Assembly: GCA_015501585.1 (NCBI GenBank)
Contig: JADNRY010000005.1
Location: 744,001-808,000, forward strand
Origin: Rhodocollybia butyracea
Taxonomy: Eukaryota; Basidiomycota; Agaricomycetes; Agaricales; Omphalotaceae
Direction: 5' to 3'
DNA length: 64,000 bases
The notes beneath the pieces were generated by a model. It was not told the origin of the DNA, did no database searches, and saw only the letters and a program-made list of their open reading frames with translations. Below, one piece after another: positions 1 through 64,000 of this stretch (position 1 is its first letter; every line of letters begins with the position of its first letter). The translations under genes and the position numbers were made by a program.

Positions 1-3000
1 TGAAAGTGAGAGGCGTTGTCGGGTGCATCTCTCGTGTAGCGATAAGCTCATATGCCTGGTCCTGATAAGGCAGGATGACACTCTCGACGACTTGGAATGC
101 TCGTTCCAGCTGAGCAGCACGAATGAGCGCGACGGTGATGTGGTTCCAATTGTGCGCATCAAAAGTAAAACCATGATCCTGGAACTCTTTCCAAACATGG
201 GCGATTTCGTCGTGCTCCCCCGCCACAGACAGAGCATCTATATATATCGACAGCGGGAGGCAGAGTACGTTATTGAGAAGACGTTTCTCCGTTGGGTCGT
301 TTTCAGTTGCGTTGAATCTCGGATGTTCGTTAACGTACTCCACCCCAAGTCTAAAGATCTCCGGCCACAGCTCCTTCACCTTGTCAATCTGATGTGTCCG
401 ACGGTAAGCATCAAACTGTGCCGATAGAGTTCCCAGCGTTTCAATCCCTCCTGCAGAAAGATATTCCAAATTTATCCTCTCGACTTCTTCTGGCATAGCC
501 ATGACGGAGTACCCCTTGAGGACAGGCCCATATACAAGCTCGAGTGCTGACGGTTTCCCATAAGACGGAACATCCCATGGTTTCTGCGGTAGACCCATAA
601 GCTCTTTAACAAAATTCTCCGAGATCTCCAAAGCCTCCGCCGATCGCTCGTTCGCATACGAGTTAAGCATAATGTTGAACGTGACAGCAGTTGGCTGGAT
701 TTTACGTGCAACCATCTCTTCGTAGACAGCCTTCGCCTGATTGTGCTTCCCGGCACGAATATACCCCGCCATGATGATCGTAAGGATATACACGTCAACA
801 TACTGCTCCGACCGATTCACCGAAAGCTTATCCAGCTCATGGAAGATGTCCGACGCAGTCTCCATCTCGCCTGCATCACAAGCGGACTGGATCAACAGGG
901 CGAATGTATACAAGTCCGGTTTGACATTGAGATCTTCTAGCTTGTAAAATATCTTCGCGACGACACGGAAGGGTGCACCAATGAGGACGTACGCTTTCAG
1001 TAGCGTGGTGTACCCATCTATCGCCAGCCGGATCCGTGGATGTGCATCAGAGTGGATATAGTCGAATACCCGGATGACACCCTTCCACGAACCAGCCATG
1101 ACGTGCGCATTCATCAATGTGTTGACCATTCGCCGATTGGGCACGATCCCCTGTACCTCCACGGCCTCCTTATACAGCGCCTCGACACCCGAGATGTCCT
1201 TCCTATGGGCTAGCGTGGTCATCAACTGGACGTAGGTGATAGCCGTCGGCTTTGTATCACTTCTCCTCAGCTGGTCCAAGGTTTTCCGGAGGGAAGCAAT
1301 GTCACCAGATCTCGCAAAGGCCTGCATGATCGTATTATAGATGACGATGTTCGGTTTAGAGCCTGCCTTTACCATCTCCTGCAGCCAGTAATTGATATCG
1401 TCGATTTTCCCGCTTCTAGCGCACGAATAAATCGCGACGCCAAAATGCTGGACAAGAGGGTCGTTCGCGCGGGTTCCGTCTTCCTGTATAGGAAAGAAAT
1501 CATCAAACATGATGTGCACATTTTCTGATTTTCCTTGGACTCCGTACGCGTGCATCAGCGTCGCAGTATCGAATGGGTTGATAAAACCTTGCTCGTGAAG
1601 TAGCTTATAATAAGACTCGGCACGGCGATGATCTCCGCAATGTGCATAAAGATGCAGCGCTGTCTGCAGGTAATACTTGTAATTGGTACCCCGGGGAATC
1701 GTATTGAATAAATCCTTCGCGAGACCCAAAGTATCCTCTTTTACGAGCGCACGGACGAGCTGGAGGTGATTATCGAGGGGAATTGTTATTTTTAGTTCTT
1801 TGAGCTGGTTCAAAACTTCTAGAGCATGAATCGGGAGCTTGTCATAGCAGTAGGCATCAATCAAGAGCTGCCCTATGCGCTTCGAGAGCTCAGGGCCCCA
1901 CTGCGAGAAATGACTCGCAATTACTACAGCCGGACGTGGGATATGTGCGAGGAGACGGTAGATGTTTTTGCGAAACGCCGCGCCCTGGTACTGCGCGACG
2001 CCGTAGTGCCATTGCCCGGACGACTTGAGCAGAAACGACCCCATGGATAGCCATTCGTTCGCAAGCATGGTAAGGACATGCGACGCGTCATGATAGCGAT
2101 AGATATAATATATGAGCGTTTTGTAAGCCCACAAAATCCGAAAGTCCTCCTCGTAGTCGATAGGGATCTTCTGTGCGTCATGAATGTGCCCAAGGGACTC
2201 GTCGATCTGGCCCATCAAAGCGGCCGCGCGGCTCATACCACATTTCATCCAATGGCCATAAAGAGACAGCGGTGCTATCCGCGACGCGAGCGTCGACAAT
2301 AACCTCTTCGCACGCTGGCCCCACTCATGCAGGCGGCTGAGCTCCACAACAGCTGTGTCGTAGTGTGCATCGCCAAAAATGAGAATCTTGTCCGCGAACG
2401 TCAGGAGCTGGTGTACAGGCAGTTCAGCCAGCGCATCAGCCTTCTCCAGCTCGACATAATAAGCCCATGCTTCCTCCGGGTCCAATAATCCTTTCTTCTC
2501 CTGCAGCGCTATCGCAAACCTTTTGGCAAGGGGACCAGAGGCGGGCGCATGCACGCGTTCTTCCTTATCGGAATACGAAGACGTGACAACAAACTCGTCA
2601 TCCGAGGGCGGATCCTTCGCCATACGCGACGCATGCCTTTTCTGTAGTATTGCTTGAATGGAGCGGCGGGGTAGGCGAGCATGAGATGCAGTTCGATGAG
2701 CGGATATAGATGGACTACCGCGTTTATGAGGTTTCTGTCTGGACAAGGTATCTCTCATGAAAAATGCGAGATTTCGTCCTGTGAAATTGTAATTAACATA
2801 CGGACCAAAAGAAAAAATAACAGGAAGGAGAGGCGCACTGGAGGAGCTAGAGGCACATATAGGGCTCTTCGCTTGCACCGACCATTCGCGGCAGCGCGAA
2901 GCCAAGGTGGAACGTTCGAATTCCTCATTGAGCGACGCAGTACTCCTAGCTTTTCCTTTCACGCGTCTCGGCTGCGGGTTAAAAAAATCCGACTTGAGGT

Positions 3001-3118
3001 GTCTCGATGGTGCACTTTGCACGATTTTGACGACAGAATGCAGAGGAATGGAGCGCTCTAGGTGTGAACGACCAGAAAGGACAGTGTTGAGTATGACCGC
3101 GGCGACAGGTTCAAGCAT
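1..3118 (-). CDS. pentatricopeptide repeat (PPR) protein, 3' end cut by window edge
   Basis: Two exons fit: 3118-2839, a 60-nt GTGCGC...CACAG intron, then 2778 to the left edge, open throughout (about 1,019 residues visible, no stop reached). The body is helical PPR-type sequence; clear motifs include KPNIVIYNTIMQAFARSGDI, VKPDLYTFALLIQSACDAGE and IQPTAVTFNIMLNSYANE, each with the 35-residue spacing of the family. PPR proteins bind organellar RNA; in fungi they mostly act in mitochondria on RNA processing or translation. The first 150 residues are rich in Arg, Ser and Ala and poor in acids, as expected for a mitochondrial presequence. An internal Met at 2623 could be used instead if the intron is not real. 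It is divergent from the GNAT gene, with 230 bp between the two starts. Family call firm, start moderately sure. Confidence 0.85.
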   Translation of the reverse strand, partial: MLEPVAAVILNTVLSGRSHLERSIPLHSVVKIVQSAPSRHLKSDFFNPQPRRVKGKARSTASLNEEFERSTLASRCREWSVQAKSPICASSSSSAPLLPVIFSFGPYVNYNFTGRNLAFFMRDTLSRQKPHKRGSPSISAHRTASHARLPRRSIQAILQKRHASRMAKDPPSDDEFVVTSSYSDKEERVHAPASGPLAKRFAIALQEKKGLLDPEEAWAYYVELEKADALAELPVHQLLTFADKILIFGDAHYDTAVVELSRLHEWGQRAKRLLSTLASRIAPLSLYGHWMKCGMSRAAALMGQIDESLGHIHDAQKIPIDYEEDFRILWAYKTLIYYIYRYHDASHVLTMLANEWLSMGSFLLKSSGQWHYGVAQYQGAAFRKNIYRLLAHIPRPAVVIASHFSQWGPELSKRIGQLLIDAYCYDKLPIHALEVLNQLKELKITIPLDNHLQLVRALVKEDTLGLAKDLFNTIPRGTNYKYYLQTALHLYAHCGDHRRAESYYKLLHEQGFINPFDTATLMHAYGVQGKSENVHIMFDDFFPIQEDGTRANDPLVQHFGVAIYSCARSGKIDDINYWLQEMVKAGSKPNIVIYNTIMQAFARSGDIASLRKTLDQLRRSDTKPTAITYVQLMTTLAHRKDISGVEALYKEAVEVQGIVPNRRMVNTLMNAHVMAGSWKGVIRVFDYIHSDAHPRIRLAIDGYTTLLKAYVLIGAPFRVVAKIFYKLEDLNVKPDLYTFALLIQSACDAGEMETASDIFHELDKLSVNRSEQYVDVYILTIIMAGYIRAGKHNQAKAVYEEMVARKIQPTAVTFNIMLNSYANERSAEALEISENFVKELMGLPQKPWDVPSYGKPSALELVYGPVLKGYSVMAMPEEVERINLEYLSAGGIETLGTLSAQFDAYRRTHQIDKVKELWPEIFRLGVEYVNEHPRFNATENDPTEKRLLNNVLCLPLSIYIDALSVAGEHDEIAHVWKEFQDHGFTFDAHNWNHITVALIRAAQLERAFQVVESVILPYQDQAYELIATREMHPTTPLTF

Positions 3119-3348
3119 GTAAAACTCGTCCAGAGTTGACGAGTATTTCTGTGGTTTCAAAGGTAAGGAGATAATTTAACATATGAACATATTATGTGCA
3201 AAAAAGAATTACCAAAAGGCTTGCAACTTTGTAGGAACTCTGAGAAACTTTACGGATTCGGATTCGGAGACGAGAAGAAAATCAATGTCACGTTCTTACA
3301 AAGTTATTGGGCGCCTAAAAAAACTAAGTTAGTACGCGTCCACCAATA
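3119..3348. promoter_or_regulatory. shared intergenic promoter region of two divergent genes
   Basis: These 230 bp separate the start codons of the minus-strand PPR gene and the plus-strand acetyltransferase gene. They must carry both promoters. I see no clear TATA box; an A-rich tract lies next to the acetyltransferase start. The promoter role is inferred from gene layout only. Confidence 0.4.
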
Positions 3349-4248
3349 ATGCCAGAACAACCACCGCACGAGATTATCATCGCCTCGACTGAAGAAGAAG
3401 TCCAACAGTGCTATCAAGTCCGTATAGATGTATTCCACCATGAACAGCGATTTCCACTTGACACCGAGATAGACTAGTAAGTTTGCCTTTATTCAATAAA
3501 TCCTTCATTCTACTACATACTGAGTACTGATCACTACCAATGTACCATAAAATCGCAGCCTAGATCCCATCGCAACACACTTCCTCCTCCGCCTCACACC
3601 ATCTCTTACCCCAATCGGCGTCATCCGAGGCTCCCGCTCCCCCTCGACAGGTTCTTACAAACTCTCGCGTCTCGCCGTCCTCAAGGAGTACCGCCAATAC
3701 CACTTTGGCAGGAAGCTAGTCGAGGCGCTGCATGCCTGGATTAAAGCGGATGCCCAGCAATCCGGTGGCCAAACAACTAGTGGTTCTGTGCGAGTCGTCT
3801 GCCACTCTCAGATCCCCGTCAAGGGATTCTATGCAAAGTGAGTATGTGGACTGTATGTGGTTCACAATTGTGTCATTCGTGCTCACTTCTTCGGAATCGG
3901 AATGGTCGGGCAAGGGCCCACCAAAAAAAAATATGTTCTGTTGGTGCCTCGAAGGGGTTTTTCCGACCCAATTGCATTCCTACACGTACCTTATAAGAAC
4001 CCATTTCCTAATTGCTTTTCTTTTAATTCTACTCTAGATTCGGGTATACCCCAGAGGTAAGCTCGTGATAACCCCCCCTCCCCTATCTTCCCCTGCGTTA
4101 ATGAAATCGCCGGTAAAGCAAAAAAGAGATCTCGGGCTAACGGGAAAAACCTTGTTTTTGTTTCTGTTTGATATTCTAGGGCGAGGAGTTTGATGAGGAC
4201 GGAGATCCGCATCAGAAAATGGTGCTCGAGATACCATTACAACAGTAA
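3349..4248 (+). CDS. GNAT-family N-acetyltransferase
   Basis: Four exons join in frame: 3349-3476, 3559-3837, 4038-4056 (19 nt) and 4180-4248, giving about 164 residues, a normal size for a single-domain GNAT enzyme. The protein opens MPEQPPHEIIIASTEEEVQQ, and exon 1 ends in a stretch (CYQVRIDVFHHEQRF) typical of the N-terminal helix of this family. Motif A with the acetyl-CoA pyrophosphate loop is visible as LSRLAVLKEYRQYHFGRKLV. The strand after it, VRVVCHSQIPVKGFYAKFGY, matches the C-terminal GNAT motif with the FYxKxGY signature. It would transfer acetyl from acetyl-CoA to an amine. The substrate cannot be told. All introns have GT...AG ends. The same fold is found in small uncharacterised fungal acetyltransferases. 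Confidence 0.85.
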
Positions 4249-4365
4249 CACAATAAAAATCGGTATCAACAGTGAATCGGTATCACAGTAAATCGGTAAA
4301 CACGGTAAATCGGTGCCATACAGTAAATCGGTACCATTTAACAACCATTACAGTAAAAAATGGCA
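4242..4365. repeat. degenerate short tandem repeat (CAGTAAATCGGTA-like)
   Basis: Just after the acetyltransferase stop codon, a unit close to CAGTAAATCGGTA recurs about six times with small changes over 120 bp. The next 130 bp are AT-rich with short palindromic pieces such as CTGGTACTAGCTAGTACTAG. It is probably a local minisatellite in the 3' intergenic space. No coding potential seen up to 4829. Confidence 0.6.
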
Positions 4366-4829
4366 CTAGAGCTGGTACTAGCTAGTACTAGAGGTAACAA
4401 CGGTAAAAAATCTACTACATACTACAAATAAATGGGAGCGTGTATATAATATATATATACGTATATACGATTGTCACTGGTTTATACTGACGAAGTAGCC
4501 AGTCATATCATAGAGTAGAGAGCTAGCAATACAAGCATAGGGGGTGGTGGTGATACAAGTCTGTTACTAAAAAAATGTTCTATCGAAACATGAACGGGGC
4601 ATGGTATCGTATCTACTAGAAAGAGAAGAATAAGAAAGTAAGCGGAGAAGGGCAAGGTCGTAAACAGGAGCAAAGTGCGTAAAAATGTGACTTGTGCTCC
4701 GGGTGTGGATTCGTAAAATGGCGTGAACAGCAAGGGGCCCAAGGGACAACATATTTGAAGGAATAAGAAAGCACGCAACGCAAAGAAAGGAAAAACAAAT
4801 CAAACAAATCAAAAAGAAGGAACGTATTT

Positions 4830-6603
4830 TCAAGATCGACGGAAACCAGTGTCTCCCGCAGAATCGCTCTCACTCTCACTCTCGAGCTTGACAGGCTGGT
4901 AGATAGGGCTCCCTGGGAGTATACTGAAACTGATACTTGTTCCGTACCCCGTGGTGCCTTCCTCGTACAGCCTCCGCGCAGCCTCATACTCCATCTTCTC
5001 CTGTTCAGCCTGTGCCAAGAAGGGCTAGAAGAAAGAAGGGGGGAGACATGAGAAAGTTGATCTATCAAAGTATCATGATTATATTCACCTTTCGTTCATC
5101 GTCGGTCATAGATCTCCACTTGGCCGCCGCCAGCACACTCTGCTTCGTCGTCTCCGTCTCATCGCCAAACACGTCTCTCACAAGCAGCGGATTCGCACTG
5201 ATGCGCTGGAGGAACATAAAGTACGCGCTAAGGGGCTTCTTCGGCGCGTTCGGGTCCTTGATGTTGCTCTTGCGCGACTTGCCCGCCTTGCGCTGCGCAG
5301 CGCGGAACACGTTCTCGCGCTTGATGTCTTCCGGCGTGAGGGTACGCATGTAAGCAGCGTGTTCGCGTTCGCGCGCTTCCTTCATCGCCTGTGAACGCCG
5401 TTTATAGGGCTGTACACGGAAGAAGGAAGAATTGAGTATCAGTATCATCTACGTCACCAGAGAAAAGAAAAACACAAGCTTTTAAAAATTACATACCTCC
5501 TTCTCGTCAACAGTTAACGAAGCGTACTCTTGTCCTGCCTCTTTAGCCGCCTGTGCTACATTTAGCTTTCGCGTATTCGAAGCCTGCTGCCGTTGGATCC
5601 AGTCGGTGAAGTACAGCTGCCATGCAGATGGCGCCAATTTCGGGGGCCGCAAAGCAGATTTGGTCGGAACTAGAAGCCACCGGTTAGGTTCAGATGTTCA
5701 GGACGGAACAAGATGAAAAGAGATACCAGAAGAATCATTCAGCTTGTCAGATTTTTCGTGATCTTCGACTGAGGAGTTTGACACCTTCCTACGCCTCCGA
5801 ACAGTAGCGTCACGATCATCGGTGAGGCTGACTGACTCGGCGCGGCGGCTGGCCATGCTAGAGGCAGATCGAGCCTGGACTTGGAGGTGGCTGTGAGAGG
5901 GCGCGCTAGCGGACTGGAAGAGGTGCGCAGAGGTGATGGAGCCTCGGCGAGGAGGAACACGGATACGCTGAGTAGCATCTGATGACATTGGAGAGTGACG
6001 AACAGAAGATCGGGATGAAGCGGGAGTACGAATAGAAACAGAGCTCGGTGTTGGCGACGTATCGAAGAAGCCATTAACCCATTCTGGTGTCTGTAGATCG
6101 GCAGGAGAGATGGACGTCATAGAAGCAACACGTTGACGAGGAAAGACGTGTTTATCCTCGTAGGACGATGAGGGTGATACAGGAAGAGGATGCAAGGCTG
6201 CAAACTCGCTCGGAGACAACCCCTGGTCCTGCGGGAAATGAGAAGGATCACCAAAAGAAAAGAATGGCTGAGAGTCATTTGGAGATATGGGAATTGGAGC
6301 TATGGGTGAAGGAATGGAGATGGATTCAGGCTCGTTTATCCAGTTTGTGAATATACTGTTATCGAGAGATGGAGATTCGTACGAGTAGTCTGTTGGAGAC
6401 GGATAATAAGCCAAGTCATAGACGGGTTTGATATCAATATCAGTATCCCATGGAAACGCTGAAGACGCGTCGTCCATCTCGAAGAGCATCTGGTCGTCGG
6501 CGAAGCGTTGTGTGTCGTCAAAGTTGAGCAGTGGCGGCGATGGTTCTGATAGATAACCCGCAAAGTCTGGAGACATTTGGCGTCGGGAGAGAGCGGAGGG
6601 CAT
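4830..6603 (-). CDS. two-HMG-box DNA-binding protein
   Basis: Four exons (6603-5727, 5669-5497, 5409-5089, 5024-4830) give 521 residues in one continuous frame. Residues 1-290 are Ser/Pro-rich, low complexity and acidic in places, as in an activation or regulatory region. The C-terminal half has two HMG boxes in tandem: box A starts around RPPKLAPSAWQLYFTDWIQR and box B is NIKDPNAPKKPLSAYFMFLQ followed by WRSMTDDERKPFLAQAEQEK, both with the expected aromatic and Pro positions. HMG boxes bind the minor groove and bend DNA in the nucleus. The layout resembles basidiomycete HMGB-type developmental regulators such as Coprinopsis exp1, but orthology was not tested. The start at 6603 is preferred over 6702 because a TATA box lies 33 bp upstream of it. 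The tail is a Glu/Ser-rich acidic run. Confidence 0.88.
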
Positions 6604-6635
6604 GTTTGAGTGACGGGGAAGGAAAGTCAAGTGGG

Positions 6636-6644
6636 CTTTATATA
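6636..6644 (-). promoter_or_regulatory. TATA box of the HMG-box gene
   Basis: The minus strand reads TATATAAAG here, 33 bp before the ATG at 6603. A further in-frame ATG at 6702 lies upstream of this box, so the box argues for the downstream start. It assumes a normal TATA-to-transcript distance. Confidence 0.55.
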
Positions 6645-6987
6645 GCGGCGGGCGCAAAGTAGGGAGAAAAGTGACGAGCTTATGAAGGCTCCGGAGCGGC
6701 ATTGTGTAGAATATTGCCTTTTAGAATCCTATATGATACTTGACTCGTCCTGAATCCGAGATTTCCAAGGAATCTGACCGAAGAACCGAAAGGGAAAAAA
6801 GGAGGTCGAAATACTTCTCAAGTTACTAATTTGGGAAGAGACTGGAAAATAATAAAAATGATGCGGCGTGACTGGATGTAACTATTATTCCGCATTAGGA
6901 AGTTGTATCCCAGCCCCCTGGCTCAATAGCTCGGTTCTGTTCCTAAATCCGGTCCTTTACACCGCGGTACAACAAAGTACTACTCTA

Positions 6988-7557
6988 CTACAGAACAACA
7001 AACTGCGGTGACGCATACTTGGGATTGTTGTAAACACTCTTGCCTGCCTGTTCGCCAAAATCAACACAATCTACACTGCTTGTTTGACTCACGTACCTCC
7101 CAGCCTTTGACATCCTTCATAATCACTTTTTCGCGTTCCACCGCAGCCTGTTGGCGTCTGTACGCATCCCGGTCGCCTTCTGCCATCAGCAGAGGAACAA
7201 GATGTATGCGCGACCACACTTTTTCTCGCTGAAGTTCTCTGTGAAAACCAAATTAGCATACGGTCCGAATAGACGGCCGGATCCAGATGGGAACACGTTT
7301 ATCGACGAGCGGCGTATCGCGAAAACACGTTCCTCAGCCAGCTGACCAGGTCATACCTTCTTTCTAAAATTCCCTGGCCGTATCGATAGAACCCAATTCC
7401 AGAAATTACTGCCACCGCTCCCAGTATCGTAAGAGCTGAAAATCTCGTTCCCGCTATATTCCGTCTATACTTGATTCCTTCAAACCCGCCAGCAGGCGGC
7501 ATATCTCTGCGGACGCGTTGGAAACATCGAAAACAATCTAAGCCTTTCTTACTGCAT
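6988..7557 (-). CDS. mitochondrial complex I subunit GRIM-19/NDUFA13 homologue
   Basis: Four exons (7557-7553, 7506-7357, 7238-7097, 7047-6988) give 118 residues. The sequence opens MQDMPPAGGFEGIKYRRN, the invariant start of GRIM-19 proteins. A membrane segment follows (ALTILGAVAVISGIGFYRYG), then the conserved RIHLVPLLMAEGDRDAYRR and VIMKDVKGWEAGKSVYNN. This small accessory subunit sits in the inner mitochondrial membrane and is needed for assembly of NADH:ubiquinone oxidoreductase. The coding part of exon 1 is only five nucleotides (ATGCA) before a 46-nt intron; without that exon the conserved Gln-Asp before Met-Pro-Pro has no in-frame start. It is shorter than animal NDUFA13 at the C-terminus. 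It lies divergent from the INO80F-domain gene, 238 bp apart. Confidence 0.9.
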
Positions 7558-7795
7558 ATGAGCCACTGCAAATCATCAGTGTAAATCCAAAACACAGAAA
7601 ACAAATGTACTTTTAAATATGTGTGGTGGTGGTTGAAGCTATAGTGTGCACGTGATATAACATTCTTACGACGACGAGCAATAACAGCAGCTAAACTGAA
7701 TCATGTTTCGGTTCTAATCGCAACCTAATTTAGTATGTGTATGTCTGTCATTGTCATCAATTCAGATCAATTCTCGCTCTCAAACTTCAACTTCC

Positions 7796-9628
7796 ATGGC
7801 TTCACCAGGCCCTTCCTCCGCTTCTCCCATGAACCCTAGAACAAAATCTCAAAAACCTCCTCCCATGGGCATAACTGCTGGCGTAGAAGACTCCAAATAC
7901 CAAGCAAAGTACAAAGAGCTCAAAAGAAAAGTAAAGGATATCGAATCAGTCAGTTAAAATCTTCTTTTCTCGTCCAGCTATACCCATAGTTTTAAAGGAC
8001 AATGAAAAACTGCATTTCAAAGTTCTAAACGCAAAACGAAACATCCAGCGAATGAAACTAGAGCGCGCGTCAGTATAAAAAACTTCGTATTTGTGCTTTG
8101 ACCGACAAAAACTTTTTTTTTTCTCCAGCATTTTATACGAACGCCTCGGTCAAGTCTCTCCGTCGCCAGCTCCAATTGACCGACATTCTGCTCCAGCTCA
8201 TCATCCTGGCCCACCAGTGCACCACTCACCTGTAAATCACCCTCCGAGCATGGACCCTGACCCAATTTCATCGAATATTCCCGGCCCCATTCCCGAGTCA
8301 CGCCGCCAGGTCTCTCCCCGTCATCGACACCTCAGTTGCGCACCCCGGCATCTCATCCATGCACCGCCGCAGCTCAGGCAGCGGCGGCCCCGACATCCGC
8401 CAACTGCCCCCCCTCCCCCCAACCCTCCCATACCCCTCGACGGCCCGCGCAGCCCCCACTCCCATCCCCACCACGACCGCTCCCGCAACCTCCCCCCACA
8501 GCAAGACCCCTACCACATCCAAGGCCCGCAACACTACGTCGACAACCTCCCTCCCATGCAGCACGTTCTGCACAGTCCGCAGATGGCAGAACGTGACCGT
8601 GAGGCTCACGGTCCCGCAGACACGACCTGCACGAGCTCGCAGGCACACACGACGCCCACGCACACTCCATCGCGCCGATTTCACCCTCTAACACGGACCC
8701 GCGTTCTGGAGGAGGAGGGGGAGGAGGGCGGATGCACAATCATCAGCGGATGGGCCCAGGCTACATCAACCGCGACGATCCCCGCGCGCGCGAGCTGGAA
8801 TGGGAGCAGGAGCGCGACTTTCGTGACCGCGAACGCGAACGCGAGATGAACTATAGCAATGCACGGCAGCGCGAACGCGACCGCGAGCCGCAGCCACACA
8901 GTGCAGGGGGGAGCATGCACTCCCCTGTTCATAGACCCCGTGCGCCTCCTGCGGAGTACCCAGACCAACTCCATCCCAGTTCTTCTTCGCGCCGCGACGA
9001 CTACTACCACGACCCCTCTGGCGGAGGAGGAGGAGGCCCAAGTGGAAGTGGCGGCGCTGGGTACTCCCGAGTATCGCGTTCTGGAACACCAGGCTCAGGC
9101 TCCGGGTCCAATTCAGCAGGTGTCCCCGATGGACCCTCCCGTCCCGACTCTCGTGGTCCTAGTGGTCCCAGTGGTCCTAATGCCTACTACGACGACCGTG
9201 GTGCAGGTGCGAGAGGGTACAGGCTGCGTCCTCTCACTTCAGGACATCCAGCAACCGAGGAGCCAGGCCTCGATTTCGTGCATGAAGACGGGAGATCGCA
9301 ATCGCAATCGCGGGATCGAGGGAGTGCAGGTGCTGCTGGGGGCTTCCCACCTCCTCCACAGCACCGTGAGGCTGGGCCGGATTCGCGCAGGGAGAGGGAG
9401 AGGGAGAGGATAGACAGAGAGAGGGCAGGAACAGGGAAGGACTCAGCCTCCCCGAAGAAAAAGATTCGTGGTGATGTAGATGTGGACGCAGAGATGGAGG
9501 AAGCTGCTTCTGCTGGGCCTGGAAGTGGCATGGCAGCGATGGTGGCGGCCTATGGTGGTGCTGGGGTATCCGACGAGAGGCGGTATCATCGTGGTGATAA
9601 TGCAGAAGACGTCCGGATGGCACCTTGA
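7796..9628 (+). CDS. INO80F-domain protein with internal frame breaks
   Basis: Exons 7796-7948, 7998-8068 and 8129 onward join in frame and give the conserved N-terminal block KYQAKYKELKRKVKDIESDN then LHFKVLNAKRNIQRMKLERA ILYERL (given in two pieces). That coiled-coil motif is the INO80 complex subunit F (TFPT-like) domain, so a nuclear chromatin-remodelling role is likely. The rest is low complexity: Pro/His-rich, then Arg/Glu/Asp-rich (REREREMNYSN), then Gly/Ser-rich, ending in a basic patch ASPKKKIRGD and stop at 9626-9628. The best reading changes frame at least once: the first frame looks native to about 8610, but from about 8620 the native-looking frame is another one, with no usable intron between. 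An earlier switch near 8330-8480 is possible. This may be a sequence error in GC-rich DNA or a damaged gene. Confidence 0.65.
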
Positions 9629-9689
9629 GGGGTCATGAGTTACCTGGAACACAAAAAGGTTCTTTTTTACTATTCGGTTCCATGTTTTC

Positions 9690-10025
9690 TTATTTTTGGC
9701 GCTCCCTTACAAACCCTCGCTTTGTTTGTTTGTTTTGTTTCCTTTCTTAGCGGAGACATCCCCTGTTACGCTGTCGTGTGCCCCTAGTCGTTCGAGTTCC
9801 CACTTTGGTGTCACTTTGGTATCACTTTCTTTTTGCAGACACACACACAAAAAAAGTCTTGGATCTCCCCTTGCAAACCTTTGCAAACCCTCGCTTTATT
9901 TGTTTGTTTTCTTTCTTAGCGGAGACATCCCCTGTTACGCTGTCCCGTATTTGCACCCTACCTTGTTCCGCCTTTGGTACGATTTCTTTTTGCCACTTTT
10001 TGCAGACACACAAAACGCAAATAGT
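9690..10025 (+). repeat. two imperfect direct repeats of about 160 bp
   Basis: The stretch beginning near 9706 (TTACAAACCCTCGCTTTGTT) recurs near 9880. Both copies carry the same order: a Cys/Trp-free T-rich run, TTAGCGGAGACATCCCCTGT, a gap, TTTCTTTTTGC and a CA run. Long open frames across it are side products of this pyrimidine-rich duplication. It is probably 3' flanking DNA of the INO80F gene. Confidence 0.6.
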
Positions 10026-10865
10026 TTGTTTTCTTTTTGGAACTCTGCGCCACCCTTTTCCTTCGCTATCCCAAGTGTTATCCCTAGTCCCTAGTCCGGG
10101 TGAACTAGCACCTACTCTAGTAAAACTCTACCCTACTATCCTTATGCGGCAAGAACACCCTCGGTCCCTCTTCCTTTCTCTTCTCTTATCTTCTCGCCAA
10201 GTTCCAGCCAATGAGGAGGGTGCAATCGAGCCACTAATTTATTCTTCTTATTCTCTTCCACAAAACTCCAAACTACAAACAGTGGCTTGGAACTAAGTTA
10301 CTTGTACCGCCTGTGCACGTACATATGTTAAGCAATCGAATCTTTACAGAAGGTTTCGACTACTTGGTGCTCACGCAGCTTATCCGATCCCGAATGTGGC
10401 GTAGGAGGCGTCAGTCGCGGTATTCAACGGTTTTTATTTAAGATTGACACTTCAAACCTTCAAACCTTCGGAGGTAAGGTCTTGCACTAACAGCGCCATC
10501 GTGATTCGTTGTGTTTTCCGACTTGGCTTTTTTTGATGGTTTTTGTTTTGTTTTGACTAATCTTTTCCCTCCGAACGACAAGGGGATTAACCTGATTAAG
10601 TGTAATACGTGTGTCCTTAATTGACAACTAATTGATTTAAACAAAGCTAATTAGCTATAGACTCTAGAGGCTGTTAAGAGACTATTAGAGGCTATAAGTT
10701 ATTTGAAGTACCGTCCCGACAATCTAGTATTACAAGTATTACAAACACAAAAAAAACATCAATATTTCGCTCCGACCAATGCATGATCTGCTCTGCTGGC
10801 CCCTTACACGCGCTCGCGGTACCGATAAGACAAGGTACATCATACAAGAGAGATTTCATTTAAGT
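10026..10865. other. intergenic stretch with no recognised gene
   Basis: T-rich and A-rich patches and no frame with family-like content. It lies between the 3' ends of the plus-strand INO80F gene and the minus-strand low-complexity gene, so it probably holds only two 3' ends. Confidence 0.4.
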
Positions 10866-11723
10866 TTAACATTGTCCGTTTAACCCCTCTGACCACGCTG
10901 CTGTAGAGCGCACGAACGAATCCGGGTGCCGCATCGAGTTGCCCGAATGGGCGGCATTTCTTCCGGACCAGATCTGCTCCCCAGAAAGGCTTAGCCCCGA
11001 TACCTCGGAAGATAGGCACCCCAGACCCAAGCCCAAGCCCAATGACAATTCAGGCATGCGATGTCCATGGTATTCGTTGTAACCATTGTATTCGTTGTAT
11101 TCGTCGCATGGATTGTATGGACTGTATGGACTGTATGCATCGTATGCATGGTGTGGCGGATCGCAATAATGTGAAGATACTAACGCACATCCAGCCCTCG
11201 AAACCTGGGAGAGTCGCTTCGTACGGTCCGCGATCTCGAGCAAAACCTCTTCTGTAAAGTCGATTGAGGGGGACTTGGCATCTAGGTAAACATCCATGAT
11301 GGATGGGATCCGGGTCAAGGAGACGGCTGTTGGGTTAGCACGTTTAGCAGCATCTGGGGAGGCGTTTGGGCCTGCGGTGGACCCGGACGTCAGCTGGCAG
11401 TGCTCGATGTGGCGAGACAACACGCGTAAATGACGCGCCAGGGGCGCCTTTGGAGATGAGGAGAATACGTTGTGGTATGAGGAGCGCGAGCTGGTTTGGA
11501 TTGGAGATACAGATGAGGATGATTGGCTAGATGTACTTTCCAGTGCGCGCACAGTACGTCCAGTGCTCTGGAAAGATAGGGGCCGGGTTCTCATTCGTGG
11601 GCTAGGACTGCGTTGCTGGGAGATATGTTTTCCTTTGTTCTTTCCCAGAAACGCCGCGTGGTTCTTGGGTGCTGAACGAAGTCGCCGGGGTGATGCGGAG
11701 GGTGATAACGTTCTTGATTTCAT
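10866..11723 (-). CDS. unrecognised low-complexity protein, 285 residues
   Basis: A single open frame from ATG at 11723 to the stop at 10866. I do not recognise a domain. The first 90 residues are basic and Ser/Arg-rich (MKSRTLSPSASPRRL, SPSPRMRTRPLSF), with many SP dipeptides that could be kinase sites. A better ordered stretch follows around residues 85-170 (PLARHLRVLSRHIEHCQL and SIDFTEEVLLEIADRTKRLS), which may form helices. Residues about 185-215 are a Tyr-rich repeat (YDAYSPYSPYNPCDEYNEYN) made by a 9-bp-like DNA repeat. A Gly-Leu alternation (LSLGLGLGLG) follows. No intron needed. Length and composition support a real gene, but function is open. Confidence 0.55.
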   Translation of the reverse strand: MKSRTLSPSASPRRLRSAPKNHAAFLGKNKGKHISQQRSPSPRMRTRPLSFQSTGRTVRALESTSSQSSSSVSPIQTSSRSSYHNVFSSSPKAPLARHLRVLSRHIEHCQLTSGSTAGPNASPDAAKRANPTAVSLTRIPSIMDVYLDAKSPSIDFTEEVLLEIADRTKRLSQVSRAGCALVSSHYCDPPHHAYDAYSPYSPYNPCDEYNEYNGYNEYHGHRMPELSLGLGLGLGCLSSEVSGLSLSGEQIWSGRNAAHSGNSMRHPDSFVRSTAAWSEGLNGQC

Positions 11724-14700
11724 TTCACTGAATAGGCAGCGTCAACGGCATCAATGGTAAAAGTAACTTTGTACGCGTCCCTACCTGCTTATTACATCTC
11801 GTTTGCGCTTCTGGTGTGGGGTGGAAGACGTGGGCGATGCCGAAGAATTGGGGGTGTAGTTGATATTCATTCAATTCGCGATGGGGGTTGGTATGAGGTT
11901 AACGTTCGATTGTTGATTCACGGAAAAAAAGCCCCTTTATGAGCACAGGGTGTCTTAAGTGGCTGTAGGGGCTAGTCGCGAATTAAAGGAACCTTCACAG
12001 GTTCAATCGAAAATCCCGACGGAAGGAATTTACCCCTATGTCACGACGGTGATCACCTTTACAGCGGTTTAGTGGGTCCCACACCGATTTGGCAAACAAA
12101 GTTTGTTTCCCGGCAGGAACAATAGGGGAAGCGGGGACTTGAACGCCCAATGGGAAACTCCGAAAGCTATAAGACATAGAAATGAACTTCGGAGGAAATG
12201 ACTCGTAAAATGTTGAAATAAATCATTCTCATTCAGAATGCCGCGGCGAGCGCTGCGGTAAGTCTCGTTCAGTACAAGTAAACGTGTTACGATGTCAAAG
12301 AATCGAGGACAATAGCACGGCATGCATGGGAATTTCGACGAAGATCGTTCACAACTGAATGCAATGTGACTCACGGCGAGTCCAAAGCCAGAAAGGCAAT
12401 TTGAACCATTGGAGACCAATGGTTTGTTCGAACGCCTCCGCCTAACAGCTGGGCCGCAAGACGCAAGTACGTGAGCACATGAAAGAACGTGTTTCGTCTA
12501 GCAAATATGACGCAGCGAGCACCGGTGCTGGGCCAAAGAAGCTGGACGGAGAAGTCCAAATTAGGAAGCTACGATTCGAACCCAGGTTCAGGAGAGAATC
12601 CTCTAAACCCAGCTATAAAAAAATATAGGCATGGTCACAAGTACCAGCCAAGAGCTTCTGAGCCGATAGGATTCAGTATGGAAGTTTAGTATGGAAGTTG
12701 AGCACCAGCCCATTTCGGAAATCACTCTATGCAGACTACCAACTGCAGAACATTCTTGTGCGAGGATGGAAAAAAAACGGGAGTTTGGGCCCGACAAGGA
12801 GTAGGCGGATAGCCTTGGATTTCACAGAGGAAGCCCCCCTTCCGGTGTGTCGTTCATATCTTGTCTTCATATGACTTGAGCTCCTGCGGACTTAGACAAA
12901 CCAACATGATCGTACTAAACACTCAACGAAAAGCGGCACGGCAAACGAGAGAAATTCTGAACCCATTCCGCGGAGAGGACAACTTTCACCGTGGTCCTTC
13001 AAGAAAAACGGGGCGGCCGAAATAGAAAGGACAGCACAGCATCCTTGGGGGTCAGGTAGCATCAGACGCATTTCCCCGCCGTACGACAGAAATCTTAAGG
13101 GAATGGGCCTGGCTGAGAGGTGCGTCGCGTCGCATAAAGTATATACACATGCCATGTCCGAGCCTGCCACTACTATGTGTTTGTACGTCGAGATAGAACA
13201 CAGATCAATTTCAAGCTAAAAGGGGAATAATAGCGTAGAAAGGACGTAGTAAAGAAAGAACCCTTATTGCAATTCAAAGGAAAATGGATTCAGGCAACCC
13301 CCAGTGTTCGACCACGTATTGGTAGCTATGCTTTGAATCTGTAAAGTAGCTCGGCGATGATCGTATACACCAAACTATGCACTTACACATAAATAAAATT
13401 GAATGATTGACAGGAGCTGCCTAATACGACTCAAAGCAACTCAAAGGCTCTCTTAGTAGAGTCAGCGGGTCTGCACACCATTAACATCCTGACTCGTAAA
13501 ATTAATCGATAACAACGAACTGAATGCAACAGGCATCGATAATATGCGCAGCGCCGTTTGCTCATAGAAAAACGTGTTTCATTGCCCAGTGGATCATTAA
13601 CCAATGTCCGACGAACATCAAGCCTCGGAGGGTTGATATTTGAAGAAAATATGCGGCATTTACTTGACCAGAAATCAATCAGTGACGAGAGGACATAGGG
13701 AAAAAAAACACACTAAATTTAAGCGCATGGGAGAATACTAGATCGAAGCACAGATATAGATGATAGGTATGTACATGTGATATACGTTAACAGAGGCGGC
13801 ATGATCCCTAATTATCGGCAAGAAAAGAGAAAAAACTTTCGTACCATTGTACTTACATAGCGACCTTGTCTCGAGAGGGCAGCACCCCATTACGACGGTA
13901 GGGTAAGATGACCTGCTGGACACAAGACCAGCATGCACAAAATCGAACTTTCTAACTCGGTAACCACCGCGATAGGCGTCCAAGTCCGAGTGTTTTCCGA
14001 GTACGCCTGTCTTTTTCGCTGTGACTTACTACTGTAAGGCAGTTATATCAAGGAATCCTGTCAAGAAATCCCAGACTATTCTAGGATTTTGCACAGGTAA
14101 TAGTGTGGGCAAGTCATAGCGGTCAAAGTAGTCAAAAGTATTCATCCCGATCCATGATGATATCCGTCGAGAACAACAAAGAACAACCTACAATAATATA
14201 ATTGAATTAGAAGTGTATAGGTGAATGAATGAATGAGTCGCTACACACCAAGGAAGGTTCGAGAAAAAAACAGCTTTCAAAGGCCATTCATCTTCTTTCA
14301 TCTTAGGAAAAGATCTTGTTCGAATGAGCACTCGTTCATCAAATTGTTGCTGCACTCTCCCAGAGAAATTCGAGAAAGCAACAGCCCAGAGGCCGTTCAT
14401 CATCTTCTTTCATATGCGTCTTTTTTTAAAACATCTTGTAAGAGATCTACATGACCAGAGGAGTAATAGAACAGTCAACTGTTAATGAAACGAGTAACAG
14501 TAGCTTACGCGGCGGAAAACAAGCGGTTTACGTTGAAGGACCTGTTCTGTAAAAGATCTAGAGGAAAAAAAGAGAACCCAAAGTCGGGGACCATCAGATA
14601 GGATATTCAGAAAAATCATATCCTCAGGTTTAGAAAAGGTAATTCAACTTTAACAGCGAGAGCTACCAACTACATTACCAGGCACCAAGCAGTACTGAGC

Positions 14701-15036
14701 CCAATGAATAGACCTTGCTGCATACTGTTCATTGCCTTTACATCAGATAAATCTGAGCCTGCCAAGTCCTGCCATCGGGAGTACAGCAACAAGAACCGAT
14801 GACCACTACCATTTTAAGACCAAAGAAGATGAAGCATCTTGGAGGTAGGTATTTTGTGCTCGATAAACAGGCTGGGCTTGCATCCAAAGATTGAAATCCT
14901 TGCCTCCACCATCCAAGGGGACAAATAGAGAAATTTGTCTTATTCCGAATAATTCTTACGCCGGTAGGGTAACAGTACATGTACTACTTCAAGCTCCCGT
15001 GCTTGGCTGTGATTACGGTGATAGTTGTAACTACCT
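11724..15036. other. 3.3-kb stretch without a recognised gene
   Basis: I see no frame with family motifs and no convincing exon chain on either strand. Within it, 14240-14450 holds an imperfect local duplication: a GTTCGAGAAA...AGGCCATTCATC segment near 14255 recurs as ATTCGAGAAA...AGGCCGTTCATC near 14370. Short frames at 12069-12419 and 12892-13170 (minus) have no recognisable content. It may be old repeat or pseudogene DNA. Confidence 0.4.
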
Positions 15037-16071
<1,035 letters not shown>

Positions 16072-16161
16072 GATGAGTGTTGAGGAACGAGCGGAGGGGC
16101 ACGGACTCCAGACCCCGTGACTCACAGCCAATCAGCACAATCTTCTTTGTCGACAGCGACC
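16072..16161. promoter_or_regulatory. 90-bp bidirectional promoter
   Basis: The start codons of NDUFS8 (minus) and prefoldin subunit 2 (plus) are 90 bp apart, so both promoters must lie in or overlap this space. No TATA box is visible. It contains an AGCCAATCAG sequence near 16128, which matches the CCAAT motif bound by HAP complexes; in fungi these often control respiratory genes. The regulatory role is inferred. Confidence 0.5.
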
Positions 16162-16686
16162 ATGGCTTCAACTAAAAAGAAGATTGTACCTCTTTCCGAC
16201 CAGGGTAAGTGCTTTAAGAAATGATTTCAACCTTGCAGCTCACTGGAACCAAGCCAGAAATACAAACAAAGTATAGTCAATTCCAGTCAGACTTACAGGC
16301 TGTAGCGACCAAGATCGGTGAGCTCGAAGCAGAAGCTGACGAGCACAGGTGAGTATTGTCTTTTTATCTGTAAAGCTTCCTCATTGTTACGCTAGTCTGG
16401 TTCTCAATACCCTCACTGAGGCACTTCAAGATGATCCAGATCGAAAATGTTTCCGTCTTATCGGTGGAGTTCTAGTTGAGCGTACGGTGAAAGACGTTGT
16501 TCCAGCATTACAGACCAATCGCGATGGAGTACGATTACTGTTTACTGCGTTTCAATGACGATGCTGAACAGACTTATATAGATTCACACCGCGGTAAAAA
16601 CACTAGCGGAACAGTACGAGAACAAGGAAAAAGATTTCGAGACGTTCAAACAAGATTACAAAATTCGTGTTGTGGGTAGAAACTAG
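16162..16686 (+). CDS. prefoldin subunit 2
   Basis: Four exons (16162-16204, 16258-16348, 16396-16528, 16582-16686) give 123 residues, close to the usual length. The first helix reads LSDQEIQTKYSQFQSDLQAV, then KIGELEAEADEHSLVL. The central beta-hairpin carries the family hallmark DPDRKCFRLIGGVLVERTVK followed by VVPALQTNRDG. The C-terminal helix ends EQYENKEKDFETFKQDYKIR. This is the beta-type subunit of the hexameric cytosolic prefoldin chaperone, which hands unfolded actin and tubulin to the CCT chaperonin. The acceptor at 16257 was chosen because it alone gives the conserved DQEIQ segment; the nearer TTGCAG acceptor leaves the frame. Confidence 0.95.
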
Positions 16687-17051
16687 ATTGTACATGAAAA
16701 TGCAGACGCGATGGAAAATCTTGACTTGGTCCTTGGAAGGAAGGAAGCCGGCCGGGTGGTCCATGCTAGGGTACTGGGGCCCACGTTACGTGCAGAGCGC
16801 CTTTACACGTCGTGGATGGTCATGCTACACCTGAAATGTCATTTTGAACAGGCGTCTCGCTGTGCTGTCTCGCGATACGCATATGTAGCATGAAGCTCTC
16901 AGGAACTTGGCGTCCAAGCTCAAACCACCAGTCCTTTCTGTACCGGTACAATCTCCTAATATGATTTCAAAGTAGTTATGAGGTTACTACTATCATGAAG
17001 CTCATAACCACGGTGTTAACTAAAATGGCGTCTGGACGACATACTATTATC

Positions 17052-17136
17052 GGGCGTATGGTCTAGAGGTATGATACCTGCTTTGGGTGTAACATATCCT
17101 TTGCAGGGGTCTTCGGTTCGAATCCGGATTCGCCCC
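17052..17136 (+). tRNA. tRNA-Pro(TGG) with a 14-nt intron
   Basis: An 85-bp cloverleaf fits: acceptor GGGCGTA against TTCGCCC (one T-T mismatch), an intact A box (TGGTCTAGAGG), anticodon stem CCTGC/GCAGG and a T arm with a perfect B box (GGTTCGAATCC). The anticodon loop reads TTTGGG followed by a 14-nt intron at the canonical 37/38 position. The acceptor mismatch leaves some doubt that it is functional. It is the best preserved of many similar sequences downstream. Confidence 0.7.
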
Positions 17137-17480
17137 GTTCTACTGGAAATATACACATTTTATTAATGATTTTTTGAGACCGTATCCTCGTTTCGCCTCG
17201 GTAGCTAACATAACCTACTGAACTGAATTCTAGTATAGTAAAATCACGCCCAATCTTTTATTTTACTATCATTTAAACTATTAGCAGACAGAACCTCTCA
17301 ACACAAGTTGAGAGTGATTTGAGGAAGAGTCTTCGGACCTGACGGTCCTATACGGCTACACACACGGTTCACAACGCGGCCGCTATACTACCTATTATCG
17401 GGTGGCCAATAACTCTCAAGGTCTGTCCATTCACTGATTCAGCCTCAGGCCTAAACTCAGGGTTCAAAATTTAAGTTGAT

Positions 17481-17581
17481 GGGCGCATGGTCCAGAGGAT
17501 ACGATGCATTTGGTATTGCTATATTTCTCTATAAATCTTTGCAGTTGCAGTGAGTTTTCGGTTCGAATCCGGGTGAGCCCA
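17481..17581 (+). pseudogene. tRNA-Pro-like unit
   Basis: Starts GGGCGCATGGTCCAGAGGAT and ends in GGTTCGAATCC plus GGGTGAGCCC. A and B boxes are kept, but the anticodon arm is replaced by about 45 nt of unrelated sequence. Probably a tRNA-derived repeat. Confidence 0.6.
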
Positions 17582-18445
17582 TAAATTGTCTACATTCAAT
17601 AGGCAAGATTCGTTGTTTTTTTCTACTAACAATTGCAATATGATTCGCTTTGGGTAGATAACCTACATATTTTTCGTCTTCGGCTCATCGTGTGAGCGTG
17701 TGAGTTGTTGGGGGCTTTCAACTTTGTGAAAAGAAAAGGATAAATTTTCTATTGAATGCCAATTCAGACCTACCTCAATTAGCTTCGATGCAACTGAATT
17801 ATAACTCCTCATAAAACGCCCGAGCAAGGCTGGAGCCTAACCGCTTACGAGCATGAAAGTCGAATGAACTCAGGCTATGAATAATATATCAACTTGATAA
17901 ATTTTCTAGTACATATACACAGCTAGTTACGAATGACCATTCCACTCTTAAGTAGAGCTACTCTATGCATAGCTCTTGTGACATTCCTACAGCTCACTAA
18001 CCGGTAATGTAAATTCCCAAATTAGGTCGCGATGTACTGCTTTGACCGAGATTGCAAATAGTGACGAAATGCACAACTCAGTGGGAATTCGAAAAACCGA
18101 AAATATAGGAATAGAATACTGCACATTTAGAGCCCTGCAGTGACAAGAAGTCAGCAATGCCGAACATTCATCATTCACAACAAGAAGATGGCTGGCAAGG
18201 CACACCTACATGCGCATGCCTAATACCCTGTGTCTCAAACTCTCCTTTATCGATTCATTTACATACAGTGGCATGTGATGATATCTTGCTTCTTCATTCC
18301 GACTCTTCCCCTTGTAAAAGAAGCACAAATTGAATTCGAAAGCAAGCGGGTTGTGCGAGGCAAAGCATATGCAAGTACTTGCTCATTCTGAATGAATTTA
18401 CTCAACTTGGATTAACTTTGTCCTGATGCTGTTACATAAGTCAGC

Positions 18446-18535
18446 GGGCGTATGGTCGAGAGGATATGATACCTTTGGTAATGGTATACTCCTTCCTCAA
18501 CTGCAGGAGTTTTCGGCTCGAATCCCGGTGGCCCC
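18446..18535 (+). pseudogene. tRNA-Pro-like unit
   Basis: Same layout as the unit at 17481: GGGCGTATGGTCGAGAGGAT at the front and a B-box-like GGCTCGAATCC near the end, with a degenerate anticodon arm. About 450 bp downstream, near 18900, is a copy of the block GCGATGTACCGCTTTGACC seen behind other units. Confidence 0.55.
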
Positions 18536-19598
18536 ATCAAGGACTACAAGATTGATTGTTGTTTCTTTTCCTCCAACTAACAATATGGTTCCTGCTTCGG
18601 GTGGATAAACTATCATTGAGGTGCTAGTCATCGGCTTGAACCCAGATTCGTCTAATACTTACCGTGTAGGTCGTTGATGGCTCTTGTGAAAGAAAGAGAA
18701 AGAATAGGCTATATACCATTCTGACGGCGATTTTCCCAATTACATAGCTTGAATAAGTATGTCTGAATTTGATATAGCGCGCACAAGCAAAGGCTGGAGT
18801 CTATCAAACAGACTGCTATATTATGTATAGCAGATAAATCTTCTAAAACAAATGACCATCCTTGCTCTTAGACTCACACTAACCCAAATGCAACTTTTCC
18901 AAATTAGGCCGCGATGTACCGCTTTGACCAAGATTGCAAATAGTGACGAAATGCGCTCACTGAAGAATTGAAATATCGTACCCTGCACTCATCGACATCA
19001 TTCACAATGAGAGATGGCAAGGCACATGCACCTACACGTGCATGCCCAATACCTCTTCATCCCCTCTTGTAAAAAAAAGCACAGATCAGACTAAGTTGAA
19101 TTCGAATTGAAGTGGAGTTGTGCAAAACAAAATATATGCGAGTACTCGGGTCGGAATACAATGATAGACTAACGTCACCGAGACCAAAGATGTTACTAAC
19201 TGTTACTAAGTGTGAAAGGTAATAAGAAACGCGTAGATGATAGTATCGATGGCAGGGACAGGATGAACACGCGGTTACACCAGGTGATGATGAAATTACA
19301 ACCAGGTCAAAAGACGACAAGGACACGATGCCACTGTATATGTGGCATGGACCACTGGGATGGATAGGATGGATAGACAGGTTGTGGGTAAGTATTAGAA
19401 GCACTAGTACTGGCAGATTGTAGAAACCAACAGCCTGAGTCTATTCTGTACCAGAAGCAATCCCTTTTGAATATGATTCAAGTTAGTTATGACTCGGTCT
19501 CTGACTCTCCAGTACACCATCCTCCCGCTATGCAGAATCATAGTTGTATCTGAGGTTGCAGCCAAAGACATCCATCAGAAAGATGCTAATATAACATC

Positions 19599-20005
19599 GG
19601 GCGTATGGTCTAGAGGTATGATAAATCTCGCAAGAGCCACTAAGGCCACAGTGCGGTTACGCCTGCATGGGGATCTGGTTTTACCCTAGCACTCTCCCTC
19701 TTTTTGGTTATGGGGAAAATGTGCTCCATTAAGCTGTAGATAAGTAATCGTAACAGCTAGCCTTGTACGTATGTACCTGGCCTTGCTAACATCCGTGCGT
19801 TGGCCTTGCAGTCTACCTTCTCCACGAGAGTCGAGCTCGCTGCCCGCGCTGGCGTAGGGACCGGCTAGCTCCCTTCGGGGGACCGCTTTCAGCTGAGGCT
19901 GAATGGGCCGTGTAATCAATTCCAATTCCAATTCCTGCTTTGGGTAGGCACTCATGCATCCCATCCCCTTGCAGGGGGTCTTCGGTTCGAATCCGGATTC
20001 GCCCC
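19599..20005 (+). pseudogene. tRNA-Pro copy split by a 310-bp insertion
   Basis: The 5' part (GGGCGTATGGTCTAGAGGTA) and the 3' part (CCTGCTTTGGG, intron, TTGCAGG, GGTTCGAATCC, GATTCGCCCC) both match the tRNA-Pro at 17052. About 310 bp of unrelated DNA (19626-19935) separates them just before the anticodon stem. I see no clear target-site duplication. The gene cannot fold as a normal tRNA. Confidence 0.6.
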
Positions 20006-20233
20006 ATTTGCAATCACTGTATGGTTTAACTGTATGGTTCAACTGCGTAATGTTTTTGGATGGTTGAAATTTTTTGAGAGGACAGCTCATCCTTGCTTGG
20101 TCCATTGCGGGATCCGACGGTTTTACTGTGCATATTGTACAGCTGCATAAATAATCCATACCGCGGCCGCTGTACCCATTATCGAGTGGCCAATAACTCT
20201 TAAGTGTGCGATAACTTAACTCCTGTAGTCAGT

Positions 20234-20326
20234 GGGCACATGGTCTAGAGTGTCTAATAGTACATTTGGTATACTCAGCTTGTCGAAATTGTGAAAGGAG
20301 ATTTCAGTTCGAATCCGGGTGGGCCC
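20234..20326 (+). pseudogene. tRNA-Pro-like unit
   Basis: GGGCACATGGTCTAGAGTGT at the front, AGTTCGAATCC near the end and GGGTGGGCCC at the acceptor side. The anticodon arm is degenerate. Its downstream sequence carries the GCGATGTACCGCTTTGACC block at about 20941. Confidence 0.55.
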
Positions 20327-20933
20327 ATACTTTAGTTTCTAGAAGCAAGTTTCTTTTTTTCCCAACTTCTTTCCGCCTTGGGTCTGGAATAACCCATCGT
20401 TGAGTTGTGTCTTCTCTGCTTGTCCGAGTCTTCAGCTTGAACCCGAATTTGTCACCGTCCTGGAGGCTGGCATACCGTGACTCAGTTGTTGGTGACTTTT
20501 AAGCAGGAAAGAAAAGGATAAATTAGATCTGCACGACTACACATGCGATTCATACAGCGGCTGCTACATATTATTGAGGGGCCAATAGCCTACTCTCAAA
20601 GGCAAAACTGTCCCTCCGGCTTCAGCACTTCAGCGCATAAACCCAAGGTTTTTGTTCATTCCAAATCGGTCTATACAAAGCTTGGGTATGTATGAAACTT
20701 CTCCAAGAATGTTAAAGCGCCTGAGCTTGAAAGTTGAGGGACTAGAGCCTAAAAGCCTAACTGGAACCGCTTGTGAGCATGAAAGTCAAACAAATTGCTA
20801 TTGGTGCTATGTAAGAGTACAAGTACTACGATACGAGTTTGATACACCTTCTAATAGTCACCTCGTCAAGTTTATCTTCACTCTTAGAGCTATAGCTACT
20901 CACGATCAGAACAACAGATTACCCGGATTACCC

Positions 20934-21600
20934 AAATTCGGTCGCGATGTACCGCTTTGACCGACGCTTTAAGGAGCAAAGAGTGACGGGCCGGGAATGC
21001 TGCTACTGGTTCTTTCAAGAACCAATAAGCAGCTCAGTGGGAGTTCGAACTTGAACCGAATACGCAAGTATCTATAAGTATCTATAAGTATGCCAGATAA
21101 GTATGCCAAAATAGACTAGAACAGACTAGTAATTTACCGCACATCCAAGAAAATCAGAACCCTCCGAACCCTCCAAGTGGATCATGACAAAAAACTCAGC
21201 GAATTGCGATGCCGAGCATTCATCGCGCGCATCACCCACAATCATATCATTCACAGCAACAATGTCAAGAAGATGCAAAGAAGATGCAAAAAGAAGATGG
21301 CAATTGCAAGGCACATGCACCTACATGCGCATGCCTAATACCTTCAAACCTTGTGTCACAAACTCTCTTTCATCGATTATCATTTATCATTTAAACTGGC
21401 ATCGACTAGCATGTGGCCCATGATGGGCCGCCATGATACCCGATTTCTTGCTGTAAAATAAGTACAAGATCAAGGATCAGAGCAAGGTTGAATTCGAATC
21501 GAAGCGGGTTAGTGTTGTGCAGAACCAAAACGGGATACATTATATACAAGCTTACATGGTACTCAAGGAAAAGCAGAATGCGAATAGAATGATCACCGAA
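20934..21600. repeat. downstream part of the tRNA-Pro-linked repeat block
   Basis: The order of sequence blocks here (GCGATGTACCGCTTTGACC, then GTGACGGGCCGGGAATGC, then GGCAAGGCACATGCACCTAC-like, then a GCTTCTTCTTGTAAAA-type region) recurs at 18020-18380, 18895-19140 and 24900-25880. The copies define a repeat of about 1-2 kb whose head is one or more tRNA-like units. Copies diverge by many substitutions, so amplification is not recent. Confidence 0.55.
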
Positions 21601-21612
21601 AATCTGATATCA

Positions 21613-21764
21613 TGTAACGCCTATGGCACGTTCATTGCCGTTAGCGCCGATATTACATAATTAGTCTACTCTTATCCTCGTACCACATACTCGTTTCGGT
21701 CTATTTCTCTAATAGAACGAGATCTTGCTCATGGTCTGAGGCATTAAGAGTCAGGGCTCTTACA
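21613..21764 (+). repeat. 5' LTR
   Basis: 152 bp, TG...CA ends, same as 22918-23069 by eye. Contains CTAATAGAACGAGATCTTGC, shared with the 3' copy. Confidence 0.9.
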
Positions 21765-21807
21765 CTTTTTTGAGCAACCTTGTCCTGAATAGGACTATTA
21801 CAGCAAT

Positions 21808-22821
21808 ATGACCACACAACAGCACAACTCAAGCCATGACTCTGTCATGGCTCTGGCTTACTCTTTTCTTTCTCAAATCCTTTCTATGTTCCCTCATGAT
21901 CCTCTCTCACACATCTCTGGGATCCTGGACTTCTCCTCCCAGGGAATTCAACAGCTGCTAGTCAACTTTAAGCAGCTCTGGGAACAACATGGTCTTTCAG
22001 TGGCTGGTAGGGATTTGGCAGAGGCAGTGGTGCAGGATTCAACATTAAGATGTTGCTGGGCAGTGAAGGAGGAAGGTTTTCAGGTAGAGGTCTGTTTTCA
22101 GATGATAGAGTCTATTAAGAGACTGGGAGAAGAGTTTGGGATGGAACTGTCCAAATCTCAAACACCACCTCCTGCTCCGAGTTCTCCATCACCTTTGACT
22201 GCTCCTACTGCCTCATCACCGACTCCCACGCTCGCTTTGAATGCGTCGAACACATCGAAATCATCTCCACACGCTCTGACATTGGTTTCACCCTCCAAAC
22301 CCACTTCCCCTTCACTTCAACTCCAACCAACCTCAGAGTTTGCACGGGAGGTGGCTGAACTGCGGAAAGCAGGCCGGAAACTTGAAGTATTCATGGATGA
22401 ACATGTCATGGGGCTCGAACACACAGCTGAAGCACTGCCAGATCGTGTTCATCTCTCAAACACTCCAACCGAGTGTACACCTGTGCCTTATGTTGCCCCT
22501 GTGACTGCCGTTCCACCAACAGGCCTTCGTAAACGTGTCAAACACAATGTGTCTGGTGCGTTTGGTTCGCTCTTGCTTCGTTCAAGTCGTTGCCCATCCC
22601 AATCTGGTACACTCATGCCATCACCTTCACCCACTGAAACTCCCAATCAATGCTCCCATTCATGGCGCTGGAGATCTACTGTCTCCACTGTGCCACCACC
22701 ATCTCAATCCGGACTTAGTGTCAGCATCCAGAGAATCCGGCGATTTTCACAGGACACTTTCTCTTCTTCTTCGCTTATGGAAATTGCCAGCATACTACAT
22801 CGTACGTTACCTATTAGATGA
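21808..22821 (+). CDS. single protein of the short LTR retrotransposon, possibly gag-like
   Basis: A 337-residue frame from ATG at 21808 to the stop just before the 3' non-coding tail. Residues 1-110 look folded and helical (MALAYSFLSQILSMFPHDPL, GIQQLLVNFKQLWEQHGLSV). Residues 115-175 are Pro/Ser/Thr-rich, then a short helical piece (SEFAREVAELRKAGRKLEVF), then a basic, Ser-rich tail. I see no CCHC zinc knuckle, protease or reverse transcriptase motif. The position between LTRs suggests a capsid-like role; this is inference only. Confidence 0.6.
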   Translation: MTTQQHNSSHDSVMALAYSFLSQILSMFPHDPLSHISGILDFSSQGIQQLLVNFKQLWEQHGLSVAGRDLAEAVVQDSTLRCCWAVKEEGFQVEVCFQMIESIKRLGEEFGMELSKSQTPPPAPSSPSPLTAPTASSPTPTLALNASNTSKSSPHALTLVSPSKPTSPSLQLQPTSEFAREVAELRKAGRKLEVFMDEHVMGLEHTAEALPDRVHLSNTPTECTPVPYVAPVTAVPPTGLRKRVKHNVSGAFGSLLLRSSRCPSQSGTLMPSPSPTETPNQCSHSWRWRSTVSTVPPPSQSGLSVSIQRIRRFSQDTFSSSSLMEIASILHRTLPIR

Positions 22822-22917
22822 CTGTATGTTTCTCTTTGTTATGTTTTCCCTTTTCCATCTTTCTCTTTTGTTTTTTTTTGGGTAAGATGGACCTGTGGGG
22901 TCAATCTAGGGGGCATG

Positions 22918-23069
22918 TGTAACGCCTATGGCACGTTCATTGCCGTTAGCGCCGATATTACATAATTAGTCTACTCTTATCCTCGTACCACATACTCGTT
23001 TCGGTCTATTTCTCTAATAGAACGAGATCTTGCTCATGGTCTGAGGCATTAAGAGTCAGGGCTCTTACA
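22918..23069 (+). repeat. 3' LTR
   Basis: 152 bp, appears identical to 21613-21764, followed by the target duplication tatca. Confidence 0.9.
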
Positions 23070-23363
23070 TATCACCAAGTCTCGAGACTGGAGATAAGTA
23101 GAACTGGGTGTGAATAACTAGTGGGCGTTTGAAAGGTAAGTAATGGGAGGAATGGGAGGACGTGTGAGATCTGGATGATATTGATGGATAAATATGTCAG
23201 GGATATTTAGCAGAGCCGAGACGAGATGAAGACGCGGTTACCCCGGGTAGATGAATTGAGGACAAAGTCGAGGAGAGTCGAGGACACGATACTACCGCAT
23301 ATACGGATATATGCGCCGACAGATGGGCTTCACTAGATTATACCCTGACACTGCTAAGTCAAT

Positions 23364-24606
23364 GGGCGCATAGTGTAAAGGATATGATGCTCCTTTTCTG
23401 GACATCCTCCAAATCTTTGCCATTGCAGGAGTTTTCGGTTCGAATCTGGATGGGCCCACTGTATTTCTGGGATAGAATTTTTTTCTTTGCAGGTCATCTT
23501 CGGCTCAATTGGAGCCCAATTTCGTGTGAGCTATCGGTGGTCTTTGTGAACCCTCCAGCCTTTAGTAGGTCTCGGGGCAAGGTTTTCTTGTTCACTCCAA
23601 ACGAGTCTGCTTTAGGATACTAGATTATAACCTGATGCCGTTCAGTCAATGGGCGCATGGTCTAGGGGATATAATACCTTTCGTTGGGCATTCTTGATTC
23701 CTGCAATTGCAGGAGTTTTCGGTTCGAATCCGGATCGGCCCACTGGCATGGTGTAGGATAACGCAGCTGAAGGAACACTTTTTTCTATAAGGGTTCTCGC
23801 TTTGAGTACTACATAACCAGCCTATAGTTGAGTAACGCCAATATTTTTTACTGCAGGACATCTTGACTCTTTGACTCAAATCCAATTGAGTCTATACTAG
23901 ACTACTTATAAGTACTAACCTGACGCTGTTAATTCAATGGGCGTATGGTCTAGGGGATATAATACCTTTCGTTGGGCATTCTCGATTCCTGCAATTGCAG
24001 GAGTTTTCGGTTCAAATCCGGGTCCCCATTGTAATAAGTGTTTCATTCATAGTTTTTTTCTAAATATGATTTCTCGCTTTGGGTACTAAATAACCAGCCT
24101 ATCATTGAGTTACGCCGATATTTTTCTCTGCAGGACGTCTTGCCTCTTTGACTCAAATCCATTTGTGTCTATACTAGATCGACTACTTATAAGTACTAAC
24201 CTGACACTGTTAAGTCACTGGGCGTATGGTCCAGGAGATGTATTACCTTTCCTTGGGCATTATCGAATCTTGCAATTGCAGGAGATTTCGGTTCGAATCC
24301 GTGTGGCCCCATGTAGTGCATTGAATGTTACTTTCTTTTACCAAAAATTGCACTATTCTTGCCTACTTTGGATAGATAACCCAAGTATCATTGAGTTACT
24401 ACACAAATACTTTTCTTTGTATGCCGTCTTGACTCTTCCACTTGAAGAGTCCAAACGAGCTTATACTAGACTATTGCCTGACACTGTTGAATAAGTCAGT
24501 GGGCATATGGTATAGAGGGTAAGATACCTTTGATATGCTCCTTCCCTGGGCATTCTTTACAATCTTTGTGATTGTAGGAGTTCTCGGTTCGAGTCCGGGT
24601 AGGTCC
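23364..24606 (+). repeat. tandem array of five tRNA-Pro-like units, 281-288 bp period
   Basis: Units begin at 23364, 23651, 23939, 24220 and 24501, so the spacing is 287, 288, 281 and 281 bp. Each has a GGGCGYATGGTCTAGGGGAT-like front with an A box and ends 85-100 bp later with GGTTCGAATCC or a near match and a GGCCC acceptor side. Most carry the small palindrome CCTGCAATTGCAGG in place of the anticodon arm. The spacer is also conserved (TTGAGTTAC, CTTGACTCTTTGACTCAAAT, TATACTAGACTACTTATAAG). The unit therefore looks like a tRNA-headed short interspersed element that became tandem. Confidence 0.75.
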
Positions 24607-25885
24607 ATAGTCGTGAATTAACGTCTCCAATGTTTTTTCCTCTAGCAGTATGGTTCCTGTTCAAACTCTTTATTGAAATGGCTAAGAAAGGCTGGGGCTG
24701 GAGCTTAACCGGAACTGCTTGTGAGACATGAAAGTCGGACGAGCTGTTATCAGTACATGTAATAGTATAAGTATTATCATATCATAACTTGATAGATCTT
24801 CTGGTATGTACACCTCGCTACAAACCTGATTATATTCTACTCCTAGAGCTTATAATAATATAAGTACTCACGGCCGCACTACTCCGCACTAATGCGAACA
24901 CCCAAATTCGGTCGCGATGTACCGCTTTGACCAAAACCGGAGATTGAAGTGACGGGCCGGGAATGCTTCTACTTACTCTTCCAAGAAACCAATAAGTAAC
25001 CCAGTGGGAATCCCAACTTGAGCCAAAATAAGTATGGGCAGCCTAATAAACTATAATGCGACTATAATGTACTTCAAACAGAAGAATCAGAACTCCTGCG
25101 GGTGATCGTGACAAGCGAATTGCGATGCCATCGCGTTCGCAACAAATATCAAGAAGAGATATCAAGAAGACGCGAGAAGATTCAAAGAAGATGACAATTG
25201 CAAGGCACATGCGCCTACATGTGCGTGTCTAATACCTTCAAACCTTGTGGCTCAAACTAAACTCTCTGTTATCGATTATCATTTTCCATACACTGAACAT
25301 ACTTAGACCGCCGGCATATCGGACAGTGCCATACATGTGATGATGCCTTAGATGTCTTCTTGGTGGTGCATGATACGATATCCGATTCCTCGTGAATGCA
25401 GTATGCTTCTTCTTGTCTGCTTCTTGTAGAGTTACTGTAAAAAAAAACAAGGTCAAAGCAAAGAATCAGATCAAGGTCGAATACGAAACTTTGAAAGCGG
25501 GATGCCCAAAAACAGAACAAAATAATGTAAATGGTACTCGGGTAGAAATAGCATGTGAATAGAATGATCATAACCTGGAATCTGATACCACCGAGTCTTG
25601 CTTCTTCAGCCCCTTTCTTGTAAAAGGAAGCACACAAGGTCAAAGCACAAGATCAGACCTGATCAAACCCAACGTCGAACTTCGAAAGCGGGATGCCCGA
25701 AACAGAACAAAACCACCAAAGTATGTTATACTTACTGTATATGGCACTCGGGGAAAAACAGGATGCGAATAGAATGAATAGAATGATAGAATGAATAGCT
25801 GGTCTCGAGACCGGATATATAACCTGATATAACCTGATTTCATTGAGTGTTGATTGAGTGTGAGTATCAGAACTAACTCTAATCT
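24607..25885. repeat. repeat block behind the tRNA-like array
   Basis: Carries the same ordered blocks as 20934-21600. Within it, about 130 bp near 25500-25630 is repeated at 25640-25770 (GAAAGCGGGATGCCC, AACAGAACAAAA). The part 25290-25880 is again found around 37372-37428 and 40108-40690, where a 2.7-kb element splits it. Confidence 0.6.
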
Positions 25886-27040
25886 GTAACGCCGTGTGAA
25901 GCACGGCAAGTCCCCGACTCTGAGATCGGGTCCGAACCAGACTTTCTCCTTTGGTTATTAGTTGTAGAAGTGGAGGATAATGCTCAGTGTTGTGGTTGAA
26001 TGATGGACTGCTTTCTTTGCTGTAAGTAAGTGGTCGGTAGCGGTTGGGCGTGCGCGTGAAGTGTCGGTGTTTTGTACCAGTGTTTTCATAAGCTAATTAT
26101 TGCATGTGCTCATATATGTTATGGTGTTATTGTTTTATTAGTTTTTCAATGTAGAGGCGAAAGCGTTGGTTATCATTACAAAAAATGGTACTACATTAAC
26201 GATTGAGGAATGAAACTACAGTTTGAATTTTGTCAGAGGTGAATAGCTTGACGTGTTTATGTCCACCTTGATTTACAGTTATCGCGGTAGGTCAAAAGAA
26301 CTTGAACACTTACACAATGTACAGATGAGTTTGGGTCGATCAACAGAAATGTCTTCAAGCTACAAGTGGAGTAACGCATTCACCATATGTGATACATCAT
26401 CCTCATCTGTGCAATGAAACACACCTTCAACCTTTTTCAAAACACTCTTCCAAAGAAGTACATGATCAACTCCACCAGAATTCTGAATCAACTTGCATCA
26501 TCTCAGAAGCCAATGCGGAGCCGAATACTTGCCTATAGCCTGGGCCAACATGCTCAAACATATTATCATCTTCAATATCAACAAATTCACCACATTCGCA
26601 AGCATATCAAACATATAGCAGCCTTCCGAGTTTTAAATCTCTTCCCAATCATCTGAGGAAGCACTGTAAACATAGAAAAAGGAAGCGAATTCAACAGCAT
26701 TGGTATGATGGCCCAGGATCGTCTTTTCACTGAGAAAAATCTCTCGTACTGTACTGTATACATAGCATTCATAACAGCAAAAGTGATCCTAGAAACAAGA
26801 TATGGTGGCAGAGGTAACAGTAAAAGTGGTCCTAGAAACAAGATACGGCGGAAGAAGTGGATATGGTGATACGTACAGCGATAGAGTTGTAGTGGTCGAA
26901 ACCTGTGAAAACTTTATCGCCAAAGAGCATCATCCAATCAGTGTGCGAAGTATTGCGTCATAGCAGAAATCTGAAGGATCAGATAAGAAACGAGGTTCAC
27001 AAGACCCTCTCTTCCCTTCGGTCAGAGTCGGGGATGGGAG
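25886..27040. other. stretch without a recognised gene
   Basis: The repeat similarity stops near 25885. A TGTAACGCC sequence here resembles the LTR start at 21613 but does not continue. Frames at 26414-26656 (plus) and 26587-26841 (minus) have no family motif. GGTGGCAGAGGTAACAG-like phrases recur locally near 26800. Confidence 0.35.
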
Positions 27041-27340
27041 AAATGGGTGTAATGGGAGAACGCCTGGGGACGCCTGAGAACGCGTGAAATCAGTGTGGAA
27101 TTAGAGTGGAATTTGGAGGGATATCGATGGATATGTCAGATAATGCCAGGGATATGCAGCAGAGCAAAGGCAAAGAAGAGACGAGACGAAGACGCGGTTA
27201 CACCGGGAAGATGAATCGAGGACGAAGTCGAGGATACGATACCGCCTTGATAATACCGGATATATAGATATATGCGGCGACGAATGGACTTTACTAGACT
27301 TTACTAGGTTATGCTATACCCTGACACCGTTTATGTCAAT

Positions 27341-27429
27341 AGGCGCATGGTCTAGAGGATATGCTACCTTTGGTATGCTTCCTCTCGATCCCTGTAATCA
27401 GAGTCTTCGGTTCGAATCCGGGTGCGCCT
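27341..27429 (+). pseudogene. tRNA-Pro-like unit inside the segmental duplication
   Basis: AGGCGCATGGTCTAGAGGAT at the front, a perfect GGTTCGAATCC and GTGCGCCTA at the acceptor side, which pairs well with AGGCGCA. The anticodon arm is degenerate. A decayed copy lies at 46741-46824. Confidence 0.6.
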
Positions 27430-28309
27430 ATTCCCCATAATTATCTCGTTTTTTTTTTCTAGGACAGGGATGGCCCTGGATGAACTTATATGGACTACTG
27501 CGACAGACGTGTATGGACTTGGACCGTTAGACGGATGACTGAGATGGACGGTTATGAACAGAACAAAGATTTGAGATACATATGCTCAGTGATGCTACCC
27601 GAGATCAACCTGAGATAGATGGATAGATATCTAGATGTTAGCTGGTAGATATAAAAACAGCGTGTACAGGTGGGGGATTCGAAGCAAAGCAAAGTACTAC
27701 TAAGCACTGCTTGTAGGAGTGGTAAAATGCATTCCCAAGTTTAACCGACGACGACGACGACAAGAACAAGAACAAGGACAAAGACAAGGACAGGGATAAT
27801 GACAAAGATAAGGACAGGGACAAGGACAAAGAACAAGAACAGGCGTCACGGCATACATCGAGCAGGCCTAGAGCAAAAGAGCAACAAACTGATGAACACA
27901 GAACAACAAGCTGTAGTCATGAAGTGGAAAAGTGTGGTGCTCGATCTGGCTCTAAGCCGAGCACATGCGGAAACCAACCAACCAAAATCTCGAGGTTCGC
28001 GAGGACGGGGGTATTGATATGGGGATTCGAGGGATTCGGGGAAGTACGGCGCGAGTGGGAAATTGGATGGGTTGGATGGAAAAATGAGTAGGGGCAGGAG
28101 AACATGGGTTCATCGACTGCAAGGGAAGCTAGAGAAGGTTGACCGAAAAGAATGTGGAGATAGAGAATGACATGAGAAGATGCGGGATATACTTAGTGCG
28201 TATCAGTTCACGTTCAAAGAACCCTGAACGTTTTCACTAGAAGCATCGTTCAACTCGTGTAGGACTCTCAGAAGAAAGAAAAAAGCAAGACACACGTAAT
28301 TTGACCGAC

Positions 28310-28405
28310 TACGTTTCCCGGCGGGTTGTACAAACACACATGAAGGGTGGCTTCAAGTCCCGGTAAAATATTCCCGCAGCGGCACTGGGTGTCCTTCATT
28401 CGCAT
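28310..28405 (-). pseudogene. 3' fragment of a CAP/PR-1-like gene
   Basis: The minus strand still reads DTQCRCGNILPGLEATLHVC then LYNPPGN, matching the end of the CAP gene at 47600-48264 (NTQCANILPGQATLHVCLYN). The rest of the gene is absent. It came with the segmental duplication and has insertions relative to the intact copy. Confidence 0.6.
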
Positions 28406-28440
28406 ACCAAACGTGAGTACCTTGACGATGTGAATCCTGC

Positions 28441-30389
28441 CTCTTCGCTAATCCATCTCTTCGCTAATCCATCACCCAGATCTCGATCAACCATTGCCTG
28501 TATCCAAACCCGAACTCAGCTTTCTCCCGCTCCCGTTCCATACCCGCCCACAACAGAATCGTCAACCCATCTCACAAAACTCTCTCGTCTCCACTAAGCA
28601 GATGTTCATATTCATTCATGTTTCGGTTCTTGATGAAGTAACGATGCTTTTGGATGCGGATACGGTACTGATGCTGGCTGAAGAGTAGGAAGTGGCTGTG
28701 GTCAGTCGTGACCGTTAGTATGCTAGACAGGCGACTGAGACTGACGATGACGAGGCTGGGACACTGGTAGGCGGGACATATCAATTTGGAGGGAATATGT
28801 TGGTCTTGTTGAAAAGAATGATGATTAAGGATCTTGAGAAGATTAGGTTATGAATCGATGAAGGTCGCTCCTCTGTATTGATCACGAGATCGGGTTGTGT
28901 ATTTGGAGACGCAATCCTAGATACAGAACAACCTATCAGCTACTACATACAGTGTATGATCTTTGTGCGCGCAACATTCGGAAATTTACATAAAGAGACC
29001 AGACTCGGACCATCATTTTGCACTCCTCAACCGTAACTTTCAACGCATCAGGCCCGGGCTTCAAGCTTCAGGGACTACAGCCGAGCTCATAAGCATGCTC
29101 CTGTGCCATTTCCCTCGAGCCCTAGCCCTCCCCGTGAAGTCTGTGTAGGAGTAGTTGAATTTACAACAGCGAGACAGCGTTTGGGAGAGCATCTTGAAGT
29201 AGAGCATTCGCCAAGGTTACCGACGCTGGCCCGGAAATCTCGTCTTCATCTTCCAATCTCTATGATCGATGGACAGACGCACAGGAGTATAATCTATCAT
29301 TCAGAAGCCTCGTTTTCAGCTCGAAATCACGATGAAGCAGAGCCTAGACATCTTGAGAGAATATAAATATGCGTGTCCTTTGAGCATTCTCGTCTTGAAA
29401 GTCGATGATCTGGGCCATGCATGTAGACTGGCCAAAAGAATGAGTATGTGAAAGCTCACTATTTCAGGAGAACTACAGATAGTTCCTAAGTAGCAAGTTG
29501 AGTAATGTGTAACCCGTCTCGATAGATGATCTTTCGTGAATGCATGAAGTTGACAATCAATGCCATCGAGCTTGGTGACGCGCGTAAGTCGATAACCAGC
29601 ATGGTCATTCTGTGGATGGGGAGGAGGATGGAGGAGGCTGAATATGAGTGTGATGTATGCTGTGTGTACGTGGGTGCATTCACGTTGATTTGAGCTACGG
29701 ATTGCGGTAGAAGACGAAGCGGAGGCAGAGGTGTTTGGGTGAAGTTCTACTGCCCAGCCTTGAAGCTTGAATGCTTGAATGAGAATGGCAGTGCCAGAAG
29801 AGATGACTCGTGAATACTCTGGTCAATTCACCGTTAAACGTTAACCAAGTGAGTCTTCAGGTTTTGTGCAGTGTAAACTACAAGGCGGAAGAGGAATCCA
29901 GAAAGAAACAACAAGATGATCCGCCCAATTTTGCTACGATTCATCGCCACTCGTACGCTCGTAAAACCAGCGCCGTTTTGGTATCGTGCAACGTCTGGTT
30001 GAGGTAGGATGACTCGATGCCATACTCCAAATGTCGAAAAGCAAGTCCCGAGAGAAGAGCTATAGCGGCAATCACCAAATCCCTTGTCGCCTCAAGTTGG
30101 GTGATGCGCCGGTTCCGAACATTCCCCCAGGTCTTCGGGTAGGTAAGAAAAGAACAAGGAAACAAAAGAAAGGAAATCGGCGATGGCTTGAGTACTTAAT
30201 TGAAGTAGCGCGCGCTAGCCTTCGGTAACTTCGTGCCGGTACACTGCATGCGACTTACACGTGTCAGATCAGCTTTTCGAAGCTAGCTGTTCCCTTTTGA
30301 CTTCGTACCACCATGTTTGAACCTTTGTCCGGAGATCTAAGGTAAGAATCCAAGATCACCTTGCGGTGATCAGCCCAGTGTTAATTATC
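28441..30389. other. 1.9 kb without a recognised gene
   Basis: No exon chain or family motif found. A minus-strand frame at 29941-30165 (74 residues) has one hydrophobic stretch (LVIAAIALLSGLAFRHLEYG) and could be part of a membrane protein, but I could not extend it. An AT-poor promoter-like region for the NACHT gene may lie at 30200-30389. Confidence 0.3.
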
Positions 30390-33300
30390 ATGATCAGAGA
30401 GCAGCAAGACAGCCCTCAGGCTGGCGCAGATAGACCGGGCAGGTAAGTATTACTTGTCTCCTTTCATAAAACCAGCTTGCAACTTCTGATAGCATGTTTA
30501 CTGGCGCTTCCAACTTTACTTTGGCAAATTCGCAATTTACCATCAATAACAACTATCATACCTGGACTCGTGAGTGCACTTGACTGCTCTTATTGGTATT
30601 TTCAAGCAACACTTACATTAAAGAGACCAATGATGTGTTCGCTATTCGGAAATGGTTAAAAGCACCTAATCCCTCTACAAATTTTGTAGCAGCATGTGAT
30701 AAGAGAACACTAGGAACTGGAGATTGGATATTCTCTCATCCTGAGTTTGTTAAATGGAGCCAGGGTGCATCTGGAGTCTTATGGATCCAGGGAAAAGGTA
30801 AGACTATTTTGGATAGTAATTTTGAATCTAATCATGGTGTGTGTAGTGGGCTCAGGCAAAACATTCCTTTCGTATGCATGCAGTATTGGCATGAATTTTT
30901 TTCAAAAATTTCTCATTGGATTCTTTAGGGCAGCTATCATTCAGAAACTCCAGGCCAATCCAGTATTACTGTGCTGCTACTACTATTTTGACAACCGTGA
31001 TAACTCACAGACTAAGACCAATGCTCGGGGCCTCCTTCAATCACTTTTGCTTCAAATGGCTACAAGGAGTGGAGGAGTTCATCCTGCCCTTCATGAGCTG
31101 TATACAAAGTATATGGAGGGCCTTATGGAACCTACCATGGCAGAACTAAGTGCTACTTTAGCACTTGTTTCCAAAGAGTTAAGCCCAGTGTACCTTGTGC
31201 TGGATGCCATGGATGAATGTAATGAGCCAATGGATGTTTTCAAACATCTTGCTCATGTAAGAGAAAATCTCCACATAGCTATAACCAGTCGATATGTGGC
31301 AGAGGTCAGCTATGGTGTCACAGAAAGTATTCATCTTGATTCAACACAAGATGCCTTTCATGATGATGTTACCAAATACCTCCAGGACAAGCTGAGCCAG
31401 CGAAAACTGAAGCCAGAACTGATTACTGAAATAGTCAATCATTTAAATGAAGGTGCCCATGGACAGTGAGTAATCTCATTAATGAACTGCCACACAACTG
31501 ATCTAATGTTTCACAGGTTCCGTTGGGTTGACTGCCAAGTAACTGTGCTGCAACGGTGCATGACCCCCCAAGCCATACGGGAGGCACTGCAGAAGCTACC
31601 AAAGACTCTAATGGAAACATATACTGTGGCTATTACAAGAATGAAAGAGAGTCAACATGTGCATGATGCAGGCAAACTTCTTATGTGGTTGGTCAATGCA
31701 CTTGAACCACTTTCAATTGAACAGGTTACAGATATTCTGGCTGTAGACCTAGAAGCTCAAACATTTGATCCTGAAATGCGGTCATTGGAGCTTGAGAGTG
31801 GGGCTTATGAGATTTTAGATTCCACCTTGATAACTGTGAATGGGGAAAAAGTTGTGCAACTTGCACACAATTCAGTGAAGGAATTTCTCACCCAAACCCA
31901 TGCTGAAGTGCATATAAGCAAAGTGTTTGAGATGAATGAGCAATTGGCCCATTCCACAATATGTCAAACATGCTTGATTTATCTGCTCCAGTTTAAAACA
32001 CAGGGGATGTTGCCTCAGGACAAGTATACTTTCAAGAAGTTATATCCTGTTGGACTATATGCTGCACAGCATTGGCCATCACATATGAAAAGGCTACATG
32101 ATGAAGTTTCTGAACACAAACCTGTGAAGGACCTGGCTATAACATTCTTAAAAGACAGCAGTGCAATCACATATGTGAATTGGATTAGAATTCATGTGCC
32201 AAATCAAAGCCTCTTCAGTGAAACCTATCGTCCAACTTTAGACACAAGTGAAATACAAAATCAACTTTATTATATGGCAAGTTTGAATGTGCTAAACATA
32301 GCTGAGCATTTGCTGGTGAAAAAATCTTGCAGATGTAAATGGTCAAGGAGGAGAGTATGGGAATGCACTTCAGGCAGCATGCTGGAGGGGAAACAAAGAT
32401 ATTGTGCAGCTTCTTCTGGAGTACAATGCAGATGTAAATGCCCAAGGGGGCCAACATGGGAATGCACTCCTGGCAGCAATCAATAAGGGAAACAAGGATA
32501 CCATACAGCTTCTTCTGGAGTACAAAGCAGATGTAAATGCCCAAGGAGGCCAGTATGGGAATGCACTGCATGTAGCTTCTCAGAAGGGAAGGAAGGATAT
32601 TGTGCAGCTTCTTCTGAAGCACAAAGCAAATGTAAATGCTCACCAGGGCTGGTATGGGAGTGCACTCCAAGCAGCTATCAGTAAAGGGAACAGGGATATT
32701 GTCCAGCTTCTTCTGGAGCACAATGCAGATGTAAATGCCCAAGGGGGCCAGTATGGAAATGCACTCCTGGCAGCTATCAGCAATGGAAATAAGGAGATTG
32801 TCAAGCTTCTCCTGGAGCACAAAGCCAATGTAAATGCACAAGGGGGAAAGTATGGCAATGCACTCATGGCAGCTATCAGCAAAGGGAACAGGGATATAGT
32901 CCAGCTTCTTCTAGAGCACAATGCAGATGTAAATGCCCAAGGGGGTCTGAATGGGAATGCACTCCAGGCAGCTTCTCAGAGGGAAAACAAAGATATTCTC
33001 CAGCTTCTTCTGGAGCACAATGCAGATGTTTTTTGCCCAAAAGGGCTGGTATATGAATACACTCCTGGCAGCTATCAGTGAAGGAAACAAGTATATTGTC
33101 CAGCTTCTTCTGGGGCAAAAATCAAATGACACTGGCAAAGGTGAAGACTATGGAAATGCACTCATGGCAGCTACCAGCAAAGGCAACAAGGATATTGTCC
33201 AGCTTCTTCTAGAGCATAATGCACATGTAAATATCCGATGGGGCCAGTATAGGAATGCACTTCTGGCAGCTATCAGTGAAGGAAACAAAGATATTGTCCA

Positions 33301-35500
33301 GCTCCTTTTGGAGCACTATGCAGATGTAAATGCACAACAGGACTGGTATGGGGATGCTCTCCTGGAAAGGCAAAACAATGATTTTCTTGAGTTTATAATG
33401 GTATACAAGGCAGATGTTCATGTGGATGCACTTTTTGCAGCTATCAGCAAAGCAAACAAGGATATTGTCCAGCTGATTCTGGAGCACAATGCTGATGTAA
33501 CTCAAGGAGGGAAGTATGGGAATCCACTTCTGGAAGCTATCAGTAAAGGGAACCCTGATATTGTCCAACTTCTTCTGGAACACAATGCAGATATACATGC
33601 TACAGGTGGGGAATATGGAAATGTACTTCTTACAGCTATCAACAAAGGAAACAAGGATGTTCTTCAGCTTCTCCTGGACAGCAATGCTGACATAAATCCT
33701 GAATGGGGCCAGTATGGGAGTACCCTCCTGGAAGCTATCCACAAAGGAAACAAGGAGATTGTCCAACTTCTTCTGGAGTACAATGCAGATGTAAATGCCA
33801 AAGGGGCCCAGGATGGGGATGCACTCCTGGCAGCTATCAAAATAGGAAACAAGGATATTATCCAAGTTCTGCTGGAGCACAATGTATATATAAATGGCCA
33901 CCTGGGTGAACATGGGGATCCACTTGTGGCTGCTATCCATGAAGGAAAAAAGGACATTGTCCAAGTTCTTCTGGAGTACAAAGTAGATGTAAATGCTCAA
34001 TTGGATGGAAGTGCTCTCGAGGCAGCTATCAATAAACAGAACAAAGACATTGTTCAACTTCTGCTTGAGCACAAAGTAGATGTAAATGTCCAGCGGAATT
34101 CATATGGGAATGCACTCCAGGCAGCTTCTTGGTCCGGAAACACAGATATTGTCCAGCTTCTTTTAGAGCACAATGCAGATGTAAATGTCCAAGGGGGCCA
34201 GTATGGGAATGCACTCCAGGCAGCTTCCTTGAAGGGAAACAAAGATATTGTTCAGCTTCTTCTGGAGTGTGGTGCAAGGGTAAATGCTCAAGGGGGCCAT
34301 TATGGGAATGCACTCCAAGCAGCTTCGTGGTCAGGAAACAAGGAGATTATCCACCTTCTCCTGGACCACAATGCAGATGTAAATGCCCAAGGGGGAGAGC
34401 ATGCAAGTGCACTTCTGGTAGCTATTAGGAGAGGAGACAAGGAGATTGTCCAGATTCTTCTGGAGCACAATGCAGATGTAAATACCCAAGGGGGAGAGTG
34501 TGGGAATGCACTCCTGGCAGCTATTGGCAACAGAAATTATGATATTATCAAGCTTCTTTTGGAGAACAAAGTCAACTTAAATGCCCAAGGGGGGCAGTAT
34601 GGGAATGCACTTCAGGCAGCTTGCTCAAGTGGCAACAAGTATATTGTTCAACTTCTTCTAAAGCACAATGCAGATTTAAATGCCCAAGGGGGCCATTATG
34701 GGAATGCACTTCAGGCATCTTGTTTCATGGGAAGCAAAGATATCATCTACATTCTTCTAGAGCATGATGCAGATGTGAATACCCCAGGTGGACCATATGG
34801 GAATGCACTCCAAGCAGCTTCCTTGTATGGAAACAAGGATATTGTTGACCTTCTTCTGAACCACAATGCAGATGTAAATGCACAAGGGGGTCAGTATGGA
34901 AATGCACTCCAGGCTGCTTGCTCAAGAGGAAACAATGATATTGTCCAACTTCTTCTGGACTGAAATGCAGATGCAAATGCCCAAGGTGGTTATTTTGGGA
35001 ATGCACTCCAGGCAGCTAGCTGTAAAAGAAACAAAGGTGTTGCCAAGCTTCTTCTGGAGCACAATGCAGATGTGAATGCTCAAGGGGGGGAGTTTGGGAA
35101 TGCACTCCAGGCAGCTTCCTGGTGGAGAGACAAGGATACTGTACAGCTTCTTCTTGCACACAATGCAGATGTAAATGCCCAAGGGGGACAGTATGGTAAT
35201 GCCCTTCAGGCAGCATCCTGGATTGGAAGCAAGGATATTGCCCAGCTTCTTCTGAAGCACAAAGCAGATGTAAATGCTCAAGGGGGAGAATGTGGAAATG
35301 CACTTTTGGCAGCCATCAGCAGAGGAAACAAGGATATTGTCCAGCTTCTTCTGGAACACAATGCAGATGTAAATGTTCAAGAGGGCCACTATGAGAATGC
35401 ACTCCTGGCAGCTTTCCAGAGTGGCAACAATAATGTTAACAATATAGTCCAACTTCTTCTGGACCACAAAGCAGATCTCAATGCCAAGTGGTACCAATAA
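30390..35500 (+). pseudogene. NACHT-ankyrin (NLR-like) gene with three disabling changes
   Basis: Six exons fit before the repeats: 30390-30442, 30493-30569, 30624-30797, 30847-30882, 30934-31465 and 31517 onward. The product starts MIREQQDSPQAGADRPGSMF and has a NACHT NTPase domain: Walker A GKVGSGKTFLSYAC, Walker B-like VYLVLDAMDECNEP, then a winged-helix region up to about residue 640. About 32 ankyrin repeats of 33 residues follow, consensus DVNAQGGQYGNALQAAS plus GNKDIVQLLLEHNA. This is the layout of fungal NOD-like receptors used in non-self recognition and cell death. The repeat frame is broken by an extra A in the A6 run at 32319-32324, an extra T in the T6 run at 33029-33034, and an in-frame TGA at 34961-34963. 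Either a young pseudogene or, for the two homopolymer runs, sequence errors. Confidence 0.8.
32327..35488 (+). repeat. 99-bp ankyrin-coding tandem repeats, about 32 units
   Basis: A 99-bp unit (33 codons) is repeated without gaps over 3.2 kb. Units are very similar to each other at DNA level, for example GGGAATGCACTCCAGGCAGC and CAGCTTCTTCTGGAGCACAA recur in most units. A few central units (33330-33620) are shorter or more diverged. The homogeneity suggests ongoing unit exchange by unequal recombination. Confidence 0.85.
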
Positions 35501-35604
35501 TATAACTGCTGACATGTTGGGCGGGGGAGGGAGAGGGGGTATGTTTATTACTACACATTCTAACCTGCTTGAATCTTCATTCAATGACACTTATCTAACA
35601 ACTA

Positions 35605-36234
35605 CTGTACCATTTCATTCAATTTGACAGTCACATGTCACGGGGGTCAAAAAAGTCCAAAAAAAATTGCTGGTCACAGGTCACTTTGGGTTGTGTTAAA
35701 TACATTTTTTGATTCAATTTTTAGTTTGTTTGGCACTTCCAAAATTCAAAGTGGGAGAGAGTGGAGCAGTGCCAGGAGATCAAGGACCTTTAGTAGCTTA
35801 GAAGGAGAATGGATTGTGATAAGTTCAGGTGGTAGAATCAACATTCCAGTGCACATTGTACAACTTGGTAGGTGACTGCTGAGTGACCAGTGGGTTATCA
35901 AATGATTGTGGAATTTTAAGACTTTATCAATAATCTGACAATAGGTGATGACTAGTAGTGGCGCAAACAGAGCACACTGGCGCACCAACTCACGCCGCCA
36001 TCAATTATAACACTAAGGACATCATTTATTCTTCTGGTTTGGCATGATACCAATCATTCATTCCCTGAGTTCAGACTCAGTCAGTCCTCTTGGTTTGACT
36101 AATTTTCTCTCAGTTTGATGGGTGTGTGTCAAAATTCTTGCTGGTCACATGTCCCCTCTCAATGTATTGAATTCAAAATTTTGACAAGGTGGTCACAATT
36201 CACACCTTGAGTCAGATTGAATGAAATGGTACAG
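35605..36234. mobile_element. mariner-like MITE, 630 bp
   Basis: Terminal inverted repeats of about 23 bp: CTGTACCATTTCATTCAATT at the left and its complement (ATTGAATGAAATGGTACAG) at the right, one change near the inner end. TA dinucleotides flank both ends (35603-35604, 36235-36236), as expected for Tc1/mariner insertion. There is no transposase frame, so it is non-autonomous. It sits 104 bp after the NACHT-ankyrin stop codon. Confidence 0.75.
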
Positions 36235-36278
36235 TATTTGGGCTTTACCATTCTGAAATATTGTCATGTAAGGCAAAT

Positions 36279-36358
36279 GTTAGAGTTCTGGTGCTTTATC
36301 CAACTCAGCCATATAACCGGTTATATGGCTGAGTTGGATAAAGCACCAGAACTCTAAC
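36279..36358. repeat. perfect 80-bp palindrome
   Basis: The arms 36279-36318 and 36319-36358 are exact reverse complements with no spacer; the centre is AACCGGTT. Each arm contains TGGCTGAGTTGGATAAAGCA, which looks like the D-arm and A box of a tRNA. Such a structure would extrude a cruciform or fold into a 40-bp RNA hairpin. Confidence 0.95.
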
Positions 36359-36962
36359 AGCAAAAACCAAGTTTTGCCCTCATTTAGACTTTGTAAATTG
36401 GTGCCAATGTCTCTGAAGTTCAAGGGAGCAACAATGTTGACTGTACAAAGTAATTGTCTACTCACTATGTATATAAGTGACCGGACATTTGGTAATTTGG
36501 CTACAGCTTACACAATTTCTTGGGTAGTCATACTAATATCTGGAATCTACATAAAATTTAGCATCCAATACACCTTTCACCTGAAGGATAAAAGGTTCCC
36601 AGTGCTGTATTATGCCTAGATAAGAAAAATTCACTCTTTCATTGCTGCAACAGATTGAGGCCCCATATTTGTATAATTATGGGCACTAGTATAGGTGTTT
36701 TCTTCACCTTTAGGCACCCAAGTACTCTCAGACTTCAGAACATGTTATATGGCCCTTAATGTACTGTTCACTCTAGTAGTATTATCAATAATATGATGAG
36801 CTGTACAAAAGTAGTAACATTGACATGGAGTGAGTGACCTTTGGACTTATCTCATCAACACCAGCATGTTCATGCTCAGTAAGTCCTTAGTTTTACAGAA
36901 GGACCGGTTCAGATACACTCTTTTACAGCCATGATTGGCCAAACATCATGTGTCCGGTCACT
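36359..36962. other. stretch without a recognised gene
   Basis: No exon chain seen. The sequence is AT-rich and lies between transposon-like pieces. Confidence 0.35.
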
Positions 36963-37092
36963 GCATCAGCAAAACGTGGGTGCATGGGAAGCCGCTTTCT
37001 GGCACTGTACAGCGTTGGGGGCTGCTGGCAGCCGCTGAAAGCGGCTGTGTATGCCTGACAACGGCGCCAGCTCACCCATGTTTTGCTGATGC
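36963..37092. mobile_element. 130-bp hairpin element (MITE-like)
   Basis: Ends are inverted repeats of 20 bp with one mismatch: GCATCAGCAAAACGTGGGTG against CACCCATGTTTTGCTGATGC. An inner inverted pair (AAGCCGCTTTC and GAAAGCGGCT) extends the fold. No clear target duplication. Could be a very small foldback transposon or a hairpin RNA source. Confidence 0.6.
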
Positions 37093-37428
37093 TTATGTAC
37101 ATAGCAAGTAGACTTCCATGCCTTCACCATTGGGTGTCAGCAAGTTACCAAATACTGGGTGGATATTCTCTCCCACCCTGACCATCCTGTTTGTCATTCA
37201 CAATTGGTGTGGGTGGCTATGGATTATGAGTAATATTATTTCTTTCTTTTTGCTTTCTCACTCTTGAGTGCTAGTAATTGGAAACAGAGGAGGAGAGGAT
37301 GATAGTCCTATAGTAGCCATGTAGTGAATTAGAGCACCGCCACATGCCTCCATATGCGGGGGGCACGCTAGGTGACATACTTAGACCACTGGCATATCAG
37401 ACAGTGCCATACATGTGATGATGCCTTA
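37093..37428. other. intergenic DNA leading into a copy of the tRNA-linked repeat
   Basis: Nothing coding seen. From about 37372 the sequence matches 25295 onward (ACTTAGACC..CATATC..GACAGTGCCATACATGTGAT) up to the insertion point at 37428. Confidence 0.5.
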
Positions 37429-40107
37429 TGTCATGCCCTAGGCATATACAGACTGCCGACGTTTCCTGCTTACCATTACATAACCCGCTTCCGCCGCATT
37501 TCCGGTTCCGATACACTTCCACTTTGCTTCCGTTTTACTTTTTCCTTCACTGTACACTTTCTATGATCCCGTTATTAGGCCTAAAATCGGCCTAAGGTGT
37601 GTAACCGCACATTTTGACACTTTGTACGTGTTATACAATGCAATAAGAGAGTTATACGGAGCCCGAGCGTGATAGCTGTTGCCGAGGCAAAGAACTTAAC
37701 AATAATACTCAGCGAGCCGTGAAGGTACGCCCACAAGCGTAGCCTAGAGCCAAGCTAGCGAGGATACCTGGGCTGCCCGGAGATGTAACGCTAGATTGTC
37801 AATCTAGTTATACCCAAGAGTGTAGACTCTCTAAACTACAGGACATCTCAAAGCGGGATAAGTACTAAGCCAATGCGTTACTCGAGGGAAGGAATTATGA
37901 GGGAAGGCATCCCTTGCACTAAGACCCCAACGAGCTATGTTAAAATGTGGACTTTACAGTCCGTAACAATGGACCAGAACAATCCCGAGGAAAACCGTAA
38001 AGATCTATTCGCGGCACCGGTCGCAACCGTGAGGACGGTAGAAACATGCTTAGCGGTCCTACGGAAAGCTACGCGCCGGGATAGCCTTGGCAAATCGAAA
38101 CATTTGATCTTAGAAATCATACACGGAAGGTCTTATCCGTTAAAGCCGACTATCGGGAATCACTTGTACATACTCAGCGCAGTTGCTCGAGATTATCATA
38201 AGTGGTGTCGTTGGAAAGCTAGATAACAGGTCTTCTCGAGAGAATGTTAATCACACTCAGGATGGACAGAACTATCCGGGGAATAGAATGAAACTCACCC
38301 AAGGGAAACCGGGCGGCGAGTGATCATGAAGCGCAAAGGTACTCCTGACCCCGGAGAATTGTGGAGTAATCGGAGAAACCTCGCTCGGATCAAAACACCC
38401 TAAAACTATGTTAATCCTCACGAAATCATATTTTACCTCTGATATATACCCAAGAATGGACTATTTCTTTATCATGTGTACCATATATAGGCTGGAGTTT
38501 CCTTTCCGAGCCAGATTCCTCTGTTCCACTCTCTTTCCGTCTCTCTCCGTATCTGTTTCATCTATTTTTTGTATTAAACTCTCTCTACTCAGTATATAAG
38601 CCAGATATATTTATTCAATAAGACAAGTTTCTTGCCCTCGACTTGACTGCTAAGACCAGTGCTCCGTAGAATGTCCCCACGGGATCAGTAGCGTGATGCC
38701 TCCTGACTTGGTTATCTTAAGAAAGTAATAAACTTCACGCGCTTCGCAAAGCCCATTTATATCTTGATCAAATTTAAGTGTGTAGAATTCTCTCGAACTC
38801 CAGATCGACTCAAATCTAGTTGCTTCCTTAGAGGGGACGGCTTCTAGTAAGGGATTATTTGGCTCCAGAGTGAGGGTTCCTTAGTTGACTTCTTCACAAA
38901 GTTAGACGAGCCACTAAGATTGTGGTACGAGTTCCTAGTGATTAAGTTCACTCACAATATCGTAGCTTGGCCCAGAGTTTGGTCGAGGACTTTACAGCGT
39001 CACAGCAGCTAGTGCCAGAGTTTGCCTAGGGTTGTTGACAAACCTCGAGATTACTATTCTAGCTAGAGCCAGAGTTTGCCTAGGAGAATCTTAGTTTCGT
39101 TGTATTGGTTTTGGTTTTGGTTAATTGATTTGGACATACACACCTGGTTCCCTCGTACACTTGTACACCCCAACTAGGCTTCTCTCGACTTAGTTCTAAG
39201 AGTTGTCTAAGCTTAGTTACCCACGTTAGCGCTACAGTCTTGAACCCGGAGCAGTCGCACGCGTACATCCGATATTACAAAGCTTTCCCTCGGGGAATCT
39301 CTGACAACCCGCCCTCGCTCCCTTACATATTGATAGTCTGGTTAGGTGCGGTAGTGTTTTTGTTAGGTTGTTTTATAGCACCTTTCGCATACCTACACGT
39401 AAATACCCAAATACCGTCAATCCATTCTCCATCATTCTTACAATCATACATATGCTTTATGCTCATCCCGCCGCTTCCGCTTATGTTCATTGTTGTCTTT
39501 CATCCCTTGTACTTCTTTTGGCTATTCTTGTCTTTTCTACTCTCAGATTATTACTCCGGTCCTCGAGTACCCTTTATATAGTTCCGTACCATGTCAAGTA
39601 CAGTAGATTGGAAATATTGCTTAACCCCTTGACTTGTGTGCTCTTGTGTGTTCTGGTTTCTCGCTTTATCTGTTTCTTTAACTCTGTTTCTTCACTCCAT
39701 CGTTTTCACAACCTCTGCAATCTACTATCATCTATTTGGTTCCGCTCTGTTTGCGCCGCATCAGGTCAGCTACCGCTTGACCTTCCGCTTCCGCTCATAT
39801 CGCTATCAAAGCCGCTTGCACTTAGTGGGTCCTACCCTTCGAGTCGGAAACTCATCTACTCTTAGGCTTACTTGCCGAGTTCATTCTATTGCCTGTACGG
39901 ACCTGCCATCCTTACATTAGGCCTTTGGACGATCCCAACACGAGTCTTACATCCCATAGGCACTTTGGAACTGTTCTACACTCACATCCTCTCACATCTC
40001 AAACCAACTTTCCCAGTTCGGCTGAACAACGGCAGTACGGAGCGTATCCGCACTTTGGTTTCCAGGTTTGTAACCCGCGCTCGAAGGATTCCACCTAGAT
40101 CCTTACA
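37429..40107. mobile_element. 2,679-bp non-coding TG...CA insertion with 5-bp target duplication
   Basis: The insertion starts TGTCATGCCCTAGG and ends GATCCTTACA, with cctta on both sides (37424-37428 and 40108-40112). The outer sequence rejoins to match the unoccupied repeat at 25344 (GATGATGCCTTAGATGTCTT), so the boundaries are well supported. No frame over about 165 residues and none with retroelement motifs. TG...CA ends and a 5-bp duplication indicate an LTR-type element: a very long solo LTR or a large derivative lacking genes. A partial relative is at 41930-43880. Confidence 0.7.
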
Positions 40108-40690
40108 CCTTAGATGTCTTCTTTGTGGTGCATGATAACTGATATGATGTCTGATTCCTCATGAATGCAGTATACTTCTTCTTGTCTGTTTCTTGTAGAG
40201 TTACTGTTAAAAAATGCACAAGGTCAAAGCAAAGAATCAGATCAAGGTTGAATACAAAACTTTGAAAGTGGGATGCTCAAAAACAGAACAAAATAATGTG
40301 AATAGAATGATCATAACCTGAAATCTGATACCACTGAGTCTTGCTTCTTCAGCCCCTTTCTTGTAAAGTTACAGTAAAAGGGAGCATACAAGGTCAAAGC
40401 ACTGGGACAAGGTCAAAATAAAGGATCAGACCTGATCAGACCCAATGTCAAACTTCAAAAGCGGGATGCAAAATAGAACAAAACCATCAAAGTATGTTGA
40501 ACTTACTGTATATGGTACTTGGGGAAAACAGAATGCAAATAGAACAAATAGAATGATAGAATGAATAACTTGGAATCTGTTACCACCGACTCCTGAGTCT
40601 CAAGACTGGATATATAACCTGATATAACCTGATTTCATTGAGTGTTGATTGAGTGTGACTATTAGAACTAGAGAGGGGGCTGCTTGATCT
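40108..40690. repeat. continuation of the tRNA-linked repeat block
   Basis: Matches 25345-25880 (TTAGATGTCTTCTT, GTGGTGCATGATA, ATGAATGCAGTATACTTCTT-like). It was split from 37372-37428 by the 2,679-bp insertion. Confidence 0.7.
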
Positions 40691-40816
40691 CATACCATCA
40701 TCATCATCATTGAATATTCCCACGCTTGCGTGGCCTGATTTCAATGTGCTGGCAGCTCTAGAACACAGCAGATGAGCCGTCCACACTTTGCTCATGTACA
40801 GAAAATCTATTCTTCA

Positions 40817-41470
40817 TAGGGTTTTAAAGTGCAGTGCACAAACCGTTGGATAACCGACAACCGCACTGCACTGAACCGCGGTGAGGGTAAATAAAGGTTG
40901 CACCGGTGCAGCGGTTTGCGGTTCTTGGAAATTGAAGAATTTGCATAACTGAAAACCGGTGGTCAACCGGTGCAATTTACATAATGAAAATAATTTATTA
41001 ACTGTCTTTTTCAAGCCTGACTTTATGTATTGTAAAGTAGATGTGATCTGGTAATCAAATTTTTAATTGTATACATCTCACAGGCGCCCATGTGCCACAT
41101 TTGATTTGGGCGCCTGTGAGCTGTATACAATCAATATCTTGATGACTGCATCAAATTTACTTTATACTAATGTAAGAATACCTTTATACACTGTTCATAA
41201 GTAGAGATTATCTTATTAACCAACACTACAGGGTATATGATGTTTTGAAACTGGTATAACCGCTGTTTTCACCGGTTCCGCACCAGTTTGCACCGGGTTA
41301 TTGCCAAACCGGTTCAAAACCACATAACTGCACTGAACCGGCACCGGTGAGGTGGTTCTTATCAGTTCAGTGCAAGGTTTGCTGAAAGTTAAAAAATATA
41401 CCACTGGTGCAGTTATCAGTTTGCCCAAAATGGCTGACAAAACCGAACCGCACCGCACTTTAAAACCCTA
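40817..41470. mobile_element. hAT-like MITE, 654 bp
   Basis: Ends TAGGGTTTTAAAGTGC and GCACTTTAAAACCCTA form inverted repeats, and attcttca is duplicated on both sides (40809-40816, 41471-41478), the 8 bp typical of hAT transposons. Inside, short AACCGGTGCA and GCGGTT motifs recur in both orientations near both ends, as in hAT subterminal repeats. There is a central hairpin (41066-41090 with 41107-41131, 25-bp arms, one mismatch). No transposase frame. Confidence 0.8.
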
Positions 41471-41478
41471 ATTCTTCA

Positions 41479-41930
41479 TTAGCAGGATGGCTCAGTAGTC
41501 TCAACATTTCCTCCCTGGATGAGAAACTGAGGCAGTGGTGGGTGAATTACCCTGCACTTGGATTCTTCCAGCAGCTTTTGGCACTGCTTGGACCATAGGC
41601 ATCTTTCTACCACCATTGACTCTCACTGGCCAGTACTTCTGGTCGCCTTTTGCACTGTGGCTTAACCATATCCTAATTACCAACACTCTTGCTCTTCCTT
41701 TACCTGTCTGTGGCTGACAACAAAGACTGTCTTTCCTTGACCTCTGGATGCAGTAGCTATGGGAGAACACTTGTTTTCCTGCACATTCAAGCCTGTATGG
41801 TTGGAACCTCCTCTGGCAATGCTAGGGACTGGCCACCCCGTGTATGGCCCAGCCTGGTCCACCAAAAACCAAGGGTAGTACAGTGTCCATCAGCATTATC
41901 ACTGCACTGTGGGATGATGTGCCCGTTAAT
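41479..41930. other. stretch without a recognised gene
   Basis: Short overlapping frames on both strands (41501-41770 minus, 41689-41949 plus) without family motifs. Possibly remains of a transposon or lost gene. Confidence 0.3.
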
Positions 41931-43880
41931 ACGCAGATTTTGCGCTTAGGCTTGTAGCCATATATTTTGACAATGTATATGTGCTACACATACAATAAGA
42001 GGGTTATACGGAGCCTGAACATGATAACTGTAGCTAACGCTTAGTATCTCAGCAATAATACTCAGTTAGTTGTGACAACACACCCACAAACATAGTCTGA
42101 TACTAAACTAGTGAGGATACTCGAGGTGCCCAGAGACATCAACACTAGATTGTCAGTCTAGTTCTACCCACCCCAATGTATACACAAATCCGCATACTGG
42201 ATGTCTTGAAGTGGGATGAGTACTGGCGGCGGCGTTACCCAGGGAAGGCATCAGAAGGGGAATGCAATCCTCATACTGCACTAGCGGAAAGACAGATGCC
42301 AGAGGATAAGATCTACAATTGCCTTATGGACCAGAAGGAAGATCTTAACATGTTACAATGACTAGTCGGGTTGCGATGTGGCACAGCTGCTAGATGATTA
42401 AGCTAGGCGAATTTGATATTTGATTATCGGCTGACTATTGACTAGGAAAATCCTACTGCAATAAACCCAATGATCTTATGGTGGATAGGCTATCGCCAAG
42501 GACAATCCATGAGCTCTGAGCATTGTGCTAGCACACATATCTCTGGGGTTCTTGGTATCTACTCAAAGCTAGTGAAGTGAGCTATTGCTGGGAGATGTTA
42601 TTATCTTAAAGGGATTGAGCTGGACTTGCTCAAACCTACCAGACGACCTCAAGGATAAACATGCGGACATGTACCTGTGTGGAGCCATGAAACATCTCAT
42701 GGAAGGAACGGTTATTTGCGGTACGAGATTCCGCGAGGACCAGAATATGTTAACACATTTTAATTTCTTTTACTTTGATACCCAAATCAGGACCATACCT
42801 AAATTGGGATGGTTTTCTAGATAAATGTACAATATGTCTGGGCTAGAGTTTCCTTTCTTAGCTAAATTCCTCTCTTTCTCAAATTTCCATCTCACTCCAT
42901 TTCTCTCCAACTCTGTTTCATCTCTTTTCGTATTAAACTAGTAAAGACCCAGTATATAAGCATGATGTATTTATCTCATAAATCAAGTTATCTTGCCACC
43001 TCTCATAACCACTCGTTGTGACAAAGTTGAAGGTCTCTTCACTGCCGGAGTCTGCTAGTCCTCTTAATTCCCCCTGGTTTAAAAGTACTGAGTCAATCAA
43101 ACACTGTAACTGGGCATTTGTTTAGGGCGCATACGGAGTCTAGCTTTCTCTTCAAAGTTAATATTATATTCTATCTTATAAAGTTTGGATTGGTGTAATA
43201 GAAGCTTTGTAACAGCTTTTGCGCGCGCTTGAGATTGAGTTAGATCTTTTGCGTGAATCTAGTTGCTTCCTTAGAGGGGACGGCTTCTAGTAAGGAATTA
43301 TTTGGCTCCAGAGTGAGGGTTCCTTAGCTAGCTCTTAATGAGTATTAGTGAGCCACTAAGATTGTGGTACAAGTTCCTAGTGATTAAGTTCACTCACAGT
43401 TTCGTAGCTTGACCCAGAGTTTGGTCAGGGACGTTACAGCATTACGCTAGCTGGAGCCAGAGTTTGCCCAGGAGTGTTTCACAACCTCGTTCTATTGTGC
43501 TAGCTGGAGCCAGAGTCTGCCCAGGAGTGTCCTAGTTGTGTTGTATTGGTTTTGGTTTTGGTTATCATTAGACACACACACACACACACACACATGGTTA
43601 TTTGGTTATTTGGGTTTTTGGTCAGACATACATGCACCACTTAGACGATAGTCTATGCTAGTTCAGTTCATAGAACTTACTAGACCTTGTCGCACTACGC
43701 TAGTTCAGTTGTTTTACTATACTGGTTGGTGTATCATCTTACATTCAATATCTTAACCTTCTTTGGGGAATCTTTGACAACCCAGCCTCGCTCCCTTTAA
43801 ATGAATTGATAGTCTGGTCTTGTATTTGTTAGGTTGTTTTCTAGCGCCTTTCACATACCAGTACAAACCAAGCCAATTAC
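41930..43880. repeat. diverged relative of the 2,679-bp element
   Basis: Same order of blocks as 37590-39410: TTATACGGAGCC, AATAATACTCAG, CTAGATTGTCA, then TTCCTTAGAGGGGACGGCTT, CAGAGTGAGGGTTCCTTAG and TCTAGCGCCTTTCACATACC. Many CG pairs of the first copy are TG or CA here. It contains a (CA)n microsatellite at 43572-43594. No coding frame. Confidence 0.7.
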
Positions 43881-44543
43881 CGTGTAAGTCTCAAACACTC
43901 CAGGAGTGGAAGGGGAGCTGGAGATGGAATAACAGGAGAAGGATTGTGTTGATATTATGGAGACTGAAGGGCTGTGGGAAGGTGCTGGACTGTATAGGCT
44001 ATGATAGGATTCCCCATGCTCAAGCAGACAGGTGTACCCATATCCACAGCTCTTGCAAGCATCGTCACCCTCTGGTTTCCCTGCAAGACTGGCTTCTCTC
44101 ACCCCACTCACATGAGCTCATGGCAGAAACAACATTGTACACAAAAGTACATAGAATATGTAATGGTCAGTGCTCCTCTGTATCTTCGTCAAGAGAATCA
44201 TCAATCCAACAGGTAATTAATTTGTTTGCTCATGACCCAGCCCTTAGCTGCCACCTTGGACTTTATATGAGAACAAGTATTCTCTTCTCAAAAGACCAGC
44301 CAGCTAGGCTAACCTTGGACGCCATAGTAGCTATGGTAACGAGAGCATTTGCAGGACGTGCGTTGATTTCCTTTTACAAGGATCATCTGGTAAACATCAT
44401 AAACAACTGAAAGGGCATCAAGTTGTTCACAGGCGGCCTAGTAAAGGATTACAAAAACAAAAGATATTACAGCGGATATGGAAATCATTTTCTGGGCAGA
44501 CCGAAAAAATGCTTGCTAGTTTCAAATTGTTTTTTTCTTCATC
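43881..44543. other. unassigned stretch with one open frame
   Basis: A plus frame ending at 44410 starts inside the repeat and carries about 170 residues of ordinary composition (for example PARLTLDAIVAMVTRAFAGR). I cannot link it to a family or to the next gene. It may be an exon of an unrecognised gene or chance. Confidence 0.3.
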
Positions 44544-45396
44544 ATGTCAGTGCCAGTGCCACCTCACATCCAAGATGCCATCGATGCTCTAAGTCGAAAT
44601 CTAGGTGCAAAAATAGCAAAATTAGAGGCAACACACAAATCACTAGGTGCAAAAATAGCGAAATTAGAGGCAAAAACCGAATCAATTGAAGCCATACTCA
44701 AATCAGTTCTTCAAAGTCAAGCCGCAGCCCACCATATCTTGTGGGAAGTTTTCGAACCTACTTTTTATCAGAATCTCAAATCTCCCAACCAGTTTGAGGA
44801 GCTCACGGCTCTATACGACTATGGGACTTCTGTCCAGGATATTCCCGAGCGTTGTACTGCGATTGCAGCCGGATTGTATCGCCGACACCATAAACTAGCG
44901 CCTCCTGGTTCTGATAAGCCTGAGAGAGAGTTGATGAGCAATCTTGAAACCTGGCGAAAAGTGTTCCCTCCACCAAATCCCAAACCCAAACCTACTGGAA
45001 AGTACAGTTTCCTCTCCAATGCTGAGAAGCTTAAGAGGGTTAAAAAGTTTGATAAAAAGCACCAGAATTGGCGGGCAAAGCATGTGCGTGTTTGAAACAT
45101 TCACTTGTATTTTACTCAATATTCTGCCATACAGATTAACAATGTAATTGAAGCGAGGAATCACGTTGCGCACAAGGTCACGGCGGAAGAACTGGCTGCG
45201 TTTCTAAAGATGGAAGAAAATATGCATGATCATTCTCATCTCGCGGCATTATACCGCAAAGTGTTCGGTTTTTCCTACAAAGATTTTGACAAGCAGAATG
45301 AAAATGTTGTCCTTACCAACTGTGAGTACCCAATTTTCAGAAAATCCTACAATCTCTCTAATACAAGCTTCAGATGGCAGCGACTCTGAACTCTGA
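44544..45396 (+). CDS. unrecognised protein with N-terminal coiled coil, 249 residues
   Basis: Three exons (44544-45083, 45135-45321, 45374-45396) join in frame with standard GT-AG introns. The N-terminus holds two copies of a short helical repeat (SLGAKIAKLEA, with RNLGAKIAKLEA just before), likely a coiled coil. The centre is basic (PNPKPKPTGKYSFLSNAEKL, RVKKFDKKHQNWRAKH), and exon 2 gives a helical stretch (ARNHVAHKVTAEELAAFLKM). The C-terminus is NENVVLTNYGSDSEL. I do not know the family. Three in-frame exons and sensible codon use support a real gene; a multimeric nuclear or cytosolic protein is only a guess. Confidence 0.65.
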
Positions 45397-46559
45397 TCTG
45401 GATAGGGACTAGGGCTGCTGAGGGTAAGTTTCACATTGCTGCTAGTTATCTTCCTCACATACTGACTGTTGTGACTAGACACTGGCCACTCACCAATCGC
45501 TTTCATCTTTCCGCTCATTCCACACAATCGTTGTATCTAGAGATAATTTCACATAAGTATGCATATGATATTTCAAAACCAAGTGTCACTGAATAGAATC
45601 TGGACCACCACTGTCCAACCTTCTACTATTGCTGCTTGTGAAGATGTAGTTGCCCTGGGCCCCTATCCATATGGTTCTTTATTCACTACTACTATATACC
45701 GCCCTACCCACAGGGTAGATGGACATCGGAAACGAGACGATTAACTGAGTTCCCCTCATCAAGATCGTATCCTTCGCTTTCCCAGCTGGAGAGATAGTAG
45801 TATTAGAACAAACAGATTATGAACAGACAAGAGAACTTACTCGTGTTAGTACAGCTCCAGACACATGGCTTTAAGCTGTCATTTCAAGCTGGGCTCGGCG
45901 GTCGCAGGAGAGGGTTATATAAACTTGTGAGTCGTTTTCCCAAGAGCAAATTTGACGTCTACACCGAGATCCTTTGCGCTGGACTGGATACCCTCCAAAG
46001 GGGGTAACGGTATAAGACTCGAGTAGTCGAGCCGACCCTCCTCCTGAAGTCATCGCGTACTTTTGCATTTGGTCCAATCACAGCAATTGACTTAAGTTGA
46101 CGTTTGAGGAGAGTGGTAAAAAAATATTTTGATCATTGTTGAGGAAGTACAATCGAATCGGATGCAGCGTCTCGCAGAAGCTTTTGGAGTTCAGGAGTAT
46201 CTTACTCCTTCTTCGGGCGCGTTAAAAGGAAATTCCAGATGCATAAGCTCTTTGGAGAAGTTCAAGCACCCTTGAAACAGTCCAGTCAGAACACATAGAA
46301 TATACTTGTTTTTTGAGTCGCACCTTGCTAGCTCTATCATCCACGTCACTCGGGAAAAGCTTTTGAGCAGCGAGAGATCATTCAACAGCCTTCCCGCACA
46401 TCACAGAAGGCCCGCTTTTCACTACCATTAGAACTTGGATTAAGACTGCTTGAAAAGCAACGTATGGCATTTCAAAGATCGGCTCCTGCTTTGATACTTT
46501 CAGCTGTACTGTATACGTTAATCCAGTCGCTCATGACGAGGCCTACAGAAAAGAGAGTG
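45397..46559. other. 1.1 kb without a recognised gene
   Basis: No exon chain found on either strand between the coiled-coil protein gene and copy 2 of the segmental duplication. Confidence 0.35.
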
Positions 46560-47800
46560 TGTCCAGGGATATTGTCTGAAATAGCAGAGCCGAGACGAGG
46601 TGAAGACGCGGTTACACCGGGAAGATGAATCGGGGACAAAGTCGATGCCCCACTACCGGATATATGCGTCGACGAATGGACTTTACTGGACTTTACTAGA
46701 TTTTACTAGGTTATACTATGCCCTGACACTGCTATATCAATATCTAGAGGATAAGCTAGGGTATGATACTTTTGGTATCTTCCCTACAATTCCAGGAGTC
46801 TTCGGTTCGAATCCGGGTGCGCCTATTCCCCATAATTATCTCGTTTTTTTTCTAGGACAGGGATGGCCCTGGATGGACTTATATGGACTACTGCGACAGA
46901 CGTGGATAGACTTGGACCGTTAGACGGATGACTGAGATGGACCGAGATGGACAGTTCAGAACAGACAAAAGATTTGAGATACATATCCTACCCTATGCTA
47001 CCCGAGATCAACCCGAGATAGATGGGTAAATGATAGATGTTTAGCTGGTAGATATAAAAACAGCGTGTACAGATGGGGGATTCGACACTACTTGTAGGAA
47101 TGGCAAAATGCATTCCCAAGTTTAACCAGCGACGACGACAAGAACAAGGACAAGGACAGGGACAAAGATAAGGACAGGGATAGGGACAGGGACAATGCAA
47201 GGACAAGGACAAAGACAAGGACAACATGCGCCACGGCATACATCGAGCAGGCCTAGAGCAAAAGAGCAACAAACTAGTGAACACAGAACAACGAGTTGTA
47301 GCCGTGAAGTGGAATGGAGTAGTGCTCTGGCTCTAGGCCGAGCACATGTGGAAACCAACTAGAAACCAACCGAAATCTCGAAGTTCGCGAGGACGGGGGT
47401 ATTGATATGGGGATTCGAGGGATTCGGGGGGATTCGGGGAAGTACGACGCGAGTGGGAAATTGAATGGGTTGGATGGGTTGGGTGTAAAGATGAGTAGGG
47501 GCAGGAGAACGTGGGTTCATCGACTGCAAGGGAAGAGAAGGTTGACCAGAAAAAGAACGTGGAGATAGAGAATGGAATGGAGTGAAGTTATCGTGCGTAT
47601 CAGTCCACGTTCAAAGAACCCTGAACGTTTTCACTAGAAGCATCGTTCAACCCATGTATCACTCTCAGAAAAAGAAGAAGAAAAGGCAAGACGCACGTAA
47701 CTAGCCCGACTACGTTTCCGGGCGGGTTGTACAAACACACATGCAGGGTGGCTTGTCCCGGGAGGATATTGGCGCACTGGGTGTTATACGCGCATCCCAC
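46560..47800. repeat. segmental duplication, copy 2
   Basis: Counterpart of 27050-28440. Its tRNA-Pro-like unit (46741-46824) has lost the acceptor 5' side but keeps GGTTCGAATCCGGGTGCGCC. The (RRCAAG)n tract is at 47128-47225. Its right end runs into the intact CAP-protein gene, so this copy is the likely source. Confidence 0.75.
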
Positions 47801-48264
47801 GCTGGTGGTGTCTTTCCATACGATCTGCGTAAAGGCGCTGAAGGTCGGGGATAGAGGATCATATGAATCTAAACAGCAGACGTAAGTGGCACATTAGTTA
47901 ACTCCCTTTTAGAATTGAAAATTGAAATCAAATAATGACCTTGATTCAAGAACGACTCGACGGCAGCGCTTATGCCAAAGGTGCCTGTAGCGGCGGCGAT
48001 GTTTTCGCCGTAGGGCAACTCGCTGAGCTGGCCGTTGCTGTGTTGGAACTGGCACGCGTCGGCCCATTGTTGAGCTCCCGACGCGAGATCGTCCGACCAT
48101 ATAAGCGGAACGGCGCCGTGTGAGAAGCGAATGTAGTTGTGCGCGAAGAGGTATTGGGTGATATCCGAAGACGAGTCATCTCTGAACTGGATGGGGGCTG
48201 CGCAGACGCGGACGAAAAGAGTGGAAAAGAAAGCAGCGAGGAGACTGAAAGTGATGAAGATCAT
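47600..48264 (-). CDS. secreted CAP-superfamily (PR-1/SCP-like) protein
   Basis: Exon 1 (48264-47940) and exon 2 (from 47868) join through a 71-nt intron. Residues 1-20 (MIFITFSLLAAFFSTLFVRV) are a signal peptide. The CAP domain shows the hallmarks HNYIRFSHGAVPLIWSDDLA, WADACQFQHSNGQLSELPYG then ENIAAATG, FTQIVWKDTTSVGCAYN and HVCLYNPPGN. His, Glu and the second His of the CAP cavity are present. Such proteins are extracellular and bind lipids or sterols in yeast; many fungi have several. After GNVVG the open frame runs on for about 35 unusual residues to a stop at 47600; the family normally ends within about 10 residues, so a short last intron or an altered C-terminus is possible. TATAAA lies only 10 bp before the ATG. 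Confidence 0.8.
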
Positions 48265-48771
48265 GTCGTTTATAAAAGAATGGAGGGTAAGCTGGGCTTT
48301 TTCGTAGAAACTCTGGATAAGAGAGAGCAAGCGAGCAGCTGGACGGAAGGAAAGGATGAGAAAAGTTTTTGCTTATTTTTACAGGAGCCTCATGGAGTGA
48401 TTTGAACTTTTATTGATCACGTCGTCAGTGCAACGCTGGATGTGCCTGGGGCCTGAGAATCAGATACATAGATAACCCACAAATAATACAAGCGCGATTA
48501 CTATTGGTACTTCTAAAGTCTATAGTACTTAGTACTTAGTACTGGTGTCCTGTCATGTCCTTCTCCCCGCACTATACATGTATGATGTCACGCCGACGCG
48601 CATTCGTTTCGAATTCATTGGTTGACGTGGGGCGCGAGTCGACTTTGGCAGCATGACACTGGGAGACACTCGGCGTCGAAATGGCGGAAAGCCAAAAGTC
48701 TAGGTAGCTGATATAGCCAGGTAGACTGAGAGTTATCTGAATCACTAGGATTCGCTTTTAGGATTCGGTTT

Positions 48772-49008
48772 TTAGAAACCCTTCCAAAGCTTTTTCAATC
48801 CAGAGGCTTTCTTCTCGCCATTGCCGTTGTGTGGACGTAGGACTTTTCCGAGCTGCTCGTATGTGTGGTGTGTCTCTCGTGGAGACTGGGCAGCGGGGAT
48901 GAAGAGGCCAAAACCGGAATAGGAATGGCTGGGTGTAGAGGTAAAGGCGCCGAATGAAGAGTAGGCGTCGTCGGTGTATGTGGATGTGGATGTGGTGAAG
49001 AAAGACAT
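48772..49008 (-). CDS. small orphan protein, 78 residues
   Basis: The frame from ATG at 49008 reads MSFFTTSTSTYTDDAYSSFG, then FTSTPSHSYSGFGLFIPAAQ, SPRETHHTYEQLGKVLRPHN and a basic amphipathic end KKASGLKKLWKGF. I know no family. A paralogue at 56569-56823 keeps the same core, so the coding frame has been conserved across the duplication. No signal peptide. Ser/Thr/Tyr-rich front and cationic tail. A 12-bp tandem repeat lies just upstream of the start codon; a longer frame through it is possible but reads as simple repeats (RAIHRVIHRAIHRA). Confidence 0.5.
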   Translation of the reverse strand: MSFFTTSTSTYTDDAYSSFGAFTSTPSHSYSGFGLFIPAAQSPRETHHTYEQLGKVLRPHNGNGEKKASGLKKLWKGF

Positions 49009-49010
49009 TG

Positions 49011-49077
49011 CTCGATGGATTGCTCGATGGATTACTCGATGGATAGCTCGATGGATAGTTCGATGGACAACTCGATG
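49011..49077. repeat. 12-bp tandem repeat (CTCGATGGATWR)
   Basis: Five to six copies of CTCGATGGATTG-like units directly before the start codon of the 78-residue protein. The duplicated locus has only one such unit (near 56800). Confidence 0.8.
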
Positions 49078-49162
49078 TCTGGAATAGCCAGCTGCTGATC
49101 CTTCCATCCTCAAACTCCTCAACATTATATACCCCCAACATCCAGCACCAATTGGAACTCAA

Positions 49163-50600
49163 TCGTTGCTTCGCCCTCGACTAGAAATTACCATAAAAGG
49201 AGATTTCGTATGCGTTTTTTTGCCTTTTTCGTACATCGCAGCTTGACGTTGCTTGACGTTGCTTGACGACAGCGTGCCAGCATCGAGAAACCATAGAGAC
49301 CGAGAGTCCAATCCAGTCAAAATAGCCTCAACAGGAAATAATGGAGAAGGACAATGCAGAACTGCTATAGTGCCGTATTTGGTTCGAGTTAGGGTTAGGG
49401 TCAGTTCGGCAAGCGCTCAGTTGCCTTGCCTTCACTTGCAATACACGTTCTCGCTTTACATACAAGCTTCAAGCCCCAATGCCCCAAGCTTCGCGGTGCC
49501 AACTCGTTTTTGAATGCGCCGGATCTGGTTAGTGGTTACAAGCTCGTGGATGCAAAACTCCTGGGACACAGAAATAATAGGGAAGAATGCGTGGCAGGCT
49601 GAGCTGCTGCTGAAGTGCGTTTTTGTTTTACTTGGTATCTAATCTATGTTTTCATCGATCGGAAAGGCTGATATTGAACCAAATTTTCAACCAGTTGTCC
49701 ATTTTTTTCTTTGATATTGGGTGTATCAACGAAGAGCTCTGCGGGTGTCTTAACTAATGTTGATGGGCTGTTTCGTTCAGAGTTATAGCAGGTTATAGCT
49801 TATCCTGTTCTTCAACCGTATCAAATCCCGTCTCAATACTACTTCTTGATGGTTTCGCGTTTCCTTTTAATTTCACTGCCATCGGAGGAAAATCTCGTGG
49901 GCAACGTTTTCGTTTGGGCGCCTTCCCCTTTCCCCTACTGCAACATGCTCGAACTACATTATGCACCAAATCTTTCGTACCTGGCCCCTCCTCCAGACTC
50001 GGTTGTCGCACAGGCCATTGGGCTGCGCTCCATTTGACTGGAAGCAACATTCATCAATGAAGCTGCGGAAGGACGAAGGACATTCCGGCGAATATGGACA
50101 GGTATAAGGGGTATAAGGGGTATAAGAGGTATAAGGGGTACCCGAGGATTTTCGGGGAGACTGGAGGGAAGAACTTCCATATCATGCATAAGTCTGCTGA
50201 GGTTGCGAAATGCGGCTCATACAGCCTGTTCGCGCTGTTCGCGGAGCTTTTCGAGTACCCAAGGCAAGCGATCTATTACGATCTATTATTGAGTTCTTCT
50301 GCGTGTCTTCCACTAAGTAACCTACTCAACACATGCATCAGGGCCTGCAGGCCAGAAGTGCTCCGCCGCGGCTCGACGTCTCGTTAATTTGGACTGGCGG
50401 TTTCGCCTCGAGGATCGGCTTTTCCGGTGTAACGTGTATCATCCAATTCGTACGATACCTGGCCCCCTCCTCCAGAGGTCATCGCACAGGCCATCGGGCA
50501 CAAGAGTTTCGCTTGCGCTCCATTTCACTGGAATCATCTTCATCTCCAAGAACCTTCGGAATGACATAGCGAGATGCGCACGCGTGGACGCCTAACACCT
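49163..50600. other. 1.4 kb of local duplications, no recognised gene
   Basis: Part (49200-49510) is the flank of the 78-residue gene and resembles 56820-57110. A minisatellite of GGTATAAGGG (four copies) is at 50101-50141. The segment near 49979 (ACCTGGCCCCTCCTCCAGA..CGCACAGGCCAT) recurs near 50458. No exon chain found. Confidence 0.45.
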
Positions 50601-51230
50601 TCAAGTTTTCAGAGGTTGGCCGGCTTTTGACAACATCACGTCTTACATGTATGGCGTGAATGCCAAAGATCTGGGAGCTGAGAGAGTCCTCGTTGGAGGC
50701 ACAGGTAGTCTTCTTCCAACGATAGTACGACTGAGCCGCGCCGTTCTACCCATTTAACCATTCAAACTACGTGGCTAGGTGACAGCTCCAAAGGTTAGCT
50801 CATTCAAGCAACCGTTATTCTCATGAAGGACCCAACATATGGTCGCAATGGTCGTCGGGTCGAGGAGATCTTTGGCCTTGTCATTACACGATGTTTTTCT
50901 TTATCTTCTGAAAGCTAAATGGCTTACGTGTTCGAAGATGCGGGTTATGAGAAAACACTGCGATTGATTGATACCACTACTGATCACGGTCGAAGTGGCG
51001 CAATGTACGTTTCATTGTATTATCCCTTATCCCTCCATTTATCTTAGTCCTAATCTTTCATCTTTCCCGATATCAGCTTCCCCTCTGAGCGCAAAGCCCT
51101 CATCATGGCCACCAATGACCTCCGCAATGCTGCGCGCAATATTCGTTACAACGAAAATGTACCAGTGCTGTTGTTGGGCAGCAGCCTTTTGGTGGTGCAC
51201 GCACGAGTTGAACGAACGAACGAACGATCT
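50601..51230 (+). pseudogene. exon-like remains of an unrecognised gene
   Basis: Several pieces look like exons in compatible strand order: FDNITSYMYGVNAKDLGAER (near 50630), MKDPTYGRNGRRVEEIFGLV (near 50824), YVFEDAGYEKTLRLIDTTTD (near 50924) and MATNDLRNAARNIRYNENVP (near 51105). GT-like ends follow some of them. I cannot place the family or join them in one frame, and stops lie between. The pieces suggest a truncated or decayed enzyme gene. Beyond 51230 nothing continues it. Confidence 0.35.
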
Positions 51231-51776
51231 AGCGAGAAGTATGAGTATTTTTCTCTCGGTTTGTTAGTGCGAGGAGTCTCAGGGAGAATTTCGCCGGAGT
51301 GTAATATCGAACGGCTTCGATTAATTAGTCTCTTGATAGGCATAGAGGTTAGAGCACTGAGCTGCCAGTATTGTGTCAGTAAGTACGCTACTATAAACTT
51401 CCCCCAATTACAGTGACGGCGTAGTAATGTGTATCAGACACTCGCCCAGTTCTACTACTCGCAATGAGGTGAAAACTTACCACAAATCTTTCACTGTAAA
51501 CGGTCTCTGCTTTGCGAACCATATTTTTCAGTAGTGTTGAAAGGATCCTAACTGTTAAGGCTGGGCGAGGAAGCAAGTATACTCAAACTTCGGGGAAAAA
51601 CAGACTAGTATCCAAATAATTAAATTCAGTCAACGAGGCTACAAAAAGCAGGTTCCATAGATAGTAACGCAGTTTTAGGCAAGCGTTAATACTTGAAGTC
51701 TGAAATGGCAGCACCCAAATAAGCTTAGAAAACTTCAAAGAGACAAAGGCGACTCACCTTGAAGCACAAAATGATA

Positions 51777-54683
51777 TCACACACCAATATGAACAAAATT
51801 TACCCACCTCTCCAAGGTTATGCCCTCCCTCCCTCTCATTTTCCTGACTGCCTCAGACAATGCTTGTGCTTGTGCTCCAACCTCATTGCATCGAGATAAG
51901 TTTTCATCCGAGAGAAGATGCGAGTAAAATTCTTTCGCCATTTCTGGCCCATCTACATCAGCCATCTCCCACATGGTTCCAACCACACTCCGAAAACCAC
52001 AGAACTGCATTGCAGCTGCAAGGTGAATGACTTCATCATGAACACTTCCTGGGGGCTGTTCTGCTGTGTGACATGCTGAGAGAAATGCAAAGGTGGCATT
52101 GGGCAAATTGAGGCGGATTATGTCCATCAAGGCAAAACGTGAACCCCCAGCCAGTGAGAAGTAAGAGCTAAAGGGTTTCCCGGGGATGAGGGTACCATGT
52201 GATGCAATATGGAGCCACTCATGGTCAACAAGGGCCTTTTCTAATTCTTGCTTAGTAGCTGCAGGTCCCTCCATAGATGTAGTAGGGATGAGCTTTTGAT
52301 ACTGTAAAATTTGATGGATCTCCTCCTTTGTCCTTGGAAGGGATTTATCATACTGGCTGGCCACTAGAAGATGGGGTAGTTGTGAAGATGATTTGGTATT
52401 ATTGAAGGCATCAATGAGAGCAGTGAGTGTAGGAGTGTATGATGAGATGTACAAGTCAGGAAGGAATTCCTTTGTTCCAGGTGAAGTGGGACCTGCGGCA
52501 TGTAGTGGGAGCGTGGATAAAATAGATGTGGGGCACCAAAATATCCGTGACTTTTCTGGAATGTGGAGCTCATGGAGTCTGGTGACAACAGGGGATACTA
52601 GAAGATCCCATAGGTCCTTCAGAGTAGCTCGAAGGACATGATTGTATCGCTTCGGAGACACTTTGATACCAGACCTTGCTTCTGTGAGTTGCTGCACAAG
52701 AGTTTCTACCTGTTCATGAAAACCTTCTACCAACGAAATCAATACTGGCGAGTTTTGTTCCAATACGATGAGTGCGTCAGACCTATACCTACTGCAATTA
52801 ACCACAATGACAGGGCCATTTTTTGCAGCAGATTTTAGTTCATTAAATGATTTTCTGCTCAAAAATGTCTCCAATCCAGGGATTTTATGTATCTTCTCAA
52901 TAATGTCACTTCGAGCATGCAAGAGACGGCGCTTCTCAGACAAGCTATGACCAAACAGGTCCCCGTTTACCTCCATCTCATGCTGGTGGCTGTGAGTCTG
53001 AAAGCGGAGACTTGTGTCAGGCTCAACAGAATTTTCCATTGAGAGTCGCTCAAGTTGGCGATTGATCTGCATCAACTCATCAGCTAGTGATGGATCCAGA
53101 GCCTGTAGCTTGTCCATTGGTGTCCTCAATCCCCGCAGTTCAGACCAGAGCAACCCCCGCCCTTGTTCTATGATCTCTACAGCTAGGGCAAGCTGATCTA
53201 GTTGAATTGCCCGTGATGCCCCATCTGAGAAAAATTTTGGAAGCTTGATGACAGATGAGAGGTGCTGGTACTGCAAAGAGATCATAGGCATCATGGCAAG
53301 AGAGCGGGAAATCAGGGAAAGCCCAGTGATATATGCATCCAGGTTAGATTGAGCAATATCATGGCGCCATGTAAAGTCCACCCAGTTCCTTACTGTCCTC
53401 AAACATTCTGATACTGGAGAATATATATCCTCGGCAGCCTGTTTGGAAGCCGATATACACTCTGTTAGATCCTCTTGGTGGCCTGTCAGCTCAAAGCGGA
53501 TGCTGAGGCTCAGACTGAGCCCACTGAGGAAGGAACCATGTAGTGGATGACCTATGGGACAAAGGAGGAGTGCATCTCTATTCAACTGAATAGAGTTGTC
53601 AAGATCTTCCAGATGGCCTGTCTGCTGGAAACGAATCCGGAGGCATAGACTGAGGTTGTTGAGTGAAGAACTACGGTCTGGGTGGCCCATGGGACGGAGT
53701 AGAAGAGCATCTCTATTCAATTCAATAGAGTTGTCAAGATCTTCCAGCTGACTTGTCTGCTGGAAGCGAATCCGGAGGCACAGACTGAGGTTGTTGAGTG
53801 AAGAACCACGGTCTGGGTGGCCCATGGGACGGAGTAGAAGTGCATCTCTACTCAATTGAATAGAGTTGTCAAGGTCTTCTAGATAGCCTGTCTGCTGGAA
53901 GCGAATCCAGAGGCACAGACCTAGGTTGTTGAGTGAAGAACCACGGTCCGGGTGGCCCATGGGACGGAGTAGAAGTGCATCTCTATTCAATTCAATAGAG
54001 TTTTCAAGATCTTCTAGATAGCCTGTCTGCTTGAAGCGATTCCAGAGGCACAGACTAAGATTGTTGAGTGAAGAAGCATGGTCTGGGTGGCCCATGGGAC
54101 AGAGTAGAAGTGCATCTCTATTCAATTCAATAGAGTTGTCAAGATCTTCCAGATGGCCTGTTTGTTGGAAGCGATTCCAGAGGCCTAGACTGAGGTTGTG
54201 GAGTGAAGAACCATGGTGTGGGTGGCCCATGGGATGGAGTAGAAGTGCATCTCTATCCAACTGAATAGACTCATTAAGATCTTCGAGATAGCCTGTTTGT
54301 TGGAAGCGATTCCAGAGGCCTAGACTGAGGTTGTGGAGTGAAGAATCATGGTGTGGGTGGCCCATGGGATGGAGTAGAAGTGCATCTCTATCCAACTGAA
54401 TAGACTCATTAAGATCTTCGAGATAGCCCGTTTGTTGGAAGCGATTCCAGAGGCACAGACTCAGGTTGTAGAGTGAAGAAGCACGGTCCGGGTGGTCGCC
54501 GTCCCTGGCACAGAGCGGAAGTGTATTTCTATCTGAATCATCATTAAACTCTTCAAGGTGGCCTGTCTTCCGAAAGAAATTTACGAGACCCATACTGAGG
54601 TTCTTGAATGCTGAAGTACGCTTAGGGTGGCCAACAAGATGGGGACGGGTAGCTCGTCCACGTTTGATTTTGTCCTCATTCAA
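51777..54683 (-). CDS. TPR-CHAT protein (caspase-like protease fold)
   Basis: One long frame of 968 codons. Residues about 18-420 are nine tandem 45-residue TPR-like repeats, consensus HPDRGSSLNNLSLCLRIRFQ plus LEDLDNSIQLNRDALLLRPM; repeats 2-8 are nearly identical. A helical linker follows, then a CHAT domain over the last 270 residues. The catalytic pair is present: His in HIASHGTLIPG (about residue 826) and Cys in FAFLSACHTAE (about residue 869). CHAT proteases are related to separase and caspases; TPR-CHAT proteins are abundant in mushrooms, where a role in non-self response or regulated death is suspected but unproven. The open frame begins at a Leu codon and a stop lies about 60 nt further up, so a first exon probably remains to be found near 54690-54940 and the true start is uncertain. 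Confidence 0.85.
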   Translation of the reverse strand: MNEDKIKRGRATRPHLVGHPKRTSAFKNLSMGLVNFFRKTGHLEEFNDDSDRNTLPLCARDGDHPDRASSLYNLSLCLWNRFQQTGYLEDLNESIQLDRDALLLHPMGHPHHDSSLHNLSLGLWNRFQQTGYLEDLNESIQLDRDALLLHPMGHPHHGSSLHNLSLGLWNRFQQTGHLEDLDNSIELNRDALLLCPMGHPDHASSLNNLSLCLWNRFKQTGYLEDLENSIELNRDALLLRPMGHPDRGSSLNNLGLCLWIRFQQTGYLEDLDNSIQLSRDALLLRPMGHPDRGSSLNNLSLCLRIRFQQTSQLEDLDNSIELNRDALLLRPMGHPDRSSSLNNLSLCLRIRFQQTGHLEDLDNSIQLNRDALLLCPIGHPLHGSFLSGLSLSLSIRFELTGHQEDLTECISASKQAAEDIYSPVSECLRTVRNWVDFTWRHDIAQSNLDAYITGLSLISRSLAMMPMISLQYQHLSSVIKLPKFFSDGASRAIQLDQLALAVEIIEQGRGLLWSELRGLRTPMDKLQALDPSLADELMQINRQLERLSMENSVEPDTSLRFQTHSHQHEMEVNGDLFGHSLSEKRRLLHARSDIIEKIHKIPGLETFLSRKSFNELKSAAKNGPVIVVNCSRYRSDALIVLEQNSPVLISLVEGFHEQVETLVQQLTEARSGIKVSPKRYNHVLRATLKDLWDLLVSPVVTRLHELHIPEKSRIFWCPTSILSTLPLHAAGPTSPGTKEFLPDLYISSYTPTLTALIDAFNNTKSSSQLPHLLVASQYDKSLPRTKEEIHQILQYQKLIPTTSMEGPAATKQELEKALVDHEWLHIASHGTLIPGKPFSSYFSLAGGSRFALMDIIRLNLPNATFAFLSACHTAEQPPGSVHDEVIHLAAAMQFCGFRSVVGTMWEMADVDGPEMAKEFYSHLLSDENLSRCNEVGAQAQALSEAVRKMRGREGITLERWVNFVHIGV
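53548..54498 (-). repeat. 135-bp TPR-coding tandem repeats
   Basis: Seven near-identical 135-bp units code for TPR repeats 2-8. Phrases such as GGTTGTTGAGTGAAGAACCA and TGGGTGGCCCATGGGA (plus strand) recur in register. This indicates recent unit turnover. Confidence 0.85.
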
Positions 54684-56330
54684 ATCTGCAAAACCTGGGT
54701 TTTGATCAAAGCAGTTGTATTCAGTTGCTATTCAGTCCAAAGCATCTCAGAGCAAGGGTACTCGCTGTAGAGCACTCTGAAGTGCTCTGGGTTGCTTTGA
54801 CAGCTTTGACAGCTTTGGAGCGCTCCAGAGTGCTCCAGAGCAGCCAAAGCTTGTCCCAGGTTTTGCAGATGTTTTCCTGTAATAATATTGTAAATTTCCA
54901 TTGACAGCTAGGATTCTTTGATCGCTTTCCGCAGCCATCCACCTACCTTCGGACTCTCAGCGCAATGGTTTGGTCTGCCAATTTCGGGTTTTATAGGTCC
55001 TTTAAGTCCCTTTCGAGAACTTAGTTGACGTGGTGAACTAAGACTGCTTTAGGCATTTTGGTATAACAAAAAAAGGATCAGACAAACTCGTTCCCCATTA
55101 TGTTGTCTATGAAAATTCCTCGCACAACTTTAGTAATTGCACTTCAAACGATCTTTGAGGATATTTATCTGGAAAGGCCCACGCCGTCAGATGCAACCCA
55201 CTGAAGCAAGTAATACCCATGGGGGCTCACTGTTATATCCGTGATATAGGTTGACTGACTCGGGGTCTGTCTAACTACTGGTTCGATGGAAAGAACGTGT
55301 ATGCCGCACTACCTGCCTGCGACTAATACCCTTCGCCCGGTCTGAATTACATACATGCCTCATGTCTTTCCTCATGTACGGTTCCCAATTTACCTCTTAT
55401 ACAGTAAGGATTTCACAAATTCATTGACCTCGTTCACTGAACGAGGTCGGAAGCCTCTTCAAAATTCGTAAATTACCCGCCCTCTTATTGAGCTCAATAC
55501 TAGCTCGATGTGCTATCCAGTTATTCGGACTTTCATCGATATCGATCAGAACGATGCGCCCATGCGGATGGTGCGTATTTGGGAGATCACACGGATAGAG
55601 ATCATGGAAGATCAATAAGATCGGCTGCGAGACAGGTAAACTCGAGAAGGCGAGCAATATTAGAGTCTCCAATTGATTCGAAAGCACTACACCTTGCAGG
55701 TCTTGAAGATAGACCCAGTGGGATCTCGAGAAGAAGCGCACACCGGTGTCAACTTTGTTTGGAACAATCCCGACTTGATCACCGTCTCTTCCTCAAAGAC
55801 CCTCGTAGTGTGGCGTCAGTACTCTACATAACAGAAGTCACCATGGGCGTATCTCACAAATGATGGCCTTTGATACTCACGTTGTAGTGCAGTTGAAGTA
55901 ATTGTTCGCCATGTCTGAGTCCGTGCAAATGTTCTTACAAACAAAGCGGGACGCAGCTGGTCGGACTCGAATAGTACTAGAAAGCATACCATCTCTCAAA
56001 CACGACTCTCCTGCGCCAAAAGAACGCCCGGGAAGGCGGTGAGCAGAGTGATTAATCTTTGACCCGTTCACGGATCGACAATATGGATTATGGCATGAGG
56101 CATGCTGGCAAGAACACGAAAGAACTCTTGCGATCGGGTTCTGGTGACTCCGGTACCAGTCGTGGACCACACGGTGCATGATATCTAGGAGGTTTGAGGG
56201 TAGGTGTAGCAAAGACAATGTTTTCCCGAGGGCAAGAGGTAAGGGTATTCTGGGATACAGAGGGTGCGTAAGAAAAGGATATATGTGGATGTGAGGCATT
56301 GCTCGCCTTTCCACCACGATCGCAGCGCCT
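54684..56330. other. 1.6 kb, possible missing first exon and unassigned frames
   Basis: The first 260 bp may contain the 5' exon of the TPR-CHAT gene. A minus frame at 55421-55741 (about 106 codons, HPHGRIVLIDIDESPNNWIA) has protein-like composition but no start, no partners and no known motif. I found no complete gene. Confidence 0.35.
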
Positions 56331-56568
56331 CATGCCTCAGGCCTGGAGCTCTAGTACTTATGTACTTAAGTCCTGTCATGTCCTCCTCCTCCTGTCTCGC
56401 ACTGTATATATCACACCGCCGCGCGTTCGTTTCCGATTTACTATTGGTTAGCGTGAGGCGCGACTTTGGAAGTATGAGTCGACATTGGGCGTCGAAATGG
56501 CGGAAAGCCAAAAGTCTAGGTAGCTGATATAGCCAAGTAGACTGAGATATAACGGTGATCACTAGGAT

Positions 56569-56823
56569 TCAGTTTTGAAAAGCCTTCCAAAGCTTTTTGA
56601 ATCCAGAGGCTTTCTTTTGGCCATTGTATGGACGTAAGATTTTGCCTAGTTGCTCGTACGTGTGGTCTGTGTCTCGTGGAGACTGGGCAGCAGGAATGAG
56701 CAGACCAAGACCGGAATATGAATGGCCGGGTGCAGAGGTAAAGACGCCGAATGAAGAGTAGGCGTCGGAGTAGTGTGGAGGTGGTGAAGAAAGATATAGC
56801 TCGATGGATTGATTGGAATTCAA
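56569..56823 (-). pseudogene. decayed paralogue of the 78-residue orphan protein
   Basis: The core matches 48772-49008 closely: SDAYSSFGVFTSAPGHSYSG, LIPAAQSPRDTDHTYEQLGK and KKASGFKKLWKAF. The position of the original ATG is now ATA and the next few codons have lost two bases, so the old start and frame are gone. Only a Leu (TTG) start is in frame. Probably a pseudogene, unless a new first exon is used. Its flanks (56330-57110) also resemble 48530-49500. Confidence 0.55.
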
Positions 56824-57223
56824 TCGTTGCTTCGTCCTCGACTAGAAATTACCAAAGTGTGCGTTTTTGCTTTTTTCGGACACCGCAGCTTGACGGCATC
56901 TTGAACCCATATAAACCTAGAGTCCAATCCAGTCAAAAACATCCCAGAAGCGCTATAGTGCCGTATTCAAGTTTAGGTTTAGGGTCAGTTCTACAAGCGC
57001 CCGGAACGAAGAAGCGCCCAGTGGCCTTGCCTTCACTTGCACTACACGTCCACACGCTCTCGGTCTACATACAAGCTTCAAGCCCCAAGAGCTTCACGAT
57101 GCCAACTTGTCTCAGAAAATTGACTCCAGTATCACAGAGATGAGGATTTTATTAAGAATGACGTCAAATCCCAGGATCAAACCTTCTCTTACATCTCGCG
57201 CAGTCTTCCTGACTAAAACCCCC

Positions 57224-57936
57224 ATGTCGAACGAAACCGCTGCTCCTCAATCTCTCACAGAATGGGCTCAGTCTCATTTCACCGCCTTTTTCGAACACAA
57301 CACCACCTCTGCCTCTAACGACGCTCAAGATGATCCCACACCTGATCAGAGTCCGTCCCTCGATTCCCAAATCCAAGCAATGTTCTCTCCAAACGCACAA
57401 ATCTTCATGAACCATACTGGTCCTCTTTCCGTGGGCGATTTCACCAAGCAGATGGGGCAGGCCTTCGGGACGAATCAGACCAGTGTGGAGTGGAAGGAGT
57501 CTTTTGAGGTCGATGATCAAGCTCAGGATAAGACAGAGGAAGGAAAGGTAAGCATCGTTATATATGTCATTCATAACCGGCTTCATCTTAGCTTGATCAA
57601 CATATCATCTATCGTCTCCATCCTTAGACCGGTATCTTTGCTGGATACCTCATCGTCACCCGCACGCTCAAGTTTAGAATCAGAGCTGCCCCCGCAAAGA
57701 ACTATACCACTATCTCGTTGTCTGCAAAGTGGGTTCACATTGTTTTCGCACCCAGATTCCTTCAATCTTTTCGTTATCACTTTGCTATGTAAAGTACTGA
57801 TCTATACCATCTCACCCGTAGGATCGCCCACGAGTCAAGTTCAGCTTCGGGAAGTGGAGACGACAGGAGAATTGTACAATTATTCTATACTTCGATGGTG
57901 AAGGCTGCTCCGGTGCATTTACAAGGTATACCGTGA
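57224..57936 (+). CDS. small NTF2-like fold protein (tentative), 179 residues
   Basis: Three exons (57224-57547, 57628-57728, 57822-57936) join in frame. The start MSNETAAPQSLTEWAQSHFT is followed by an acidic linker, and the centre reads QIQAMFSPNAQIFMNHTGPL SVGDFTKQMGQAFG, then VEWKESFEV and GIFAGYLIVTRTLKFRIRAA (pieces listed separately). The pattern of a helix, an NxxxxGP turn, a second helix and long strands is like SnoaL/NTF2-like proteins, but I see no clear catalytic residues, so the family is tentative. The last exon is Ser-rich and ends VKAAPVHLQGIP. Probably cytosolic. An upstream ATG at 57140 is in frame and cannot be excluded. Confidence 0.6.
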
Positions 57937-58218
57937 AGAAAACTAGTACATCTGTGGCGTGTAAGTTAGTATCTGTTAGTATGGATCTGTATGGATTCGT
58001 CGAATTTAGGTCTATAACATAGCAAGGGACGAACCGAATAAGAACAGGGCCCACAGGGCCCCACTGGAAACAGGTGATTTTGACACAGGGAAAGATGATT
58101 TCCCGGAAACCGCGCGACATTTTGGAAATTATAAACCGAGAACAGAAAGAGGAGCATTTGGCAATCATTTCCTTGCTTTCCTTCCCAACACTTCCCAATA
58201 CTTACCACTCCCAATACC

Positions 58219-59553
58219 ATGGCCAAACTCATCGTTGTAACTGGCGCTACCGGACAGTAAGTCTTCTCTCCCAAAAAAAAAGTGTTAGTCCCTACCTCGC
58301 AAATTGATTCGTTCGAATTCATTCGAATTCACAGACAAGGAAGCTCTGTCATCAACTTCCTGCTCAAAGAACCCTCCGAAACCTTCTCCATCCGCGCAGT
58401 CACCCGCAACCCCCAATCCGCCGCCGCGCAAGCGCTCTCCGCAAAGGGCATCGACGTCGTCCAAGCCGACCTCTCCTCCCTCGCCCAAGTCACCGCAGCC
58501 TTCACCGGCGCCTGGGGCGTCTTCGGCCTCACGCAGTTCTACGAGCACGGGTACGACGCGGAGCAACTCCACGGTTCCAACATCATCGCTGCCGCGCAAG
58601 CCGCAGGCGTGCGCCACATCGTGTGGTCCACCGTTGAAGGGCGCGACGGCGAGTGCGGCGCCATCAGCTGGAAATCGAAGGCGGAGATCGAGGATATGGT
58701 TATGAAGTCGGGGATCCCGTGGACGTTTGTGTACATCCCGATGTATTATGAGAATTTCTGGACAAGCTTCTTCGCGCCCACGTATGAGGAGGAGAAGGGG
58801 TTCAGCTGGAGCGTGGGGTTCCTTCCGGATGTGCCGGTGTTTGCGTTTGCGGTGGAGGATTTGGGGGGGTGGGTTGTTCCTGCGTTTAGGGAGCCGGAGA
58901 ATTGGAATGGTGCGTTACGCGGTCTTGTTGTGAATTTCCCTTCCCCCCTCTTCTCCCTTCTCCCCCCTCTCTCTCCCTTCCCCTCCCTCCAAGTCAAATT
59001 TTCTTGTTCCGACGTTCTGATGTCCTATTCCGATTCTGATTCTGATCACTCACTCGCTTGTTTCCTTGGCTTGGCTATGTTACCCCACTTACCCCACTCA
59101 CAGGCAAGAAAATCAAGATCGTAGTCGAATACCTCACCCTGCGCGACATCGCCACCCAATTCAGCGAAGTGACGGGCGAGAAAGCGGGGCTCGCTGTCGA
59201 GCTCACCAAAGAGCAATTCGAAGCCTCGCGGTATGCGGATCACCCAGCTGCAGAGCTGATGTATCTGTCTTGGGAGTATGTTATTAGAGCTGGGCCAGAG
59301 AGTGGTGTCAGGGTAAGCTCCCCATGCCTCATGATCATGCGTGATCGCTTTCGCTTTCGGCGTAGAACTTGTGGGAGACAGTGTCTTACTGACGTCTTTT
59401 TATCTTTTTGTTTTGTAGGACAAGGACCAAACCCTCTCGATATACCCACAGGCGAAAACGTACCGCGTATGGTTGAAGGGGAGTAAGATCATGGCGGATC
59501 TGGTGCACAAGTTGAAAGCGGAGGCTGCTGGGAAGGGATTGCAGGGCGTTTAG
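58219..59553 (+). CDS. NmrA-like NAD(P)-binding protein
   Basis: Four exons (58219-58256, 58335-58909, 59104-59312, 59419-59553) give 318 residues, normal for this family. The dinucleotide-binding loop is at the N-terminus: KLIVVTGATGQQGSSV (GxxGxxG). Further family features are RAVTRNPQSAAAQALSAKGI, VVQADLSSLAQVTAAFTGAW, GVRHIVWSTVEG and IPWTFVYIPMYYENF. The C-terminus has the family end YPQAKTYRVWLKGS. NmrA-like proteins are short-chain dehydrogenase relatives; several act as redox sensors, and in Aspergillus NmrA represses the nitrogen regulator AreA. Whether this one is an enzyme or sensor is unknown. The third intron was chosen so that the last exon reads DKDQTLSIYPQ; the other frame stops early. 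Confidence 0.9.
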
Positions 59554-59988
59554 AACTTGGGAACTTGGGGAACTTAGGACAGGCGCGCCCCAGCATAGTC
59601 TCAATCATCTTCATCTCTGGATTATTGCCTATGCAGCTGTTCTCGAGTCCAACGGGCGTAGTGTGGGTTGATCAGAGTACATACTATAATATACCAACAC
59701 CAAACGAGGCATTATTTTATGTAGCTGTATGCAGTGAGAACGAGAGGCATACTCTTGAAGTTCCTAATGACACGCGTAGATCTTCACCTCAACCGTTTCT
59801 CCCGACACAGCTAGCTGATTGTGATAGTCTATCTTTTGGAATTACACACAGGGCATTGAACTGTTTTTTTTGGTCATCCGATATGTCAAAGTTACACCTG
59901 AGAGAAGCAGCCATTTGTGCCAGCAAAACTGAACAGGCAGAAGAAGTTTAGAAGAAAAAAAAAATAGAGCTGAGTAGCTAGCAACTTA
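59554..59988. other. intergenic stretch before the tRNA-Glu cluster
   Basis: A 128-codon frame on the plus strand begins right at the end of the NmrA-like gene and overlaps nothing known. It has no family motif and probably represents 3' flanking DNA. Confidence 0.4.
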
Positions 59989-60082
59989 GTTCCAATGCGG
60001 GGAATCGAACCCCGGGCTGCTGTGTAATCTTAATGGTTGCGTTAATGAAAGACAGCAATGTTAGCCACTACACCACATTGGA
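59989..60082 (-). tRNA. tRNA-Glu(TTC) with a 21-nt intron
   Basis: Acceptor TCCAATG pairs with CATTGGA. A box (TGGTGTAGTGG), anticodon loop with TTC after stem GCTGT, and a perfect GGGGTTCGATTCCCC T arm are present. The intron sits after position 37. Total 94 bp. Confidence 0.9.
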
Positions 60083-60471
60083 TTACCTTTCAGCTAATTT
60101 GGAGTCCAACAATGTACTCAGGATTGATTTTTACATACCACACCGGGATTCGGTGTTATGCTTATGCATGGCTAAGTATTAACAGTGTTGTGAGACGAGA
60201 AGTACTCTTGAAGTTCGCATGGTATGGACACTACTAGTTTGCCTCAATCATGTTTTCCGACAAGCTACTCAGCTAGCAAGCCAGTGATTGTGATACATAG
60301 TCATTGCATAGTCATTCTTTTGATATTGTTTAGCAACACAGGCAATAAATTATTTCTCGGACGGACAGCCAACAAAGTTATCGAAGTACCTAGCAGCTGA
60401 GAGAACGAACGACTTGGCTAGCAAAACAGTACTGAAAAAAGTATAGAAGCACGACCATTACATAACTCAAG

Positions 60472-60566
60472 TTCCAATGCGGGGAATCGAACCCCGGGCT
60501 GCTGTGATATACACGTCCTGCCTTCGGTATGAAAGACAGCAATGTTAGCCACTACACCACATTGGA
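60472..60566 (-). tRNA. tRNA-Glu(TTC) with a 22-nt intron
   Basis: The mature part appears identical to the tRNA at 59989-60082, while the intron sequence is entirely different (CTTCGG-centred instead of AATGG-centred). Acceptor, A box and T arm are intact. Confidence 0.9.
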
Positions 60567-60670
60567 GTACCGATGGTAGAAGTAACATTGTCAGAGAGGT
60601 TTTAGATACAAGTGTTTGGTCGCTTTACAAAAAAAGAACATGTTGCCAGGTTGCACAGGTTCATATTTCA

Positions 60671-60757
60671 AGAGGAAATCAAACCCAGGCCGTTGTGTAT
60701 TAGAGGTCAAGAATGAAAGCCAGCGATGTTAGCCACTACGTAGTACGCGACATTGGG
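60671..60757 (-). pseudogene. decayed tRNA-Glu copy
   Basis: Recognisable by AATGAAAGCCAGCGATGTTA and GCCACTACG next to ACATTGGG on the plus strand, matching the other two. The T arm (CCCAGGCCGTTGTG) and acceptor are degenerate and an insert (GTAGTACGCG) breaks the D arm. Confidence 0.7.
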
Positions 60758-61102
60758 TATTAGAAATAACAGAAAGAGCTTCTCGAGTTGATGAGTTGCG
60801 AGATCCCGCCCAACCGATGGCGAAACCGGCGCACCAGTATGCAATCAAGAAAAAACATTGTCTCCATCCAAATCGGTAGATTTTCAGGAGACTTCGCGTT
60901 TGTGGCGCACGCGTCTTGAATTGGACATCAATATTCAATGCCGAGAGAGCCGGAGTCATTCGAAAACAAGCGCCAGCACTGTTCTTTCTTTCTTTCTCTT
61001 CTCCGCTTTTCAAAAATCTGGCTTTCAGGCTACCTTTGCCCGTGGCCTCATTAAACCCAAGCATATCTTCTTCTAATTACCTTTATTTTCCCTTCGACGA
61101 CA

Positions 61103-62114
61103 ATGGATGAAGACCAGCAAGCTCCTCATGTCCCTTCGCGTGAGGGCACAAACAGCTCCGAAGGCGCAAGGCAGAATATGAAACTAGAAAGGCTTGAAGT
61201 TGAAGATGAAGACGCAAGAGTAACACGGCTCCGTACGTTTTTTTTTTTTTTGCTACTCGTTTCTTTGTTTCAAAGAAGCTTAGGACATATATCTAGAATC
61301 CATCTTCGAAAAACTCAACTCTACCACCTCATCTTCTGGGTTTGTAGGAAACCCACTTGGCATGCCCAACGTCCAATTTGACTTTGGGGAACGCAAGACT
61401 TGGGCCGTTGAACCACCTTCTGAGTGTACGTAGGAGTCCTTATCTTTACTGCATTTCGCTCATCTGATTGACGTGCTAGTGATTTTTCGAGTCCAAGCTT
61501 TTCTACCTCAAATGGAGGCCTCGAACGTGATATTGACTCAACGTGTTGAAGCAGACCCGCAGAGTGTTGACATGGAACACGTAGAGGACGACGCGGCGCA
61601 ATACATTGAAATGGTGTGTGTGTGTTCTTTTATTGCGCGTTTTCATGTATATACTCATTGATTTTCCGACATTCTTCTCCTTATCAACTGCCTATCTTTG
61701 ACGAATCAACTTTATCGCCATCAACTACCGTTACCAACTATGTCTTTGACGCCACACCAGAATCTCGGCCTTGGTGTGTTTGATATGAAACCGAAAGGAC
61801 AACCTGGGGATGAAGATACCGACATGATCGACTCATCCTCAGCATCTTCATCGTCCTCTGATTCTGACTCCGACTCTGACTCGGATTCTGATTCAGATCT
61901 GGACTCAGAAGAGATCCTCTCCTCTTTCATCCCTTCTGGTCTCCTTTCTCGTTCTCCTCCGTCTTTCGACTCTATCAGCTCCGATGGCGAGAAAAAGAAG
62001 GCACCTAGAATGATTTGTCCACTACCAAAACGAACTAGGTCGTCAGCGACTCAATCCAGGCCAAATATTGTTGTGCTGAGCGAACACGATTCACCTATGG
62101 TGAAAGTCGATTGA
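61103..62114 (+). CDS. NOPCHAP1-like protein (box C/D snoRNP assembly factor)
   Basis: Four exons (61103-61232, 61348-61425, 61480-61613, 61761-62114) give 231 residues. The conserved core is GMPNVQFDFGERKTWAVEPP, VQAFLPQMEASNVILTQRVE, DPQSVDMEHVED and QYIEMNLGLGVFDMK, which matches the C12orf45/NOPCHAP1 family. That protein bridges NOP58 to the R2TP/HSP90 machinery during box C/D snoRNP assembly; a nuclear or nucleolar role is therefore likely here. A Ser-Asp run (SSSSSDSDSDSDSDSDSDLD) follows, a casein-kinase-2-like tract, and the tail is basic (CPLPKRTRSS). The acceptor at 61760 gives the conserved NLGLGVF join; reading on through the third intron would add a stop-free but unconserved insert. 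Confidence 0.8.
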
Positions 62115-62561
62115 GATAGGTTGCTGTCAAGCACTCGATGTATGTATTGTTCATGTACCATCCATTTTTATACACATACAGCTACTTTGGAGTCCAATGA
62201 GCATAGTCTGGATTGCCTTGACCGGATACTTACATACCATATCAGGGTTCTTGGCATGAACAATACTTATTTTGCTTCAACCGTGTTTAGATAGGTCAAA
62301 ATATTACTCAATCGCATTCGAACATTCAAACAATCGATATGCGAAGAAACAAGCCAGAACGGAGGTTCTTGAAACAGGTGGAGTTTACTGCTTGTGAGAT
62401 GGCTTTACACCTTCGAAGATAGGACATACAAAATCTAGCATGACCTAATTCACTGTAATCATATTTCGAAAGCAACACTGGGAATACAAAAAAATGCTAT
62501 TTGTATATTATCCCAGGAAAAAAGCGCGCAATGAAGAAAGAAAACAAAAAAGTCGAAAATC
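62115..62561. other. intergenic stretch between converging genes
   Basis: Nothing coding seen; holds the 3' flanks of the NOPCHAP1-like gene (plus) and the KRE6/SKN1 gene (minus). A-rich runs near 62490-62550. Confidence 0.45.
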
Positions 62562-64000
62562 CTAACAAGAGTCAAGAAGGGAGTTCTTTGGCCAAGGTTG
62601 TTTGAAATCGCCCTCCCAATTCGTCAGATTGGGGTTTGTGTAGGCTTCAAGATAACTGCGAGAGATAATGTTTTAGCGTTTGCGGAGAGGCAAACAGGAA
62701 ATGAAACATACGTGTTGATGTAGTCTGCTGTAGGGAAGTCCTGTTTACCATACCGTTAAGCATCTCGTCCAATCGTTGATTAATTTTTCATTTACCTCGG
62801 GGTCGCAACCTATGTTGATGTTCTGAGGATCCTGGTAGACTCGTATATAATCCACGCGAAGGTGATTTGGGAACGTTAGGTGCTCAAAGTCCACGACCGC
62901 AAAGTTCTCGCTCACTGTCAGTTCGATTAGCATCCGTACGACAGGAGACAAAAAAAGAATAAACTCACTCTGAAAGGTTTATAAAAGCACCGCGATTAAG
63001 TGAGTGGAAGGTAAATTTGGGAACGAACAAAGAGGCTTACCCTAGTAGGAAAAACGACGCCCAATCGTGAGCAGTTAGCGCCTTACAGTTGACAGGGAAC
63101 TTACCCTGGAATAAAGATTTTAAAGTCAGCGCAATGTAATTTTAGAACAGCGGAAGAACTCACCGAGATTTATGATGAGATACTAGTAAAAAAAGTTCGT
63201 CATTTGAACAGCAGGAGTATGTAGATACTCACCATTGGTTCTTGGGGGACGGGACGAGCAGCAATCTCTGTAATGGGATCTGCTCCCATACCAGCGACAT
63301 TGAGGGTCCATGCTGGCGTTCCACTGGATATCCAAGAAATGTACTGGGCAAAGTTTAGTATCTAGAGGATAAATCTATAGATTGCCCACTAACCGCATTA
63401 TCAAATCCTACGTCGCATCGTATAATAATTCAGCCCACGCCAGAATCCCCCAGCGAATCAAACGTACCTGGTTTGTACTAGAGCGAAATCTCAGCATAAA
63501 TTCCCCATAGTCGTCTATGATAAACACACACCTCAAATCCATAAGTCGAGTAACAGGGACTTTTTGAAAGTTCGTAACAGTCTTGATTAGTAGTAGTGAC
63601 AACCGAAGAAGCTTGTTGTAGATCTCCTCCGATATAAGAGTTCAAAGCGGATATCGACGTATTAGGTATAATCAGGTTTTGGGTAGTGTTCAACCAGATA
63701 TACTTGTCGTTGAAAGGCTAGAGTAATGTTTATTAGCAGTATGTAACCTTAAGAACATCAACCGACTTACTGCCCACTGTGCTGACTGGGAGACCTGCCC
63801 TGTCAAAGGTGTTCCAGTGACCTGAATAATGAAGTCAGTAGCGAATTCCTTTTACAAGTGGGATGTAATGGGACGTAACATACCTGAGCTTCAAACATGT
63901 CTATTTCGGGGGCACTTCGTCCGACATACGTTCCATCCGAGTGTACAGGTCCGGGATGGCTTTCACCTGCGCATGTGCACCGCGAGAGACGCTGGCCAGG
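62562..64000 (-). CDS. KRE6/SKN1-type beta-glucan synthesis protein, 5' part outside window
   Basis: Thirteen exons are visible, 250 codons in all: 64000-63884 (cut by the edge), 63821-63771, 63717-63532, 63477-63468, 63407-63394, 63343-63233, 63182-63164, 63105, 63041, 62969, 62914-62796, 62740-62712 and 62655-62562. The product has the GH16-like active-site motif GRSAPEIDMFEAQ, then NSYIGGDLQQASSVV, YGFEYKPGFDNAYISWISSG, PAWTLNVAGMGADPITEIAA, RPVPQEPMYLIINLGMSENF, DFEHLTFPNHLRVDYIRVYQ and the family C-terminus YINTYLEAYTNPNLTNWEGD ending in SLLDSC. In yeast Kre6 and Skn1 are type II membrane proteins of the secretory pathway needed for beta-1,6-glucan. A 10-nt exon supplies YKPG, and three 1-nt exons supply the GGG and ATG codons of NLGMS. 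The family is certain; the 1-nt exons are inferred from conservation and splice signals. Confidence 0.92.

Follow-up and report, generated by a model that had tools for sequence, protein, structure and literature searches.

Evidence for three consecutive single-nucleotide exons in a KRE6/SKN1 gene of the agaric Rhodocollybia butyracea

Until now, exons of one base have been described in the plant genes APC11 and VPS55 and in the fungal gene CYP621A, and a single nuclear exon of this kind is already regarded as the minimum for splicing. In Arabidopsis APC11, the nuclear single-nucleotide exon lies in what had been annotated as an intron of 422 nt, and its published account draws on cDNA and constructs (PMC4674806). 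In Fusarium, CYP621A has a one-base G exon (AGGGT), missed by annotation, in the codon of a conserved-motif Gly; the stretch measures 139 nt in F. graminearum, has RNA-read support and is counted by its authors as the first case for a fungal gene (PMC12940212). Work on plant microexons reports the 1-nt microexons of APC11 and VPS55 together with adjacent microexons of 5 and 12 nt (PMC8831610, PMC11096116), and runs of larger microexons are known as well (PMC8831610, PMC11096116, PMC7653826). In fungal mitochondria, a single-nucleotide A exon lies between the group II introns rnl-576 and rnl-577, for which a ratchet-like order was proposed (PMC12308204). Finally, stwintrons consist of an external intron one of whose splice-site elements is interrupted by a second, internal intron (PMC5639578).

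Here we describe a KRE6/SKN1 gene in which three single-base exons follow each other within 249 nt and a fourth lies further upstream. Our searches of the open-access literature turned up no report of consecutive single-base exons, in agreement with a preliminary description of this DNA that had regarded three in a row as undescribed; within that literature, it is the run of three that is new and not the single-base exon as such. As in APC11, the one-base exons stand between complete GT-AG introns and are needed for the reading frame, and the APC11 authors, in their available account, favour the intron definition with step-by-step removal that we also propose here (PMC4674806). However, APC11 has one such exon, whereas our gene has three plus a fourth, and its support is a protein encoded on short contigs. 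Like CYP621A, it is a fungal gene with a single-G exon that falls in the codon of a conserved-motif Gly and that annotation missed. CYP621A belongs to Fusarium and has one exon of this kind, for the second Gly base; in this gene of the Agaricales, three exons contribute one Gly base each and the run extends into the Met codon. In the scenario put forward for CYP621A, a cryptic exon made up for a lost base, which misfits the present run, whose intron positions are partly common to paralogues. Conserved one-base exons, neighbouring microexons and failed annotation also recall the plant microexons, for which gradual intronisation was proposed, although the available portions of those papers contain no run of one-base exons (PMC8831610, PMC11096116). 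In the mitochondrial pair, introns at neighbouring positions likewise leave a one-base exon, but these are group II and not spliceosomal introns. The likeness to stwintrons, as far as their published description goes, consists in adjacent fungal introns, sequential removal and the ease with which the whole is mistaken for one large intron. However, the four introns of the run have uninterrupted donors and acceptors and lie side by side, complete and not nested, with one base kept between neighbours, and the label 'stwintron-like' used in the preliminary description does not strictly fit. A zero-nucleotide recursive splice site is an AG/GT ratchet point at which no base is kept between the acceptor and the regenerated donor; in our run, one base is kept each time.

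The window, by which we mean the whole stretch of 64,000 nt that was analysed (G000:C827:744001-808000), comes from R. butyracea, an agaric of the Omphalotaceae, and its positions 62565-64000 hold, on the minus strand, the 3' portion of a KRE6/SKN1 beta-glucan synthesis gene (Table 1). The product belongs to this family, aligning with PF03935 over profile positions 5-501 of 501 (E 6.8e-187, 622.3 bits); a PDB search with the protein gave 24 matches, weak ones to other GH16-type enzymes (best E 5.6e-11). The gene spans 3,312 bp and has 28 introns. In the 29-exon model, exons 1-15 measure 75, 66, 188, 88, 159, 4, 17, 109, 16, 64, 11, 1, 15, 51 and 8 nt, and exons 16-29 measure 29, 200, 51, 186, 10, 14, 111, 19, 1, 1, 1, 119, 29 and 91 nt. 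Besides the locus in the window (L009, contig C827) there is a second assembled copy (L010, contig C756), with 99.755% identity over an alignment of 7,342 positions and no difference across the 249-nt run. In exon 11 the G-run of the C756 copy is shorter by one G (L009 reverse complement 4471), a difference that would break the frame and may be an allele or an assembly error. Elsewhere on the minus strand of the window, two similar tRNA genes (59989-60082 and 60471-60566) lie about 480 bp apart; ARAGORN assigns Glu(ttc) to one and SeC(tca) to the other, and an intron perhaps misplaces the anticodon.

Table 1. Coordinates of the features discussed (window positions unless another locus is named).
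Feature	Position	Strand	Remarks
KRE6/SKN1 coding region	65876 (beyond window, C827:809876) to 62565	-	578 codons, 29 exons
4-nt exon GCAG of KRE6/SKN1 gene	L009 reverse complement 3998-4001, outside window		present in P0001 reading
Fourth single-base exon, G	64456 (C827:808456; L009 reverse complement 4545), beyond window	-	Met codon of GMWPAIW
8-nt exon TGGCCATA of KRE6/SKN1 gene	L009 reverse complement 4774-4781, outside window		present in P0001 reading
10-nt exon of KRE6/SKN1 gene	63477-63468	-	
14-nt exon of KRE6/SKN1 gene	63407-63394	-	
Exon 23	63164..63182	-	TATCTCATCATAAATCTCG = YLIINL + Gly codon base 1
Intron, 58 nt	63106..63163	-	GTGAGT...TTCCAG, branch-like GCTGAC; Gly phase 1
Exon 24, single G	63105..63105	-	Gly codon base 2
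Intron, 63 nt	63042..63104	-	GTAAGT...TACTAG, branch-like GCTAAC; Gly phase 2
Exon 25, single G	63041..63041	-	Gly codon base 3
Intron, 71 nt	62970..63040	-	GTAAGC...TTTCAG, branch-like CTTAAT; Met phase 0
Exon 26, single A	62969..62969	-	Met codon base 1
Intron, 54 nt	62915..62968	-	GTGAGT...TGACAG, branch-like GCTAAT; Met phase 1
Exon 27	62796..62914	-	TG of Met, then SENFAVVDFEHL...; starts TGAGCGAG
TAG stop of KRE6/SKN1 gene	62564-62562	-	
L015 single-G exon	L015 reverse complement ~3459 (~C1049:286042)		GG-gtaag...ctag-G-gtatgg...gaag-ATG

Four introns and three bases fill the 249 nt between exons 23 and 27, and the introns stand at four successive nucleotides of the coding sequence, after Gly bases 1, 2 and 3 and after Met base 1. 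One base between the AG acceptor and the GT donor of two complete introns, which is what makes an exon single-nucleotide, is found three times in the window and once more in the gene, where the flanking introns measure 68 and 51 nt. With all three bases included the junction reads CTCGGGATGAGC, that is CTC-GGG-ATG-AGC, and with all three skipped it reads CTCGTGAGC. The coordinates given in the preliminary description, its introns of 58, 63, 71 and 54 nt with GTGAG or GTAAG donors and AG acceptors, and its branch-like motifs are as stated when the sequence is read again. We enumerated the GT-AG paths between the two flanking exons with introns of at least 40 nt (GT-AG sites alone, no GC-AG or AT-AC), and only one out of 4,259 yields YLIINL-GM-SENF. 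This is the path with three single-base exons, which also confirms the reading through G at 63105, G at 63041 and A at 62969 as the unique Gly-Met path among those enumerated; alternative splice sites giving the identical protein are absent from the same set. The observation of single-base exons is thus confirmed.

Such an arrangement is rarely produced by chance. The interior was shuffled 20,000 times with dinucleotides preserved, both ends fixed and introns of 40-130 nt allowed: any four-intron GT-AG chain with single bases between was possible in 10 shuffles, a chain with G, N and A in 2, and one that in addition had GTRAG donors in none. Sites of the form AG-N-GTRAG occur in the window in ordinary numbers (10 on the plus strand, 11 on the minus strand), and nowhere else on either strand of the window do three of them follow each other at intron spacing. 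One further pair on the minus strand (21862/21764) does not look like an intron by eye, having no pyrimidine-rich acceptor. Chance tandem splice-like motifs were discarded on the basis of the absence of GTRAG chains from the shuffles and of a second chain of three from the window.

The same bases were selected by a spliced aligner written for this analysis, in which the minimum exon size can be varied and introns are limited to 300 nt for the window gene and 160 nt for the paralogues. With the protein of the paralogue L011 as query, it returned 27 exons over the region covered, including the three single bases and the fourth upstream, at a score of 2026.2 vs 2004.8 when exons had to be at least 2 nt long. 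The model of the L011 protein had itself been built by using a hand-drafted version of the window gene as the query, and the risk of circularity was removed by repeating the alignment with six public proteins. All six (P0002, P0005, P0006, P0007 from Gymnopus androsaceus, P0009 from Lentinula edodes and P0015 from Stygiomarasmius scandens) picked the bases at 64456, 63105, 63041 and 62969, and their scores were 18.4 to 23.4 lower if exons had to be at least 2 nt. We discarded an assembly error because the two assembled copies do not differ over the run, although an error at the level of single bases is still possible, as the copies differ elsewhere (the G-run of exon 11). We also rejected a pseudogene: the 578-codon frame is whole, and the pairwise dN between the window gene and L011 is 0.196 with synonymous change saturated, as would be expected under purifying selection.

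The residues encoded by the run are conserved, as had been claimed for Leu-Gly-Met-Ser in KRE6/SKN1 proteins. In an alignment of P0001, the protein identical to the product of this gene, with 200 other homologues among the matches listed, Gly is kept in 197, and the Met position holds Met in 175, Ile in 13, Gln in 8, Val in 2, Leu in 1 and a gap in 1. At the upstream site, GMWPAIW, the Met position is Leu in 165/200 and Met in 32/200 of the listed homologues. The three proteins without Gly are P0003, probably from the C756 copy of the window gene, and P0011 and P0123, R. butyracea models of the paralogues L011 and L015. Automatic annotation fails on such genes, since these three Gly-less models among the 200 listed correspond to this gene and two paralogues from the same species. 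P0004, from Collybiopsis luxurians, reads WEVINLHYW and GMWWPAIW where the R. butyracea gene has its 4-nt and 1-nt exons, and these readings hint at missed microexons in the C. luxurians orthologue too. The frame leaves little tolerance for error in the run: the loss of any one of the three bases brings a TGA directly after the Gly codon, and the loss of any two leads to a stop 16 codons on from the beginning of exon 23. The sole in-frame skip product is that without all three, Leu-Val-Ser, and the translations thus bear out that removal of the 249 nt as a whole keeps the frame.

Evidence that the bases reach the mature RNA, although indirect, comes from P0001, found in a search of 5.8 billion proteins. 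It has 578 aa, matches with 100% identity and coverage, and is encoded on two contigs, the longest of 1,965 bp. P0001 equals the 29-exon translation at 578/578 residues, which supports the reading with the three bases included, and no best model obtained with a minimum exon of 2, 3 or 6 nt is identical to it. Its sequence reads NNVAGMWPAIW and NLGMSENF, and the fourth single-base exon is likewise required for the identity. P0002, on a contig of 1,963 bp and with 94% identity to the product of the window gene, has the same readings at both sites. Because the P0001 contigs do not exceed 1,965 bp, vs 3,312 bp for the gene, and no intron-free copy was found, we take P0001 as the product of a spliced transcript, and on these grounds its contigs very probably represent spliced RNA. 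The search for an intron-free copy used the 210-residue C-terminal part against the R. butyracea genome; all 42 candidates were scored, and every copy is interrupted. Taking this evidence together, we consider, with a probability of about 0.88, that each of the three bases is a genuine single-nucleotide exon, included as a rule in the mRNA of an active KRE6/SKN1 gene, and that four ordinary U2-type introns at successive positions delimit these exons.

The simplest alternative is one intron of 249 nt that joins 63164 directly to 62914 and gives Leu-Val-Ser. It stays in frame, and it is the reading of P0003, which lies on a contig of 49,035 bp, is taken as a model of the C756 copy, shows NLVSENF and is garbled at the upstream single-base site. 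The direct joining is answered at the protein level by P0001, which has NLGMSENF and not NLVSENF, as P0002 also does, and among the 200 other homologues listed Gly is lacking only in P0003 itself and in the two R. butyracea models P0011 and P0123. Moreover, such an intron would fall far outside the observed lengths: 95 introns modelled in six paralogues have a median of 54 nt and a maximum of 93, this one in a doubtful stretch of the L016 model, and none reaches 120 nt under an aligner limit of 160. That table is separate from the window gene (26 introns, 47-71 nt, where the aligner allowed up to 300) and from L011 (13 introns, 46-59 nt). Three internal AG-N-GTRAG sites at intron spacing, which a single intron would have to contain by coincidence, arose in 0/20,000 shuffles, and we regard a single intron as very improbable. 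Equally improbable is that P0001 derives from a different, intron-free copy, a retrocopy or a close relative, and says nothing about splicing at this locus: it is identical to the locus at 578/578 residues while the next listed protein from a short contig reaches 94%, and pieces with 97% identity to the 210-residue C-terminal query lie, in its own genome, on C827 and C756 only, both interrupted. A less extreme possibility is partial inclusion, in which both the Gly-Met and the in-frame Leu-Val-Ser forms are made, perhaps in a regulated manner. That the skip of all three bases is the only in-frame one would suit it, and, according to the APC11 paper, an artificially made 1-nt exon of potato invertase was left out of 33% of the transcripts (PMC4674806). 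However, among the 201 proteins aligned from the matches listed, Leu-Val-Ser occurs only in P0003, whose contig is of genomic size, and in none on short contigs; a minor form could be missed in this way, but we consider partial inclusion rather unlikely.

How the normal inclusion of three single bases could be achieved is a matter on which the arrangement of the sites offers some indications. Exon definition cannot act on one base, and each intron would rather be recognised across itself, by intron definition. In the run, only one base separates each acceptor AG from the donor GT that follows it. By the general rules of splice-site recognition, U2AF on the acceptor and U1 on the following donor should exclude one another at AG-N-GT because they would overlap, so that neighbouring introns would be removed in turn, each excision leaving a normal exon next to the intron that remains; introns that are not neighbours could be removed together. 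The APC11 study, in its available text, argues similarly for the exclusion of adjacent splice sites (PMC4674806). Introns of the gene family measure 45-71 nt (with the doubtful one of 93) and the longest of the window gene 71 nt; within the run the nearest pairings give 54-71 nt, vs 122-249 nt for every pairing that skips a base, and because of this difference a short-intron ruler may pair each donor with its own acceptor and keep skipping low. Intron definition with stepwise removal would therefore be the most likely mechanism in our analysis. Whether the order is strictly 5'-to-3', in a recursive manner, is more doubtful. Each removal would rebuild the next donor behind CTCG, CTCGG, CTCGGG and CTCGGGA, and indeed, once the intron upstream has gone, the exon end is followed each time by a complete GTRAG donor. 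Yet a 3'-to-5' order, or removal of introns 1 and 3 before 2 and 4, is equally workable on paper, and potato invertase lost its downstream intron first, as told in the APC11 paper (PMC4674806). We thus hold a strict 5'-to-3' order to be possible, with the other orders together having the better prospects.

Intron positions were compared in eight genes, the window gene included; L014 and L020, near-copies of L013 and L018, were compared by eye at the site, and the partial or decayed hits L019 and L021 were set aside. The Gly-Met site has no intron in L012, L013, L014, L018 and L020. A single intron occupies it in L011 and L016, at Gly phase 2, and in L017, at Met phase 0. L015 has both of these introns, and the one G left between them is an exon in the same place of the Gly codon as exon 25, with an aligner score of 1806.4 when this exon is included vs 1776.8 when it is not. 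The introns at Gly phase 1 and Met phase 1 occur, among the eight genes, in the window gene only, and L011 has no break in the stretch of the fourth single-base exon. By comparison, L018 would have two consecutive 4-nt exons (GGAG and GCGG; reverse complement 1364-1429) and a 2-nt exon CG (2232-2233). Searches with the L015 and L018 proteins returned no short-contig protein of near-complete identity among the 120 matches listed for each, and for this reason the very short exons of both paralogues (single-G in L015, 2-nt and 4-nt in L018) are comparative readings. P0203, an R. butyracea model probably of L020, is garbled at the places of the 4-nt and 2-nt exons of L018.

These positions suggest that the two inner introns of the run are common to paralogues and that the window gene gained its two outer ones next to them. 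Either the inner introns are old, like the central G exon, and losses followed one by one in L011, L016 and L017, or introns arrived at these positions more than once. In the tree of the eight genes, L009 with L011 is the sole resolved grouping (97/96). A burst of introner-like elements is not indicated: in the whole genome, at E up to 10, the 249-nt stretch matches itself and the C756 copy only, with no near-identical intron copies, a weak exclusion given that this search skips very common words.

Three one-base exons in 249 nt, with the bases of one codon coming from separate exons, leave no room for exon definition. The run is a compact natural substrate for asking how intron definition, intron length and the order of removal set the fidelity of splicing, and splicing errors are exposed in it, as the loss of one or two bases leads to an early stop and only the loss of three keeps the frame. 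Introns at four successive nucleotides are also useful for understanding how new introns land beside old ones. We tentatively propose, at somewhat less than even chances, a base-by-base saturation with introns in this lineage, in which introns could occupy each successive nucleotide of a codon, a strict short-intron ruler would do all the pairing and so set no lower limit to exon size, and exons of 1-4 bases would be common in the KRE6/SKN1 family, the central G exon being perhaps old and the outer two introns later.
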